Of a stretch of DNA of 64,000 nt, positions 1 through 64,000 are shown in pieces (position 1 is the first letter of the stretch; each line of letters starts with the position of its first letter). Origin of the DNA: Rhodococcus rhodnii NBRC 100604 (lineage in GTDB: Bacteria > Actinomycetota > Actinomycetes > Mycobacteriales > Mycobacteriaceae); NCBI RefSeq assembly GCF_001894925.1, contig NZ_BCXD01000003.1, positions 1 to 64,000 on the forward strand, given 5' to 3'. Made by a program: the position numbers and the translations under genes. The notes below the pieces were generated by a model. The model worked only from the letters and a program-made list of their open reading frames with translations. It did not search any database and had not been told where the DNA came from.

Positions 1-99
1 CACGTTCGGGCCCCGGAGGACTCCGGCGGCCGGCGATACCCGGTGATCGTCGACCAGGTGTGGATACGCTGGTGACGATTCCCCCCGAAAGGAACGACA

Positions 100-1257
100 G
101 TGTCGGAGAGCAATGAGGGCCGCCGCTCTTTCCGTCGTGACGGCGGAACACGCGGCGGCCGACCCGGTGGCCAGGACGGCCCCGGACGTACGCCCCGTGG
201 TGGCACCGGCGACGACCGACGCGGCGGCCGCGACGACCGACGCGACCACGAACGACGTGACGAACGCCGAGGCCGGGACGACCGTGGTGAACGTGGCGGC
301 GAACGCCGCGGGGACGATCGGCGCCCTCAGGGCGATCGCCGTCCCGCCGAGCGGCGCGGCGGTCCCCGCAGCGGTGATCGCGATGCCCGCGGACCGCGTG
401 GTGACCGCGACGAGCGGCCGCGCTTCGGTGATCGGGGTCCGCGGGACGATCGCAGGACTCGTGGCGATCGGGGCGGTCGCGACGAGCGGCCCGGAGACGG
501 TGCGCACCAGCAGCACCGTCGTCGCGGCGGGGAGGGTGCATACCTCCCGCGCGCGACCGGTGAGGAGCGCAGCTCCGCGCGTCCGGACGAACCCGATCTC
601 CCCGACGACGTGCAGCCGAGCGATCTCGACGGGGCCGTCCGCCGGGATCTGCTGAGCCTCGACAAGCGCAACGCCGAGGCCGTCGCACGGCATCTCGTGA
701 TGGCGAGCCGCCTCCTCGAGGACGATCCGCGTGCAGCTCTCGCTCACGCACGTGCAGCACGGGGCAGGGCCGGACGGATCGCGGTGGTGCGTGAGACGGC
801 GGGCGTCGTCGCCTACCACGCCGGCGAGTGGGCCGAAGCGCTCTCCGAACTGCGCGCCGCACGACGGATGTCCGGCGGCGCCGGGCTCCTCGCGGTGATG
901 GCGGACGCCGAACGCGGCCTCGGCCGACCCGAACGCGCGATCGAACTCGGTCGCAGCGACGAGGCGGCCGCACTGACCGGCGACGATGCGTCGGAGCTGC
1001 GGATCGTCGTCGCGGGTGCGCGAATGGATCTCGGCCAGTACGACCAGGCCGTCGTGACGCTGCAGACGCCGGACCTCGATCCAGAACGCACCGGAACGCC
1101 AGCGGCCCGGCTGTTCTACGCCTACGCCGACGCCCTCGCGGCGGCCGGTCGTACCGCGGACGCACTGACGTGGTTCCTCAACTCCGCCGCCGCGGACGTC
1201 GAGAACGACACCGACGCGGAGGAGAGGGTCGCCGAGCTCGGCGGAGGCGACGAGTGA
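100..1257 (+). CDS. Arg/Gly/Asp-rich TPR-like protein (Rv1691 type)
   Basis: A 385-residue protein in two parts. Residues 1 to about 165 are low-complexity and very rich in Arg, Gly and Asp (repeated DDRR, RGGR and GDRD runs), so probably disordered and possibly RNA- or ribosome-binding. Residues 170-380 are alpha-helical with helical-hairpin periodicity ([28 protein letters not shown]), as in tetratricopeptide repeats. GTG start, preceded by an AAAGGA ribosome site 4-5 bases upstream. Its stop overlaps the next gene by 4 bp, so the two are probably coupled. In M. tuberculosis a TPR-like protein of unknown function (Rv1691) sits at the same place before the HAD phosphatase and tlyA. The function is not known. 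Confidence 0.85.
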   Translation: MSESNEGRRSFRRDGGTRGGRPGGQDGPGRTPRGGTGDDRRGGRDDRRDHERRDERRGRDDRGERGGERRGDDRRPQGDRRPAERRGGPRSGDRDARGPRGDRDERPRFGDRGPRDDRRTRGDRGGRDERPGDGAHQQHRRRGGEGAYLPRATGEERSSARPDEPDLPDDVQPSDLDGAVRRDLLSLDKRNAEAVARHLVMASRLLEDDPRAALAHARAARGRAGRIAVVRETAGVVAYHAGEWAEALSELRAARRMSGGAGLLAVMADAERGLGRPERAIELGRSDEAAALTGDDASELRIVVAGARMDLGQYDQAVVTLQTPDLDPERTGTPAARLFYAYADALAAAGRTADALTWFLNSAAADVENDTDAEERVAELGGGDE

Positions 1258-2249
1258 GAACGCCGGGGCTGCGCTCCGGCTACGACGCTCTGCTGCTCGA
1301 TCTCGACGGCACGCTCTATCGCGGGCCGGACGAGATCCCGGGCGCACGTGACGCCGTCGTCGGTGGTGACGAGCGGTTGCTCTACGTCACGAACAACGCG
1401 AGCAGGGCGCCGGAGACCGTTGCGGGACAGCTCGTCTCGCTCGGCTTCCCCGCGCAACCCGCGGACGTCGTCACGAGTGCGCAGGTGGCCGCGGCGATGC
1501 TCGCGGAGCGCGTCCCGGCCGGGACGGCTGTCCTGGTGGTCGGTGCGGAGGCACTCGCGGCCGAGATCGACGCCGTCGGCCTCGTCCCGGTGCGGTCGTT
1601 CGACGACGGGCCGGGCGCCGTGGTGCAGGGCCACTCGCCGGACACGGGCTGGCGGATCCTCGCAGAGGCGACTCTCGCGATCCGCGCCGGTGCGCTGTGG
1701 GTCGCGACCAACGTCGATTCGACGCTGCCGACCGAGCGTGGCGTCGTGCTGGGCAACGGGTCGATGGTCGCGGCGGTCAGCTCGGCGACGGGCGCACGTC
1801 CGCTCGTCGCGGGGAAGCCCGCGACGCCCATCATGACCGAGGCGGTGCGGCGCGCGGGCGCCACACGGCCGCTGGTCGTGGGCGACCGGCTCGACACCGA
1901 CATCGCCGGTGCCTGCGCCGCCGACATGGATTCGCTGCTGGTACTCACCGGCGTCAGTACGCTCGGCGACCTGCTGTCGGCGTCGCCGTCGGAGCGGCCG
2001 ACTCACCTGGCGGCGACGCTCGAGGCACTGGACGCGTCCGCGGAGAGTTCGCGCATCGGCGCGGGCGACGGCATCGACGTGCAGGTCCGCGACGGCGAGA
2101 TCGTGGTCTCGGCGTCGCGGGACGTCGACGACGTCGCACTGGTCAGAGCCATCGTGCCCGCACTGTGGGAACACGGAGTGGGCACTCCCGTCCGCGGTGA
2201 GGGCGCTGCGTCGACTGCGGGCGAGGTCGTCGCACGTCTGTTCGCGTGA
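1254..2249 (+). CDS. HAD-family sugar/glycerol phosphatase (Rv1692-like)
   Basis: A 331-residue HAD hydrolase of subfamily IIA (NagD/PGP-like). The nucleophile motif DLDGT lies at residues 16-20, motif II is VTNN near residue 45, and the acidic motif is GDRLDTDIAGA near 205-215, with a GKPA motif before it. The M. tuberculosis orthologue by position, Rv1692, has been described as a glycerol-3-phosphate phosphatase acting on phospholipid breakdown products. That substrate is inferred here from synteny only. The GTG start overlaps the previous stop (GTGA), favouring it over any longer reading of this frame. A C-terminal extension of about 80 residues follows the HAD core. Confidence 0.9.
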   Translation: MRTPGLRSGYDALLLDLDGTLYRGPDEIPGARDAVVGGDERLLYVTNNASRAPETVAGQLVSLGFPAQPADVVTSAQVAAAMLAERVPAGTAVLVVGAEALAAEIDAVGLVPVRSFDDGPGAVVQGHSPDTGWRILAEATLAIRAGALWVATNVDSTLPTERGVVLGNGSMVAAVSSATGARPLVAGKPATPIMTEAVRRAGATRPLVVGDRLDTDIAGACAADMDSLLVLTGVSTLGDLLSASPSERPTHLAATLEALDASAESSRIGAGDGIDVQVRDGEIVVSASRDVDDVALVRAIVPALWEHGVGTPVRGEGAASTAGEVVARLFA

Positions 2250-2301
2250 CGGCGTGGCGGGTGTGTGCGGCTGTCGGAACGATGGTCTAGCGTTGGTCCC
2301 G

Positions 2302-2550
2302 ATGAGCACCGCCATTCCACGTCCGGGCGAGCACCTCCCCGGCGCCGCCGCAGTCGATCCCGCCGAAGTAGAAGAGCGGATCGACGGATTGCTCACGCGC
2401 CTCGACGGGATCGCCGAGCACGCCGCGACGAATCGGAGCGAATCCCACGACCCCGCAGCGGTCGTCGAGGTGCTCGGCGCGCAGGCTCGGCTGTTCGAGG
2501 AGGCGCACGACGTCCTCACGGACGCGCTCGCGTCGGTGGACAAGGTCTAG
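2302..2550 (+). CDS. Small conserved acidic protein (Rv1693 position)
   Basis: An 82-residue acidic helical protein (PAEVEERIDGLLTRLDGIAEH; AQARLFEEAHDVLTDAL) that could form a helical hairpin or short coiled coil. It lies between the HAD phosphatase and tlyA, where mycobacteria carry an equally small gene of unknown function. A TAGCGT hexamer at 2288-2293 ends 8 bases before the ATG and there is no ribosome site, so it may have its own leaderless promoter. The function is unknown. It ends 1 base before tlyA. Confidence 0.75.
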   Translation: MSTAIPRPGEHLPGAAAVDPAEVEERIDGLLTRLDGIAEHAATNRSESHDPAAVVEVLGAQARLFEEAHDVLTDALASVDKV

Positions 2551-2551
2551 C

Positions 2552-3385
2552 GTGGCCCGACGCGCACGTGTCGACGCCGAACTGGTGCGTCGCGGACTCG
2601 CACGCTCCCGGGAGCACGCTCGGGAGCTCATCGACGCCGGACGCGTCCTCATCTCCGGGACCACGGCGACGAAGCCAGCGACGGCGATCGAGGCCGGGAC
2701 CCCGCTGCGCGTCGTCGAGGTGTCCGACGAGATCGCGTGGGCCTCGCGCGGCGCGCACAAGCTGCTCGGTGCCCTCGACGAGTTCGTCCCGCGCGGCCTG
2801 ACCGTCTCCGGTCGCCGCTGTCTCGACGCGGGAGCGTCGACGGGCGGATTCACCGACGTGCTGCTCCATCGCGGCGCACAGGAGGTCGTCGCGGTCGACG
2901 TCGGCTACGGCCAGCTCGTGTGGCGGCTCCGGTCCGACGACCGGGTCCGTGTCCACGACCGCACCAACGTTCGTACGCTCGATGCCGAGACCATCGGGGG
3001 CCCGGTCGATCTCGTCGTCGCCGACCTGTCCTTCATCTCTCTCGAACTCGTTCTTCCGGCCTTCGTCGCGTGCTGCGCCCCGGGGGCGGATCTGCTGCCG
3101 ATGGTCAAACCGCAGTTCGAGGTCGGCAAGGACCGCGTCGGCAGCGGCGGCGTCGTTCGCGATCCCGAACTGCGCGCCGGGGCCGTCGTTGCCGTCGCCC
3201 GGTCGGCCGCCGCGCACGGCCTCGTCACGAAAGGTGCTGTGGCGAGCCCGCTCCCGGGGCCGTCCGGCAACGTCGAGTACTTTCTCTGGTTGACGGTGCC
3301 CGAACGCGACGCCGAGCCGGTGGGCGCGGACGACGAGGCGGTGACGCAGATGATTCACGATGCGGTCGAGGCGGGGCCACGATGA
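2552..3385 (+). CDS. tlyA: 16S/23S rRNA (cytidine-2'-O)-methyltransferase TlyA
   Basis: 277 residues. The N-terminal S4 RNA-binding domain (residues 1-60, with [19 protein letters not shown]) is followed by an FtsJ-like methyltransferase. The SAM site is [19 protein letters not shown] near residues 90-108 and the acidic partner is VDVG. Catalytic K-D-K residues are recognisable in [22 protein letters not shown] and [10 protein letters not shown]. TlyA methylates the 2'-OH of cytidines in both ribosomal subunits and its loss causes capreomycin resistance in mycobacteria. GTG start. The gene overlaps nadK by 4 bp in the conserved tlyA-nadK-recN order. Confidence 0.95.
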
Positions 3386-4320
3386 CCGTGCCGCAGCGCG
3401 AGATTCTGCTCGTCGCGCATCCCCGCCATCGCGATGCGACGGGGACGTCCGAGCGTGTCGCCCGGATCTTCGAGGACGCCGGGATCGGACTGCGTGTCCT
3501 GCTCGAGGAGGGCGGCGACAGCGTCGAACCCGTCGACGGTGGCGGCACCGAGCGGCTCTCGTCGCCGGGCTACCCGGTCGAGGTGACCTCGCCGGGCCCC
3601 GACGCCGCCCTCGGCTGCGAGATGGTGCTGGTGCTCGGCGGCGACGGGACGTTCCTGCGCGCTGCGGAGATGGCACGGGCGGCGGCGGTGCCCGTCCTCG
3701 GAATCAATCTGGGCCACATCGGTTTTCTCGCGGAAGCCGAGGCCGATCATCTGGGCGACGCACTGGGGCAGGTCGTGCGGGGCGAGTACCGACTCGAACA
3801 GCGCATGACGCTCGACGTCGCGGTGCGTGTCGACGACGTCGTCGTCGACACCGGGTGGGCGCTCAACGAGGCGAGCCTCGAGAACAGCTCGCGACTCGGC
3901 GTGCTCGAGGTCGTGCTCGAGGTGGACGGCCGTCCCGTCTCCTCGTTCGGTTGCGACGGCGTGCTGGTCGCGTCGCCGACCGGGTCGACGGCGTACGCGT
4001 TCTCGGCGGGCGGCCCGATCGTGTGGCCAGAACTCGAGGCGTTGCTCGTCGTGCCGAGCAACGCACACGCCCTGTTCGCGCGTCCGCTCGTCACGAGTCC
4101 CGAGAGCGTCATCGCCGTGGAGACGTTGCGCGGCAGCCACGACGGACTGGTGTTCTGCGACGGCCGCCGGACGCTCGAGCTGCCCGCGGGCGGGCGACTC
4201 GAGGTCGTCCGCAGCGCGCATCCCATGCAGTGGGTTCGGCTGGACTCCGCGCCGTTCGCCGACAGGATGGTGCGCAAGTTCGATCTGCCCGTGACCGGGT
4301 GGCGGGGGAGGAGACGCTGA
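3382..4320 (+). CDS. nadK: NAD kinase
   Basis: 312 residues. It phosphorylates NAD to NADP, using ATP or polyphosphate in actinobacteria. The diagnostic GGDGTFLRA motif is at about residues 86-94, the NE motif (ALNEASLEN) near 158-166, and the conserved [19 protein letters not shown] block follows near 190. ATG overlaps the tlyA stop (ATGA), indicating coupled translation. Length is normal for the family (about 300). The surrounding tlyA-nadK-recN order is typical of Mycobacteriales. Confidence 0.96.
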
Positions 4321-4322
4321 CG

Positions 4323-6101
4323 ATGCTGGCAGAGATCCGGATCGACGGCCTGGGGGCGATCTCCTCGGCCGGGGCACAGTTCCACGAAGGGCTCACCGTC
4401 GTCACCGGCGAGACCGGTGCGGGCAAGACGATGGTCGTCACGAGCCTTCACCTGCTCAGCGGTGCGCGCGCGGACGCGGGCAGGGTGCGCGTCGGGGCCG
4501 ATCGCGCCGTCGTCGAGGGTCGGTTCGCGACCGACGGGCTCGCCGAATCGGTCGCGGCGGAGATGTCCACGCTGCTGTCGGACGCCGGCGCGCAGAGCGA
4601 CGACGACGGCACCGTCATCGCCGTCCGGACGGTCTCCGGCGACGGCCGGTCGCGTGCCCATCTCGGCGGGCGGAGCGTGCCGGCGGCGACGCTGTCCGCG
4701 TTCACCGCGCCGCTGCTCACGGTGCACGGCCAGAACGACCAGCTGCGGCTGCTGCGCTCGGATCAGCAGCGTGCGGCGCTCGACCGGTTCGCCGACTCGA
4801 CGGTCTCCTCCGTCCTCGCCCGCTACCGCCGTCACCGCAGTGCCTGGCTCGCGGCGCGCTCCGAACTGCTCGACCGGACGTCCCGGGCACGCGAACTGGC
4901 GCAGGAAGCGGACCGGCTGTCGTTCGCGCTCGACGAGATCGACCGCGCTGCACCCGAGCCGGGCGAGGACGTCGCGATCGTCGCCGAGGTGCGCCGGCTC
5001 GGGGACCTCGATTCGCTCCGGACGGACGCCGAATCGGCGCAGGCCGCGCTGAGTGGCACCGACGAGCTCGACGGCGCCGAGGTCGCGGTTCCGTCCGCGC
5101 TCGAACTGCTCGGCGACGCGAGGGCCCGGGTCGCCGCGTCGAGCGACCCGGCGCTCTCGGTCCTCGCGGGCCGGCTCGACGACGCCGTCGCGGTCGTCAC
5201 CGACGTCGCGTCGGAACTGACGGGCTACCTCGACGGCCTGCCGTCCGATCCCGACTCCCTCGAAACGCTGCTCGCGCGCCAGGCCGAGCTCAAGGCCCTC
5301 ACCCGCAAGTACGCCGCCGATGTCGACGGTGTCCTCGCGTGGGCCCACGACGCCCGTGAGCGGCTCTCCTCGCTCGACGTCTCGTCCGACGCGCTCGCCG
5401 AGCTCGAGGCGACCGTCACGGCCGAGGCGAGTGCCACGGCCGACGCCGCCCGCGCTCTGACGGCGGCGCGAGTGAAGGCGGCCCGCAAGCTCGCGAAGGC
5501 CGTGAGCGCCGAGCTCGCCGGGCTCGCGATGGGCCGCGCCGTGCTCGAGGTCCAGGTGCGGCCGCGGGTCGCGGCCGCGGGCGACAGCGCCCCCCTCGAC
5601 CTGGACGGAACCCTCGTGCACGCCGGTGCGTCCGGTGTCGACGACGTCGAGTTCCGGCTCTCGGCGCACTCCGGTGCGCAGCCCCTGCCGCTCGGCAAGA
5701 GCGCGTCGGGCGGTGAACTCTCGCGCGTCATGCTCGCCCTCGAAGTCGTGCTCGCAGGATCGGATTCGGGAGCGACGATGGTGTTCGACGAGGTCGACGC
5801 CGGCGTCGGCGGCCGCGCCGCCGTCGAGATCGGCAAACGTCTCGCACGCCTCGCGCGGACCCACCAGGTCATCGTCGTCACCCATCTCCCGCAGGTCGCG
5901 GCCTTCGCCGACACTCATCTCGTCGTCGACAAGTCCGACGCGAAAGGCATCGTGAGCAGCGGGGTGCGGGCGCTCGACACCGGTGAGCGCGTCGTCGAAC
6001 TCGCGCGGATGCTCGCGGGGCTCGACGAGACCGAGACGGGCCGCGCACACGCCGAGGAGTTGCTCGAAACCGCACAGGCGGAGCGCGCCGCGGCGTCGTG
6101 A
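4323..6101 (+). CDS. recN: DNA repair protein RecN
   Basis: 592 residues, an SMC-like ATPase acting in double-strand-break repair. Walker A GETGAGKT lies at residues 28-35 in the N-terminal head. A long helical coiled-coil arm follows (about residues 150-400, Ala/Glu/Arg rich). The C-terminal head carries the signature GKSASGGELSRVMLALEV near 457 and Walker B VFDEVDAGVGG near 488. ATG was chosen because a GGGGAGGAG ribosome site ends about 8 bases upstream; it starts 2 bases after the nadK stop. Length matches the family (550-590). Confidence 0.95.
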   Translation: MLAEIRIDGLGAISSAGAQFHEGLTVVTGETGAGKTMVVTSLHLLSGARADAGRVRVGADRAVVEGRFATDGLAESVAAEMSTLLSDAGAQSDDDGTVIAVRTVSGDGRSRAHLGGRSVPAATLSAFTAPLLTVHGQNDQLRLLRSDQQRAALDRFADSTVSSVLARYRRHRSAWLAARSELLDRTSRARELAQEADRLSFALDEIDRAAPEPGEDVAIVAEVRRLGDLDSLRTDAESAQAALSGTDELDGAEVAVPSALELLGDARARVAASSDPALSVLAGRLDDAVAVVTDVASELTGYLDGLPSDPDSLETLLARQAELKALTRKYAADVDGVLAWAHDARERLSSLDVSSDALAELEATVTAEASATADAARALTAARVKAARKLAKAVSAELAGLAMGRAVLEVQVRPRVAAAGDSAPLDLDGTLVHAGASGVDDVEFRLSAHSGAQPLPLGKSASGGELSRVMLALEVVLAGSDSGATMVFDEVDAGVGGRAAVEIGKRLARLARTHQVIVVTHLPQVAAFADTHLVVDKSDAKGIVSSGVRALDTGERVVELARMLAGLDETETGRAHAEELLETAQAERAAAS

Positions 6102-6198
6102 CGTGGCTCTCTCGGCCGCCCACCCGTCGATCGGAGTGGCCGAATCCCGTCGGCGCGCCTCCACGGACTCGCTCGGCCATCGGGTCATTCTTGAAGGC

Positions 6199-7383
6199 AT
6201 GAAGCTGCCCGGCCTGCTTTCCCGCACCACCGAGACCCTGCCCGGACTCTCCGGGATAGCCAGGGTCGACCGCAACACCGCGAAACTTCTCAAACGAGTC
6301 GGACCTGGAGACATCGTCGTCCTCGACGAGATCGACCTCGACCGGATCACGGCCGACACGCTCGTCGCCGCCGGAGTCCACGCGGTCGTCGACGCATCGC
6401 CGTCGATCTCGGGGCGGTACCCGAATCTCGGGCCCGAGGTGCTCGTCGCGAACGGCATCGTCCTCGTCGACGACGTCGGGCCCGAGGCGCTCACGAAGGT
6501 CAAGGACGGCAGCAAGATCCGGCTCCACGACGGCGTCGTCTACAGCAAGGACAAAGAGCTCGCCCGCGGCACCGAGCAGACCGAGGCGGAGATCTCGGAC
6601 CGGATGATCGAGGCCAAGACCGGGCTCGTCGATCACCTCGAGGCGTTCTCGGGCAACACGATCGAATTCATCCGCACCGAGAGCGCACTGCTCATCGACG
6701 GCATCGGCGTTCCCGACGTCGAGCTGGACATGCGGGGGCGGCACGTCGTCGTGGTCGACGACGGCCCCGACCACGAGATCGATCTCAAGAACCTCAAGCC
6801 GTTCGTCAAGGAGTACTCGCCGATCCTCGTCGGCGTCGACGGCGGTGCGGACGCGCTCGTCAAGGCCGGTTATCGTCCCGATCTCATCGTCGCCGACCCC
6901 GACAAGGTGCGGACGACGACGCTCAAATCGGGTGCGGAGGTGGTGCTTCCCGCGGATCCGGACGGTCACGCACCCGGGCTCGAGCGCATCCAGGATCTCG
7001 GGATCGGTGCGATGACGTTCCCGGCCTCGGGCAAGCCGTCCGAGCTCGCGCTGCTGCTCGTCGAACATCACGGGGCGAGCCTGATCGTGACGGTCGGCAA
7101 CGTCTTCTCGCTCGACGAGTTCTTCGACCGCGCGCATCGCGAGGACAACCCGTCGGCCTTCCTGACGCGGCTCAAGACCGGCCCGAAGCTCGTCGACGCC
7201 AAGGCCGTCGCGACCCTGTACCGCAGTCGGGTGTCCGGCGCGGCGATCGCGCTGCTCGTGCTCGCTGTCCTCGTCGCGGTCGTGGTGGCGCTCATGGCGT
7301 CGAACGCGGGCGTCGAGGTGATCGACTGGCTCACGGCGGCCTGGAACAGCGCCGTGGAGTGGGCACAGGGGCTCGTGCAGTGA
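6199..7383 (+). CDS. steA: SteA, cell-separation regulator (cytokinetic ring protein)
   Basis: 394 residues. The C-terminal half resembles a thiamine-pyrophosphokinase-type fold (GVDGGADALVKAGYRPDLIV near 215-235). It is followed by one membrane helix (AIALLVLAVLVAVVVALMA, about residues 350-369) and a short tail. In Corynebacterium the orthologue SteA works with the membrane partner SteB to control cell-wall hydrolysis (RipA) during daughter-cell separation. M. tuberculosis Rv1697 is the positional counterpart. The stop overlaps the GTG of the next gene, so the two partners are translationally coupled. Start ATG is 97 bp after recN. Confidence 0.88.
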   Translation: MKLPGLLSRTTETLPGLSGIARVDRNTAKLLKRVGPGDIVVLDEIDLDRITADTLVAAGVHAVVDASPSISGRYPNLGPEVLVANGIVLVDDVGPEALTKVKDGSKIRLHDGVVYSKDKELARGTEQTEAEISDRMIEAKTGLVDHLEAFSGNTIEFIRTESALLIDGIGVPDVELDMRGRHVVVVDDGPDHEIDLKNLKPFVKEYSPILVGVDGGADALVKAGYRPDLIVADPDKVRTTTLKSGAEVVLPADPDGHAPGLERIQDLGIGAMTFPASGKPSELALLLVEHHGASLIVTVGNVFSLDEFFDRAHREDNPSAFLTRLKTGPKLVDAKAVATLYRSRVSGAAIALLVLAVLVAVVVALMASNAGVEVIDWLTAAWNSAVEWAQGLVQ

Positions 7384-8336
7384 TCACGATGCGCCAGCAC
7401 GCGATCTCGATCGCCGCGATCTTCCTCGCGCTCGCGATCGGCATCGTTCTCGGTTCGGGCCTGCTCTCGAACGGGCTCGTCGCGGGACTGCGCGACGACA
7501 AGGCCGACCTCGGCCGCCAGCTCGACGCCGCGCAGGAGGAGACGAACCGGCTCAACGAACAACTCGGTGCCGCCGACGGATTCGACGCGGCGGTCGCGGG
7601 ACGCGTCGTTCGCGACACGCTCGCGGAGCGTTCCGTCCTGCTCGTGACGACACCCGACACCGATCCCGGCGACGTCGACGGCGTCACCCGGACGATCGAG
7701 GCCGCGGGCGGTGCGGTGTCCGGGCGGATCGCGCTCACCGACGAGTTCGTCGACGCGCGCTCGGGCGACCGGCTGCGGACGGTCGTGAACAACGTCGTGC
7801 CCGCGGGCGTGAGCCTCGGCACCGGTGCGGTCGATCAGGGCAGCATGGCCGGCGACCTGCTCGGCTCGGTGCTCGTCGCACCCGCCGACGCTCCCGGCCC
7901 GCCCGCGACGGCGGAGGAGCGTGCGCTCGCGCTCGATGCGCTGCGCGGGGGCGGCTTCCTGAGCTACGAGGGTGGCGACGTCGTGCCCGGTCAGGCGGCC
8001 GTCGTCGTCACCGGTGGGCAGTCTCCGGAGGAGGCCGAGGCGCCGACGGGCAATCGTGGTGCCGTCGTCGCACGGTTCGCCGCGGCGCTCGACGCGCGCG
8101 GCGGCGGTGTCGTCCTCGCGGGTGGTTCCGGAGCGGCGCAGGGCAACGGTGCCATCGCGGTCGCCCGCGCCGACGCCGCACTTGCTGCCGCGGTGACCAC
8201 GGTCGACGACGTCGACCGCGAGTCGGGCCGCATCACCGTTCCGCTCGCACTCGCCGAGCAACTGGGTGGGGGCGCCGGCCGCTACGGGACCGGTCCGGGA
8301 GCGTCCGCCGTGACGGTGGGCGCGGCGCAGGGCTGA
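7380..8336 (+). CDS. steB: SteB/MctB-family membrane-anchored coiled-coil protein
   Basis: 318 residues. An N-terminal signal-anchor (IAAIFLALAIGIVLGSGLL, residues 10-28) is followed by a coiled coil (DKADLGRQLDAAQEETNRLNEQL, about 38-60) and an Ala/Gly-rich extracellular domain. Known members are corynebacterial SteB, partner of SteA in cell separation, and M. tuberculosis Rv1698 (MctB), reported as an outer-membrane protein needed for copper resistance. The steA-steB pairing here favours the cell-envelope role; copper handling remains possible. GTG chosen because it overlaps the steA stop; the membrane segment begins only about 9 residues later. Confidence 0.85.
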   Translation: MITMRQHAISIAAIFLALAIGIVLGSGLLSNGLVAGLRDDKADLGRQLDAAQEETNRLNEQLGAADGFDAAVAGRVVRDTLAERSVLLVTTPDTDPGDVDGVTRTIEAAGGAVSGRIALTDEFVDARSGDRLRTVVNNVVPAGVSLGTGAVDQGSMAGDLLGSVLVAPADAPGPPATAEERALALDALRGGGFLSYEGGDVVPGQAAVVVTGGQSPEEAEAPTGNRGAVVARFAAALDARGGGVVLAGGSGAAQGNGAIAVARADAALAAAVTTVDDVDRESGRITVPLALAEQLGGGAGRYGTGPGASAVTVGAAQG

Positions 8337-10981
<2,645 letters not shown>

Positions 10982-11000
10982 CGAGCGGAGAGGTGGCTGC

Positions 11001-11963
11001 GTGTCCGAATCGGTCGTGGCCCGCGCCGCCGACGGCGACGCGGTCCTGCAGGGCGATCCGGTGGGCACCTACCTCGACCACCTGACCGTCGAACGCGGGT
11101 CCGCACGCAACACGGTCGCGTCCTACCGTCGTGATCTCGGCCGGTACGCGGAGTTCCTCACCGAACGCGGCATCCACGATCTCGAACGCGTCGCCGAACC
11201 CGACGTGACCGAGTTCGTGCTCGCGTTGCGACGCGGAGATCCCGAACGGCAGCGCCCGCCGCTCGCGGCGAGTTCGGCCGCGCGTGCGCTCATCGCCGTT
11301 CGGGGACTGCACCGGTTCGCGGCCGCGGAGGGGCTCGTACGGGTCGACGTCGCGAAGAACGTCCGGCCGCCGTCGCCCGCCCGGCGGCTGCCCAAGGCGC
11401 TGCCGGTCGACGACGTGCTCCGACTCGTCGAATCGGTCGGCGGTGCCGACGCGGGCCCTCGCGGCCTGCGCGATCGTGCGCTGCTCGAGGTGCTGTACTC
11501 GACGGGGGCCCGGATCTCCGAGGCCACGGGCCTCGACGTCGACGACATCGACACCCGCGGCCGATCCGTCCTGCTGCGCGGCAAGGGCGGCAAACAGCGC
11601 ATGGTTCCGGTCGGCGGCCCCGCGATCGCCGCGCTCGACGCCTATCTCGTGCGCGGACGGCCCGCGCTGATCTCGCGTGCGACTCCCGCGCTGTTCCTCA
11701 ACGTGCGCGGCGGGCGGCTGTCGCGGCAGAGCGCGTGGCAGGTGCTGCAGGACGCCGCGCGTGCCGCGGGGATCACGGCGGACGTCTCGCCGCACACGCT
11801 GCGGCACTCGTTCGCGACACATCTGCTCGAGGGCGGCGCGGACGTCCGTGTGGTGCAGGAGATGCTCGGCCACGCCTCGGTCACGACGACGCAGATCTAC
11901 ACGCTCGTGACCATCGGCTCACTGCGAGAGGTGTGGGCGGAGGCCCACCCCCGCGCTCGTTGA
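11001..11963 (+). CDS. xerD: Tyrosine recombinase XerD
   Basis: 320 residues. It resolves chromosome dimers at dif with XerC. The N-terminal SAM-like core-binding domain covers residues 12-110. The catalytic residues are visible: Arg in TGARISEA (about 170), Lys in GKGGKQR (about 195), HTLRHSF (about 265), the second His in [10 protein letters not shown] (about 290) and the nucleophile Tyr in QIYT (about 300). GTG was chosen with GGAGAGG 6-7 bases upstream. The position between the Nudix gene and parA/scpAB is conserved in Mycobacteriales, which supports a housekeeping XerD rather than a phage integrase. Confidence 0.92.
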
Positions 11964-12118
11964 GCGTGCGTGTCGGCCCACGGAAGGTCGTGACGACGAT
12001 GTAGCGTTCTCATAACGTCCTGGACGCGCCCGAGCGCGCACGACCACGTCTCACCGGGGTGGACAGCACCCGGCGAGGCAGAAGCAAGGAACGATCGATC
12101 GAGCAGGGAGCGGACGAC

Positions 12119-13228
12119 GTGACGACACCGCAGTTCTCGGCGGGGGAGCCACCGTCACCGCGATCGGAGGGTGAGATGTTCGACGCCGGTCGATTCGACA
12201 TCCGCGGGCGGTTCGCCGGTGCCCGAGACACTCCGGCCCCGGAGGCAGCCGAGCCGGGAGACCCCGTGGTCGCCGCCGTTCCCGAACCCGACGAGCGCGA
12301 CGCCCCCGAGGTGGACGTCCCCGAACTGGACGGCGCCGACTCCGACGGCCCCGAGCCGGCCGCCGCGTCCGAGCCCGCTGCGGGCGAACCCGTGATCGGC
12401 CCGACGGGCCGTCCACTGCGCGACATCCCCGAGCCGGCCCCGCTGTCGTCGCACGGTCCCGCCCGGATCATCGCCATGTGCAACCAGAAGGGCGGCGTCG
12501 GCAAGACGACCTCGACGATCAACCTCGGTGCATCGCTCGCCGAGTACGGACGTCGCGTGTTGCTCGTCGACCTCGACCCCCAGGGTGCGCTGTCGGCCGG
12601 TCTCGGCGTCGCGCACCACGATCTCGAGCTCACCGTCCACAATCTGCTCGTCGGCTCCGACGTGTCGGTCGACGACGTCCTGCTCCGGACCCGCGTCGAC
12701 GGGATGGACCTGCTTCCCAGCAACATCGATCTCTCCGCCGCGGAGATCCAGCTGGTCACCGAGGTGGGCCGCGAACAGACTCTCGGCCGCGTGCTCTACC
12801 CCGTCCTCGACCGGTACGACTACGTGCTGGTCGACTGCCAGCCGTCGCTCGGTCTGCTCAGCGTCAACGCCCTCGCCTGCGCCGATTCGGTCGTCATCCC
12901 GATGGAGTGCGAGTTCTTCAGCCTCCGGGGGCTCGCGCTGCTCAACGACACCGTCGACAAGGTGAAGGCGCGGCTGAATCCGAAGCTCGAGCTCGGCGGT
13001 ATCGTCGTCACGATGTTCGACGCGCGCACACTGCACGCCCGCGAAGTGATGGCCCGAGTCGTCGAGGTCTTCGGCGACCTCGTCTACGACACGGTCGTCA
13101 ACCGCACCGTGCGCTTCCCCGAGACCTCTGTCGCAGGCGAGCCGATCACGACATGGGCACCGAAGTCCGTCGGTGCCGAGTCGTATCGCGCACTCGCGCG
13201 CGAAGTGATCCATCGCAGCGGCCGGTAG
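12119..13228 (+). CDS. parA: ParA-family ATPase (scpAB-linked)
   Basis: 369 residues. A disordered acidic Pro/Glu-rich leader (about residues 1-112) precedes a ParA/MinD ATPase with the deviant Walker A KGGVGKTTS at about 124-132, LLVDLDPQGALSAGLG near 148, and DYVLVDCQPSLGLL near 238. Such proteins move chromosomes or position complexes by ATP-dependent dimerisation. It starts a cluster with scpA and scpB, as in M. tuberculosis (Rv1708-Rv1710), and so may load or position the condensin. GTG chosen because GGGAG lies 8 bases before it. A TAGCGT promoter-like hexamer sits at 12002-12007. Confidence 0.9.
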   Translation: MTTPQFSAGEPPSPRSEGEMFDAGRFDIRGRFAGARDTPAPEAAEPGDPVVAAVPEPDERDAPEVDVPELDGADSDGPEPAAASEPAAGEPVIGPTGRPLRDIPEPAPLSSHGPARIIAMCNQKGGVGKTTSTINLGASLAEYGRRVLLVDLDPQGALSAGLGVAHHDLELTVHNLLVGSDVSVDDVLLRTRVDGMDLLPSNIDLSAAEIQLVTEVGREQTLGRVLYPVLDRYDYVLVDCQPSLGLLSVNALACADSVVIPMECEFFSLRGLALLNDTVDKVKARLNPKLELGGIVVTMFDARTLHAREVMARVVEVFGDLVYDTVVNRTVRFPETSVAGEPITTWAPKSVGAESYRALAREVIHRSGR

Positions 13229-13230
13229 GG

Positions 13231-14049
13231 GTGAGCGCACCCGCCGCGGAGCACGAGAACCCCGACCACGACGACGCCTTCCGGGTCTCGCTCGGCAACT
13301 TCGAGGGCCCGTTCGACCTGCTCCTGCAACTGATCACGCAGCGTGAGCTCGACGTCACCGAGGTGGCGTTGCACAAGGTCACCGACGAGTTCATCGCCTA
13401 CACCAAGCGGCTCGGGACGCAACTCGGGCTCGATCGCACGACGGAGTTCCTCGTCGTCGCCGCGACACTGCTCGATCTCAAGGCCGCGCGGCTGCTGCCG
13501 GCGGGCGAGGTCGAGGACGCCGAGGACCTCGCGTTGCTCGAAGCACGCGACCTGCTGTTCGCACGGATCCTCCAGTACCGCGCGTACAAGCAGGTCGCGG
13601 CGCTCTTCGCCGAACTCGAGGCCGCCGCCCTGCGCCGGTATCCGCGGTCGGTCGCCCTCGAAGAACGCTTCACGACGCTCCTGCCCGAGGTCCTGCTCGG
13701 TGTCGATCCGCAGCGGTTCGCCGAGATCGCGGCGACGGCACTCGGGCCGAAGCCCGTGCCGACGGTCGGGCTCGCTCACCTGCACGTCGCGAAGGTCTCC
13801 GTGCCCGAGCAGGCCGCCCTCGTCCTCGCGAGGCTGCGCGAGCGCGGTGTGGGCGAGTGGATCGGCTTCGCCGATCTCGTCGACGACTGCGAGTCGACGG
13901 TGCACATCGTCGCGCGATTCCTCGGCCTGCTGGAGTTGTATCGCGAGCGGGCGCTCGCGTTCGAGCAGCCCGAGCCGCTCGGATCGCTCCTCGTGAGCTG
14001 GACCGGAGAGGACGTCGACGCGCCCGCCACGGAGGAGGACTACGGATGA
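13231..14049 (+). CDS. scpA: Segregation and condensation protein A
   Basis: 272 residues. It is the kleisin subunit of the SMC-ScpAB condensin. The conserved N-terminus FEGPFDLLLQLITQRELDV (about residues 27-45) and the helical C-terminal winged-helix part (VSVPEQAALVLARLRERG, about 188-205) are present. It starts 3 bp after the parA stop with a GTG in GGTAGGGGTG, and ends in a 4-bp overlap with scpB, so kleisin and partner should be made together. Confidence 0.94.
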   Translation: MSAPAAEHENPDHDDAFRVSLGNFEGPFDLLLQLITQRELDVTEVALHKVTDEFIAYTKRLGTQLGLDRTTEFLVVAATLLDLKAARLLPAGEVEDAEDLALLEARDLLFARILQYRAYKQVAALFAELEAAALRRYPRSVALEERFTTLLPEVLLGVDPQRFAEIAATALGPKPVPTVGLAHLHVAKVSVPEQAALVLARLRERGVGEWIGFADLVDDCESTVHIVARFLGLLELYRERALAFEQPEPLGSLLVSWTGEDVDAPATEEDYG

Positions 14050-14801
14050 GCGAGAACCCCGACACCGAACTCGAGGGCCCAGAACCCGAGGGCCCTGAAC
14101 TCGAGGCCGGACCGGAACTCGGCGGCGTTTCCGAACTCGAGGCGGAATCGGGACTCGAGGACGGGGTCGAACTCGACGACGAGCGTCTCGCTGCGGTCCT
14201 CGAGTCGCTGCTGCTCGTCGTCGACACCCCCGCGTCCGACGAGCAGCTCGCCGAGGCGACGGCGACGCCGGTCGCGCGCGTCCGCGAGCAACTCGAACGC
14301 ATGGCGGCCGAGCTCACGGCGCGCGGCAGCGGCATCGACCTTCGGTACGCTGGAGACGGCTGGCGGTACTACACCCGCGCCGAGTTCGCCCCGTACGTCG
14401 AGAAGTTGCTGCAGGGCGGAGCGCGCTCGAAGCTCACACGTGCGGCACTCGAGACTCTCGCCGTGGTCGCGTACCGGCAGCCGTTGACTCGTGCCCGCAT
14501 CAGTGCGGTGCGCGGAGTCAACGTCGACGGCGTCGTACGGACGTTGCTCACTCGTGGTCTGCTCGCGGAATCGGGCACGGATCGCGAGAGCGGAGCGACT
14601 CTGTACGTCACCACCGAGCTGTTCCTCGAACGGCTCGGTCTCGCGTCGTTGGCCGACCTCCCGGACCTCGCGCCGATGCTTCCCGATGTGGACGTCATCG
14701 ACGAACTCACCGAGAGTGTCGAGTCCGACGCGCGGTTTGCGAGAATGAACAAGGCGCCCACCTCGGTCGCCGAGATCGACACCGACCTCGGCGACGACTG
14801 A
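14046..14801 (+). CDS. scpB: Segregation and condensation protein B
   Basis: 251 residues. It is the kite subunit of the SMC-ScpAB complex. The N-terminal 50 residues are an acidic low-complexity tail with PE-rich repeats (EGPEPEGPEL), unusual compared with short ScpB proteins. Two winged-helix domains follow: LESLLLVVDTPASDEQLAEA near 57-76, and the conserved LETLAVVAYRQPLTRARIS near 137-155 with RGVNVDGVVRTLL. ATG overlaps the scpA stop (ATGA). Confidence 0.93.
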   Translation: MSENPDTELEGPEPEGPELEAGPELGGVSELEAESGLEDGVELDDERLAAVLESLLLVVDTPASDEQLAEATATPVARVREQLERMAAELTARGSGIDLRYAGDGWRYYTRAEFAPYVEKLLQGGARSKLTRAALETLAVVAYRQPLTRARISAVRGVNVDGVVRTLLTRGLLAESGTDRESGATLYVTTELFLERLGLASLADLPDLAPMLPDVDVIDELTESVESDARFARMNKAPTSVAEIDTDLGDD

Positions 14802-14838
14802 ACCTCACGGCGCCGCGACATCGGATTCGACAGGAAAA

Positions 14839-16050
14839 ATGAACAGACCCGCTCGCCGAGACGGCACACCGGACAACACACGCAGCGGACGCGGCCACGG
14901 CGCGTCCCGAAAGGCGGCACCCGCCAAGCGGACCGCCCAGGGCAGAGGCGCTGCCCCGCACAGGGGCGCTGCCCCCGACCGGGGAACCGGCCAGGGCCGC
15001 GGCGCCGCACAGAGTGGAGGCTCCGCACAGGGCAGGGGCACCGGACAAGGCAGGGGCACCGGACAAGGCAGGGGCACCGCACAGGGGAGAGGTACCGGCC
15101 AGGGTCGCGACGCTGCTCCCGGTGCCCGCCGTGACGCCGGACGCCCCGGATCCCCCGACGCACCGCGCGGCGGAGCGTCGTCGCAGCTCAACAAGCGTGG
15201 CAAGCCCAAGGCGCCGAAGCCCACCCGTTCGGACGCCGGCGTCCCCACGATCAGCAATGCGAAGCCCGCGCGCAATCAGCACGCGGGAAAGAAGCCGCGC
15301 GGCGGCCACGAGCACGGAGACGGCGTGCGCCTGCAGAAGGTGCTCGCACAGGCCGGCGTCGCGTCGCGTCGCGCCGCAGAGAACCTCATCGAGCAGGGCC
15401 GCGTCGAGGTCGACGACCGCATCGTCACCTCGCAGGGGCTTCGGATCGACCCCGAGAACGCGGTCGTGCGGGTCGACGGCGTGCGTGTCGTCGTGCAGAA
15501 GGACCTCGTGCACATCGCACTGAACAAGCCGCGCGGCTGGCAGTCGACCATGTCCGACGACCTCGGCCGCCCGTGCGTCGGAGACATCGTCTCCGAGCGC
15601 GTCGCGGCCGGGCAGCGGCTGTTCCATGTCGGGCGGCTCGACGCCGACACCGAGGGACTGCTCCTGCTCACCAACGACGGCGACCTCGCTCACCGCCTCA
15701 TGCATCCGTCGTTCGAGGTGTCGAAGACCTACCTCGCGACGGTCTCGGGTCATCTCGCGAAGGGCGTGAGCAAGAAGCTCCGCGACGGAATCGAGCTCGA
15801 GGACGGACCCGCGAAGGTCGATGCGTTCACGTTGCTCGATGTGAACGAGGGCAAGTCGCTCGTGCGGGTGAGCCTGCACGAGGGCCGCAAGCACATCGTG
15901 CGTCGGCTCTTCGACGCCGTCGGCTACCCCGTCGTCCGGCTCGTTCGTACCGACGTCGGTGCGGTCGCGCTGGGCGATCAGCGACCCGGCACCCTCCGGG
16001 TCCTCGGCCGCGGCGAGGTCGGCGGCCTCTACAAGGCGGTGGGGCTGTGA
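14839..16050 (+). CDS. rluB: Ribosomal large-subunit pseudouridine synthase (RluB/RsuA family)
   Basis: 403 residues, much longer than the usual 240-250 because of a basic Gly/Gln/Arg-rich leader of about 155 residues containing tandem hexapeptide repeats. An S4 domain follows ([20 protein letters not shown], about 163-182), then the pseudouridine synthase domain with its catalytic Asp in [18 protein letters not shown] (about residue 268) and the KTYLATV and EGRKHIVRR motifs. It isomerises uridine in 23S rRNA; the exact site (E. coli 2605 type) is assumed from the family. It overlaps cmk by 4 bp, matching Rv1711-Rv1712. Confidence 0.92.
14989..15096 (+). repeat. 18-bp tandem coding repeats in the rluB leader
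   Basis: Six consecutive 18-bp units encode G/A-Q-G/S-x-G-T/A/S hexapeptides. Units 15043-15060 and 15061-15078 are identical (GGACAAGGCAGGGGCACC), 15025-15042 differs by two bases, and 14989-15006, 15007-15024 and 15079-15096 are more diverged. The period preserves the reading frame, so copy number can change without breaking the gene. This points to slippage or unequal exchange as the source of the long basic leader. Confidence 0.9.
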
Positions 16051-16736
16051 CCGCCTCGGCACTGTCCGTCGCGATGGATGGACCGTCGGGCACGGGTAAG
16101 TCGAGCGTGTCCCGTGCCCTCGCCCGCCGGCTCGGCGCCCGCTATCTCGACACCGGCGCGATGTACCGGATGGCGACGCTCGCGGTGCTGCGCACGGGCG
16201 TCGATCTCGCCGATCCGGTCGCGATCGCCGATGCCGCGGCGGCCCTGCCGCTGTCGATCGGCACCGACCCGGCAGCAGAGGCAGTGACGCTCGACGGCGA
16301 GGACGTCGGCGACGAGATCCGTGGCGCCCGCGTCACCGCCGCGGTGTCCGCGGTGTCCGCGGTCCCCGCCGTGCGGGACGTGCTCGTCGACGCGCAGCGC
16401 CGGATCGCGAAGGACGCGGCGCGGATCGTCGTCGAAGGACGCGACATCGGCACCGTCGTGCTGCCGGACGCCGACGTGAAGATCTACCTCACGGCGTCGG
16501 CGGCCGCACGGGCACAGCGCCGCAACCTGCAGAACATCACCGAAGGCCGCGGCGACGACTACGCGGGCGTGCTCGCCGACGTCGAGCGCCGCGACCACCT
16601 CGACTCGACCCGTGCAGTGTCGCCACTGCGGCCCGCGGACGACGCGGTCACCGTCGACACGAGCGAACTCGGTATCGAGGCCGTGATCGACCGGCTCGTC
16701 GCGGTCGTCACCGAACGAACAGGAGAGAGCGCGTGA
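16047..16736 (+). CDS. cmk: Cytidylate kinase
   Basis: 229 residues. It phosphorylates CMP and dCMP with ATP. The P-loop [19 protein letters not shown] is at about residues 12-30, the substrate segment [15 protein letters not shown] follows at 31-45, and the conserved [14 protein letters not shown] is near 130. GTG overlaps the rluB stop and the stop overlaps der, giving a tightly coupled rluB-cmk-der run as in M. tuberculosis Rv1711-Rv1713. Confidence 0.95.
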
Positions 16737-18175
16737 GCGAGGAGTTCACCACCGAGACCGGCGACTGGGCCGACGGCACGTGGAGCGAGGAAGCCGACTG
16801 GGATCTCGCCGAGTTCGACGGTGACGAGGACGGCGGTGCGCCCGGCGCGCCGATGCCCACCCTCGCGATCGTCGGACGCCCGAACGTGGGCAAGTCGACG
16901 CTCGTGAACCGCATCATCGGCCGCCGCGAGGCAGTCGTCGAGGACGTCCCCGGCGTCACGCGCGACCGCGTGTCGTACGAGGCGAACTGGAGCGGCCGGT
17001 CGTTCATGGTGCAGGACACCGGCGGCTGGGAGCCCGACGCGAAGGGCTTGCAGCAGTCCGTCGCGCGCCAGGCGGCGCTCGCGATGGAGTCGGCCGATGC
17101 GATCGTCGTCGTCGTCGACGCCGTCGTCGGTGCCACCGCCACCGACGAGGCCGTCGCGAAGATTCTGCGCCGCAGCAAGACTCCCGTCGTGCTCGTCGCG
17201 AACAAGGTCGACGATCAGCGGATGGAGGCCGAGGCCGCGTCGCTGTGGAACCTCGGCCTCGGCGAGCCGTATCCGGTCTCGGCCATCCACGGCCGCGGCA
17301 CGGGCGACCTGCTCGACAAGATCCTCGAGGTCCTGCCCGAGACGCCGCGCGAGCGGCTCGGATCGGTCGGCGGGCCGCGGCGCGTCGCGCTCGTGGGCAA
17401 GCCGAACGTCGGCAAGTCGAGTCTGCTCAACAAGCTCTCGGGCGACGAGCGGTCCGTCGTGCACAACGTCGCCGGCACGACCGTCGATCCGGTGGACACC
17501 GTCGTCGACCTCGGCGGGCGGCCGTGGCGTTTCGTCGACACCGCGGGACTGCGGCGCAAGGTCGCGCACGCGAGCGGCGCCGAGTTCTACGCGTCGCTGC
17601 GCACCAAGAGCGCGATCGAGGCCGCCGAGGTCGCGATCCTGCTCATCGATGCGTCGCAACCGATCTCGGAGCAGGACCTACGGGTGCTGAGCATGGTGGC
17701 CGACGCGGGCCGTGCGCTCGTCATCGCGTTCAACAAGTGGGACCTCGTCGACGAGGACCGGCGTCATCAGCTCGAGCGGGAGATCGACCGCGACCTGCAG
17801 CGGGTGCCGTGGGCGCAGCGCGTCAACATCTCGGCGCAGACGGGCCGCGCGGTGCAGCGACTCGTGCCCGCGATGGACACCGCCCTCGAGTCGTGGGACA
17901 AGCGGATCTCCACGGGCCGGCTCAACAACTGGCTCAAGGAGGTCGTGGCCGCGACTCCGCCGCCGATGCGCGGTGGCAGGCTGCCTCGTATCCTCTTCGC
18001 GACCCAGGCCGGAACCCGGCCGCCGACGTTCGTCCTCTTCACCACCGGTTTCCTCGAGGCGGGCTACCGCCGCTTCCTCGAACGCCGGCTGCGCGAGGAG
18101 TTCAACTTCGACGGCAGCCCCGTCCGCATCTCGGTGCGCGTGCGCGAGAAGCGGGATCGTCGAAACAAGAAGTGA
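16733..18175 (+). CDS. der: Ribosome-biogenesis GTPase Der (EngA)
   Basis: 480 residues. Two tandem GTPase domains act in 50S subunit assembly: G1 motifs GRPNVGKST (about 47-55) and GKPNVGKSS (about 222-230), with G3 DTGGW and DTAGL. A KH-like C-terminal domain ends in the basic [10 protein letters not shown] tail. An acidic leader of about 40 residues ([17 protein letters not shown]) precedes domain 1, typical of actinobacterial members. GTG overlaps the cmk stop. Confidence 0.95.
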
Positions 18176-18335
18176 CCCCACTGCCGTCGGGGCGCACTGT
18201 CACAGTGTGTGCATCGAGCGCACACGATGTCACATCGCGCCCCGGCGGTGAGGGTGGGTGGTGTGCTGACCAGGCGATTCGCGTTCGATGCGCACGCTGA
18301 TGTAATCTCATCGAGCGCCCGAACGCGGGCGTGGA

Positions 18336-18409
18336 CGGGCTGTGGCGCAGCTTGGTAGCGCACCTGACTGGGGGTCAGGTGGTCGCAGGTTCAAATCCTG
18401 TCAGCCCGA
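18336..18409 (+). tRNA. tRNA-Pro (GGG anticodon)
   Basis: The 74-nt cloverleaf is complete. The acceptor stem CGGGCTG pairs with CAGCCCG and the discriminator is A. The D-arm contains GCGCAGCTTGGTAGCGC, the anticodon stem CCTGA/TCAGG encloses loop CTGGGGG giving anticodon GGG, and the T-arm is GCAGGTTCAAATCCTGT. It reads CCC/CCU. The 3' CCA is not encoded. A TAATCT promoter-like hexamer lies at 18303-18308. tRNA 3' ends are frequent integration sites, and an accessory patch follows directly. Confidence 0.96.
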
Positions 18410-18416
18410 CCGAGAG

Positions 18417-18449
18417 GTCCCGGAAACTCGAGGGTTTCCGGGACTTTTT
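18417..18449 (+). terminator. Intrinsic terminator after tRNA-Pro
   Basis: A perfect 11-bp stem GTCCCGGAAAC/GTTTCCGGGAC (18417-18427 and 18434-18444), a 6-nt loop, and a run of five T at 18445-18449. It is the clearest U-tract terminator in the window and lies 8 bp after the tRNA. Confidence 0.93.
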
Positions 18450-18642
18450 CTGTAGGTGGATGTGATCCGGTCATCGAAAAGCCATCACTTCGACGCCACG
18501 CGGCCCTCTCGGGCCCTCGTGCTCCGGTCAAGCCCAGGGCACATGGCGCACCTGGACGCGATGACCTGATTGCTCCGTGAGACGGTGGACCGAAGCTTCG
18601 CTCCGACCGCCAGGCACCAGAACCCGCACGTGGATGCCTTTC

Positions 18643-18673
18643 GCTCACGTCTCTGCACGCTCACGTCTCTGCA
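18643..18673. repeat. 15-bp direct repeat, 16-bp period
   Basis: GCTCACGTCTCTGCA occurs at 18643-18657 and again at 18659-18673. It lies in the roughly 550-bp stretch between the tRNA-Pro terminator and the NIPSNAP gene, which otherwise holds only a decayed CGNR gene. The repeat may be a small slippage duplication or a regulatory site; nothing distinguishes these. Confidence 0.7.
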
Positions 18674-18743
18674 TGCTCAGGAGCTGTCGACTTCGGCTAC
18701 GAGGTGACTGCGGCGACCGTAATCCGACGCTGGCCGGCCAGGG

Positions 18744-18971
18744 GTGGACAACAGGGTTCGTGTCGCCCGGATCGGGGCGTCGGCGATCGATCTGCTCACC
18801 GGGCCGCGACTCGACCGCTCACGGGAGTGCCCCGGTTGCGGCTGGCTCTTCATCGGCGGCAGCCGCAATCGCAGCCGCAGATTGTTCTCGATGGAGACCT
18901 GCGGCAATCGCAGCAAGGATCGCCGCCAGCAGAACCGGGCAAGGGGCGTTAGCATGCGAACCGTTCCCTGA
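18744..18971 (+). pseudogene. Truncated CGNR zinc-finger (ABATE) regulator remnant
   Basis: The 75-codon frame encodes only the C-terminal end of a CGNR-family protein: SAIDLLTGPRLDRSRECPGC, then GWLFIGGSRNRSRRLFSMET and CGNRSKDRRQQNR. Full-length family members are about 180-200 residues with an N-terminal ABATE stress-response domain, which is missing here and cannot be found upstream. In addition the normally conserved RRWCSM has become RRLFSM, losing one zinc-ligand cysteine. Truncation plus ligand loss indicates a dead gene. The region 18450-18743 before it shows no other recognisable coding sequence. Confidence 0.7.
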
Positions 18972-19002
18972 CATCGAAGTGATTCCGAGAGAGTGTGTAA
19001 CC

Positions 19003-19740
19003 GTGGCGATTGCACTCCCGTTCCAGGACTGCCCGATCATCGAGGTACGCCGCTACACCTTGCATCCGGGCCTACGGCAGCAACTCCTCGACGTGTTCGA
19101 GCGCCACCTCATCGAACCTCAGGAAGCGGTCGGCATGACGGTCGGCGGCACCTTCACCGACGATGACGACCCGAACGTCTTCACCTGGCTGCGGGGTTTC
19201 GCCGATCACGAGTCCCGCCGAAAGTCGTTGGAAGACTTCTACCACGGGCCCATCTGGGCCGAGCACCGCGATCGAGCCAACGCGACGATGGTGAGCAGCG
19301 ACGACGTACTGCTGCTGCGCCCCACCGCGCCGCCACGCCGCCCGGCACCCGCCGTCGAGCGCGGCTCCGAAGACGATCGACCACGGAAAGAGCGTGCGCT
19401 CCTGGGGTCGTTCGGCGTGGCGTCCGATCACGACGAGAGCTGGTGGACCAGCACCGGACTCCGTGCCCTGGAGGACCGACTCGGCGTCGTGGTGTCGGCG
19501 TGGCGAACGGACCCGACACCCAACCTGTTCCCGGCGCTCCCCGTCCGTGAGGACCGCGCTGTTTCTTGGCTCGCGGTGTTCGCTGATGCCGCCGACCGGT
19601 CAGCGGCATCAGCCCGGCTGGACAGCTCCGGCTTCGTTCACGAAATCGAACGGCGTACGTCGTGGTACCGACTGTCTCGACTCACACCCACATCCCGGTC
19701 GGCCCATCCCGTCTGCGCACCGTTGTCCGCCGCCACCTAG
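19003..19740 (+). CDS. NIPSNAP-family protein
   Basis: 245 residues. The N-terminal 100 residues match the NIPSNAP ferredoxin-like fold: IIEVRRYTLHPGLRQQLLDV, then FTWLRGFADHESRRKSLEDF and YHGPIWAEHRDRANATM. A second, weaker domain of about 110 residues (SWLAVFADAADRSAASARLD) may be another half of a duplicated alpha/beta-barrel. Biochemical function of bacterial NIPSNAP proteins is unsettled. GTG in CCGTGGCG was chosen because the conserved strand starts 13 residues later; no strong ribosome site is visible, so the start is uncertain. The stop codon shares bases with the stop of the convergent small ORF. Confidence 0.8.
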   Translation: MAIALPFQDCPIIEVRRYTLHPGLRQQLLDVFERHLIEPQEAVGMTVGGTFTDDDDPNVFTWLRGFADHESRRKSLEDFYHGPIWAEHRDRANATMVSSDDVLLLRPTAPPRRPAPAVERGSEDDRPRKERALLGSFGVASDHDESWWTSTGLRALEDRLGVVVSAWRTDPTPNLFPALPVREDRAVSWLAVFADAADRSAASARLDSSGFVHEIERRTSWYRLSRLTPTSRSAHPVCAPLSAAT

Positions 19741-19865
19741 TGTCTTTGGAGTCGCTCGCGTCGTTCCGCGATGCGGGAGCCGGATTCCTTGCGGGTCATG
19801 CGGCGCAGCATGATCGGCGCGAGGATCAGGCCCGCGACCGCCCATCCGGACGAGGGCGCCGTCAC
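19737..19865 (-). CDS. Possible 42-residue membrane peptide coupled to the VOC gene
   Basis: A short frame starts at a GTG that overlaps the VOC stop (GTGA). It encodes one hydrophobic stretch (GWAVAGLILAPIMLRR) followed by a charged tail (KESGSRIAERRERLQR). Its TAG lies offset by one base from the TAG of the convergent NIPSNAP gene, sharing CTAG. The amphipathic layout resembles a genuine small membrane protein or the surviving C-terminus of a larger one. A GTGA junction by itself is weak evidence, so this is tentative. Confidence 0.4.
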   Translation of the reverse strand: MTAPSSGWAVAGLILAPIMLRRMTRKESGSRIAERRERLQRH

Positions 19866-20605
19866 TGCGTGACGACGAGCCAGCGGAAGCCGTCGGGGTC
19901 GGCGAAAGCCTGTGCTCCCGAGGCGTCCGGGAGCACGTGTCCGCCTGCCGTCGCGGCGGCCGCGAGGAGTCGCTCCGCCTCGGCGGCGGACGTTCGATGC
20001 ACGAAGGCGACATCGGAGGCCTCGCTCGAGTCGGCGACACCGACGTCCTTGGCGAGTGCAGCACCGGGCATCGAGCACAGTCGCGCCGTGCCTGGTGCCG
20101 GGACGAAGTCGATGTACTTGTTGCCGTAGTCGCGATCGGTCTGCATTCCGAGTGAGGTGTAGAACGAGCGTGATGCTGTCGGTTCGCGCACGCCCAGGAT
20201 CAGACTCGTTTCGATGGGTTTCGGTTCGGACGCCGCACGACCGTTGTCCTTTCGCTTGTCCGAGGCGAGCTTCCACACGAGGCCGTCCGGCGCGCGAAAC
20301 GTTCCGGAGAACGATCCGAACAGCGCCTTCTTCGCCGGTTTCAGGATCTCGGCTCCTCGGGCGGATGCAGCGCCCGTCACGTCCTCGACCTCCGAAGGCT
20401 GATCGAGGACGTAGGTCACGACGACACGGGGAAACCGTGACAGTGGGTGTTCTGCCGAGACGAACTCGACAGTGCCGGTGCCGTGAAGATCCACCGTGGC
20501 GCCGTTCCCGACGAGGTCGGCGCCGAGGACGTCCGCGTAGAACTGCGCCGCGGCTGCCGGGTCGGCAACGGGAACACGAAGGCCGTCGGGAGCAGGCCCG
20601 GTCAC
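19862..20605 (-). CDS. Two-domain VOC (glyoxalase/bleomycin-resistance) protein
   Basis: 247 residues with two vicinal-oxygen-chelate modules: residues 1-115 (VPVADPAAAAQFYADVLGADLV, GTFRAPDGLVWKLASD) and 130-247 (SLILGVREPTASRSFYTSLGM, AFADPDGFRWLVVTQ). Family members are metal-dependent lyases, dioxygenases or drug-binding proteins; no specific substrate can be assigned. GTG was chosen with GGAGGAG immediately upstream and overlaps the stop of the DUF1801 gene, so the two form an operon. Transcription probably starts at the AraC-box promoter upstream of the DUF1801 gene. Confidence 0.85.
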   Translation of the reverse strand: MTGPAPDGLRVPVADPAAAAQFYADVLGADLVGNGATVDLHGTGTVEFVSAEHPLSRFPRVVVTYVLDQPSEVEDVTGAASARGAEILKPAKKALFGSFSGTFRAPDGLVWKLASDKRKDNGRAASEPKPIETSLILGVREPTASRSFYTSLGMQTDRDYGNKYIDFVPAPGTARLCSMPGAALAKDVGVADSSEASDVAFVHRTSAAEAERLLAAAATAGGHVLPDASGAQAFADPDGFRWLVVTQ

Positions 20606-21057
20606 GGCTCCTCCGTTCCTGCTGCGCGCCGCACGATATCGGCGAGCCGATCCCACGCTGCAGCGGTCGGGTCGATCAGTGCGTACGAGGTGGGCCAGAA
20701 GCCGCTGTCGTCGTCGAGATCCGCCTGGGTGCTGACACCGAACGTCGAGTAACGCTCCCTGTCCATCTGCCCGCTGCGGAAGAACACGACGACCTTGCCT
20801 TTGCGTGCGTATCCGGGCTGGCCGTAGTACAGCTTGGGAGCGAGATCCGGTGCCACGCCGGTCACGATGGCGTGGACCCGCTCGGCCATCTCGCGATCGC
20901 CATCGGGCATCTCCTCGATCCTGGCGAGCAGCGCGGATTCGTTGGCCGCCGCCTTCTCGGAGCTTTTCGACTGCTTCGCCTCCGCCTTCAACTCCGCCGC
21001 TCGCTCCTTCATCGCGGCCCGCTCCTGAGCGGAGAATCCTCCGGTCTGCCCGGTCAT
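20602..21057 (-). CDS. DUF1801 / YdhG-like protein
   Basis: 151 residues. A Lys/Ala/Glu-rich helical leader (residues 8-42) precedes a DUF1801 core (PDLAPKLYYGQPGYARKGKV, then VVFFRSGQ). The domain is found in Bacillus Fra (YdhG), proposed as a frataxin-like iron chaperone, but most relatives are uncharacterised. It is first in a minus-strand operon with the VOC gene (4-bp overlap) and possibly the small ORF. Its promoter carries the 17-bp box that is also present before the VOC gene at 21607, so regulation by the divergent AraC protein is likely. Ribosome site GGAAAGGGG is about 9 bases upstream. Confidence 0.85.
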   Translation of the reverse strand: MTGQTGGFSAQERAAMKERAAELKAEAKQSKSSEKAAANESALLARIEEMPDGDREMAERVHAIVTGVAPDLAPKLYYGQPGYARKGKVVVFFRSGQMDRERYSTFGVSTQADLDDDSGFWPTSYALIDPTAAAWDRLADIVRRAAGTEEP

Positions 21058-21095
21058 CCGACTGCCCCTTTCCTGCTCACCGATCCGTCCCGCTC

Positions 21096-21138
21096 ACGCT
21101 AGACGCGCGGGCACGGTGGCACTTCTCGATTCCTGACC
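21096..21138 (-). promoter_or_regulatory. AraC-type box and promoter for the DUF1801-VOC operon
   Basis: Read on the minus strand, GGTCAGGAATCGAGAAG (21138 to 21122) is followed after exactly 19 bp by CTAGCGT (21102 to 21096), whose TAGCGT fits an actinobacterial -10 hexamer. The same 17-bp box with the same 19-bp spacing to the same heptamer lies before the VOC gene at 21607. The -35 region expected 17 bp upstream of TAGCGT overlaps the end of the box, as in activation by AraC-family proteins. The same box also overlaps the promoter region of the divergent AraC gene. Confidence 0.75.
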
Positions 21139-21164
21139 CGTCGGTGGGCTGGCACAATTCGGGT

Positions 21165-21596
21165 ATGACCCGCGCACGGGACCGGACGACGATCGCTGTG
21201 ATCCGCCGCGTACGCGACCGCATCGATCGTGAGTTCGCGCAGCCCTTGAATGTCGAAGAACTCGCGCGCGGTGCGAACCTGTCGGCCGGACACCTGAGCC
21301 GCGAGTTCCGCCGCGTCTACGGCGAATCGCCGTACTCGTATCTCATGACGCGCCGCATCGAGCGGGCGATGACGCTGCTCCGGCGCGGCGATCTCGGTGT
21401 CACCGACATCTGTTTCACCGTCGGCTTCTCGTCGCTGGGAACGTTCAGCACCCGGTTCTCGGAACTGGTGGGGATGCCACCGAGCGCCTATCGCGGCGAT
21501 CCGTCGCATTCCGTGGAAGGGATCCCGCCCTGTCTGGCGCGTCAGTTCACCAGACCGGTCAGGAATCGAGAAGCACCCGGCGGCGGGTCGGCCTAG
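21165..21596 (+). CDS. AraC-family transcriptional regulator (DNA-binding domain only)
   Basis: 143 residues made almost entirely of the AraC double helix-turn-helix: first HTH NVEELARGANLSAGHLSREF (about 26-45), second GVTDICFTVGFSSLGTFSTRF (about 77-97) followed by the typical LVGMPPSAYR. There is no effector-binding domain, as in MarA/SoxS-sized regulators. A CACAAT hexamer at 21152-21157 ends 7 bases before the ATG, suggesting a leaderless transcript. Identical boxes flank the gene, at 21122-21138 and inside its 3' end at 21557-21573, so it probably controls the divergent DUF1801-VOC operon, the downstream VOC gene, and perhaps itself. Confidence 0.9.
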   Translation: MTRARDRTTIAVIRRVRDRIDREFAQPLNVEELARGANLSAGHLSREFRRVYGESPYSYLMTRRIERAMTLLRRGDLGVTDICFTVGFSSLGTFSTRFSELVGMPPSAYRGDPSHSVEGIPPCLARQFTRPVRNREAPGGGSA

Positions 21597-21599
21597 CGT
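21557..21599 (+). promoter_or_regulatory. Second AraC-type box and leaderless promoter for VOC gene
   Basis: GGTCAGGAATCGAGAAG (21557-21573) lies within the last codons of the araC-like gene. Nineteen bases later comes CTAGCGT (21593-21599), and the VOC ATG follows 7 bases after the TAGCGT hexamer, which predicts a leaderless mRNA. It is a 17/17 match, in opposite orientation, to the box before the DUF1801 operon, with the same spacing to the same heptamer. Confidence 0.75.
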
Positions 21600-21606
21600 T
21601 CACGGC

Positions 21607-22011
21607 ATGAACATCGACATCCACTACGCGTTCCTGCCCCACACCGATGCGGAGGCCGCGCTCGGCTTCTACCGCGACCTGCTCGGTTTCGAGGTCCGCC
21701 AGGACGTCGGTTACGAGGACATGCGCTGGCTCACCGTCGGCCCGGTCGGGAGTTCGACCTCGATCGTGCTGCACCCGCCGGCGGTCGATCCGGGTATCAG
21801 CGACGACGAACGCGACACGATTCTGACGCTCATCGACAAGGGCGTCTACGGCGCCGTGACCCTCGCGACCGACGACCTCGACGCGCTTTTCGCGAAGCTG
21901 GAGGCGGGTGGGGCCGACGTCGTCCAGGAGCCGACGGACCAGGACTATGGCGTACGGGACTGCGCGTTCCGCGATCCGTCGGGGAACCTGATCCGCGTCA
22001 ACCAGATCTAG
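21607..22011 (+). CDS. VOC-family protein (glyoxalase-like, single domain)
   Basis: 134 residues with the paired VOC beta-alpha-beta modules: HTDAEAALGFYRDLLGFEVR near 11-30, and DYGVRDCAFRDPSGNLIRVN at the end. The PhnB/YaeR-like ending with a conserved Asp-Pro-x-Gly-Asn turn suggests a lyase or dioxygenase-like fold; the substrate is unknown. No Shine-Dalgarno site precedes the ATG. It shares its promoter box with the divergent VOC/DUF1801 operon, so the two VOC proteins are probably made together. Its TAG shares CTAG with the stop of the convergent WYL gene. Confidence 0.88.
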   Translation: MNIDIHYAFLPHTDAEAALGFYRDLLGFEVRQDVGYEDMRWLTVGPVGSSTSIVLHPPAVDPGISDDERDTILTLIDKGVYGAVTLATDDLDALFAKLEAGGADVVQEPTDQDYGVRDCAFRDPSGNLIRVNQI

Positions 22012-22973
22012 CGCGCCGCGGCGCGCGTCATCCGTTCGCCGGCGGCGGCGCGTGCGGCACGCACCTCGCCGCCCTCGAGCACATCGAACCGGAAGCCCGC
22101 GAGCCCGAGGTACAGCGCGAACTCGTCGGGGGAATGCGAGCCGGCTTCGAGGATGCTCGAATTCTCGTCCACCTCGGTCACCGAGGCGACCGTCGCGTCG
22201 AAGGACTGCCGGACGACATCGGCGGGAGCATGGACGTGTACGCGTGCCCGAAACGGATACGGCGCCGTCGTGATGCTGTGGGTCGTGAACTGCCGCACCG
22301 CATCGTCCGGGATCTGCCGCCGAACGAAATCGGTGTCCTGCGGCACCGCGTGGCGGATGCGGTCGACACGCAGTGTCCGCCACGCGCGTCGCTCGCGATC
22401 GAACGCGACGAGATACCACCGCTGCGGCGTGTGGACGATGCGGTACGGCTCCACCACGCGCCGCACCTCGGTGCCGTCGCGGCGGGTGTAGTCGAGGCGG
22501 GTCGTGCGCCGCCCGGCGATCGCCGAGGCGATCGTGGTGACGACCGTCAGATCGACGTCGGCCGGCCTCGGGTCGAGCGGCACCATCGACTCCGCGACGT
22601 CCTCCACCTGCCGGCGCACCGCCGGCGACAGCGAGCGTTCGAGCTTCGCCAGCGCACGCGCCGCCGCGTCCTCGAGTCCCGTCACGGCGCCGGCCGCTGC
22701 TGCCCGCAGCCCGACCGCGATCGCCACCGACTCGTCCGGCGCCAGCGCGAGCGGCGGGAGATTCGCGCCTGCTCCGAGCCGATACCCGCCGTGCCGGCCT
22801 CGGACGGCCTCGATGCCGTAACCGAGTTCGCGCAGGTCGTCGATGTCCCGCCGCAGTGTCCGCTCGCTGACCTCCAGGCGCTCACGCAACTCGGCGCCGC
22901 TCCACTCCCGTCGTGCCTGCAGTAGCGAGAGCAGTGCGAGGGTGCGACCCGTCGTTCGCGTCATGACATCCAT
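22008..22973 (-). CDS. WYL-domain HTH transcriptional regulator (YafY/DeoR type)
   Basis: 321 residues. The N-terminal winged helix (TLALLSLLQARREWSGAELR, then VSERTLRRDIDDLRELGY, about 11-52) is followed by a WYL domain with VEPYRIVHTPQRWYLVAFDR near 170-190 and a C-terminal WCX extension. WYL proteins bind nucleic acid or nucleotide ligands and often regulate stress or defence genes, but this one is most likely a local regulator; it is divergent from the epoxide hydrolase with 53 bp between them. Two starts are possible (MDVMTR at 22973, or MTR three codons later). Confidence 0.88.
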   Translation of the reverse strand: MDVMTRTTGRTLALLSLLQARREWSGAELRERLEVSERTLRRDIDDLRELGYGIEAVRGRHGGYRLGAGANLPPLALAPDESVAIAVGLRAAAAGAVTGLEDAAARALAKLERSLSPAVRRQVEDVAESMVPLDPRPADVDLTVVTTIASAIAGRRTTRLDYTRRDGTEVRRVVEPYRIVHTPQRWYLVAFDRERRAWRTLRVDRIRHAVPQDTDFVRRQIPDDAVRQFTTHSITTAPYPFRARVHVHAPADVVRQSFDATVASVTEVDENSSILEAGSHSPDEFALYLGLAGFRFDVLEGGEVRAARAAAGERMTRAAAR

Positions 22974-23026
22974 GATGGCCCGGAATCAGGCCGTATTGCG
23001 GCCGGAACGGCTGCGACGATCGGGTC

Positions 23027-24193
23027 GTGACCGACGCCGAGCAGTACCCCGACGTCCATCCCTTCCGTATCGAGATCGCCGACGCCGCGCTGGACGACCT
23101 GCGGAGTCGGCTGCGCGACACTCGACTCCCGCCTCCGCTACCGGGTGACGACTGGGACACCGGTGTCCCCGTCGCGGTGCTCGCCGACCTCGTCGACCGC
23201 TGGTTGCGTCACGACTGGCGCGCGACCGAGCGGCGACTGAACGCGCTGCCCCAGCTCACGACCCGTATCGACGGCCAGACCGTCCACGCCGTCCACATCC
23301 GATCGCCGCACCCGAACGCGACGCCGATCCTGCTGCTGCACGGCTGGCCGGGGTCGTTCCTCGAGTTCGAGGGTCTCATCGGTCCACTCACCGATCCTGT
23401 CGCCCACGGCGGCCACGCCGACGATGCGTTCCACGTGGTGATCCCGTCGCACCCCGGATTCGGGTTCTCGACACCGCTCGACGGTCCGGGGTGGACGGTG
23501 GAACGTACCGCGTCGGCCTACGCCGAACTCATGACCCGGCTCGGCTACGACAACTTCGCCGTCCACGGTGGCGATCACGGTGCGGCGATCGCACCCGAGA
23601 TCGCGCGGGCCGTGCCTGATCGCGTGATCGGTGTGCACGTGAACGGTTCGCTCTCGTTCGCCACGGAGGTCGACGACGACACCGCCGCGCGGCTGACGCC
23701 GATCGAACGAGATCGGCTGCGGCGCATCGCCGAATTCATGGAGCGCGAGTCCGGATACATCGCGATCCAGAGCACCCGCCCCGGCCTGATCGGTGTGATG
23801 ACCGCCGACAGCCCGGTGGCCCAGCTGGCATGGATCCACGACAAGCTGCAGGCGTGGACGTATCCGCAGTCCACGCCGGCCCTCGACGTGCTGGGGGAGC
23901 AGTTCGTGTTCGACAACGCGTCGCTGTACTGGCTCACCGCGAGCGGCGGGTCCTCGGCGCAGGTCACCTATGCGATGACCGCGGCATGGGGCGCGGCGAA
24001 ACAGGACTCGGGCGTCCCGACCGCCGTGATCGTCTTCGCACACGACGTCGGCCTGCGGTTCGCGGACGAGAAGGAGCACACCATCGTGCGCTGGACCGAC
24101 GTCGACGATCGGGGCGGGCACTTCGCGGCCATGGAGGAACCCGTGACGCTCGTCGACGACATCAGAGCCTTCTACGCCTCACTGCGGTCGTGA
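23027..24193 (+). CDS. Epoxide hydrolase (EHN family, alpha/beta hydrolase)
   Basis: 388 residues. The N-terminal EHN domain (FRIEIADAALDDLRSRLRDT, residues 12-31) is followed by an alpha/beta-hydrolase core. The oxyanion motif is HGWPGS (about 105-110), the nucleophile Asp is in VHGGDHGAAIAPE (about residue 183) and the catalytic His is in RGGHFAAME (about 366). The family opens epoxides by attack on an ester intermediate; juvenile-hormone-type or xenobiotic epoxides are typical substrates, and the physiological one is unknown. GTG start. It is divergent from the WYL regulator, a candidate controller. Confidence 0.9.
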   Translation: MTDAEQYPDVHPFRIEIADAALDDLRSRLRDTRLPPPLPGDDWDTGVPVAVLADLVDRWLRHDWRATERRLNALPQLTTRIDGQTVHAVHIRSPHPNATPILLLHGWPGSFLEFEGLIGPLTDPVAHGGHADDAFHVVIPSHPGFGFSTPLDGPGWTVERTASAYAELMTRLGYDNFAVHGGDHGAAIAPEIARAVPDRVIGVHVNGSLSFATEVDDDTAARLTPIERDRLRRIAEFMERESGYIAIQSTRPGLIGVMTADSPVAQLAWIHDKLQAWTYPQSTPALDVLGEQFVFDNASLYWLTASGGSSAQVTYAMTAAWGAAKQDSGVPTAVIVFAHDVGLRFADEKEHTIVRWTDVDDRGGHFAAMEEPVTLVDDIRAFYASLRS

Positions 24194-24249
24194 CCGGGTG
24201 ACGGCCGCACCGTGATGAGCTGGTGGGTGCAGCCACGTAGGGTCACGCC

Positions 24250-24645
24250 ATGCCACACGCACAGATAGAGGTTCGACGTCGCTGGTCCGTCGACGAAGAG
24301 ATCGCATTGATCGACGCCGTTCACGACTCCCTCGTCGCGGCGTTCCGGATTCCTCCGAACGACAAGCACATTCGCCTGATCGTTCACGAGCCGCACCGGT
24401 TCGCAGCGCCGCCGAGCCTCGCACGGCCGGAGTACCTCACTCTCGTGCACATCGATTGCTTCGCGGGACGCTCGCTCGATGCCAAGCGCAGGCTCTACCG
24501 AGAGCTCGTCGACCGGCTGGCAGAGGTCGGGGTGCCACGCGACCACGTGTCGATCACCGTCCGTGACATCCCGATCGAGAACTGGGGTGTGCGCGGGGGC
24601 CAGGCTGCGTGTGACGTCGACCTCGGATTCGAGATCGGCGTCTGA
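24250..24645 (+). CDS. Tautomerase / MIF-superfamily protein
   Basis: 131 residues beginning MPHAQIEVRRRWS. Pro2, exposed after Met removal, is the catalytic base of 4-oxalocrotonate tautomerase-superfamily enzymes. The double beta-alpha-beta organisation is seen in residues 1-60 and 64-131 (LTLVHIDCFAGRSLDAKRRL, HVSITVRDIPIENWGVRGG). Substrate unknown. TAGGGT at 24238-24243 ends 6 bases before the ATG and no ribosome site is seen, indicating leaderless expression. It converges on the SRPBCC gene across a 96-bp gap in which no strong hairpin was seen. Confidence 0.85.
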   Translation: MPHAQIEVRRRWSVDEEIALIDAVHDSLVAAFRIPPNDKHIRLIVHEPHRFAAPPSLARPEYLTLVHIDCFAGRSLDAKRRLYRELVDRLAEVGVPRDHVSITVRDIPIENWGVRGGQAACDVDLGFEIGV

Positions 24646-24741
24646 GCCGCTCGATCGCGCGTCGGCCCGCTATGCGCTCCGGTGTTCCGGTGTCGTCACA
24701 CAGTATCGACGAATCGCGCAGCGCGGATGTGACTTCGATCG

Positions 24742-25236
24742 TCAGGCGTAGAACCCGTCGCGCAGGTTCACGCCGTGCTCGACCCAGGCCTTCAGGGCGG
24801 CGAGCATCCCGGTCCAGCCCTCGCAGTTGCCGAAGGCGGCGGTTGCGCCGTCGAGAGTGGCACGCCACGACGATTCGCTGATGGTGACGAGGGTTCGCGT
24901 GTCGTCGTCGATCGGCTCGAACTCGAAGGTGGTCCGGGTCGTGCCGCTGCCGTCGGCGGCCTCGCCGCTCGCCCACGTGATCACGAGCCGCCGCGGCGGG
25001 TCGGCCTCGAGTACCTTCACGTCGAAGGCGCCGGGGAAGTCGGCGAAGTCCCATGAGACCGTGGCGCCGGTCTCGAGGCGGCCGCGCGCACCGCCCGTCG
25101 TGAAGTAGCGCGAGAGCTGTTCGGGATCGGCGACCGCCTCGTACACCTCGGCGCACGGCCGTCCGACGCGGCCGGAGACGGTGAACGAGAGTTCGGTGAG
25201 GCCGGAACGGGCCTGGGTTCTGTCCGGTGTATTCAT
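24742..25236 (-). CDS. SRPBCC / AHSA1-family protein
   Basis: 164 residues of the START-like AHSA1 type: VGRPCAEVYEAVADPEQLSR near 24-43, FTTGGARGRLETGATVSWDF, and the C-terminal helix CEGWTGMLAALKAWVEHG. Such genes usually sit beside an ArsR regulator and bind hydrophobic ligands or help proteins; no specific role is established. Here the ArsR gene is divergent rather than in tandem, and the two ATGs are separated by only 16 bp. The ATG lies at the edge of an A/T-rich stretch whose minus strand reads TATTTT 6 bases upstream, so the message is probably leaderless. Confidence 0.87.
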   Translation of the reverse strand: MNTPDRTQARSGLTELSFTVSGRVGRPCAEVYEAVADPEQLSRYFTTGGARGRLETGATVSWDFADFPGAFDVKVLEADPPRRLVITWASGEAADGSGTTRTTFEFEPIDDDTRTLVTISESSWRATLDGATAAFGNCEGWTGMLAALKAWVEHGVNLRDGFYA

Positions 25237-25255
25237 GTGATAAAAATACAACATG
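25234..25255. promoter_or_regulatory. Divergent overlapping promoters between SRPBCC and ArsR genes
   Basis: The two start codons are the arms of an imperfect palindrome CATGT-N12-ACATG (25234-25238, 25251-25255). The 16-bp spacer GTGATAAAAATACAAC is the most A/T-rich patch of the neighbourhood. It must contain both -10 elements (TAAAAA on plus, TATTTT on minus) and leaves no room for ribosome sites, implying two leaderless transcripts. An ArsR dimer bound here would block both. Confidence 0.6.
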
Positions 25256-25582
25256 TCAGTGGCCGGCGACACCCCCGAGACGGATGCGGACGAGCGCGTC
25301 TTCAAGGCATTGGCGTCGAGTACGCGCCGGCGCATCCTGGACACGCTCGCGGCGTCGTCCCGCACGACGGGGGAGTTGTGCGCGGCTTTTCCGGATCTCG
25401 ACCGCACGACGGTCCTGCAGCATCTCCGCGTTCTCGAACGCGCCGACCTCGTGACAGGACGGCGCGTCGGGCGGGAACGTCATCTGTCGCTCGCGCCGTT
25501 GCCGATCAAGCGGATCCACGACCGGTGGATCGCGAGCTACACCCGTGCTGCCGTCGATCTGCTCGACCGGCTGGACAGCTGA
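25253..25582 (+). CDS. ArsR-family transcriptional regulator
   Basis: 109 residues with a winged helix: ERVFKALASSTRRRILDTLA (residues 14-33), TGELCAAFPDLDRTTVLQHL (about 40-59), RVLERADLVTGRRVGRERHL. No CxC metal motif is present, so it is not a classical arsenic or zinc sensor; it belongs to the type paired with SRPBCC proteins. It is expected to repress itself and the divergent SRPBCC gene. Confidence 0.9.
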   Translation: MSVAGDTPETDADERVFKALASSTRRRILDTLAASSRTTGELCAAFPDLDRTTVLQHLRVLERADLVTGRRVGRERHLSLAPLPIKRIHDRWIASYTRAAVDLLDRLDS

Positions 25583-25607
25583 CTTCCGTGCTGCCGGCCC
25601 CGCGACC

Positions 25608-26657
25608 TCAGAAATAGAAGACGATCCAGCCGACGAACGGAATCATCGTCACGGCGAGGACGAGGCCGTTGAGCCACGGGTGGTCACGCAGGATCGCGAC
25701 GAACTCACGGATCGCCGCGCTCGGCAGGTAGTACCGGGCCGTCCGGGCCCCGACCGCGTAGCCCGGGATCCCCGCCGCCCGCATGAGCATCGCGCCGCGG
25801 AACGCGTGATAGTTGCTCGTCACGACGGCGACGTCACCCGAGATTCCGTGCTCGCGAAGGGCCGCTGCCGAATACCGCAGGTTCTCCTCGGTGTCGGTGG
25901 ATCGGTCCTCGAGCAGGACGTCGTCGGGATCGATGCCACCGGCGACGAGATGATCGGCCATCGCGCGCGCCTCGGACAACTGTTCGTCCGATCCGCGCCC
26001 ACCCGAGCACACGATGCGGGTGCTGTGGCCCGCGCGTCGCGATCGTTCGTACACCTCGGCGGCGCGGGCGAGCCGCGAGGCGAGCAGGGGACCGACACGG
26101 CGGCCGCCCTGCAGGCCCGCGCCGAGAACCACGACGGCGTCGACGGGCTTGCCGAATCGCTTCGTGGCCGTGAGGTAGCACGCGGAGTAGGCGAGATAGA
26201 CGACGAACACGAAACTCAGGTAACCGAGAGGTAGACCAGCCGCAGCGACCGTGAAGAAGACGCTCTCGGCGAGATCGGTGTCGAACCGCTCGACGACGAA
26301 CACCGACGCGACCGCCGCAAGGTAGCCGATCATGAGGCAGCCGAGCGCCAGCGAGAGGAGGTTCGCCGCGCTCCTCCCTTCTCGGCGCAGCATCACGACA
26401 CCGTTGGCGAGGAGGAACAGCGCGAGCACGAGGATGGACAGATAACCGAGCGCGCCGATCGCGAGCAGCGCCAGCGCGATGCGGGGAGCGGCCTCGACAT
26501 CGCTCTCGGCGACGGACGCGAGTACGTACACGATGCCGATCGCCGCCGCGGCGCCGATTGCAGCCGCAGCGAGGACACCCGTCCGCAGCGTCCTCGGATC
26601 GAGTCGTGCACTGACGGCGGTCGCCAGGACGAGGACCGCGACGACGAGCCACGTCAT
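25608..26657 (-). CDS. YdcF/ElyC-type DUF218 membrane protein
   Basis: 349 residues. An N-terminal membrane part with about five helices (residues 2-175, for example LLAIGALGYLSILVLALFLL) is followed by a DUF218 domain: DAVVVLGAGLQGGRRVGPLL, VCSGGRGSDEQLSEARAMAD, LLEDRSTDTEENLRYSAAAL, VAVVTSNYHAFRGAMLMRAA. A final hydrophobic helix ends the protein. DUF218 proteins (ElyC, SanA) act on envelope integrity, possibly undecaprenyl-phosphate or vancomycin sensitivity; the reaction is not known. ATG overlaps the ureD stop by 4 bp, so it is co-transcribed with urease although no functional link is known. Confidence 0.88.
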   Translation of the reverse strand: MTWLVVAVLVLATAVSARLDPRTLRTGVLAAAAIGAAAAIGIVYVLASVAESDVEAAPRIALALLAIGALGYLSILVLALFLLANGVVMLRREGRSAANLLSLALGCLMIGYLAAVASVFVVERFDTDLAESVFFTVAAAGLPLGYLSFVFVVYLAYSACYLTATKRFGKPVDAVVVLGAGLQGGRRVGPLLASRLARAAEVYERSRRAGHSTRIVCSGGRGSDEQLSEARAMADHLVAGGIDPDDVLLEDRSTDTEENLRYSAAALREHGISGDVAVVTSNYHAFRGAMLMRAAGIPGYAVGARTARYYLPSAAIREFVAILRDHPWLNGLVLAVTMIPFVGWIVFYF

Positions 26658-27310
26658 CGCGCCGTCTCCCTTGCGAGGGCGTGGACGTGCGCTGCGCGAC
26701 GCCGGTGCACGGAGCCCTCCGCCTCCAACTGGAGTGCGGCGGGAGCGGCGAGCCGGTGCCCGAGTGCGGTCGTCTGGGCGAGGCATCGTGTGCCGCCGAG
26801 GATCGCGGGATCGGCGAGCGCCCCCGGATCGAGGGTCAGTTCCTCGACGAGCACGACGGTGCCGTCGAGGCACGCGTGCGTGACGGTCGTGATGGTCCCG
26901 CCCTCCTCACCGGTCCGGCCGAGCACGAACACCTCGCCGAGCGTGCATCGGGCGTCACCGGCGAGGCGGATGTCGGTGCGGCGGTGCACCCGTGCTCCCG
27001 TCGCGACGACGAACGGCAGCGCGTCCCACGTCAGCGAACCGCCCGAGTCGATCTCGATCCCGACGGTCCACGACGCCGACGCGCCGCGCATGTCGTAGGC
27101 GACCGTACCGGAGGTCTCGACGAGTTCGAGCCGTGCGCCACGTCGGACCCGGACGTCGATGCGGACGTCGTCGCCCGCGAGCAGCAGGGCCTCGGCGGCG
27201 ACGAGCGCGACGCGGACGATGCCCCCTTCGTCGGGCAGCCGGCGGACGGCCAGCGAGCCCGTCGCCAGCCGGAGTCGGCCGTCGCTCCCGAGATCAACGA
27301 GCGTGCGAAT
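26654..27310 (-). CDS. ureD: Urease accessory protein UreD (non-canonical start)
   Basis: UreD scaffolds apo-urease with UreF and UreG for nickel loading. Recognisable family blocks are [56 protein letters not shown] and [13 protein letters not shown]. In this frame there is no ATG, GTG or TTG between the preceding in-frame stop and the ATG at 27091. Starting there would remove the first 73 residues, including strongly conserved strands. I propose initiation at ATT (27310), giving 218 residues and a 17-bp overlap with ureG. Sequence error or another non-AUG codon are alternatives. Coupling to ureG translation is likely. Confidence 0.8.
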
Positions 27311-28058
27311 GATCGTGATCGCCTTCGTGCGTGTGGACGTGCGTCAGAACGGTGCCGTCCTCGCCGACGTGCGAGTGCGGTGCCATCGGGCCGGGGTCGA
27401 CCGGGGTGTGCCCTCCGGCGAGGACCGTCCGGGTCATCTCGCGTACCCAGCCCACGAGCGCGTCGATCGACGGCTGATCGTGCTTCGAGAGCCCGAGCAC
27501 CGGTCCGCCGTCGCGGGCGGCGGTCGCGTCGTCGAGCATCCGGGCGACGTCCACCTCGACGTGCGGCGCGAGGTCGGTCTTGTTGACGATGAGCAGATCC
27601 GCGCGCGCGATGCCCGGACCGCCCTTGCGTGCGACGTCGCCACCGCCCGCGACGTCGAGCACGAAGATCTGCGCATCGACGAGGGCGGGGGAGAAGGTCG
27701 CGGTGAGATTGTCGCCACCGGATTCGACGAGCACGAGATCGAGCGGCGCGAAGTCGCGCTCGATGTCCTCGACCGCGAGCAGATTGGGGGTGACGTCGTC
27801 GCGGATCGCCGTGTGCGGGCACGCGCCCGTCTCGACGGCCCGGATCCGCTCGACGTCGAGAACGCCCGCCGAGCGCAGGAACTGAGCGTCCTCGTCGGTG
27901 TAGATGTCGTTGGTGATCACGCCCATCGCCAGCTCGCCCGAGAGCTCACGGCACAGCAGTGCGATGAGCGAGCTCTTTCCCGTTCCGACGGGGCCCGCGA
28001 CGCCGAGCCGGAACGACCGGGTGCGGGGGGACGAGTCTGCGGGGGTGGTGTCAGGCAT
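27294..28058 (-). CDS. ureG: Urease accessory GTPase UreG
   Basis: 254 residues. It is a SIMIBI GTPase that delivers nickel to UreD/F-bound urease. The P-loop [18 protein letters not shown] is at about residues 19-36, with the nickel-binding and switch region [12 protein letters not shown] (the CPH motif) near 85-96, [15 protein letters not shown] near 117, and NKTD near 165. A His-rich C-terminal tail ([20 protein letters not shown] then HDHSH) is added, probably nickel-storing. This is notable because ureE, the usual His-rich nickel donor, is absent from the operon. ATG overlaps ureF by 8 bp. Confidence 0.95.
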
Positions 28059-28725
28059 GGAACAGTCTCCTGGTGGTTCGGGCGTGTGCCTCGGCATGGT
28101 CGTCGAGGACGGGTGCACTGCGCGCGGGAATGTCGCCGGGCGACTCCACGTGCGCGATCTCGTCGGCCATCGCCGCGATGTCGGGGTGCAGATCGAGGAC
28201 CCAGCGCATCGCCTGCGCGGGGTCGAGCGGGACGAGCTTGAGGGCAGCGGACGCGATCGTCTGGACGTCGTCGTATCCCACGAGCAGCGCGACCTGGCGG
28301 GCGTCGAGACCGGCGACAGCACCGACGACCCCGAGGACGACCGGCCGCACCGGGCGTTCGGACGTGAAGCCCGCGAACGCATCCGGCCACAGTCCCCGTG
28401 CCAGCCGGAGGTACCCGCGGCCGAGCTGCCGCGCGGTGTCGCGCATGGCGGCGCTCGGCGTGCGTGCGCACCACGCCGTCTCGACGCCGGAGAGGTCGTA
28501 CTCGCCGCGCAGCCAGGCCGCGCGTGCGGCGACCGCGGCCGCCGCCTCGACCGTCGTGATGGTGCGCAGCCTGGTCCGGGCGAGGTCGGGGATCTCGTGC
28601 AGTCGCCGCGGATTCGCGGCGAGACCGGCGAGGATCGCCGGTTCGAGACCCGCCGAGTGCGCGTGGCCGCCTGTCGGCAGCCGCGCGTCGGCGAGCATCG
28701 CGAGCACGAGCTGAGGATCGGACAC
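28051..28725 (-). CDS. ureF: Urease accessory protein UreF
   Basis: About 224 residues, all-helical. Characteristic blocks are [20 protein letters not shown] (residues 9-28) and [20 protein letters not shown] near 130. UreF forms the UreDFG activation complex. Two consecutive GTG codons (28728 and 28725) precede SDPQL. A GAGG ribosome site gives better spacing for the second, but the choice is uncertain by one codon. The gene begins 8 bp after ureC. Confidence 0.9.
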
Positions 28726-28733
28726 CACGAGCC

Positions 28734-30437
28734 TCAGAACATCGAATACAGCTGGGCCATCGGAAGTTCGGTGGCGGGCGCGGGCTCGACGACGTCGCCG
28801 TCGACGCGAATCGTGAACGTCTCGGGATCGATCTCGATCGACGGGAGCGTGTCGTTGTTCACCATGTCCGCCTTGCCGATACCGCGGGTGTCCTTCACGG
28901 CGGCGAGCGCCCGCGTCAGGCCGAGGCGGTCGGCGAGACCGTCCTCGATCGCGGCGGGGGAGACGAACGAGAGCGACAGCTGCGCGCCGATCGTGTCGCC
29001 GAACGACGGCCGCATCAGCAACGGCTGCGGCGTGGGGATGGACGCGTTCGGGTCGCCGAGCGCGCCCCACGCGAGGGCGCCGCCCTTGAACACCACGGCG
29101 GGCCGCACCCCGAAGAACGCCGGATCCCACAGCGCGAGGTCGGCGAGCTTGCCCACCTCGACCGACCCGATCTGATCGTCGAGCCCGTGCGCGACCGCGG
29201 GATTGATCGTGTACTTCGCGACGTAGCGTCGCGCGCGCTCGTTGTCGGCGGGCAGCGAGTCGCCCAGCGATCCGCGTCGCTGCTTCATGACGTGTGCGAC
29301 CTGCCACGTGCGGGTGATGACCTCGCCGATCCGGCCCATCGCCTGCGCGTCGGACGACGTGATCGACATCGCGCCCATGTCGTGCAGGACGTCCTCGGCC
29401 GCGATCGTCGTCGCACGGATGCGCGACTCGGCGAACGCGAGATCCTCGGGGACGTTCGGGTTGAGGTGATGGCACACCATGAGCATGTCGAGATGCTCGG
29501 CCACGGTGTTCACGGTGTGCGGCAGCGTCGGATTCGTCGAACCCGGGATCACGTTCGGTAGCCCCGCGACGGTCATGATGTCGGGTGCGTGACCGCCGCC
29601 CGCGCCCTCGGCGTGGAACGCGTGGATCGAGCGGCCGCCGATCGCCCCGATCGTCGAGTCGACGTAGCCGGCCTCGTTGAGGCTGTCCGAGTGCAGCGCG
29701 ACCTGCAGGCCCCACTCGTCGGCGGCGCGCAACGCAGCGTCGATCGCGGCGGGGGTCGATCCCCAGTCCTCGTGGACCTTGTAACCGCCGGCACCACCGA
29801 GTGCCTGTTCGCCGAGACCCGCTGCGCTGACGGTGTTTCCCTTGCCCAGGAGCAGGAAGTTCATCGGATACGGGTCGAGCGCGCGGTGCATGTTGCCGAG
29901 GTGCCATGCGCCCGGCGTCACCGTCGTCGCCTTGCTGCCCTCGCTCGGCCCGGTGCCGCCGCCCGCGAGCGTCGTGAGCCCGGTCGCGAGCGCCTCGTGG
30001 ATCTGGGACGGCGACAGGAAGTGCACGTGGAGATCGATCCCGCCCGCGGTGAGGATCTTCCCCTCGCCCGACACCACGTCGGTGGACGGGCCGATCTGCA
30101 GGTCCGGGTGCACGCCGTCCGCGACGTCGGGGTTGCCGGCGCGGCCGAGCGCGACGATGCGGCCGTCGCGAATCCCGACGTCCGCCTTCACGACTCCCCA
30201 CCAGTCGAGGACGATCGCGTTGGTGATGACGGTGTCGGGTGCGCCCTGCGCGCGCGTCGTCGTGCCTTGCGCCATCGACTCGCGGATCGACTTGCCACCG
30301 CCGAACACGGCCTCCTCGCCGCCGATCGTGAGATCGCGTTCGACCTCGATCCACAGATCGGTGTCGGCGAGCCGGACCTGATCACCGGTCGTGGGGCCGT
30401 AGAGCGCGGCGTACTTGGCCCGCGAGATCTCAACCAT
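28734..30437 (-). CDS. ureC: Urease subunit alpha
   Basis: 567 residues, the catalytic subunit that hydrolyses urea to ammonia and carbamate at a di-nickel centre. Metal ligands and catalytic residues are intact: HVHF near 137, the carbamylated lysine in [15 protein letters not shown] (about residue 218), [17 protein letters not shown] near 270, the catalytic histidine in [16 protein letters not shown] near 320, and SSDAQAMGR near 362. Length equals the family norm. ATG overlaps ureB by 8 bp. All active-site residues being present argues for a functional enzyme. Confidence 0.97.
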
Positions 30438-30795
30438 CGAGCGATCCCTCCTGCGCGGCGAGTGCGTCCGCGTACTCCGAGTCGATCTGGATGCCGGGTA
30501 CCCGGCGACGCCCCCGCAGCGCGACTGCGGCGACCTCGCGCGAGGCACCGGGCTCGAACCGCTGCGACGTCCCGGCCGGCACATCGAGCCGGAAGCCGAC
30601 GGCACGATCGCGGTCGAAGACGAGCGCGGGATTCGCGTCGGGCAGATGCAGGTGCGAGCCGATCTGCACCGGGCGGTCGCCGCTGTTCTCGATCACGAGC
30701 GTGATGCGCTCGTCCGCGCCGCGATCGGCGTTGAGCTCGACGGTTCCCTCGCGGGTGCGGATCGCACCGGGGCCGGAACTGCTGCTGGACATCAC
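30430..30795 (-). CDS. ureB: Urease subunit beta
   Basis: 121 residues. The family core is clear ([57 protein letters not shown]). The N-terminal Ser-rich leader [18 protein letters not shown] is 10-15 residues longer than in many relatives, so initiation one codon later is possible. It forms the urease trimer with UreA and UreC. It overlaps ureC by 8 bp and is separated from ureA by 74 bp containing a tandem 14-bp repeat. Confidence 0.94.
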
Positions 30796-30820
30796 ATTTC
30801 CTTCTGCTCGTGGCTCGAGG

Positions 30821-30848
30821 ACGGGGGCTCGGGAACGGGGGCTCGGGA
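30821..30848. repeat. Two tandem 14-bp copies between ureA and ureB
   Basis: ACGGGGGCTCGGGA occurs twice without a gap (30821-30834 and 30835-30848) in the 74-bp spacer between ureA and ureB. The spacer is unusual because every other junction in the operon overlaps or is only 8 bp. It may tune relative expression or be a neutral slippage duplication. Confidence 0.85.
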
Positions 30849-30869
30849 CGTGACTCGGGAGATGAGGTC

Positions 30870-31172
30870 TCAGGAAATGGGGTCGTGGAGCGTCACGAGT
30901 TTGCGGCCGTCCGGGAAGGTCGCCTCGACCTGGACGTCGTGGATCATGTCGGCCACGCCGGGCATGACGTGCTCGCGGCGCAGTACGTCGCGACCCTCGG
31001 ACATGAGATCGGCCACCCGCGCGCCGTCACGTGCCCGCTCGATCACCCACGTGCTCAGCAGCGCGATCGACTCGGGATAGTTGAGCAGAACACCACGGGC
31101 ATGGCGGTCCCGTGCGACCATGCCGGCGACCGACAGCAGCAGCTTCTCCTGCTCGGCGGGCGAGATGTTCAT
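30870..31172 (-). CDS. ureA: Urease subunit gamma
   Basis: 100 residues, the standard UreA length: [20 protein letters not shown] at the start, [20 protein letters not shown] near 38, and the C-terminal [23 protein letters not shown] with GGGAGGACCG directly upstream was preferred over an ATG 11 codons earlier. It is first in the ureABCFGD operon; the promoter must lie in the 191-bp divergent region shared with pepN. Confidence 0.96.
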
Positions 31173-31363
31173 CGGTCCTCCCGTGGATGTCGGCCGTCTC
31201 GACACGATCCGGCGCTGCCGAATCTACCGGTGGCGGGCACGCGGTCGTCGGTACGGACTTCTATCCCACGCACGTGTCGGGTGTGTTAAGTACGGCCGTG
31301 GCCTCGCGGTTCGTCCCCGGTTCGCCGCGTCGCGTCGGCACGTGCGGGGACGGCAGTGGCACG

Positions 31364-33870
31364 ATGCATGAGGTGACCAGTACGAGCGGGGACAGCAGCA
31401 CGAGTACGAGCGCGAATCTGACGCGTGAGGAGACACGCGAGCGGTCCCGGCACGTCGAGGTGCTCGAGTACCGGGTCGAACTCGACCTCCGCGCCGCGCG
31501 GGATCCGGACGTCGAGACCTTCACCACCCGGACGATCGTGGAGTTCGCGGCGACGACGGACGAGACGTGGCTCGACTTCCTCGGCGCCGACGTCTCGCGC
31601 GTGACACTCAACGGCGAGACGGTCGAGGTGGACTACGACGGCGCGCGCATCCGTGTGCCCGGGCTGCACCGGATCAACGCGGTCGCGGTCGAGGCGACGG
31701 CGTACTACAGCCGCTCCGGCGAGGGCCTGCATCGCTACGTCGACCCGGAAGACGGCGAGACGTACCTGTACACGCAGTACGAGCCCGCGGACGCTCGCCG
31801 GGTCTTCGCATGCTTCGAGCAGCCCGATCTCAAGGCCGGTTTCGTGTTCGACGTCCACGCCCCCGCGGGATGGGTCGTGCTGTCGAACGCGCGGCCGCGC
31901 AGCACCGGCCCCGAGCGCGTCGTGTTCGAGCGGACCCTGCCGATCTCGACGTACATCACGGCGATCGTCGCCGGGCCGTACCACTCGGCCACCGGTACGT
32001 GGCGGCGCGGCGATCTCACGGTGCCGCTCGGCGCGTACTGCCGGGCATCGCTCGCCGAACACTTCGATCCGGAGGACATCTTCGAGATCACCCGGCAGGG
32101 ACTCGACTACTACCACGAGGTCTTCGACTACCCGTATCCGTTCGGCAAGTACGACCAGGTCTTCGTGCCGGAGTACAACCTCGGTGCGATGGAGAATCCG
32201 GGCTGCGCACGTTCACCGAGTCGTACGTCTTCCGCGGCACCGCGACCGACGACCAGTACGAGCGCCGCGCGAACACGATCCTCCACGAGATGGCCCACAT
32301 GTGGTTCGGCGATCTCGTGACGATGACGTGGTGGGACGATCTGTGGCTCAAGGAGTCGTTCGCCGACTTCATGGGTGCCCTCGCGAGTGCCGAGGCGACC
32401 CGGTTCACCGGTGCGTGGGTGACCTTCGCGAACCGGCGCAAGGAGTGGGCCTACCAGCAGGACCAGCTCCCGACGACTCACCCGATCGTCGCCGACGTGC
32501 CCGACCTCGAGGCCGCGAAGCTGAACTTCGACGGCATCACGTACGCGAAGGGCGCGAGCGTCCTGAAGCAGCTCGTGGCGTTCGTCGGCCGCGACGCCTT
32601 CCTCGCCGGCGTCCGCAGGTACTTCCGCACATTCGAGTTCGCGAACACCACACTCGACGACCTGCTGACGGCGCTCTCGACCGAATCGGCCCGCGACCTC
32701 ACCGAGTGGTCGCGGGCCTGGCTCGAGTCGACCGGCGTCTCGGTGCTCGAGCTCGAGGCGAGCCGGCTGGAGCAGACCCTGCCGAAGCCGCATCGCCTCG
32801 CGGTCGGGGTGTACGACGCAGACGACGCGGGCGCACTCGTGCGCACCGATCGGGTGGCCGTCGAGATCACCGGCCCGCAGACACCCGTCGAGACGCCCGG
32901 CGGCGCCCTCGTCGTCGTCAACGACGACGACCTCACGTACGCGATCACACGGCTGGACGACCGCTCGCTCGACACCGCCGAACACTCGCTCGCCCGCGTC
33001 GCCGACGCGATGCCGCGGGGCCTCGTGTGGTCGTCGCTGTGGAACGCGACCCGCGACGCCGTGCTGCCGGTCCCGCGGTACCTCGCGATCGTCACCGCGC
33101 AGGCGCCGGGGGAAACACACGTCGGTCTCCTCGCGGGAGTGCTCGCGAACGCGGGATTCGCGATCGAGCGGTACCTCCCGCCGTCGCGGCGTCCGGCCGC
33201 GCGCACCGCACTGCTCGACCTCGCGTGGCAGGCGCTGCACGACGCCGAGCCGGGAAGCGGACTCCAGCTCACGTGGGCGCGTGCGGTCGCGTCCGCGGCG
33301 TCCCGGACCGACGGCCGCGCCGCCGACGTCCGCGCGCTCCTCGCGGGCGAGGCCACCGTTCCGGGGCTGCGTCTCGACCCCGACCTGCGGTGGGCGCTGT
33401 GGACGGCACTGGCCGCCACAGGAAACGCCGATCTCGCCGATCTCGACGGCGAACTCGCGCGCGACGACACCGGATCCGGGGCCGTCGCCCACGTCCGTGC
33501 CGCGGCAGCACGGCCCGATCCGGAGGTCGCCGCTGCCGCCCGGCACGCGATCCACGACGACCGGTCGCTGTCCAACGACCGGATCGGCGCCCTCGTCGCG
33601 GGCCTGCGGACCGGTCCCGCCGCGCCGACGCCGAGCCGATACGTTGCCGACTACTTCGCCTCGCTGCGGCAGGTCTGGGCAGAGCGCAGTATCGAGATCG
33701 CGCGGCGCATCGTCGTCGGGCTCTTCCCGGCGACGGACGACACCGAGGCCGTCGACACCTGGCTCGCCGACAACGGCGACGCACCGGGTGCCCTGCGCAG
33801 GCTCGTCGTCGAACAGCGCGACGGGCTCGCCCGCGCGTTGCGGGTGCAGGCGGCGGGCGAGCCGTCGTGA
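31364..33870 (+). pseudogene. pepN: Aminopeptidase N (M1 family) with frameshift
   Basis: A full-length M1 aminopeptidase is encoded in two frames. From 31364 the frame runs through the substrate motif GAMENPG (about residues 274-280), then breaks. From about 32208 the shifted frame continues TFTESYVFRGTATDDQYERR, the zinc motif HEMAH with WLKESFADF downstream, and on to 33870. The family reads GCVTFTE where this sequence has TGC-GC-ACG-TTC, so one base (expected T of GTC) is missing between 32207 and 32208. Restored, the protein would be about 835 residues, normal for the family. Everything else is intact, so this is either a very recent inactivation or a sequencing error. The stop overlaps the Nudix GTG. 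Confidence 0.88.
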
Positions 33871-34490
33871 CCGCCCGGGCGCCGCTGACCCCCGCGGCGA
33901 TCGAGGACGCACTCGGCCGATTCCCGCTCCGCGAGACCCCGATCGCCGACGGTGCCGCGACCCGGGCCGCCGCCGTCGCGATCGTTCTCGTCCGCGGTGC
34001 GGACGGGCAGGTGATGCCGCTCACCCGCAGACCGGGGCGGATGCGCGCGCATCCCGGGCAGTTCGCGCTGCCCGGCGGCTCGCTCGACCCCGGCGAGACC
34101 GCCGCCGAGGCGGCGCGCCGCGAACTCGAGGAGGAACTCGGCATCACCGTCGGGCCGGGTGGTGTCCTCGGCAGACTCGACGACTACGTCACCCGCTCGG
34201 GCTACGTGATCTCCCCGGTCGTGCTGTGGAGCGACGCCGACTTCCGCGACATCGTCCCGAGCCCGGACGAGGTCGCCGCCGTCTACGACGTCACGCTCGA
34301 CGAGATCGACGTCGATCCCGTCTTCGTCGCGATCGACGAATCGCCCCGCCCCGTCGTGCAGTGGCCGCTGCGAGGGCACCGCATCCACGCGCCGACGGGT
34401 GCGATCGTCCACCAGTTCCGCGAAGTCGTGCTCCGCGGCCGCGACACCCGCGTCGCCGACTACGAACAGCCGGTCTTCGCATGGCGCTGA
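33867..34490 (+). CDS. CoA-pyrophosphatase-type Nudix hydrolase
   Basis: 207 residues. The signature LTRRPGRMRAHPGQFALPGG (about residues 49-68), immediately before the Nudix box SLDPGETAAEAARRELEEEL, is characteristic of the YeaB/NUDT7 group that hydrolyses CoA and its derivatives to 3',5'-ADP and phosphopantetheine. GTG overlaps the pepN stop (GTGA). If pepN is really broken, translational coupling from the upstream gene would be lost here. Confidence 0.88.
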   Translation: MTARAPLTPAAIEDALGRFPLRETPIADGAATRAAAVAIVLVRGADGQVMPLTRRPGRMRAHPGQFALPGGSLDPGETAAEAARRELEEELGITVGPGGVLGRLDDYVTRSGYVISPVVLWSDADFRDIVPSPDEVAAVYDVTLDEIDVDPVFVAIDESPRPVVQWPLRGHRIHAPTGAIVHQFREVVLRGRDTRVADYEQPVFAWR

Positions 34491-34537
34491 CGCGTCGTGC
34501 TGGTCGCGGCGTCGGCGGCTGTGAGAGAGTGACGCGC

Positions 34538-35173
34538 GTGCCGGAATCGCGCGAGGATCGAGAGAGCGAGCGCGTGGACCGGCTGTATTCGCGGGACCGG
34601 ATCCTGACCGTTCCCAATGCGCTGAGCGCCGTGCGGCTGATCGGTGTGCCCGTCTTCCTGTGGCTCGTCCTCGTCGTCGAGGCCGACGGCTGGGCGTTCG
34701 CGCTTCTCGTCGTGAGCGGCGCCACCGACTGGCTCGACGGCAAGCTCGCCCGCGTCCTCGACCAGATGTCGACCCTCGGCAGGCTGCTCGATCCGCTCGT
34801 CGACCGGCTCTACGTCGTGTCCACGCTCGTCGCGTTCGTCGCCCGCGATTTCGTCCCGTGGTGGGTCGCGGCGCTGCTCATCGGCCGCGACGTCGTGCTC
34901 GCGGCGACCCTGCTGATCTACCGGCGGCGCGGACTCGATCCGCCCGAGGTCATGTACATCGGCAAGGCCGCGACGTTCGTGCTCATGGTGGGACTGCCGC
35001 TCGTGCTGCTCGCGCAACTCGACTTCGCCGGTCTCGCGATCGCGGCGACGGCGTTCGCGCTGCTCGGCTGGGGCACCGCGCTCTACGTCTGGACGGGCCT
35101 GCTGTACCTCGCGAAGTCCGTCGTCGTGGCGCGGACGATCCCGCCGCGGCGCCGCGAACCGGAGCGGCCGTGA
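34538..35173 (+). CDS. CDP-alcohol phosphatidyltransferase (PgsA2-like)
   Basis: 211 residues, integral membrane. The catalytic CDP-alcohol motif is complete: DGKLAR, eight residues, then GRLLDPLVD (about 67-90). About five hydrophobic helices are seen (for example LIGVPVFLWLVLVVEADGWA, VMYIGKAATFVLMVGLPLVL). It corresponds by position to Rv1822 (pgsA2), one of several phosphatidylglycerophosphate/cardiolipin synthase paralogues in mycobacteria; the exact phospholipid is not deducible. The start is GTG at 34538, supported by GAGAG about 9 bases upstream, or an in-frame GTG three codons earlier. It overlaps the DUF881 gene by 4 bp. Confidence 0.87.
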   Translation: MPESREDRESERVDRLYSRDRILTVPNALSAVRLIGVPVFLWLVLVVEADGWAFALLVVSGATDWLDGKLARVLDQMSTLGRLLDPLVDRLYVVSTLVAFVARDFVPWWVAALLIGRDVVLAATLLIYRRRGLDPPEVMYIGKAATFVLMVGLPLVLLAQLDFAGLAIAATAFALLGWGTALYVWTGLLYLAKSVVVARTIPPRRREPERP

Positions 35174-36024
35174 GCGGGGCGTCACCGCCCGAGCGCCCAC
35201 CGCGCCGCAATCCCGTCCCGTCGCTGCTGCGCTCGCTCATGAACGAGCACCTCGACCCCGGTTATGCGGCCGCCGCACGGGACGGCATCACGCGGTCGCC
35301 CCGGAGCGCCGCACTGTGGCTCGTGGTGGGTGCGCTGATCGTCGGCGTCGTCACGGCGACGGCCTTCGTGCACGCCGCCGAGCGGATCCCAGGCACCGAG
35401 GAGGAACGCGGGCAGCTGCTCGCGTCCGTCCGCGACGCGCAGGAACGGTCGGGCACGCTCGCGGAGCGGCGCGACGAACTCGCCGCCGCCGTCGATGCGG
35501 GACGCCGCGAACGGTTCGAGGGCGACGCCGCGGGCCGCAGGACGATCGAACGACTCGCGGCCCTCGAGGACGCCGCGGCCGGAACCCCGGTCCGCGGACC
35601 GGGCATCGAGGTGACGGTGAGCGATCCCGCGGGCAGGCCGAACCTCTCCGACGCCGGGCAGCGGTCGGTGGACGGGCGCACCGTCGTGCTGGACCGCGAC
35701 CTGCAGGTCGTCGTCGACGCGCTGTGGGAGAGCGGTGCCGAAGCCGTCGCGGTCGGCGGCGTTCGGCTCGGGCCGGGAGCGACGATCCGGCGGGCCGGCG
35801 GCGCGGTCCTCGTGGACAATCAACCCGTCTTCTCGCCGTACACCGTCGCGGCGATCGGACCGCAGGGCCGGTTGCAGACGGGCTTCCTCGTGAGCGACGC
35901 CTACCTGCGTATGTCGAGCGTCGCGCAGCTCTACGGCATCGGCTTCACGGTCGACGAGAACGACGACATCGCTCTACCCGCTGCGGCGCCCCGCGAGACG
36001 CGGTCGGCGTACGTACCGCGGTGA
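35170..36024 (+). CDS. DUF881 membrane-anchored protein (Rv1823 type)
   Basis: 284 residues. A cytoplasmic leader is followed by one membrane helix (AALWLVVGALIVGVVTATAF, about 48-67), a short coiled coil (about 80-120) and the DUF881 fold: GTPVRGPGIEVTVSDPAG, LQVVVDALWESGAEAVAVGG, FSPYTVAAIGP. DUF881 proteins flank the small basic protein gene in many Gram-positive genomes, next to division or lipid genes, and have no assigned activity. GTG overlaps the phosphatidyltransferase stop. Confidence 0.87.
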   Translation: MSGASPPERPPRRNPVPSLLRSLMNEHLDPGYAAAARDGITRSPRSAALWLVVGALIVGVVTATAFVHAAERIPGTEEERGQLLASVRDAQERSGTLAERRDELAAAVDAGRRERFEGDAAGRRTIERLAALEDAAAGTPVRGPGIEVTVSDPAGRPNLSDAGQRSVDGRTVVLDRDLQVVVDALWESGAEAVAVGGVRLGPGATIRRAGGAVLVDNQPVFSPYTVAAIGPQGRLQTGFLVSDAYLRMSSVAQLYGIGFTVDENDDIALPAAAPRETRSAYVPR

Positions 36025-36046
36025 GAAGCATTCGGAGGTGAACGTG

Positions 36047-36412
36047 GTGAAGATCGGATCGGTCCGGATCGGTCCGGCGGTGTGGGGAGTGCTCGCGCTG
36101 CTCGTGGGCATCGTCGTCGGCGTCGTCGCTGCGCCGGACGTGCCCGACGCCGTCGCGCCCTACCTCCCGATCGCCGTCGTCGCGGCCCTCGATGCGGTCT
36201 TCGGGGGGCTGCGCGCGTACTTCGACGACATCTTCGACGCCAAGGTGTTCGTCGTCTCGTTCGTGTTCAACGTCCTCGTCGCCGCGCTCATCGTGTGGCT
36301 CGGCGATCAGCTCGGCGTCGGGACGCAGCTGTCGACCGCCATCGTCGTCGTGCTGGGCATCCGGATCTTCGGCAACGCCGCCGCCCTGCGCCGGCACCTG
36401 TTCGGGGCCTGA
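36047..36412 (+). CDS. sbp: Small basic protein (Sbp), membrane
   Basis: 121 residues, mainly hydrophobic: three helices (VWGVLALLVGIVVGVVAAPD, VFVVSFVFNVLVAALIVWLG, LSTAIVVVLGIRIFGNAAAL) with a conserved central AALDAVFGGLRAYFDDIFDAK. The family is conserved between two DUF881 genes in Actinobacteria and Firmicutes. The start at 36047 is favoured because GGAGG ends at 36038, 8 bases upstream; an in-frame GTG at 36038 overlaps that ribosome site and GTG at 36044 is the other alternative. Confidence 0.85.
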   Translation: MKIGSVRIGPAVWGVLALLVGIVVGVVAAPDVPDAVAPYLPIAVVAALDAVFGGLRAYFDDIFDAKVFVVSFVFNVLVAALIVWLGDQLGVGTQLSTAIVVVLGIRIFGNAAALRRHLFGA

Positions 36413-36415
36413 GCC

Positions 36416-37213
36416 GTGGCGGACGCGGAGAAGGAGAACGCGCAACCGGACGAGAGCCGGCCCGACGAGAGGACGCCGGCGGCGGCGCGCCGGCACGAGG
36501 TGCACGGCAGCGGCGGGTCGCGGCGGTCGCGGCTCGTGTTCGGTGTCGTCGTAGTGGTGCTGCTCGCGCTGCTCGGAACCGCCATCGCGACGCAGGTCCG
36601 CACGACCGACGCGGGCGACGCCCTCGACACCGCCTCGCCCGGCGACCTGCTCGCGGTGCTCGACACCGTGCATCGCCGCGAGGCGGCGCTGCGGCAGGAG
36701 ATCGCATCGCTCGAGAACACCCTCGCGACACTGGGTGCGGGCGGTGATCCCGCCGCGGCGCGCGACCAGGCCCGGGCGCGGCTCGACGAGCTCGAGATCC
36801 AGGTCGGTGCCGCCCGCGCGGCGGGGCCGGGCATCGTGCTGACGATCGAGGACCCGGGCCGCGGGGTCGGCCCGGACGTCCTGCTCGACGTGGTCCAGGA
36901 GTTGCGTGGAGCGGGGTCCGAGGCGATGCAGATCTCGGGGGCGCGCGCGCCGGCGCTCCGCGTCGGCGTCGACTCGTGGGTCGCGGGATCGCCCGGCGCA
37001 CTCGAACTCGACGGCGACCCGATCTCCGCCCCGTACACCGTCGTCGCGCTCGGTGATCCGCCGACGCTGGCCGCGGCGATGAACATCCCAGGTGGTGTCG
37101 TCGATCACGTCGCGAGGTCCGGGGGCAGGGTCGTCGTCGATCAATCGGACGAACTGCACATCGACTCCTTGCGAGAGCTCTCACCGCGCCAATACGCTCG
37201 GCCTGGCAATTGA
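36416..37213 (+). CDS. DUF881 membrane-anchored protein (Rv1825 type)
   Basis: 265 residues. A charged leader (residues 1-37), one membrane helix (LVFGVVVVVLLALLGTAIAT, about 40-59), a coiled coil (VHRREAALRQEIASLENTLA) and the DUF881 domain (GPGIVLTIEDPGRG, QELRGAGSEAMQISG, ISAPYTVVALG) are seen. GTG start 3 bp after sbp. It completes the DUF881-sbp-DUF881 sandwich; the two paralogues may form a heteromeric envelope complex with Sbp, which is inference from gene order only. Confidence 0.87.
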   Translation: MADAEKENAQPDESRPDERTPAAARRHEVHGSGGSRRSRLVFGVVVVVLLALLGTAIATQVRTTDAGDALDTASPGDLLAVLDTVHRREAALRQEIASLENTLATLGAGGDPAAARDQARARLDELEIQVGAARAAGPGIVLTIEDPGRGVGPDVLLDVVQELRGAGSEAMQISGARAPALRVGVDSWVAGSPGALELDGDPISAPYTVVALGDPPTLAAAMNIPGGVVDHVARSGGRVVVDQSDELHIDSLRELSPRQYARPGN

Positions 37214-37265
37214 CCGCGTCCGCCACCGGGCGGCCCGCGGCGCACAACCGAAAGGACCGTCACCC

Positions 37266-37673
37266 GTGAGCGATTCCTCGATTCCCAGCGATCTCCACTT
37301 CACGGAGGAGCACGAATGGATCAAGCGGACCGGACCGACGACCGTCCGCGTGGGAATCACCGACTACGCGCAGTCGCAGCTCGGTGACGTCGTCTTCGTG
37401 CAGCTTCCCGCCGTCGGCGACGCGGTGACCGCCGGTGAGTCGTTCGGCGAGGTCGAGTCGACGAAGAGCGTCTCCGACATCTTCGCGCCGCTCACGGCGA
37501 CGGTCGCCGCGATCAACGACGAGCTCGAGGGGAGCCCCGAACTCGTCAATTCGGCCCCGTACGAGGGCGGTTGGCTCGTCGATCTCGAGGCGGCCGACGA
37601 GGCCGGGCTCGACGAGGCACTGGACGCGATGCTCGACGGCGACGGGTACGCGAAGGTCACCGACGGCGCGTGA
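37266..37673 (+). CDS. gcvH: Glycine cleavage system H protein
   Basis: 135 residues. The lipoyl carrier shuttles the aminomethyl group between P, T and L proteins. The lipoylated lysine is K67 in GEVESTKSVSD, and the lead-in HFTEEHEWIK and the central GVVF-like DVVFVQLPAVGD are typical. GTG with GAAAGGA about 10 bases upstream. gcvP lies about 3.6 kb downstream, while gcvT is not in the window. Confidence 0.95.
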   Translation: MSDSSIPSDLHFTEEHEWIKRTGPTTVRVGITDYAQSQLGDVVFVQLPAVGDAVTAGESFGEVESTKSVSDIFAPLTATVAAINDELEGSPELVNSAPYEGGWLVDLEAADEAGLDEALDAMLDGDGYAKVTDGA

Positions 37674-38055
37674 ACGAGGCCCGCGGGAGCGTCGGTCGTG
37701 AAGAATCCGCGATGCGGCGCGGTGGCTTGCGTGTGCGTACGGCCCCGCGCGGGGTACGGTTCGAGGTGAATACATGTGTCCGCCGTGGTGAAGACCGCGG
37801 CGGAACCGGTATCGGTCGGGGAGTGCAGTCGGCACGTGATCGCGTCGCTCGTGATCGCGTCGCCACGGAACGATCACGTTCTCGTGGGTGTGCTCGCCCC
37901 ACCGATCGCGGTGGAGTGGTTGGATTGGACGAGTGGACCGCCTCGTGGACGAGACGACCGCCCGGTGCGGGCTCTCGTACACGAGGACGAGGTCCGGTGA
38001 CGGGGGCGTTTCGGGCCGGACGGTCCGCGAACGTCCGGACTGAGGAGGACGAACG
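37674..38055. other. 382-bp spacer between gcvH and garA
   Basis: No gene is supported here. A 15-bp tandem near-repeat, CGTGATCGCGTCGC plus T or C, lies at 37835-37849 and 37850-37864. A TACGGT hexamer at 37755-37760 could be a -10 element for garA, leaving a leader of almost 300 nt. A GGAGGACG ribosome site immediately precedes garA. An Arg-rich frame of about 97 codons from 37766 ends on the garA GTGA but has no recognisable family. Confidence 0.5.
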
Positions 38056-38559
38056 GTGAGCGATAACGGGAACACGACCGAGGGCAACGAGGGATACGAG
38101 AGCCCGGCGGAGACCACCTCGGTGTTCCGCGCCGACTTCCTGAAGGAGCTCGACAACACCTCGGGCGATCGGTCGGACGCACCCGTCTCGGGCGTCGAGG
38201 GACTGCCGGCCGGGTCGGCGCTGCTCGTCGTCAAGCGGGGCCCGAACGCCGGTTCGCGGTTCCTGCTCGATCAGGCGACGACGTCCGCGGGACGCCACCC
38301 CGACAGCGACATCTTCCTCGACGACGTGACCGTCAGCCGTCGTCACGCCGAGTTCCGCCAGGAGGACGACGAGTTCCAGGTCGTCGACGTCGGCAGCCTC
38401 AACGGCACCTACGTCAACCGTGAGCCGGTCGACTCCGCGGTGCTCGCGAACGGCGACGAGGTTCAGATCGGAAAGTTCCGCTTGGTCTTCCTCACCGGCC
38501 CGCGCGGCGCTGGCGGTTCGCAGGTGGGAGAGACATCGGCTGGTGCAGGTAGCCAGTGA
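38056..38559 (+). CDS. garA: FHA-domain regulator GarA (OdhI)
   Basis: 167 residues. The N-terminal ETTSVFR motif (residues 19-25) has the two adjacent threonines (20 and 21) phosphorylated by PknB/PknG in mycobacterial and corynebacterial homologues. The FHA domain follows: AGRHPDSDIFLDDVTVSRRH, VVDVGSLNGTYVNREPVDS. Unphosphorylated GarA binds and inhibits 2-oxoglutarate dehydrogenase and glutamate dehydrogenase, and phosphorylation makes it fold on itself and release them. Location after gcvH and a 4-bp overlap with the MerR gene match M. tuberculosis Rv1827-Rv1828. Confidence 0.95.
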   Translation: MSDNGNTTEGNEGYESPAETTSVFRADFLKELDNTSGDRSDAPVSGVEGLPAGSALLVVKRGPNAGSRFLLDQATTSAGRHPDSDIFLDDVTVSRRHAEFRQEDDEFQVVDVGSLNGTYVNREPVDSAVLANGDEVQIGKFRLVFLTGPRGAGGSQVGETSAGAGSQ

Positions 38560-39317
38560 CGGCGGCGCGGCAGGCTGCCGGGTCACGCTCGGCGTCGGCG
38601 GGAATGTCGATCGGCTCGGTGCTCGATCGACTGCGTCCGGAGTTCCCGGACGTGACGATCTCGAAGATTCGGTTTCTCGAATCCGAGGGACTCGTCAGCC
38701 CCGAGCGCACTCCGTCGGGATACCGGCGCTTCTCGGTCGCGGACTGCGAACGGCTGCGTTACGTCCTGACGGCGCAGCGTGATCAGTACCTGCCGCTCAA
38801 GGTCATCAAGGAGCAGCTCGACGCCATCGACCGCGGAGCGGCGACGGTGGGTGCGGGCGGCACGGCCGACGGGGCTCCCCGTCGGCCGCGTGCTCTCGCG
38901 GTGGCGCCCGGTGAGGCGTCACCGGACGACTTCCGCTCCGACCGCGAGATCCGCGTCTCGCGGGACGATCTGCGCGAGCGTGCGGGCATCGACGAGAAGT
39001 TCCTCGGCGATCTGGTGTCGGCGGGTCTGCTGACGCCGGGGGCCGCGGGCTTCTTCGACGAGGACGCGATCGTCCTCGCCCGGACGGCGAGGGCGATGGC
39101 GGAGTTCGGCCTCGAAGTTCGTCACCTGCGGGCCTTCCGGCTCGCCGCGGACCGCGAGGCGGCCCTCGTCGCGCAGATCGCGGGGCCGGTCGCCAAGGGC
39201 CGGGACGCGGGAGCGCGCGATCGTGCCGAGGAGATGGTGCGGGAGTTGGCAGCACTGTCGCTGACGCTGCACACTTGCTTGGTGAAGTCTGCCGTTCGCG
39301 GTGCGCTCGATCGCTGA
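38556..39317 (+). CDS. ftsR: MerR-family regulator FtsR
   Basis: 253 residues. The N-terminal MerR winged helix is clear: SIGSVLDRLRPEFPDVTISK, IRFLESEGLVSPERTPSGYR, RFSVADCERLRYVLTAQRDQ. The longer helical C-terminal part (about 120-250) differs from metal-sensing MerR proteins and has no cysteine metal site; the only Cys near the end is isolated. The C. glutamicum orthologue FtsR activates ftsZ, and M. tuberculosis Rv1828 is syntenic. GTG overlaps the garA stop. An ATG 16 codons later would also retain the HTH. Confidence 0.9.
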   Translation: MTAARQAAGSRSASAGMSIGSVLDRLRPEFPDVTISKIRFLESEGLVSPERTPSGYRRFSVADCERLRYVLTAQRDQYLPLKVIKEQLDAIDRGAATVGAGGTADGAPRRPRALAVAPGEASPDDFRSDREIRVSRDDLRERAGIDEKFLGDLVSAGLLTPGAAGFFDEDAIVLARTARAMAEFGLEVRHLRAFRLAADREAALVAQIAGPVAKGRDAGARDRAEEMVRELAALSLTLHTCLVKSAVRGALDR

Positions 39318-39455
39318 ACATCGGTGTGCGACAGCGCACCGGAACGCCGAGTGCGGTTCCCGAGCGGTGTCGTGTGCGGCAGAATGCGGGTGAGGCACGA
39401 GTGCCGGCGGAGTCGACGTGCGGCACGGTGCCAGGCGAGCATGGAGGCAGCCGCG

Positions 39456-39929
39456 ATGAGCGAAATGCATGTGATCGGCGTCCGGATCGAACAGCCGCAG
39501 AATCAGCCTGTGCTGCTGTTGCGCGAGTCCGAGGGTGAGCGCTATCTCCCGATCTGGATCGGTCAGACCGAGGCGACCGCGATCGCCCTCGAACAGCAGG
39601 GCGTCGAACCGGCGCGCCCGCTGACCCACGATCTGATCAAGGATCTCGTCGACGCCTTCGGCAGATCGCTCGTCGAGGTGCGGATCGTCGACCTCCAGGA
39701 GGGGACGTTCTACGCGGACCTCGTCTTCGACGGGGAGACCACCGTCTCCGCGCGGCCGTCGGACTCGGTTGCCATCGCCTTGCGGATGAGCGTGCCGATC
39801 TTCGCGGAGGAATCGGTGCTCGCGGAGGCCGGGCTCGTGATGCCCGACGAGCGCGAGGACGAGGTCGAGAAGTTCAAGGAGTTCCTCGAATCCGTGTCGC
39901 CGGACGATTTCAAGGCTACGGACGGCTAG
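39456..39929 (+). CDS. DUF151 bifunctional nuclease family protein
   Basis: 157 residues: HVIGVRIEQPQNQPVLLLRE, YLPIWIGQTEATAIALEQQG, RPLTHDLIKDLVDAFGRSLV, RPSDSVAIALRMSVPIFAEE are the conserved DUF151 blocks, with a UVR-like helical tail (MPDEREDEVEKFKEFLESV). Plant members have both RNase and DNase activity; the role in actinobacteria (Rv1829) is unknown. ATG at 39456 was chosen because GGAGG lies 8 bases upstream. It sits between two MerR genes in the conserved Rv1828-Rv1830 order. Confidence 0.9.
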   Translation: MSEMHVIGVRIEQPQNQPVLLLRESEGERYLPIWIGQTEATAIALEQQGVEPARPLTHDLIKDLVDAFGRSLVEVRIVDLQEGTFYADLVFDGETTVSARPSDSVAIALRMSVPIFAEESVLAEAGLVMPDEREDEVEKFKEFLESVSPDDFKATDG

Positions 39930-39966
39930 ATTTCTCTCTTGCGCACGCATTGTCCACAACCCTCGA

Positions 39967-39985
39967 GTAAAGGTTGAGACTTTAC
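39967..39985. promoter_or_regulatory. Inverted repeat upstream of the second MerR gene
   Basis: GTAAAGGTTGAGACTTTAC: perfect 6-bp arms GTAAAG/CTTTAC around a 7-bp spacer. It lies in the 261-bp spacer before the second MerR gene in an A/T-richer patch. Size and symmetry suit a dimeric MerR-type operator, and either of the two MerR proteins encoded here is a candidate binder. No confident -35/-10 pair could be aligned to it. Confidence 0.6.
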
Positions 39986-40190
39986 GGGCGCGTCGCGTTG
40001 ACCCCGACCAGGCCGCCTCCTAGCGTTCCGCATGACGAAGCGCAGACTCGGGCGGTGAACCGGGCGTACGCTGAAGGGTGATCCGGCCGAACCGGACCTC
40101 GTGCAGCGCGCGCCCGACAGGGGCACGCCGACGCGCATCGCGGACGCACCGGTCGTCGGGGTCGGTGCCCTATGCGAGAGGGAGTAGTCA

Positions 40191-40826
40191 GTGGTAGAGC
40201 GGCCGCACGACAATCGCACGGATCCCGCCCGTCCCACCCACGAGGAGTCGGCGACAGGAGATCCGCACGACGGCGCCGCCCAGACCGTGCAACCCGGACT
40301 CTTCCCCGACGACTCCGTCCCCGACGAACTGGTCGGCTATCGCGTTCCGAGCGCATGCCAGATCGCCGGCATCACCTACCGGCAACTCGACTACTGGGCG
40401 CGCACCGGACTCGTCGTGCCGTCGATACGCGGCGCGGCCGGCTCGGGTAGCCAGCGGCTGTACTCGTTCAAGGACATCCTCGTCCTCAAGATCGTCAAGC
40501 GACTCCTCGACACCGGCATCTCGCTTCAGAACATCAGGGTCGCCGTCGATCACCTCCGCAAGCGCGGCGTCGAGGATCTCGCCCGCATCACGCTCTTCTC
40601 GGACGGCACGACCGTCTACGAGTGCACGTCACCGGAGGAGGTCGTCGATCTGCTCCAGGGCGGGCAGGGCGTCTTCGGTATCGCGGTCTCCGGCGCGATG
40701 CGCGAGCTGACCGGAGACATCGCGCACTTCCCGGCCGAGCGTGCCGACGGCGGCTCCGCCGAGGAGACCCCCGAGGACGAACTCTCGTCGCGCCGCCGCA
40801 CCCGCGCCGGTCGCCGCACGGGCTAG
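40191..40826 (+). CDS. resR: MerR-family regulator (Rv1830/ResR-like)
   Basis: 211 residues. A disordered leader (1-45) precedes a MerR HTH (YRVPSACQIAGITYRQLDYW, GSQRLYSFKDILVLKIVKRL, TGISLQNIRVAVDHLRKRG). An alpha/beta tail of unknown ligand follows (TLFSDGTTVYECTSPEEVVD, LLQGGQGVFGIAVSGAMREL). M. tuberculosis Rv1830 (resR/mcdR), linked to antibiotic resilience and division control, is the positional counterpart; equivalence is inferred from synteny and architecture. GTG has GAGGGAG about 8 bases upstream. An inverted repeat at 39967-39985 may be its operator. Confidence 0.87.
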   Translation: MVERPHDNRTDPARPTHEESATGDPHDGAAQTVQPGLFPDDSVPDELVGYRVPSACQIAGITYRQLDYWARTGLVVPSIRGAAGSGSQRLYSFKDILVLKIVKRLLDTGISLQNIRVAVDHLRKRGVEDLARITLFSDGTTVYECTSPEEVVDLLQGGQGVFGIAVSGAMRELTGDIAHFPAERADGGSAEETPEDELSSRRRTRAGRRTG

Positions 40827-40901
40827 CGCCCCGCGTACCCGCGAGTACGGCGGGTGGACGCGCCGCGACGCGGCTCGGCCGACGTGGCCTAGACTGAGGG
40901 C

Positions 40902-41140
40902 GCGTCGACGCCGTGCGGGAGAGCCCCGGTACGGCCGCGGAATCCGGGCACACGCCCAGAGCGCCGCAGCCGAAGCCGGGCGCCGAAGGAGCAGCACCTC
41001 CCCGTCAATCTCTCAGGCACCCGGACCGCACGGGCACCGACGTCTCTGGAAAGCGGTGGGAGCACCCACCCGCCCACGGGGAAAGGGCCGCGGCCCGAAT
41101 CTCTCAGGCGCTCTCCGCGAGCAGGCGACAGAGGGGGAGG
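40902..41140 (+). promoter_or_regulatory. Tandem glycine riboswitch upstream of gcvP
   Basis: Two glycine aptamers in series. The first has GGGAGAGCC (from 40917), the core GCCGAAGGAGCA (40982-40993) and AATCTCTCAGGCAC (41008-41021). The second has GGGAAAGGGCC near 41080 and a repeat of AATCTCTCAGGCG (41098-41110) followed by GACAGAGGGGG (41127-41137). A TAGACT -10-like hexamer at 40890-40895 places the transcript start near 40902. Downstream are possible switching hairpins AGCACCG/CGGTGCT (41142-41171) and GGGGAG/CTCCCC (41182-41197). In known examples glycine binding turns on the glycine cleavage gene. Confidence 0.93.
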
Positions 41141-41257
41141 AAGCACCGGGCGCAGCGTCGTGCACGGTGCTGCCGGACCCAGGGGAGCCTGCTCCCCGTC
41201 GCCCGGAAGCACGCCGGACCCGATCCGGCTGCGCTTCCCCTGACTCGTGGAGTGGCC

Positions 41258-44113
<2,856 letters not shown>

Positions 44114-44135
44114 TCCGGACCGGTGCGGTGTCGGG

Positions 44136-45263
44136 TCAGGAGCGGGTGAGTTCGAGGATCGAGACCTCGGGCGGAGCGCCGACCCGCACCGGCGGTCCCC
44201 ACGTTCCCGCGCCACGGGTCGTGAAGACGGTGGTACGGCCGATGCGATCGAGACCCTCGACCGTCGGCTGCTGCAACGGGACGAGGTGGCGGATCGGCCA
44301 CATCTGGCCGCCGTGGGTGTGCCCCGAGACCTGCAGATCGACGTCGTGGTCGGAGGCGTCGTGGGCCTGGATCGGCTGGTGAGCGGCGAGCAGCACGAAC
44401 TCGCCAGGCTCCCGGCCGCGCAGCGCGGCGTCGAGGTCCGGTGTGTACGGCTCGGGTGACTCGTGGTCGTAGATTCCGGCGACATGGATGCGCTCGCCGT
44501 CCCGGTCGAGCGTGACGTGCTCGTTGCGGAGCACCGTGATCCCGAGTTCTTCCCACGCGTCGAGCCAGCTGCCGACGTCGTCGGCGTACGCCTCGTGGTT
44601 GCCGCTCACGGCCACCACGCCGTACGGCGCGCGCAGGTCGCGCAGCGGCGCGACATCCGCCGCGACGAGCTCGACGGTGCCGTCGGTGAGATCGCCCGCG
44701 AGGACGACGAGGTCGGGCTGTTCGGCGTTCACGAGATCGACGATCTCCTGCGTGAACGGTGCTCCGCGCGACGGCCCGATGTGCAGATCGGACACCACCG
44801 CGACACGGAGGCCGTCGAAGTTCTGCGGCAGCCGCGCGAGGGGGACGCGGACGCGGTTCGCGCCGGGCCGCGCCGCCTCGACGACGCCGTAGCCGACGGC
44901 ACCGGTGGCGGCGACCGCGACGGCCGCCGTCCCGACCCGCAGTGCGGTGCGCCGGCGGGGGTCGGTCGGTTTCGTGACGATCCGGCCGAGCAGGGAGAGC
45001 ACGCCGAGAACGAGGACTCCCAGGACGAGATAGAAGACTCCCGCGAGCCACACCCAGCCCGCGAATCCGAGGGGCCGCGCCCACGCGGTGTCGAAGACCT
45101 CGCCGCTCCCCACACCGACGAGCGCGAGCACGTACCCGACGACGAGGAGCGCGTCGACGGCCCGTGCGGCACCGCCCTGCAGTCCGGTCGCGCGGACGAG
45201 GCGCCGATGCAACAGCCAGGTGATCAGGGCGAGCAGGACCCCGAAGACGGCCAACCGGATCAT
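44136..45263 (-). CDS. Membrane-anchored metallophosphoesterase
   Basis: 375 residues. The N-terminal 140 residues hold four or five membrane helices (LAVFGVLLALITWLLH, VDALLVVGYVLALVGVGSGE, FYLVLGVLVLGVLSLLG). A calcineurin-like domain follows with all metal motifs: VVSDLHIGPSRG, VLAGDLTDG, VSGNHEAY, GHTHGGQMWP. The layout resembles YkuE/YaeI-type phosphodiesterases; substrate unknown, possibly envelope lipids or nucleotides. ATG overlaps the stop of the upstream VWA gene, so the two are co-transcribed. Confidence 0.9.
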   Translation of the reverse strand: MIRLAVFGVLLALITWLLHRRLVRATGLQGGAARAVDALLVVGYVLALVGVGSGEVFDTAWARPLGFAGWVWLAGVFYLVLGVLVLGVLSLLGRIVTKPTDPRRRTALRVGTAAVAVAATGAVGYGVVEAARPGANRVRVPLARLPQNFDGLRVAVVSDLHIGPSRGAPFTQEIVDLVNAEQPDLVVLAGDLTDGTVELVAADVAPLRDLRAPYGVVAVSGNHEAYADDVGSWLDAWEELGITVLRNEHVTLDRDGERIHVAGIYDHESPEPYTPDLDAALRGREPGEFVLLAAHQPIQAHDASDHDVDLQVSGHTHGGQMWPIRHLVPLQQPTVEGLDRIGRTTVFTTRGAGTWGPPVRVGAPPEVSILELTRS

Positions 45264-46930
45264 GAGAGAAGGTCCGCGAGGGCGGGCGCGAGATCGCCGG
45301 ACGCGGCGTCGTCGAGCGCGACGACGGTGCCGCCGGTGCTCTCCGAGAGTTCGCGGTACGTCTCGACGGGAGCCTCGGGATCGATCGCGACGACGTCGAT
45401 CGCGACGGGCCGGTCGGGATCGGCCGCGGCGTCGATCGCCGCGAGCAGCGATGCGCGGGTCACGCCGGGGCTGTCGTCCGGGCCGTCCGTCACCAGCAGG
45501 ATCGAGTTCGTCCGGTCGGGCTGCCAGTTCTGGACCGCCTGCCGGTACGCGGCCTGCAGCGTCGCGTACGCGTTCGCGCCCAGCGAGGGCTCGGCGTCGT
45601 CGAGCGCCGACACGACGGCGGCGCGGTTCTCGTCGAGCGGCGCGAGCGGAGCGGCGACGCGGTAGGGGAGATTGCCGTCGAGACCGGCCGCGAACTCCCA
45701 CAGCGAGAGTTCCGTCGCGCCGGGGAGCCGCTCGATCTCGTCGCCGAGCGCGGTGGCGACGGTGCTCAGCCGGGTTCCGGAGCCCGCGGCGTAGGACATC
45801 GATCCGGAGAGGTCGAGCAGGATCGTCGTCGTGCGCGGTGCGGCCGGGTTGCGGGCGGCGTCGAGCAGCGCCGTCGTCGCCTCGGGGTCGGCCGGTGCGA
45901 GCCGCGCGCCGATGTCCGGGACGTCGAGCGCGGTGGACTGCGGCGCCGTGCCGTCGGGGAGGCGGAAGCCCGCCGCCGTCAGCACGTCGGCGGCGTCGCC
46001 GGACCGGACGAACTCGCCGAACAGTGCGGCAGCGCGGGCGGCGGTCTCGTCGCTGCCGGCGACCACGGCGGCCGGATAGTCGGCCACCGGGGTGGTGCCT
46101 GTGGGACGGTAGGCCGCGAGGTCGGCGGTGCGATCGGCCGCGAGCCCGCTGATCACGGTCTGCTCGATCGTCGGGACGGCGTGTGTCGCGGCGGGCGGCC
46201 CGGCCGGTCCGCGCTTCGCGGCCTCGGTGTCGACGAGCGCGGCGAACGCCGATCGCGTCTCGGGTGCCTCGGCGATCGCGGTGGTCACGGGACCGTCGGG
46301 CACCCCGGCCGTCGCGCCGGCAACGGCCTGCAGTGCGAGTTGCGAGGCATCGGCACCGGGGGCGGCCGAGGCCGCGAAACCGAGCGGTCCCCAGCCGGGC
46401 AGGCCCAGCTCGCCGAGGTCGGTGCGCTGCAGCGCGGCAAGATCCGACCAGCTCGTGCCCGCCGCGGTGAGGGCGTCGGCCAGCAGCCCCGGGACTCCCA
46501 GGACGACCGGGCTCTCGGCGATCGAATGCGGCTCGCCGTCGACGACACCGGACCCCGCGGACGCGAGGGTCGCGGAGCTGGCGGGAATCCACAGCGCCGG
46601 GCGGGGGCTTCCCATCGCCTCGTCGTCCCACGCGTCACGGCCGATTGCGAGCGCGGGCACGGCGGCCGCGGGATCGGGCGTCGCGACCTCGATGGTGATG
46701 CAGTGATCACGGACGACGGGAGCGGTGTCGGTGTATCGGGCCGCCAGCTCGGTGAGCGCCGGGCCGATCGTGGGGTCGGCGACGACGTGGACGGTCGCGT
46801 CACCTTCGACGCAGGCGCCCGCGGCCGCGGCGCCCTGCTCGTCGATGCGGTCGCGCAACTGGAACCAGCCGAACACGAGGACGACGATCACCACGAGCCC
46901 GACCGCGCCGATGATCGGTCCCTTGCTCAC
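45260..46930 (-). CDS. Secreted/anchored VWA-domain protein with substrate-binding-like domain
   Basis: 556 residues. One N-terminal membrane helix (IIGAVGLVVIVVLVFGWF, about 5-22) is followed by a long extracellular part resembling a bacterial solute-binding fold (residues 45-345). A VWA domain then carries the MIDAS motif LLDLSGSMS (about 375-383) and TDGPDDSPGV. M. tuberculosis Rv1836c, beside glcB, has the same architecture. It may act as a metal-dependent adhesion or assembly factor; not established. GTG at 46930 was chosen because an ATG 32 codons upstream would fall inside the hairpin at 47011-47047. Confidence 0.85.
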   Translation of the reverse strand: MSKGPIIGAVGLVVIVVLVFGWFQLRDRIDEQGAAAAGACVEGDATVHVVADPTIGPALTELAARYTDTAPVVRDHCITIEVATPDPAAAVPALAIGRDAWDDEAMGSPRPALWIPASSATLASAGSGVVDGEPHSIAESPVVLGVPGLLADALTAAGTSWSDLAALQRTDLGELGLPGWGPLGFAASAAPGADASQLALQAVAGATAGVPDGPVTTAIAEAPETRSAFAALVDTEAAKRGPAGPPAATHAVPTIEQTVISGLAADRTADLAAYRPTGTTPVADYPAAVVAGSDETAARAAALFGEFVRSGDAADVLTAAGFRLPDGTAPQSTALDVPDIGARLAPADPEATTALLDAARNPAAPRTTTILLDLSGSMSYAAGSGTRLSTVATALGDEIERLPGATELSLWEFAAGLDGNLPYRVAAPLAPLDENRAAVVSALDDAEPSLGANAYATLQAAYRQAVQNWQPDRTNSILLVTDGPDDSPGVTRASLLAAIDAAADPDRPVAIDVVAIDPEAPVETYRELSESTGGTVVALDDAASGDLAPALADLLS

Positions 46931-47010
46931 AGTGCGGACGCGATCGCCGCCTCGATGCCGGCCCAGGGTTCTGCTCCATTCGGATGATCGTGACGTTCGG
47001 GGACTCGTGC

Positions 47011-47047
47011 GGCTCGGCCCCGCCACCGGAAGTGGCGGGGCCGAGCC
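47011..47047 (-). terminator. Strong 16-bp hairpin between glcB and VWA gene
   Basis: Perfect inverted repeat GGCTCGGCCCCGCCAC / GTGGCGGGGCCGAGCC (47011-47026, 47032-47047) with a 5-nt loop. No T-tract follows on the minus strand, as is common for actinobacterial terminators. It lies 51 bp after the glcB stop, so it probably ends glcB transcription. Confidence 0.75.
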
Positions 47048-47067
47048 GGGAGGTCGCTACCAGCGTA

Positions 47068-47091
47068 GCGGCCGCACGATAGTGCGGCCGC
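47068..47091 (-). terminator. Second hairpin immediately after glcB
   Basis: Perfect 10-bp stem GCGGCCGCAC / GTGCGGCCGC (47068-47077, 47082-47091), loop GATA, only 7 bp after the glcB stop. Together with the 16-bp hairpin it forms a double terminator-like structure. Confidence 0.65.
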
Positions 47092-47097
47092 AGCGCG

Positions 47098-49281
47098 TCA
47101 CCAGGCGAAAGCCGCCTTGAACTCGCGACGGCGCCGATGCAGGATCGGCTCGGTGTAGCCGCTCGGCTGCTTCGTCCCCTCGAGAACGAGTTCCTTCGCC
47201 GCCTGGAACGGGATGCTGTTCGCGAAGTCCGGTGCCATCGGCCGGTACGACGGATCGTTCTCGTTCTGGCGGTCGACGATCGGCGCCATGCGCTCGAGCG
47301 ACGCGACGACGTCGTCGACCGAGACGATCGAGTGCCGGATCCAGTTCGCGAGCAGCTGGCTCGAGATGCGCAGCGTCGCGCGATCCTCCATGAGCGCGAC
47401 GTCGTGGATGTCGGGGACCTTCGAGCACCCGACGCCCTGGCTGATCCAGCGCACGACGTAGCCGAGGATCGACTGGCAGTTGTTGTCGAGTTCCTCGCGC
47501 TTCTCGGCGTCGGACCAGTCGGTCGACTCCGCGAGCGGGATGGTCAGCAGCTGCTCGATCGTCGTGCGCGTGCCGCCGCGCAGTTCGTCCTGCACCGCGA
47601 AGACGTCGACCTGGTGGTAGTGCGTCGCGTGGAGTGTCGCCCCGGTGGGCGACGGCACCCACGCCGTCGTGGCACCGGCACGCGGGTGGCCGATCTTCTG
47701 GTCGAGCATGTCCGCCATGAGTTCAGTCATGGCCCACATGCCCTTGCCGATCTGCGCCTTGCCCTCGAGTCCGGTCGCGAGCCCGACGTCGACGTTCTGG
47801 TCCTCGTAGGCGGCGATCCACGTCTGCTTCTTCATGTCGGCCTTGCGCACCATCGCGCCTGCCTCCATCGAGGTGTGGATCTCGTCACCGGTGCGATCGA
47901 GGAAGCCGGTGTTGATGAAGACGACACGCTCGCTCGCCTCCTTGATGCATGCGGCGAGGTTGAGCGTCGTGCGCCGCTCCTCGTCCATGATGCCGACCTT
48001 GAGGGTGTTCGCGGGAAGGCCGAGCACCTGCTCGACACGACCGAACAGTTCGGTCGTGAACGCGACCTCCTCGGGACCGTGCTGCTTGGGCTTGACGATG
48101 TAGATCGATCCGGTGCGGCTGTTGTCGAGCGGGCCGGCGGTCTCGCTGCGGCTCAGGCCCGGGATCGCGGTGAGTGCCGTGACGAGGGCGTCGAGGATGC
48201 CCTCGGGCAGCTCGTTGCCCTCGCTGTCGAGGATCGCGGGGTTGGTCATGAGGTGCCCGACGTTGCGGACGAACAGCAGCGAACGTCCGTGCAGGGTCAG
48301 CTCGCCGCCGTCGATCGCGGTGTAGACGCGGTCGGCGTTGAGCGTGCGCGTGAAGGTCGTGGAGCCCTTCGCGATCTCCTCGGAGAGGTCGCCGCGGTTG
48401 AGGCCGAGCCAGTTGCGGTAGCCGACGACCTTGTCGTCGGCGTCGACCGCCGCGACGGAGTCCTCGAAGTCCATGATCGTCGTGACGGCCGACTCGAGGA
48501 CGACGTCCTTGACGCCAGCGGCGTCGGTCGACCCGACAGGGGACTTCGGATCGATCTCGATGTCGATGTGAAGGCCGTTGTTGCGCAGCAGGACCGATGT
48601 CGGCGACGCGGGATCGCCGAGGTAGCCGACGAGCTTGCCGGGCTGCTCGAGGCCGGTGGTGGTGCCGTCGGCGAGGTCGACCTTCAGCGCGCCGTCCACG
48701 ATCGTGTAGCTCGTCGAGTCCTTGTGGGATCCGGTCTCGAGCGGAGCGGCGGTGTCGAGAAGATCTCGGGCCCATGCGATGACCTTGTCGCCGCGGACCC
48801 GGTTGTACTCGGTGCCCTTCTCGGCACCACCCTCTTCCGAGATGGCGTCGGTGCCGTACAGCGCGTCGTACAGCGAGCCCCAGCGCGCGTTGGACGCGTT
48901 GAGGGCGAAGCGCGCGTTGAGGACCGGGACGACGAGCTGGGGGCCGGCCGTCGACGCGATCTCGGTGTCGACGCCCTGCGTGGTGACCTGGAACGGCTCC
49001 GGCTGCGGGACGAGGTAGCCGATCTCCTCGAGGAAGCTCTTGTACTCGGCGACGTCGGGCGTGCCCGGGTGCGCCTGGTGCCACGCGTCGATGCGCTCCT
49101 GCAACTCGTCGCGCTTGCCGAGGAGTGCGCGGTTCTTCGGCGCGAGGTCGGCGAAGATCTTGTCGGCGCCGGTCCAGAAGGTCTCCGAGTCGACACCGGA
49201 GCCCGGCAGGGCTTCCTTCTCGATGAAGTCGTAGAGCACCTCGGCGACCTGAAGGCCACCGACCTGAACGCGTTCGGTCAT
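47098..49281 (-). CDS. glcB: Malate synthase G
   Basis: 727 residues, the single-polypeptide G form that condenses glyoxylate with acetyl-CoA to malate. Recognisable blocks are [20 protein letters not shown] (catalytic region), [61 protein letters not shown] and the cysteine-containing [20 protein letters not shown]. Length is close to the 723-741 range of the family. It serves the glyoxylate bypass or glycolate use; isocitrate lyase is not in the window. An inverted repeat TTACC-N4-GGTAA sits about 65 bp upstream. Confidence 0.96.
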
Positions 49282-49345
49282 AGGATCTGCCTCACTTCTC
49301 TCGGCTGACTCGGGCACCGGGACACCGGTGCACACGGGGACGATG

Positions 49346-49359
49346 TTACCTGGGGGTAA
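49346..49359. promoter_or_regulatory. Inverted repeat in the glcB promoter
   Basis: TTACCTGGGGGTAA: 5-bp arms TTACC/GGTAA with a 4-bp spacer, 65 bp upstream of the glcB ATG. On the minus strand TAACAT, overlapping its edge, could be the -10 element, so a protein bound here would affect glcB transcription. It does not obviously match RamB or GlxR consensus sites. Confidence 0.5.
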
Positions 49360-49399
49360 TTTGACGCGATGTGCGGTCGCGCAGTCGGCTCGGGCGCCG

Positions 49400-50713
49400 T
49401 CACAGCCGCCGGACGGAGATGTCGAAACCACGGGCGCGCAGGCGTTCGACGAGCACGTCGCCGAGCGCGGTCGCCGGGGTGAGGACCCCCGCGACGGCGG
49501 GCAGCGCGTCGCGGTCGAGGGCGAGGCCGAGCGCGGATTCGCCGAGCATCACGGCCGTTGCCTGATAGCCGGGGTCGCCCTGCGCGCCGAATCGGGCGAC
49601 GTAGCGGGCGCCGGTCGTCGTCACGGTGTAGGTGTCGATCGTGAAGCGCCCCCGCTGCCGGGTCTTCTCGCTCGGGCCGTCGCCGGGAGACGGCAGGACG
49701 CGGTCGAGCAGCGCGCGTGTCGGCCGTGCGGCGAGGCCCGCGACGAGGCCGCCGAGCCCGGCCGACACCACCCCGGCGAGCACGGGGGACAGCCAGCGCG
49801 ACGACCCGACGCTCATCACCTCTCGGTACCGGAACTCGCGGCCGTACGCCCAGTCGAGCAGGGCGTTGCTGCGGCGGACGACGCGCGTGTTGTAGGAGGC
49901 CATGACGAACGGTGCGGCCGTGCCCTGCACTCCGGGGCCGATCGCGTCGCCGCGGGCGATCTGCATGTCGAGTTCGCGGCCGAGGTCGGGTTCGCGCGCG
50001 CGTTCGGGACTGAGTGCGTACGGGTCGAGCATGAGCCGCCGCGCCGTCCGATCCGATGCACCCTCGACGACCTGGGTGCGCAGCGAATCGATCGTTCCGC
50101 CGCTGATGCCGCCGCGCAGCGACGACACGAGCATCGTCGTGTCGGTCAGCTCGCCCTGCTCGTCGGCGGATGCGGCACCGTGGAGCAGATGCACCGCGAG
50201 ATCCGAAGGGACGGAATCGAACCCGCACGAGTGCACGATCCGAGCGCCCGTCGATTCGGCACGCTTGTGGTTGTCGTCGATGCTCTCGCGTGCGAAGAGG
50301 ACCTCACCCGTGAGGTCGACGTAGTCGGTGCCCGCGTCCGCGCACGCGCCTGCGAGTTCGCGGCCGAATCGGGCGTACGGGCCGACGGTCGTCGCCACGA
50401 CGCGCGTGCGCGCCGCGAGCGAATCGAGCGCGTCACGGTCGAAGGAGTCGGCGACGACGATCGGCCACTGCGCGGCGCGGTCGCCGAGGCCGTCGCGGAC
50501 GCGTTCGAGCTTCTCGCGGGATCGGCCGCCGAGCGCGATCGTCACGCCCTCGGGAGCATTGGCGGCGAGGTACTCCGCGAGGAGGGTCCCCACGAAACCG
50601 CTCGCGCCGTACACGACGATGTCGAACTCTCGGGGTGTGCTGCCGGGCTCCCGTTGCCCCCCGCCGGAGGCGACCGGCGTCGACGTCACGGTGTTGTCGT
50701 TGTGCTCGCTCAT
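49400..50713 (-). CDS. Saccharopine-dehydrogenase-family / trans-acting enoyl-reductase-like protein
   Basis: 437 residues. An N-terminal Rossmann fold ([20 protein letters not shown], about 30-49; [36 protein letters not shown]) continues into the family's [13 protein letters not shown] and [18 protein letters not shown] motifs. A small hydrophobic patch lies near 295-320. Mycobacterial members include Rv2449c and the trans-acting enoyl reductase Rv2953 of phthiocerol synthesis. A lipid-related NAD(P)-dependent reduction is plausible but unproven. It is followed by glcB on the same strand after 118 bp. Confidence 0.85.
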
Positions 50714-50751
50714 GTGACCGACCCTACAAGCGTGGTCACCAGGGCACGTGG

Positions 50752-52245
50752 TCACCAGGGTGAGGGTCGGTAGTCCTTGAGGAAGCACCCGTAGAGGTCG
50801 ACGCCTTGTTCGCCCATCACGATCGGGTCGTAGACGCGCGCGGCGCCGTCCACGAGATCGAGCGGCGCGTGGAAGCCCTCGTCCGCGAGGCGCATCTTGG
50901 TCTCGTGCGGACGCTCGTCGGTGATCCAGCCGGTGTCGACCGCCGTCATGAGGATGCCCTCGGCCGCCATCTCGTTCGCGCTGGTGCGGGTGAGCATGTT
51001 CAGCGCTGCCTTCGCCATGTTCGTGTGCGGGTGCCCGGGGCCCTTGTAGCCGCGGCCGAACTGGCCCTCCATCGCGGAGACGTTGACGACGTACTTGCGG
51101 TGCGCGTTCGACGCCGCCATCGCCGGGCGTAGCCGCGAGACGAGGATGAACGGCGCCGTCGAGTTGCACAGCTGCACCTCGAGCAGTTCGACGGGGTCGA
51201 CCTCCTCGACCGTCTGCACCCAGCTGTTCGTCGTGCCGAGGTCGGGTAGCAGCCCACCCGCATCGACGGCGACGCCCGTCGCGATGCGGTCGGCGGTCGC
51301 GGATCGCGCGACCATCGCGAGCGACGTCACCGACTCGGCGAGGCTCGCGCCGCTCAGGGCGCGGCCGCTGGGCAGTGCGCCCGCGAGCGCCGCGGGGTGC
51401 GCCTCGCTGGGCTTGCCGAACACCACGACGTCGGGCAGCTCGCCCGCCGGCAGCGGCCCGGCCTCGGCCTCGACCAGCGCCGAGTAGGCGCCGGGGGAGC
51501 GGCGCACCGTCTGCGCGGCGTTGTTGATCAGAATGTCGAGGGGACCGCCTTCGGCGACCGAATCGGCGAGCGCGATGACCTGGGCGGGGTCGCGCAGGTC
51601 GATCCCGACGACGTGCAGCCGGTGGAGCCAGTCGTCGGCGTCCTCGAGCGCGCGGAAGCGCCGGATCGCGTCCTGCGGGAAGCGCGTCGTGATCGTGAGG
51701 TCGGCACCGTCGCGGAGGAGCCGCAACGCGATGTACATGCCGATCTTGGCGCGGCCACCGGTGAGCAGGGCCCGCCGTCCGCGCAGATCGGTGCGCTGAT
51801 CGCGCTTGGCGTGATTCGCCGCAGCGCAGTCGGGGCACAGCTGGTGATAGAACGCGTCGACGACGGTGTAGCGCTGCTTGCACACGTAGCACGGGCGTGG
51901 CCGGATCAGCGTTCCCGCGCTCGCACCTCGCGCGGTCGAGCTGAGCGCGATGCCGGCGGTCTCGTCGTCGATGCGGCCGGGTGAGCCCGTCGCCGTCGCG
52001 GCGACGACACGGCGGTCGGCCTCGGACTTCGCGTCGCGTGCGGCGGCACGCTTGGCCTTCTTGAGCCGCTTGAACATGTGGCCCACCGCGCGCTGCAGTT
52101 CGATCGAATCGGGGTGGTCCCATCCGATCTCCGCTGCCTGGTCGATCACGCGCAGGCACGTGTCGAGATCGGCGCGGTCGATGCCGCCGGCCGAAGCGGG
52201 GGTGGGATCTGCCGGTGTGGTGCCGGTCTCGTCGATCGCTGTCAT
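50752..52245 (-). CDS. Atypical SDR oxidoreductase with inserted zinc ribbon
   Basis: 497 residues. A helical N-terminal part (20-85) and a zinc-ribbon-like CYVCKQRY-x13-CPDC (about 119-144) precede a Rossmann short-chain dehydrogenase domain (LTGGRAKIGMYIALRLLRDG, ILINNAAQTV). In the catalytic region VNVSAMEGQ supplies the serine, but the expected YxxxK is TNMAK, so the tyrosine is replaced by threonine. It may be a structural or binding protein, or use another proton donor. It is not co-directional with a recognisable pathway; the saccharopine-like gene follows after 38 bp. Confidence 0.85.
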   Translation of the reverse strand: MTAIDETGTTPADPTPASAGGIDRADLDTCLRVIDQAAEIGWDHPDSIELQRAVGHMFKRLKKAKRAAARDAKSEADRRVVAATATGSPGRIDDETAGIALSSTARGASAGTLIRPRPCYVCKQRYTVVDAFYHQLCPDCAAANHAKRDQRTDLRGRRALLTGGRAKIGMYIALRLLRDGADLTITTRFPQDAIRRFRALEDADDWLHRLHVVGIDLRDPAQVIALADSVAEGGPLDILINNAAQTVRRSPGAYSALVEAEAGPLPAGELPDVVVFGKPSEAHPAALAGALPSGRALSGASLAESVTSLAMVARSATADRIATGVAVDAGGLLPDLGTTNSWVQTVEEVDPVELLEVQLCNSTAPFILVSRLRPAMAASNAHRKYVVNVSAMEGQFGRGYKGPGHPHTNMAKAALNMLTRTSANEMAAEGILMTAVDTGWITDERPHETKMRLADEGFHAPLDLVDGAARVYDPIVMGEQGVDLYGCFLKDYRPSPW

Positions 52246-52270
52246 CGGCGGACGCTCTCCTTCACGAAGA

Positions 52271-52300
52271 AAGGCCCCGGTTCCGGTGAACCGAGGCCTT
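52271..52300 (-). terminator. Terminator after tRNA-Leu
   Basis: Inverted repeat AAGGCC-C-CGGTTC / GAACCG-A-GGCCTT with one mismatch, followed on the minus strand by a pyrimidine/T-rich TTTCTT. It begins 24 bp after the tRNA 3' end. Confidence 0.7.
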
Positions 52301-52323
52301 GCTTCGTCTGTCTCAACTCAGAG

Positions 52324-52409
52324 TGTCCGAGGGGGGACTTGAACCCCCACGTCCGTTAATAGGACACTAGCACCTCAAGCTAGCGCGTCTGCCATTCCGC
52401 CACTCGGAC
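52324..52409 (-). tRNA. tRNA-Leu (GAG anticodon)
   Basis: 86-nt class II tRNA on the minus strand. Acceptor stem GTCCGAG/CTCGGAC, discriminator A. The D-arm contains TGGCGGAATGGCAGACGC, anticodon stem CTAGC/GCTAG has loop TTGAGGT (anticodon GAG), the long variable arm is TGTCCTATTAACGGACG, and the T-arm is GGGGGTTCAAGTCCCCC. It reads CUC/CUU. CCA is not encoded. Confidence 0.96.
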
Positions 52410-52578
52410 TTGCTTCGCTCCCGTTCTCCGGGCGCTGCAAAAGACTAACCGATCTTCGCGACCGACCCAAATCGCCTGGTCGGGCCGGTTCCCGGGCGCA
52501 ATCCGGCGGGACGAATGCGCCTTCCTCCGTGTGTCGCGCCGCCCGCCCGAGACCTGCGGTCGATGGTAGGAAAGTGGT

Positions 52579-53931
52579 GTGTGCTCCGCATCCGCTCCCG
52601 CCGCCCCGAACCGAGCCGAAGCCGAGGTCGTCGAACTCGTCTCGTCGCTGATCCGATTCGACACCTCCAACACCGGCGACCTCGCCACGACGCGCGGTGA
52701 ACGCGAGTGTGCGCAGTGGGTCGCCGGCAAACTCGAGGAGGTCGGCTTCGAGACGGAGTACGTGGAGTCCGGCGCTCCGGGACGCGGCAACGTCTTCGCG
52801 CGGCTGCGCGGTGCGGACCCCTCGCGCGGCGCGCTCATGATCCACGGTCATCTCGACGTCGTCCCCGCCGAGCCGGCCGACTGGCGGGTGCATCCGTTCT
52901 CGGGCGCCGTCGAGGACGGGTACGTGTGGGGACGCGGCGCCGTCGACATGAAGGACATGGTCGGCATGACGCTCGCGGTCGCCCGTCGGTTCGCCGCCGA
53001 GGGAGTCGTCCCGCCCCGCGATCTCGTGTTCGCGTTCGTCGCCGACGAGGAGAACGGGGGCAGGTACGGCTGCCAATGGCTCGTCGAGCACCGGCCCGAC
53101 CTCTTCGAGGGCGTGACCGAGGCGGTCGGCGAGGTCGGTGGGTACTCGCTCACCGTGCCGCGCCCGGACGGCACCGAGCGACGCCTCTACCTGGTCGAGA
53201 CCGCCGAGAAGGGGCTCGGCTGGATGCGGCTCACCGCCCACGGCCGCGCCGGGCACGGGTCCTTCCTCCACAGCGAGAACGCCGTGACGACGCTCGCCCA
53301 GGCGGTCGCGCGGCTCGGGACGCACCGCTTCCCGCTCGTGGTGTCCGACGCGCTCGCCGAGTTCCTCGAGGCAGTGAGCGAGGAGACGGGCCTCGACTTC
53401 GATCCCCACTCGCCCGACATCGAGGGGATGCTCGCGAAGCTCGGCGGCATCGGCAACATCGTGGGCGCGACACTGCGCGACACCGCCAATCCGACGATGC
53501 TCTCGGCCGGGTACAAGGCGAACGTGATCCCGCAGACCGCGACGGCCACGGTCGACTGCCGCGTGCTGCCCGGCCGCCGCGCCGAGTTCGAGCGCACCGT
53601 CCGCGAACTGATCGGCCCCGACGTCGAGATGGAGTGGATCACCGATCTCGACTCGTACGAGACGACGTTCGACGGCGACCTCGTCGACGCCATGAACGAG
53701 GCGATCCTCGCGCACGATCCCGGCGCGCGCACCGTTCCGTACATGCTGTCGGCGGGGACCGACGCGAAGGCCTTCAAGAAGATCGGAATCCGCTGCTTCG
53801 GCTTCGCCCCGCTGCGACTGCCGCCCGACCTGGACTTCAGTGCGCTGTTCCACGGTGTCGACGAACGCGTCCCCGTCGACGCGCTCGAGTTCGGGACTCG
53901 CGTGCTCGACCACTTCCTGCGGAACTGCTGA
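52579..53931 (+). CDS. M20-family metallopeptidase (Rv2141c type)
   Basis: 450 residues, ArgE/DapE/CPG2-like. Zinc and catalytic motifs are MIHGHLDVVPAE (about 86-97), WGRGAVDMKDMVGM (about 117-130), VADEENGG (about 155-162), and a late His in ALFHGVDERV. The dimerisation domain lies in the middle. The substrate is unknown: a dipeptide or N-acyl amino acid. The first residues (MCSASAPAAPNRAEAE) are unconserved. GTG start with AGGAAAG just upstream. In M. tuberculosis the same three neighbours Rv2141c, Rv2140c and pyrD occur. Confidence 0.9.
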   Translation: MCSASAPAAPNRAEAEVVELVSSLIRFDTSNTGDLATTRGERECAQWVAGKLEEVGFETEYVESGAPGRGNVFARLRGADPSRGALMIHGHLDVVPAEPADWRVHPFSGAVEDGYVWGRGAVDMKDMVGMTLAVARRFAAEGVVPPRDLVFAFVADEENGGRYGCQWLVEHRPDLFEGVTEAVGEVGGYSLTVPRPDGTERRLYLVETAEKGLGWMRLTAHGRAGHGSFLHSENAVTTLAQAVARLGTHRFPLVVSDALAEFLEAVSEETGLDFDPHSPDIEGMLAKLGGIGNIVGATLRDTANPTMLSAGYKANVIPQTATATVDCRVLPGRRAEFERTVRELIGPDVEMEWITDLDSYETTFDGDLVDAMNEAILAHDPGARTVPYMLSAGTDAKAFKKIGIRCFGFAPLRLPPDLDFSALFHGVDERVPVDALEFGTRVLDHFLRNC

Positions 53932-53997
53932 CCGGCCCCCGTTCTGCCCGGAACGTCCGGCCCCGGACGTTCACCTCACGAGGAAAGGAACCAGCGC

Positions 53998-54528
53998 ATG
54001 GCTTTCGACCCCTACTCGACGCTGCCGGAGTTGCCGTCGTTCGAGTTGACCTCGACCGATGTCACCGACGGGCAGCCGCTGCGCCCCGAGCAGGTCAGCG
54101 GGATCATGGGCGCGGGCGGCTACGACGAGTCGCCGCAGCTGTCGTGGTCCGGGTTCCCGGCGGAGACGAAGAGCTTCGCGGTGACGGTCTACGACCCCGA
54201 CGCCCCGACGGCGTCGGGCTTCTGGCACTGGGCCGTCGCGAACATTCCCGTCACGACGACGACGCTCGTGACGGCCGCGGGCGACGACCACGGGACGGGC
54301 CTGCCGTCGACCGCCGTCACGCTCCGCAACGACGCGGGCCTGCACCGGTTCCTCGGCGCCGCTCCGCCGGCGGGGCACGGACCGCACCGTTACATGATCG
54401 TCGTGCACGCCGTGGACGTCGCGCGCCTCGAAGGCGTCACGGAGGACTCCACTCCCGCCTTCCTCGGGTTCAACCTGTTCTCCCACGCGATCGCGCGGGC
54501 GCGGATCGTCGGCACCTACGAGCAGTGA
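53998..54528 (+). CDS. PEBP / YbhB-YbcL family protein
   Basis: 176 residues. The phosphatidylethanolamine-binding-protein fold is recognised from [40 protein letters not shown] and [15 protein letters not shown]. tuberculosis Rv2140c is the syntenic member and binds small ligands in an anion pocket; the physiological role is unclear. ATG has AGGAAAGGA about 9 bases upstream. The last five codons and stop are duplicated in tandem immediately downstream (54511-54546). Confidence 0.92.
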
Positions 54529-54546
54529 GGCACCTACGAGCAGTGA
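54511..54546 (+). repeat. Exact 18-bp tandem duplication across the stop codon
   Basis: GGCACCTACGAGCAGTGA is present twice, at 54511-54528 and 54529-54546. The first copy encodes GTYEQ-stop of the PEBP gene and the second lies just after it in the same frame. The absence of any difference between copies suggests a recent slippage event. Confidence 0.95.
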
Positions 54547-54565
54547 GCCGCCGCCAGGCGGCGGC
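54547..54565. terminator. Short GC hairpin after the PEBP gene
   Basis: GCCGCCGCC-A-GGCGGCGGC, a 9-bp perfect inverted repeat with only one base between arms. It directly follows the duplicated stop and precedes a longer hairpin, and may help end transcription from the plus strand. Confidence 0.5.
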
Positions 54566-54570
54566 GTGAC

Positions 54571-54605
54571 ACTCGGCCGGGCGGACGACGTCCGCCCGGC
54601 CGAGT
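54571..54605. terminator. Bidirectional terminator between PEBP gene and pyrD
   Basis: Perfect 16-bp stem ACTCGGCCGGGCGGAC / GTCCGCCCGGCCGAGT (54571-54586, 54590-54605) with a 3-nt loop between two convergent genes. Such symmetrical GC hairpins without a T-tract are common at convergent gene ends in actinobacteria. Confidence 0.85.
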
Positions 54606-54633
54606 CGTGTCCGACGAGTCCGTCGGGGCAGGT

Positions 54634-55701
54634 TCAGGCGCCGGTGCCCACGGCGTCGGCGATCGACGCGTACCCCGCCTCGCGCACACGCCGGGCGAGC
54701 CCCTTGTGGACGCCGCGGGCCCAGAACGGCCCGCCGTAGACGAAGCCCGTGTAGCCCTGGACGAGCGACGCGCCCGCGCGGATGCGTTCCCACGCGTCGT
54801 CCGCCGTCGTGATGCCGCCCGACGAGACGATGACGAGGCGGCCGCCGACGCGGGCGTGCAACCGCTGCAGGACCTCGAGCGAACGCCGCGCGACCGGCGG
54901 ACCGGAGATGCCGCCGGGACCGAGCGCGGCGACCGACGGGTACGGCGTCGCGAGCCCGTCGCGGCTGATCGTCGTGTTCGTCGCGACGATGCCGGCGAGC
55001 CCGAGTTCGAGCGCGAGGTCGGCGACGGCGTCGATGTCGTCGTCCACGAGATCGGGGGCGATCTTCACCAGCACCGGCACCGTCACGGTCGCGAGGACTG
55101 CCTCGAGGATCGGCCGCAGCGCGTGCACGGCCTGCAGATCCCGCAGCCCCGGCGTGTTCGGTGAGCTAACGTTGACGACGACGAAATCCGCGAGTGGGCC
55201 GAGCAGCCGCGCACTCGCGGTGTAGTCGGCAGCCGCGTCCGCGGCTGCGACGACCTTCGTCTTGCCGATGTTCGCCCCGATCGGGACGTCGCCGGACCGG
55301 CGCCGACGGAGATTGTTGGCGGCACTACCGGCGCCGTGATTGTTGAATCCCATGCGATTGAGCAGGGCGTGATCGTCGGGCAGCCGGAACAGTCGCGGCG
55401 TCGGATTGCCGGGCTGCGCCTGTGCGGTGACGGTCCCGATCTCGGCGTAGCCGAAGCCCATCGCGCCCCACGTGTCGGCGCCGTCGGCGTTCTTGTCGAA
55501 TCCGGCGGCGAGCCCGAGCGGCGCGGGGAAGTCGACGCCGAACACGGTGCTCCGCAGCACCGGATCGGAGACGGTGAGCGTCATGCGGGCGACCGTCCGC
55601 AGGACGCGGGTGCGCGTGACGACGCGCATCGCCGCGAACGCGAGGTGGTGGATGCGTTCGGGCGGGAGCAGGAACATCAGGCGCAGCAGCAGGGAGTACA
55701 C
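54634..55701 (-). CDS. pyrD: Dihydroorotate dehydrogenase (quinone), class 2
   Basis: 355 residues. It oxidises dihydroorotate to orotate with quinone at the membrane. An N-terminal amphipathic helix region ([20 protein letters not shown]) marks class 2. FMN and substrate motifs include [60 protein letters not shown] (catalytic Ser), and [20 protein letters not shown] has GGAG 8 bases upstream. It follows the DUF5703 gene after 79 bp. Confidence 0.95.
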
Positions 55702-55780
55702 GTGGTTTCTCCAGGTCCCTCGGATCGTGACGGTCGGTCGTGACGGGCGACGTGCGCGAGGCGCAGCGTGCGCCGTCGCG

Positions 55781-56023
55781 TTACGACACGTCGGGCTCCG
55801 GGACGTGCCGCGCGCTCTTGCGACGCTTGAGCAGCACGCCACGCGTACCGTCCGGATACCGCCGGACCCGGGAGAGTTCCCAGCCGCCGAACTCGGCCTG
55901 GAGTTGCAGCCGCAGCGCCGCCCCCACTCGCGTGACGTCGGGCGGGAGCTTCACGGGGACGTACTCGAAGTCCTCCGATGCGGTGTCCCAGCTCGCGGGG
56001 AGTCGCCTGGCGTTGAATCCCAT
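55781..56023 (-). CDS. DUF5703 small protein (Rv2137c type)
   Basis: 80 residues: [58 protein letters not shown] conserved actinobacterial protein of unknown function with a predicted alpha/beta layout. Its ATG abuts the stop of the lipoprotein gene with no intervening base, so they are translated from one message. Confidence 0.85.
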
Positions 56024-57046
56024 CTAGGGCCTCCCGATCGGAATCCGCTGCACCCCGTCGCCCGTTGCCGAGGCCACGATCAGGCTTCCGCTCTCGGGGT
56101 CGACCGCGAGAGCATCGGGCTGGCGGACCGTCGTGAAGCGCTCGGTCTCGACACCCACGCCGGTTCCGAGATCGTAGCCGACGACCTCGTTGGTTCCGGG
56201 CAAGCTCACCCACACGCGTTCGTGGACGTCGTCGTAGGCGACGGCGAAGGGTGCCTCGCCGGTGGGGAAGCGCTGGCGCAGCATGAGATCGCCCGTCGTG
56301 TGGACGAGCACCTCGTGGCCGATCGTGTCGGACACGAGGATCCGGCCGAAGTGGTCGGTGGTGAGTTCGGTCGCGCCCTCGCCTGCGCGCAGTGCCAGGC
56401 CGAGGCGTTCCTCGTCGACGACGATCTCGGTCACCGAGGTCTGGGTGCGGTCGAGCGCGGTGAGCCGCCCGTCGGTCACGGCGAGGTCGTCGACCGAGGC
56501 GATGCCGCCGATCGTGGCCTCGACGTCGCCGCCGGCGCCGAGAATCCGGATGTCGGAACCACCGTCGGCGTCGTCTCCGGCGACACCGACGGCGAGTCGG
56601 CCGTCGTCGAGCGCCGCGACGGCGGTGACGCGGCCGTCGACGGGAATGCGCTCGATCTCGCCGTTCTCGGGATCGAGGGTGCCGACCGCGCCGTCGAGCG
56701 CGAGGAGCACGGCGCCGTCGGGGGCGGTGTGGATGTCGAGGATCTCGGAATCGGTCTCGACGGTGCGGGGCTCGGCCGCGAGATCGTCGAGCGGCAGCAT
56801 CGAGAGCCTGGTGCGGTCCGTCTCGACGGCCACGAGCGTGCGGCCGGGCGCGGACACGGCGAGCATGTCGATCGGCGCCGCGGGGGAGACCTCACCGGCG
56901 GGTGACGCGGTCGGCTCGGGCGCGGCCGGTACCTCCGCCGACACCACGACCTCGGGTGCGGCCTCGTCCTCGCCGCCCGTCGAGCAGCCTGCCAGTGCCA
57001 CGATCGCGGCGACCGCCGCGACGGACCGGGCTCCACCGGTCCTCAC
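56024..57046 (-). CDS. Putative lipoprotein with beta-propeller (NHL/SMP30-like) repeats
   Basis: 340 residues. A lipoprotein signal (ARSVAAVAAIVALAG then C21) leads into a Pro/Ala/Glu-rich linker and a repetitive beta-strand domain with recurring units (ILDIHTAPDGAVLLALDGAV, VTAVAALDDGRLAVGVAGDD, FGRILVSDTIGHEVLVHTTG, PDALAVDPESGSLIVASATG). These suggest a six- or seven-bladed propeller. It would be anchored outside the membrane; the ligand is unknown. GTG at 57046 or three codons earlier at 57055 is the likely start. Confidence 0.82.
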   Translation of the reverse strand: MRTGGARSVAAVAAIVALAGCSTGGEDEAAPEVVVSAEVPAAPEPTASPAGEVSPAAPIDMLAVSAPGRTLVAVETDRTRLSMLPLDDLAAEPRTVETDSEILDIHTAPDGAVLLALDGAVGTLDPENGEIERIPVDGRVTAVAALDDGRLAVGVAGDDADGGSDIRILGAGGDVEATIGGIASVDDLAVTDGRLTALDRTQTSVTEIVVDEERLGLALRAGEGATELTTDHFGRILVSDTIGHEVLVHTTGDLMLRQRFPTGEAPFAVAYDDVHERVWVSLPGTNEVVGYDLGTGVGVETERFTTVRQPDALAVDPESGSLIVASATGDGVQRIPIGRP

Positions 57047-57178
57047 CCATCCCACTGTGTGCGCTCCTCGTTCGTCTCGGCGAAAAGGCTGCTCGGCCGT
57101 GCGGCGGGCCGCACGGCGTGAACGGACCCGGCTTCCAGCATCCACGATCGCCGAACGGCGCCGGTCACCGGGACCCCG

Positions 57179-58054
57179 TCATCGGGTGCGTTCGGGAACG
57201 ACGCGTTGGGGGCCGACGCGGTGAGGGACCACGAGCAGTGCACCCGTCGCCGGGTGGGCGACGAGTTCGATCGGATGGCGATACACGCGGGTGAGCAGTT
57301 CGGCCGTGAGAATCTCCGCCGGTGGCCCCGCCGCGGCGATCCTGCCGTCCTCGAGGACGACGATGCGATCGGCGTAGGCCGCGGCGAGTCCGAGATCGTG
57401 GAGGACGACGACGACGGCGCGACCGGCCCGCGCGTGATCGCGGGCGATCGTCATCACCGTCTCCTGATGGCCGAGGTCGAGGGCGGCGGTGGGCTCGTCG
57501 AGCAGGATCGTCTCGGTGTCCTGCGCCAGGACGCGGGCGAGGGCGACGCGCGCACGCTCGCCGCCCGAGAGCGACGTGAACGCGCGGTCGGCGAAACGGG
57601 TGACATCGCACTGCTCCATCGCGTCGGCGACGATCTGCTCGTCGTCGTCCTCGCGTGGGGTACGCAGCCACGGCGCCCGGCCCATCCGGACGACCTCGAG
57701 CGAGGAGAACGGGAAACCGACGGTGTTCTGTTGCTGCAGCACCGCGCGGCGACGGGACATCTCGAGCGGGCCGTACGAGTCGATCGGCCGTTCGCCCAGC
57801 AGGATCGTGCCGGACGTCGGTGCCAGATCGCCCGCGAGTGCCGCGAGGAGCGTGGACTTGCCGGCGCCGTTCGGGCCGACGAGGACCAGCAGTTCGCCGG
57901 CGTGCACCTGCAGATCGACGTCCGAGAGGACGGTGCGGTCGCCGTGCGCGAGCGCGACGTTCTCGGCCGCCATCGTGACGGCGCCGGGTGCGACCGGTTC
58001 CGGGACGGGGGTGTGCCCGAGCGCGGCGCGGGCGCGGGCGAGCAGCCGGCTCAT
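57179..58054 (-). CDS. hmuV: Heme ABC transporter ATP-binding protein
   Basis: 291 residues. Walker A GPNGAGKSTLLAALAG (about 54-69), Q-loop QQQNTVGFPFSSLEVV, signature LSGGERARVALARVL (about 160-174), Walker B ILLDEPTAALDLGHQ and the switch His in VVVLHDLGLAA are all present. It drives heme import through HmuU. It is last in hmuO-T-U-V with a 4-bp overlap to hmuU. The C-terminus (HPATGALLVVPHR) is characteristic of HmuV. Confidence 0.94.
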   Translation of the reverse strand: MSRLLARARAALGHTPVPEPVAPGAVTMAAENVALAHGDRTVLSDVDLQVHAGELLVLVGPNGAGKSTLLAALAGDLAPTSGTILLGERPIDSYGPLEMSRRRAVLQQQNTVGFPFSSLEVVRMGRAPWLRTPREDDDEQIVADAMEQCDVTRFADRAFTSLSGGERARVALARVLAQDTETILLDEPTAALDLGHQETVMTIARDHARAGRAVVVVLHDLGLAAAYADRIVVLEDGRIAAAGPPAEILTAELLTRVYRHPIELVAHPATGALLVVPHRVGPQRVVPERTR

Positions 58055-59139
58055 GCCCAGCCTCCCTGTCGTGCGCGGGTGCGGCGGAGCAGCCAGAAGA
58101 AGAACGGGCCGCCGACCAGCGCCGTGAGCATGCCGAGCGGCAGATCGGCGTTCGGGACGAGGGTGCGTGCCCCGAGGTCGGCGACCAGCAGCACGAGCGC
58201 TCCGCACAGTGCGCTCGCCGGGATGAGGATGCGGTGGCCCGGCCCGACCGCGATGCGCATGAGGTGCGGGACGACGAGGCCGACGAACAGGATGATGCCG
58301 GTGAAGGCGACGCTCGACGCGACGAGGATCGCGACCACGACGACCGCGATCTGACGGAGCCGCTCGACGTCGAGACCGACGTGCCGTGCGGCGCTCTCGC
58401 CGAGCGAGAGCAGGTCAAGCCGCCGCGAGATGAGCATCGCCGCGGCGATACCGACGAGGCACATCGGCGCGACCACCGACACCGCGTTCCAGGTGGCGCC
58501 CGAGAGCGACCCGAGCTGCCAGAAGACGATCTGGTCGCGCGCGGCGGGCGACGCGACGAACGTGAAGAACGCGATGAGGCCGCCCGCGAAGGCGTTGACC
58601 GCGACGCCCGTGAGCACGAGGGTGACGACCTCGGTACGGCCGGCGTGACGCGACAGCATGTACACGCCCGCCGTCGTGACGAGGCCCGCGGCGAACGCGG
58701 CCGCAGCGACCGTCCACCCCGCGGCGAAGGACGCGCCCGCGACGATCGCCGCGCTCGCGCCGACGGCGGCGCCCGACGAGACGCCGATGACGCCGGGTTC
58801 GGCGAGCGGATTGGCGAACACGCCCTGCAGGAGTGCGCCGGAGCAGCCGAGCCCGGCGCCCACGAGCATCGCGAGGACGACGCGCGGGAAGCGGACCTCC
58901 CACAGCGTCACCTGACCCGCGGGATGCGCGGGCAGCGGCCCGAGGTCGAGGCCCATCCAGTGCAGGATCGAGCCGAGTACCTCGGCGGGCGACGTCGAGA
59001 CCTGCCCGATGCACGCGGACGCGACGGCCGCGGCGAGCAGTCCCACGACGAGGATCGCGAGAACGACGCCGACCCGGGTCGGTCGCGCGTTCGGCCGGGC
59101 CGGCGCCGCCCGCTGGTGCGGTGCGGCCTCGGTACTCAC
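58051..59139 (-). CDS. hmuU: Heme ABC transporter permease
   Basis: 362 residues of the FecCD/BtuC family with about nine or ten membrane helices. Conserved motifs are WEVRFPRVVLAMLVGAGLGC, SGALLQGVFANPLAEPGVIG, and LPLGMLTALVGGPFFFWLL at the end. GTG overlaps hmuT. It receives heme from HmuT and is energised by HmuV. Confidence 0.94.
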   Translation of the reverse strand: MSTEAAPHQRAAPARPNARPTRVGVVLAILVVGLLAAAVASACIGQVSTSPAEVLGSILHWMGLDLGPLPAHPAGQVTLWEVRFPRVVLAMLVGAGLGCSGALLQGVFANPLAEPGVIGVSSGAAVGASAAIVAGASFAAGWTVAAAAFAAGLVTTAGVYMLSRHAGRTEVVTLVLTGVAVNAFAGGLIAFFTFVASPAARDQIVFWQLGSLSGATWNAVSVVAPMCLVGIAAAMLISRRLDLLSLGESAARHVGLDVERLRQIAVVVVAILVASSVAFTGIILFVGLVVPHLMRIAVGPGHRILIPASALCGALVLLVADLGARTLVPNADLPLGMLTALVGGPFFFWLLRRTRARQGGWA

Positions 59140-60176
59140 GAGCCGGTGTCGGGGTAGAAGGCGTCGGCGAGTGCGGCGAGGACGCGGCCGGTGTTCGGGC
59201 CGAAGCCCAGGAGCAGGCCGTCCTCCATGTCGACGACGGATTCGGTGCGGCCGGCGGGGGTCTGCGCGATCCCCGGGACCTGTTCGAGCCCGTCGACGCC
59301 GCCGATCGACTCGAGGCCGTGCGTCATCATGAGGAAGGCGTCGGGGGAGGCCGCGATCATCGCTTCGCTCGTGATCGCCGTGAACTCGGCGGTGAGCCCG
59401 GCGCGCGTTCCGGCGTCGACGGCGCCGAGCGCGTCGATGAGCGAGTCCGCGCCCGATCCGGGGCCGCCGAGCATCGTGATCGCCGGGCCGCGGCTGTAGA
59501 CGAAGGCGATCGAGAGCGGATCGGCGCCTTCGGGTGCGCGGGTGCGGGCCGCCGCGATCTCCGACTGCGTCCGATCGGCGAGTGCGGTGCCCTCGTCGGG
59601 GAGGCCGAGCACCGCGGCGGTCGCGCGGATCTGATCGTCGACGGTGTCCAGCGACCGCGTCGGGTCCATGAACAGGACCGGGACCCCGGCGGCGCGGAGC
59701 TGATCCTGCACGCCGCGCGGGCCGATCGTCGTGTCGGTGAGCACGACGGTCGGACGCAGATCGAGGATCGCCTCGGCGTTGAGCGACTGACCGCCGGGAT
59801 TGACGACGGGGACGTCCTCGACGGCGGGGAACTTCGCGGCGATGTCGCGGCCGACGAGGTTGTCGCCGAGACCGAGCGCGTACACCGTCTGGGTCAGGGT
59901 GCCGTGACGGTCCACCGCGACGATCCGCGAGACGTCCTCGACGGTGACCTCGGTGCCTTCGGCGTCCGTGACGGTCGCGGGCAGCACGGGCGTCGGCGCG
60001 GTCGCGATCGGCTCGGGGTCGGCGGGATCGAGCGTCGCGACGCGGTGACCGATTCGCGGCGAGTCGTCCTCCGTCGCGGGGGTGCTGCAGCCGGCCGGAC
60101 CGATCGCGACCACGACGATGCTCGCCACCACGGCGAGGAGAGTGCGGGCCGGGCGGTGTGCGGTGAGAGCGGTCAT
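59136..60176 (-). CDS. hmuT: Heme-binding lipoprotein HmuT
   Basis: 346 residues. Lipoprotein signal with lipobox ending at C30 (VVVAIGPAGC), then a periplasmic-binding-protein (TroA-like) fold: SRIVAVDRHGTLTQTVYALG, LNAEAILDLRPTVVLTDTTI, LLLGFGPNTGRVLAALADAF. The Tyr/His heme ligands of corynebacterial HmuT may be among H in VDRHG and Y in FVYSRG; this is inference. ATG overlaps the hmuO stop by 4 bp. Confidence 0.93.
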   Translation of the reverse strand: MTALTAHRPARTLLAVVASIVVVAIGPAGCSTPATEDDSPRIGHRVATLDPADPEPIATAPTPVLPATVTDAEGTEVTVEDVSRIVAVDRHGTLTQTVYALGLGDNLVGRDIAAKFPAVEDVPVVNPGGQSLNAEAILDLRPTVVLTDTTIGPRGVQDQLRAAGVPVLFMDPTRSLDTVDDQIRATAAVLGLPDEGTALADRTQSEIAAARTRAPEGADPLSIAFVYSRGPAITMLGGPGSGADSLIDALGAVDAGTRAGLTAEFTAITSEAMIAASPDAFLMMTHGLESIGGVDGLEQVPGIAQTPAGRTESVVDMEDGLLLGFGPNTGRVLAALADAFYPDTGS

Positions 60177-60823
60177 CGGCGTGCGAACTCGTCCAGGTCG
60201 GCGAACAGGGCGCGGTTGAGTTCGTACGCGGCCGTGACCTCGTCGACGATGCGCTGCGCCTGGAGATCGTCGAACGGCGCGGCGTCGAGGCTCGCGCGGT
60301 AGGCGTCCTTGAACGGCTTGGGCTTGGGGATCTCGTCGAAGATGTAGAAGCGCACGCCGTCGCCGGTCAGGCCGTACGCGTCGCCGACCTTGCGGCGGAT
60401 GATCTGGCCGCCCGAGAGATCGCCGAGATAGCGGATGTAGTGGTGGGCGACGAAGACTGCGGGATCGGTCCGCGCGCTCTCGATGCGCTCGACGTAGCGC
60501 GCCGTCGCGGGCAGCGCGGTGAGGGTCTCGCGCCACCCGGCGCCGCGCAGGTGCGCGAGGTCGGCCTCGAGGGCGGGGACGCGGAGCAGTTCGTCGGCGA
60601 GGAACTCGGCGACGATCGGGTCGTCGGCCGACTCGGCGCCGACCCGCTCGAGGGCCTCGTAGATCAGGTAGCTCTGCGCGAGGAGTTCGGCGTACGCCTC
60701 GATCGGCAGTTCGCCGGCGAGGAGGGCGTCGACGAATCCGGATTCCTCGGCCTGCCGATGGGCGTCGGCGGTGTCGGTGCGGAGGCGTTCGGAGAGCCCG
60801 CGCACGTGGGGAATCGTCGACAT
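60173..60823 (-). CDS. hmuO: Heme oxygenase (biliverdin-producing)
   Basis: 216 residues. The proximal heme ligand is His22 in RTDTADAHRQAEESGF, and the distal-helix motif is YIRYLGDLSGGQIIRRKVGD. It opens heme to biliverdin, CO and iron. It is the first gene of the operon, so uptake and degradation are co-produced. Strong GAGGAGG ribosome site 6-7 bases before the ATG. A DtxR/IdeR-like box 45-63 bp upstream predicts repression by iron. Confidence 0.95.
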   Translation of the reverse strand: MSTIPHVRGLSERLRTDTADAHRQAEESGFVDALLAGELPIEAYAELLAQSYLIYEALERVGAESADDPIVAEFLADELLRVPALEADLAHLRGAGWRETLTALPATARYVERIESARTDPAVFVAHHYIRYLGDLSGGQIIRRKVGDAYGLTGDGVRFYIFDEIPKPKPFKDAYRASLDAAPFDDLQAQRIVDEVTAAYELNRALFADLDEFARR

Positions 60824-60867
60824 GTGTACCTCCTCGGGACGGTCGCGACGACTCGGCCGCGTCCAGA

Positions 60868-60886
60868 TCAGGTTAGCCTGCCCTGC
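60868..60886 (-). promoter_or_regulatory. DtxR/IdeR-like iron box before hmuO
   Basis: TCAGGTTAGCCTGCCCTGC (plus strand) matches 14 of 19 positions of the TTAGGTTAGCCTAACCTAA iron-box consensus, with the left half nearly perfect. The minus-strand TAACCT at 60875-60870 could be the -10 element itself, so repressor binding would block transcription. Confidence 0.75.
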
Positions 60887-60913
60887 CTACCTGTCGCTCG
60901 GTGGCCGCCCGCC

Positions 60914-61852
60914 TCACGCGCTGACGTCGTCGAGTGCGGCCGCGATCGCAGGCGGCAGTTCGACGGTCGCGGCGTCGAGGACTCCGGTCAGCTGCGCCAG
61001 ATCGCGCGCGCCGACGACGGCGCTCGCGACGCCGGGCCGGTCACGCACCCAGGCGAGCGCGACGGCGAGCGGAGACGTTCCCAGGCCGTCCGCGGCCGTC
61101 ACGAGCGCATCGACGACGCGCGCCGACGGCGCGTCGAGATACCGCCGCACACTCGCGGCGAGCAGTTCGTCGCTGCCGCGCGAGTCCGCCGGGATGCCGT
61201 CGCGGTACTTGCCCGTGAGCACACCGCCCGCGAGCGGCACCGCCGCGAACACACCGAGACCGTGGTGGCGCGCGGCCGGGACGAGTTCCTCCTCGACGCC
61301 GCGCGCGAGCAGCGAGTACTCGACCTGGGTCGCGGTGAGCGGCGCCGACGCCGCGCTCGCCGCGGTCGCGAGCTGCCAGCCCAGGTAGCCGCGTACCCCG
61401 ACGTACCGCGCGCGTCCGCTCGCGACGGCGTGATCGAGCGTCGCGGCGACCTCGTCGACGGGAGTATGCGGATCCCACGTCGCGACCTGCCACACGTCGA
61501 CGTGATCGGTGCCGAGTTCGAGCAGTGTCTCGTCGAGCTGACCGAGCAGCGCGCGCCGCGAGCAGTCGACGTGGCGCGCGGCTCCCGGCTCCGGTGCCGG
61601 GCCGACACCCGAACTCGTGCTCACGATCACATCGCGCCGCGGGACCACGTCGCCGAGCAGTTCGGCGAGGATCCGCTGTGCCGCGCCGTCGCCGTACGCG
61701 GGCGACGAGTCGACGAGCGTCCCACCCGCGTCGACGAACGCCGACAGCTGGGCGGCGGCCTCGTCGCCACCGGTGTCGCGTCCCCACGTCAACGTGCCGA
61801 GTCCGAGCTGCGAGACCCGCAGCCCACTCGTCCCCACCGTTCTCTGTTCCAT
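60914..61852 (-). CDS. Aldo/keto reductase family protein
   Basis: 312 residues. AKR landmarks: SQLGLGTLTWGRD at the start, the tetrad region GGTLVDSSPAYGDG (Asp and Tyr, about 43-56), LLELGTDHVDVWQVATWDPH (Lys/His region modified), and the NADPH site LAVALAWVRDRPGVASAVVG. The expected catalytic Lys near residue 80 is not evident (VIVSTSSGV), which is unusual and may limit activity. It is distinct from the heme operon; its stop lies about 90 bp upstream of hmuO in the same direction. Confidence 0.87.
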   Translation of the reverse strand: MEQRTVGTSGLRVSQLGLGTLTWGRDTGGDEAAAQLSAFVDAGGTLVDSSPAYGDGAAQRILAELLGDVVPRRDVIVSTSSGVGPAPEPGAARHVDCSRRALLGQLDETLLELGTDHVDVWQVATWDPHTPVDEVAATLDHAVASGRARYVGVRGYLGWQLATAASAASAPLTATQVEYSLLARGVEEELVPAARHHGLGVFAAVPLAGGVLTGKYRDGIPADSRGSDELLAASVRRYLDAPSARVVDALVTAADGLGTSPLAVALAWVRDRPGVASAVVGARDLAQLTGVLDAATVELPPAIAAALDDVSA

Positions 61853-61993
61853 GGCTCCCGCGTCGGCTCCTGCGTCGTTCCTGTCGGCCGGCGCACGGTG
61901 CGGTGGCCGGATGTGTCGCGTGTGCACAGTAATTCGTGACGGCCGCATCGGTCGCCTCGCCACGCCGCGCCGCCGTGCCGGTACCGTGTTCGC

Positions 61994-62137
61994 GTGAACG
62001 ATGAAGCGATCGTGGCGAGTCTCGCCGTGCGGCGAGGACTCGCCGGCGTGAGGCCCGACCACACTGTCCGTACTGTCCGTTGTGCGGCTACCCGGGGCCG
62101 GCCGGTGACGCCGCGGTGCGGGGGGCGTGCCCGGTGA
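61994..62137 (+). CDS. Possible 47-residue leader ORF before uppP
   Basis: A GTG lies 6 bases after the hexamer TACCGT (61982-61987), the spacing of a leaderless transcript, and opens a 48-codon frame ([20 protein letters not shown]...) that ends in a GTGA overlap with the proposed uppP start. The second half is Arg/Gly/Cys-rich without a known domain. A GTGA start always creates such an overlapping stop, so that feature carries little weight. Low-confidence candidate for a leader peptide. Confidence 0.3.
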
Positions 62138-62979
62138 CCGAAGCGATGACATGGGTCCAGACCATCGTGCTGGGCCTCGTGCAGGGACTGACCGAGTTCC
62201 TCCCGATCTCCTCATCCGGGCACATGCGGATCGTGTCCGAGGTGTTCTTCGGCACCGACGCGGGAGTGTCGTTCACCGCCGTGACGCAGCTGGGAACCGA
62301 GGCCGCCGTCGTGCTCTACTTCGCGCGGGACATCGTGACGATCGTGCGCGGCTGGTTCCGCGGCCTGTTCCATCCCGAGCACCGCGGCGACCTGGACTAC
62401 CGGATGGGCTGGTACGTCATCATCGGCACCATCCCCGTCGGCATCCTCGGCTTCCTCTTCAAGGACGAGATCCGCACCGTCGCACGCAACCTGTGGCTCA
62501 TCGCGACGATGCTCATCGTGTTCGCGCTCGTGATCGCCGCCGCCGAACGCTACGGCCGCAAGCGTCGCGACATCGAGCACCTCACGCTCAAGGACGGCAT
62601 CGTGATGGGCTCGGCGCAGGCGCTCGCGCTGATCCCGGGCGTCTCGCGCTCGGGCGGCACGATCAGTGCCGGCCTGTTCCTCGGTCTCACACGTGAGGCC
62701 GCCGCGCGGTACTCGTTCCTGCTCGCCATTCCCGCCGTCGTCGCGTCCGGGCTCTTCAGCCTTCCCGACGCATTCGAGCCCGCGGGCGGGGGACTCGTCG
62801 CGAGCGGACCGCAGCTGGTCGTGGCGACGATCATCGCGTTCGTGGTCGGTTACGCGTCGATCGCGTGGCTGCTGCGCTTCGTGGTGAACCACTCGATGTA
62901 CTGGTTCGTCGGCTACCGCATCGGTCTCGGCGTCATCGTCCTCGCACTGCTGGCGACCGGGGTCGTCTCGGCGACCTGA
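62134..62979 (+). CDS. uppP: Undecaprenyl-diphosphatase (BacA family)
   Basis: 281 residues, polytopic (about eight helices). The two catalytic motifs are [18 protein letters not shown] (Glu and Ser, about 14-31) and [20 protein letters not shown] (about 173-192). It recycles undecaprenyl pyrophosphate to the carrier lipid for peptidoglycan and arabinogalactan and gives bacitracin tolerance. GTG at 62134 has a GGGGG stretch 8 bases upstream; ATG at 62146 is the alternative. Position matches Rv2136c. Confidence 0.95.
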
Positions 62980-63050
62980 CGATTGCGCCGGGGGCGAACA
63001 CCCCTGCGCGTCGACCGCGCGCACCGCGGCCCGGCACTACGCTGGGTCCG

Positions 63051-63719
63051 GTGACGGTGGTACTTCTGCGGCACGGTCGGTCGACGTCGAACACCGCTCG
63101 CACGCTCGCCGGCCGCTCGCCCGGTGTGGAACTCGACGACCACGGCCTCGAGCAGGCGCGTGGTCTGGTGGCGCGGTTCGCGGGCGGTGAGCCGAGCGCG
63201 ATCGTGCGGTCGCCGCTGCTGCGGTGCGCGCAGACCGTGGCGCCGCTCGCGGAGGCCTTGGAGCTCGAGCCGATCGTCGAGGATCGGCTCGTCGAGGTCG
63301 ACTACGGGTCGTGGACGGGGCGCGCGCTGTCGGAACTCGTGAACGAACCGCTGTGGCAGACCGTCCAGCAGCACGCGTCGGGCGCGGTCTTCCCGGGCGG
63401 CGAGGGCCTCGCGGACGTGCAGGCGCGCGCCGTCGCGGCGGTGCGCGAGCTGGACGCGCGGTTCGCGGCCGAACACGGTCGCGACGTCCTGTGGGTCGCG
63501 TGCACGCACGGCGACGTCGTCAAGTCCGTCCTCGCCGATGCGCTCGGCATCCATCTCGACGGCTTCCAGCGGATCGTCGTCGAGCCGGCGTCGGTCAGCG
63601 TCGTGCGATACACCCCGACGCGGCCCTACGTGCTGCGCACGAACGACGTCGGCGGGGTCGTCGCGGGGCTCGCCCCGCGCGAGCAGCCCGCTGCCGCGGT
63701 ACCGGGAGGTGAGGTGTGA
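63051..63719 (+). CDS. Histidine phosphatase (MSMEG_4193/Rv2135c type)
   Basis: 222 residues of the phosphoglycerate-mutase-like superfamily. Catalytic LLRHGRST with the phospho-accepting His8, SPLLRCAQTVAPLAEAL, EVDYGSWTGRAL, and the second His in VACTHGDVVKSVLADALG are present. Family annotations as phosphomutase are provisional; M. tuberculosis Rv2135c is reported as an acid phosphatase. TACGCT at 63038-63043 lies 7 bases before the GTG, with no ribosome site, suggesting leaderless translation. It follows uppP by 71 bp. Confidence 0.9.
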   Translation: MTVVLLRHGRSTSNTARTLAGRSPGVELDDHGLEQARGLVARFAGGEPSAIVRSPLLRCAQTVAPLAEALELEPIVEDRLVEVDYGSWTGRALSELVNEPLWQTVQQHASGAVFPGGEGLADVQARAVAAVRELDARFAAEHGRDVLWVACTHGDVVKSVLADALGIHLDGFQRIVVEPASVSVVRYTPTRPYVLRTNDVGGVVAGLAPREQPAAAVPGGEV

Positions 63720-63860
63720 CGACGAGTGCGGGGCCGACGGCGGCCGCGCGGCACCGCACCGGGTGCCCGAGCGCCGAGAACAGCCGTGTCGAGAACACGA
63801 GGCGGCACGCAACGACGCAGGGCGCCCGCCACGGGGCCTGCGGAGCCGAGGGAGGTGTCC

Positions 63861-64000
63861 ATGCCGCGCGCGATTCACGTCTTCCGCACTCCTGATCGGT
63901 TCGTCGCGGGAACCGTCGGCGAGCCCGGCGACAGGTCGTTCTACCTGCAGGCGGTCCACGAGGCCCGCATCGTCAGCGTGCTGCTCGAGAAGCAGCAGGT
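63861..64000 (+). CDS. DUF3090 protein, 5' part (cut by window edge)
   Basis: Only the first 46 residues are present (PRAIHVFRTPDRFVAGTVGE, RSFYLQAVHEARIVSVLLEK). This opening is typical of the DUF3090/YjbI-like proteins (Rv2134c) that follow the histidine phosphatase in Mycobacteriales; function unknown. ATG with GGGAGG about 6-7 bases upstream. The gene continues beyond base 64000. Confidence 0.85.
   Translation, partial: MPRAIHVFRTPDRFVAGTVGEPGDRSFYLQAVHEARIVSVLLEKQQ

Follow-up and report, generated by a model that had tools for sequence, protein, structure and literature searches.

The described systems closest to the locus studied here are those of MarA and SoxS, which carry an AraC/XylS-family domain with two helix-turn-helix (HTH) motifs and are devoid of a ligand domain, as is the AraC-type protein that we describe. 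The marbox that these regulators recognize resembles our box in being an asymmetric site of about 20 bp whose GCA-like and A-rich halves lie about 12 bp apart, and the marbox regulons of MarA, SoxS and Rob (RamA) are likewise small and scattered, with a class II placement of the site, which is the placement predicted here. However, in the present system the putative operator lies in the regulator's last codons, the VOC targets are predicted to be read from leaderless messages, and the targets are of the VOC, DUF1801-like and UvrA-like types, found here mainly in actinobacteria. AdpA and other actinomycete AraC regulators share the DNA-binding fold of our protein (3w6v, Foldseek E 6.7e-05), but AdpA differs by a large N-terminal domain, which our protein lacks, and by its target set. 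Ordinary regulator-target pairs also have the activator next to its target and the operator before the target, but there the operator sits in the gap, whereas here it would be part of the activator's own coding sequence. This position of the operator and the breadth of the regulon are what stand out. No description of such a system, and nothing on the motif strings or on DUF1801 together with AraC, was found in the literature searched, which covered few subscription papers and no preprints; an earlier description is possible.

The reading that we prefer, and consider highly probable, is that the locus encodes a MarA-like AraC activator made of the DNA-binding domain only, with its operator embedded in its own last codons; the comparisons below argue that the module is real, strongly conserved and regulatory. 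The window, that is, the whole stretch of 64,000 nucleotides of Rhodococcus rhodnii that was analysed, would be a compact copy of a widespread regulon. AraC, a near-bare DNA-binding domain of the MarA/SoxS type, would bind an asymmetric box of 18 bp, placing one HTH at the (T/G)CA half and the second at the AGAAG half. The box would lie where class II activators bind, at about -50 to -33 with the centre near -42 (counted from the VOC ATG as +1), and from there AraC would contact the polymerase, make up for the missing -35 and recruit RNA polymerase to the TAGCGT -10. The box in the last araC codons would drive the next gene, with the VOC protein made from a leaderless mRNA, and the inverted copy would drive the divergent DUF1801-VOC operon; elsewhere the box would serve further genes for VOC proteins, DUF1801-like proteins, UvrA-like ABC ATPases, an F420H2-dependent quinone reductase and small proteins.

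The 17-mer GGTCAGGAATCGAGAAG is present twice in inverted orientation (21122-21138, minus strand, and 21557-21573, plus strand), before the DUF1801-VOC operon and before the downstream VOC gene. Both copies are perfect 17/17 matches, and CTAGCGT follows exactly 19 nt past each of them (21102-21096, minus strand, and 21593-21599, plus strand), so that the original prediction, made from the letters of the window, was right on both points. It had also placed between the two boxes a gene for an AraC-type protein reduced to its DNA-binding domain, with which the ORF, the Pfam matches and the structural model agree (Table 1); the araC ATG was picked inside a longer ORF. The VOC ATG is located 13 nt from the first T of its -10 TAGCGT and the VOC mRNA of the window is predicted to be leaderless. 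This 134-aa protein has matches at E 1e-4 in 227 fetched loci, including 75 of the 80 named relatives discussed below. On the divergent side, the GTG start of the two-domain VOC gene overlaps the DUF1801 stop (GTGA), and translational coupling of the two genes is therefore probable. A DUF1801 protein has been assigned in the literature to the YdhG-like fold, close to frataxin (PMC10855754). A possible small membrane peptide (19737-19865, minus strand), which had been counted among the regulon members, is not supported: none of the fetched loci matched it at E 1e-4, a test that is weak for a peptide of 42 residues.

Table 1. Features of the araC locus in the window.
Feature	Position	Strand	Basis
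Two-domain VOC protein, 247 aa, GTG start	19862..20605	-	PF00903, E 3e-14
DUF1801-like protein, 151 aa	20602..21057	-	24.4 bits, under the Pfam cut-off of 27.2
AGGAAAGGGG, similar to a Shine-Dalgarno sequence, ahead of the DUF1801 gene; transcript predicted to be leadered	21065..21074	-	Read from the sequence
-10 TAGCGT of the divergent operon	21096..21101	-	Spacing equal to that of the other copy
Second putative operator box GGTCAGGAATCGAGAAGT, intergenic, for the divergent operon	21121..21138	-	Match; divergent boxes in L011 and L013
Conserved TGGCACAAT shortly before the araC start	21150..21158	+	Pattern in 50/79 upstream regions
araC, AraC-type regulator, 143 aa, two HTH motifs	21165..21596	+	ORF, Pfam, AlphaFold2, Foldseek
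Putative operator box GGTCAGGAATCGAGAAGC in the last araC codons (V-R-N-R-E-A)	21557..21574	+	80/80 named relatives; rare codons
-10 TAGCGT of the VOC promoter, 20 nt past the 17-mer	21594..21599	+	Sequence, spacing
VOC-superfamily protein (Glyoxalase), 134 aa, main target	21607..22011	+	PF00903, E 4.1e-18

A bare 17-mer repeat is weak evidence and unremarkable alone, since the window holds 57 repeated 17-mers, which merge into 31 groups. The box pair is taken as real because of the -10 spacing common to both copies and because of its conservation, and it is sequence conservation that is decisive for the box. Within the window the two copies are the sole matches to GGTCAGGAATCGAGAAG at up to three mismatches (0.21 expected; 2 of 100 shuffles reached two). 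They are also the only repeat with the same 7-mer 19 nt downstream, apart from a short tandem repeat with an 18-bp step at 15031-15072. Across the 4.46-Mb genome, too, no other place comes closer to the 17-mer than three mismatches; 13 further places match with three, and the reversed control gave three matches at up to three mismatches over the whole genome. None of the six three-mismatch places scored (those of the 13 for which a locus was returned) has a TANNNT at 18-23 nt.

The original prediction was to be given up if relatives did not keep the box together with the AraC gene, and this comparison bears it out. The box (up to three mismatches in 18) is found at the same 3′ codons of araC in 80 of 80 relatives; the AraC protein, and not the box, served to find these loci, which are the best 80 of 557 confirmed AraC relatives in named genomes, a sample that leans towards close ones. 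TANNNT follows in 76 of the 80, at 20-21 nt past the 17-mer in 75 and at 18 nt in one, TAGCGT being the commonest -10 (48). Among the box-bearing relatives are Actinomycetota, Nannocystis, Variovorax and MAGs of Chloroflexota, although contigs of foreign origin may occur in MAG bins. The 5 plasmid records examined out of 22 yield two further cases in Deinococcus and one in Cupriavidus, in which the box has one or two mismatches and keeps its spacing. A search of the genus by DNA (28 genomes, 15-mer, at most one mismatch) gave 70 matches vs 2 for the reversed control; among 30 of these loci that we looked at, the -10 was in place in 20 and no TANNNT was there in the other 10.

The 3′ box could in principle be kept only through the conserved peptide VRNREA, as R133, N134 and E136 are invariant in an alignment of 42 AraC sequences. 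However, the codons that spell the box are rare ones, kept in 71-79 of the 80 genes. The Arg codon is AGG in 79 of 80 (vs 23 of the other 1493 Arg codons in these genes), the Asn codon AAT in 76 of 80 (3 of 61 elsewhere), the following codon CGA in 71 of 80 (75 of 1493 elsewhere; the other nine are CAA, for Gln) and the Glu codon GAA in 79 of 80 (98 of 629 elsewhere). Because these codons are rare elsewhere in the genes, we conclude from the codon counts that selection acts on the box DNA and not merely on the peptide. Furthermore, 76 copies located outside araC tails, among the matches listed in the survey described below, have the same letters, which the search pattern fixes, and the same spacing; the AraC tail is of low model confidence; and one relative (L222) still encodes RPVRNREA through GC-rich synonymous codons, its tail box having been lost. 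The explanation by the peptide is thus already contradicted, and we attach practically no probability to it. The invariance of R133, N134 and E136 is probably a by-product of the box DNA, and the operator seems to have shaped the C-terminal residues of AraC.

A further box with its -10 is found upstream of araC, on the same strand, in 10 of 168 main-clade genes (counted after removal of 18 duplicates and of 6 genes whose upstream sequence was too short). Three of these ten loci (L189, L222 and L225) have lost the tail box, vs 2 of the 158 others (Fisher 0.0014). Relaxation of the tail box where an upstream box exists is only a tendency, because the other seven loci keep it (L027, L039, L047, L063, L178, L190 and L334); this natural control, a secondary one, leans towards constraint on the DNA.

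The layout of the window, with a box before the divergent DUF1801 gene and the araC gene leading through its tail box to VOC, is seen again in Actinoalloteichus (L011) and Arthrobacter (L013). There, divergent boxes with 1 and 2 mismatches precede homologous DUF1801 genes, and the DUF1801-like protein of the window is 62.5% (L011) and 59% (L013) identical to the box-preceded proteins. On the two Deinococcus plasmids the order is araC with its box, VOC and DUF1801, the genes behind VOC being annotated as DUF1801. The two-domain VOC protein has its best match (47%) directly downstream of a box (L158). VOC and DUF1801 genes also stand together in L240, L241 and L245, the VOC proteins being only about 30% identical. 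The recurrence of these layouts supports the interpretation first proposed, but its description as a mini-regulon of one locus proved too narrow.

Indeed, in a survey of the order (150 genomes with a completeness of 90% or more), the box with its -10 was found in 97 genomes and the reversed pattern in none, which rules out chance or a repeat element. Despite this wide system, only two close copies were found in the R. rhodnii genome. With an orthologue threshold (E 1e-48) set after the table was seen, AraC is present in 94 of the 97 box-pattern genomes vs 2 of the 53 others, and box pattern and orthologue agree in 145 of 150 genomes. The two AraC genomes outside the pattern have a variant box (G089) and an exact box with a TGGCGT -10 (G115). 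The association is partly circular, as the box lies in araC. Boxes outside the tails allow a cleaner test, in which the orthologue is present in 47 of 49 genomes vs 49 of 101 others (Fisher 1e-9).

Three genomes (G067, G102 and G122) have the box pattern and no AraC match at E 1e-48 or better, as would be expected if another regulator or an alternative sigma factor read the box and AraC were a mere passenger. Against this stand the location of the box within araC, the agreement in the other genomes counted above, and the correspondingly altered boxes of paralogous AraC clades. Moreover, a sigma-type -35 does not usually take the form of an 18-bp element that stops 20-21 nt ahead of a TANNNT -10. 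We regard a reader other than AraC as very improbable, and infer that AraC itself binds the box.

To describe the regulon, we read 148 sites in 81 of the 97 genomes, among the matches listed, the two of the window being left out. The -10 lies at 20 or 21 nt in all 148 of these listed sites, the pattern having allowed 19-22. The araC tail holds 72 of them and 76 are elsewhere, 70 of the latter having no AraC in the fetched stretch. Downstream ORFs were called for 146 of the listed sites and then clustered. The VOC cluster accounts for 99 of these 146 targets (69 after araC tails, 30 elsewhere), followed by DUF1801-like proteins (27, the second largest cluster), UvrA-like ABC ATPases (8), small membrane-type proteins (6), DUF1059-like proteins (2), one F420H2-dependent quinone reductase and three others, two of them judged spurious; each family was named from a single member of its cluster, and the matches to DUF1801, DUF1059 and the UvrA DNA-binding domain score below the Pfam cut-offs. 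Genes for UvrA-like ABC ATPases were seen behind the box in L097, L103, L108, L154, L209, L223, L229, L238 and L244, and targets of this type raise a possible link to DNA-binding drugs or DNA damage. The target set, read from these families, suggests that the regulon protects from small molecules that are reactive or toxic; VOC, UvrA-like and F420H2_quin_red are compatible with control of drug or oxidative stress genes, nothing more. Families of unknown role (DUF1801, DUF1059, many VOC proteins, the UvrA-like ABC ATPase) gain a regulon membership, which points to a shared stress function in actinobacteria.

In an alignment of the 50 non-tail sites with a 21-nt spacer, where the letters of the search pattern are fixed by construction, preference is also seen for a G two bases before the box, for CCG before that, for C past the box and for GCG within the -10, and no -35 consensus was seen in the spacer. 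The position of the box and the missing -35 are consistent with monomeric class II activation at sigma-A-type promoters. Of 62 scorable VOC targets, 53 have their ATG at a distance of exactly 13 nt from the -10 (counted from its first T), and the box-driven VOC messages are therefore probably leaderless.

The araC gene has a start element of its own. TGG[CG]A..AT followed by RTG after 5-9 nt occurs in 50 of 79 araC upstream regions, vs a mean of 0.065 in 200 shuffles; the element is TGGCACRAT-like, 5-7 nt before ATG or GTG, and in the window extends with the start over 21150-21167. TGGCACAAT is a probable extended -10 of araC, and the araC mRNA is probably leaderless. Because this element differs from that of the targets, araC is probably transcribed at a basal level, independently of the box. 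A sigma-54 assignment for the TGGCAC element was dropped, the spacing being off by one; to our knowledge rpoN is absent from actinobacteria. Autoactivation of araC through its own box was ruled out, since 76 of 78 relatives examined have no box (up to four mismatches) within 500 nt upstream of the gene.

The divergent box (21122-21138) covers, by arithmetic, the place where a -35 for the TGGCACAAT of araC would lie, and autorepression through it could be added in the window. This favors a different role for the same operator, in which AraC represses, or both represses and activates, and blocks its own promoter via the divergent box. However, the spacer of the target promoters is without a -35 consensus, and both the centre of the box (near -42) and its constant distance of 20-21 nt to the -10 are those of class II activators. 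The relatives without an upstream box further indicate that autorepression is not general. Repression thus appears unlikely, and activation by AraC is the role that we infer.

AraC belongs to the AraC/XylS family by its matches to PF12833 (83.6 bits, cut-off 33.6; E 1.2e-23) and PF00165 (57.8 bits, cut-off 26.6; E 1.1e-15). The AlphaFold2 model has a mean pLDDT of 80.6, with residues 116-143 below 50. Its confident part is the helical DNA-binding part only, the ligand-binding/dimerisation domain being absent from the 143 aa, and the tail from residue 116 is probably disordered. Foldseek matched the model to the AraT C-terminal domain, AdpA, SoxS and MarA, and 1bl0, 7w5w, 1xs9 and 7vwz are among the matches that bear on the comparison with MarA, SoxS and Rob (RamA). 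The scores remain far below the NCBIfam equivalog cut-offs for RamA (59.7 bits for a cut-off of 180), SoxS (47.8 for 174), Rob (44.1 for 426 and 43.9 for 380) and MarA (28.9 for 250 and 29.9 for 202). Only two other AraC genes, 36-37% identical, were found in the R. rhodnii genome with AraC as query (E 1e-8). Cys83 and Cys123 are invariant in the 42 AraC sequences. Cys123 is also kept in many AraC paralogues with other boxes, so the box does not explain it; that the two residues form a redox sensor stays a guess, because Cys123 sits in the low-confidence tail. A subset of the AraC proteins (L027, L039, L047, L063 and L230) starts with MCHPSWG- or MCNPLWG-, a Cys-containing N-terminal extension, absent from the window AraC, that could be a metal or redox sensor.

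Twenty further AraC genes were read, 17 of which are 45-59% identical to the window AraC. A variant box is found at or just behind the 3′ end in 16 of these 17 paralogues, L274 having none, and the variant GCAGTTTYGGAGAAG with its -10 occurs in 18 of the 150 genomes, with no reversed matches. With 21 duplicates removed, 210 fetched AraC genes remain; 195 of them have a box NN(T/G)CA-N7-AGAAG near the 3′ end, which in 193 falls in the coding sequence. The search form took only T or G at the variable position, and other letters, such as the GCG of L269, count as boxless in what follows. All 169 boxed proteins whose first recognition helix reads GHL have a TCA box (6 are without a box), and all 25 with AHF have a GCA box (2 without); of the two with GHF, one has a TCA box and one none, and six proteins with none of these helices were left unscored. 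A recognisable box was absent from the AraC relatives L274, L289 and L304, and L269 has the GCG form only. In MarA, the equivalent helix residues touch the GCAC half of the marbox.

The contrast between the two helix-box pairings follows clades and supports, without proof, the view that AraC reads the box. Since GHL/TCA and AHF/GCA follow the protein clades, their covariation may stem from few evolutionary events. Own variant boxes, for example GAGCAGTTTCGGAGAAGC, are seen in the AraC clades L264-L273, L281, L283 and L312-L329, several of them followed by VOC-like genes, and these clades are probably parallel systems of different specificity.

On balance we favor, with moderate confidence, a wider reading whose parts are taken jointly: a whole clan of small AraC proteins would carry its operator in or just behind the last codons, the regulator gene with its operator and its first target would form a self-contained cassette that crosses phyla (Actinomycetota, Chloroflexota, Deinococcota, Myxococcota and Pseudomonadota), helix and operator would codiverge clade by clade, and each clade would seed a scattered regulon, the present one being an undescribed regulon for defence from reactive small molecules. 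If true, this would be a natural library of matched regulator-operator pairs exposing the DNA recognition code of AraC-type proteins. As the operator can be read from the regulator gene, the fetched loci would provide 195 AraC-operator pairs free of experiment, and the recognition code of the AraC family would become directly testable.

Adjoining the locus, at 22008-24193, a gene for a WYL-domain regulator (minus strand) is divergent from one for an alpha/beta hydrolase of the epoxide-hydrolase type (plus strand), a separate regulator-enzyme pair.
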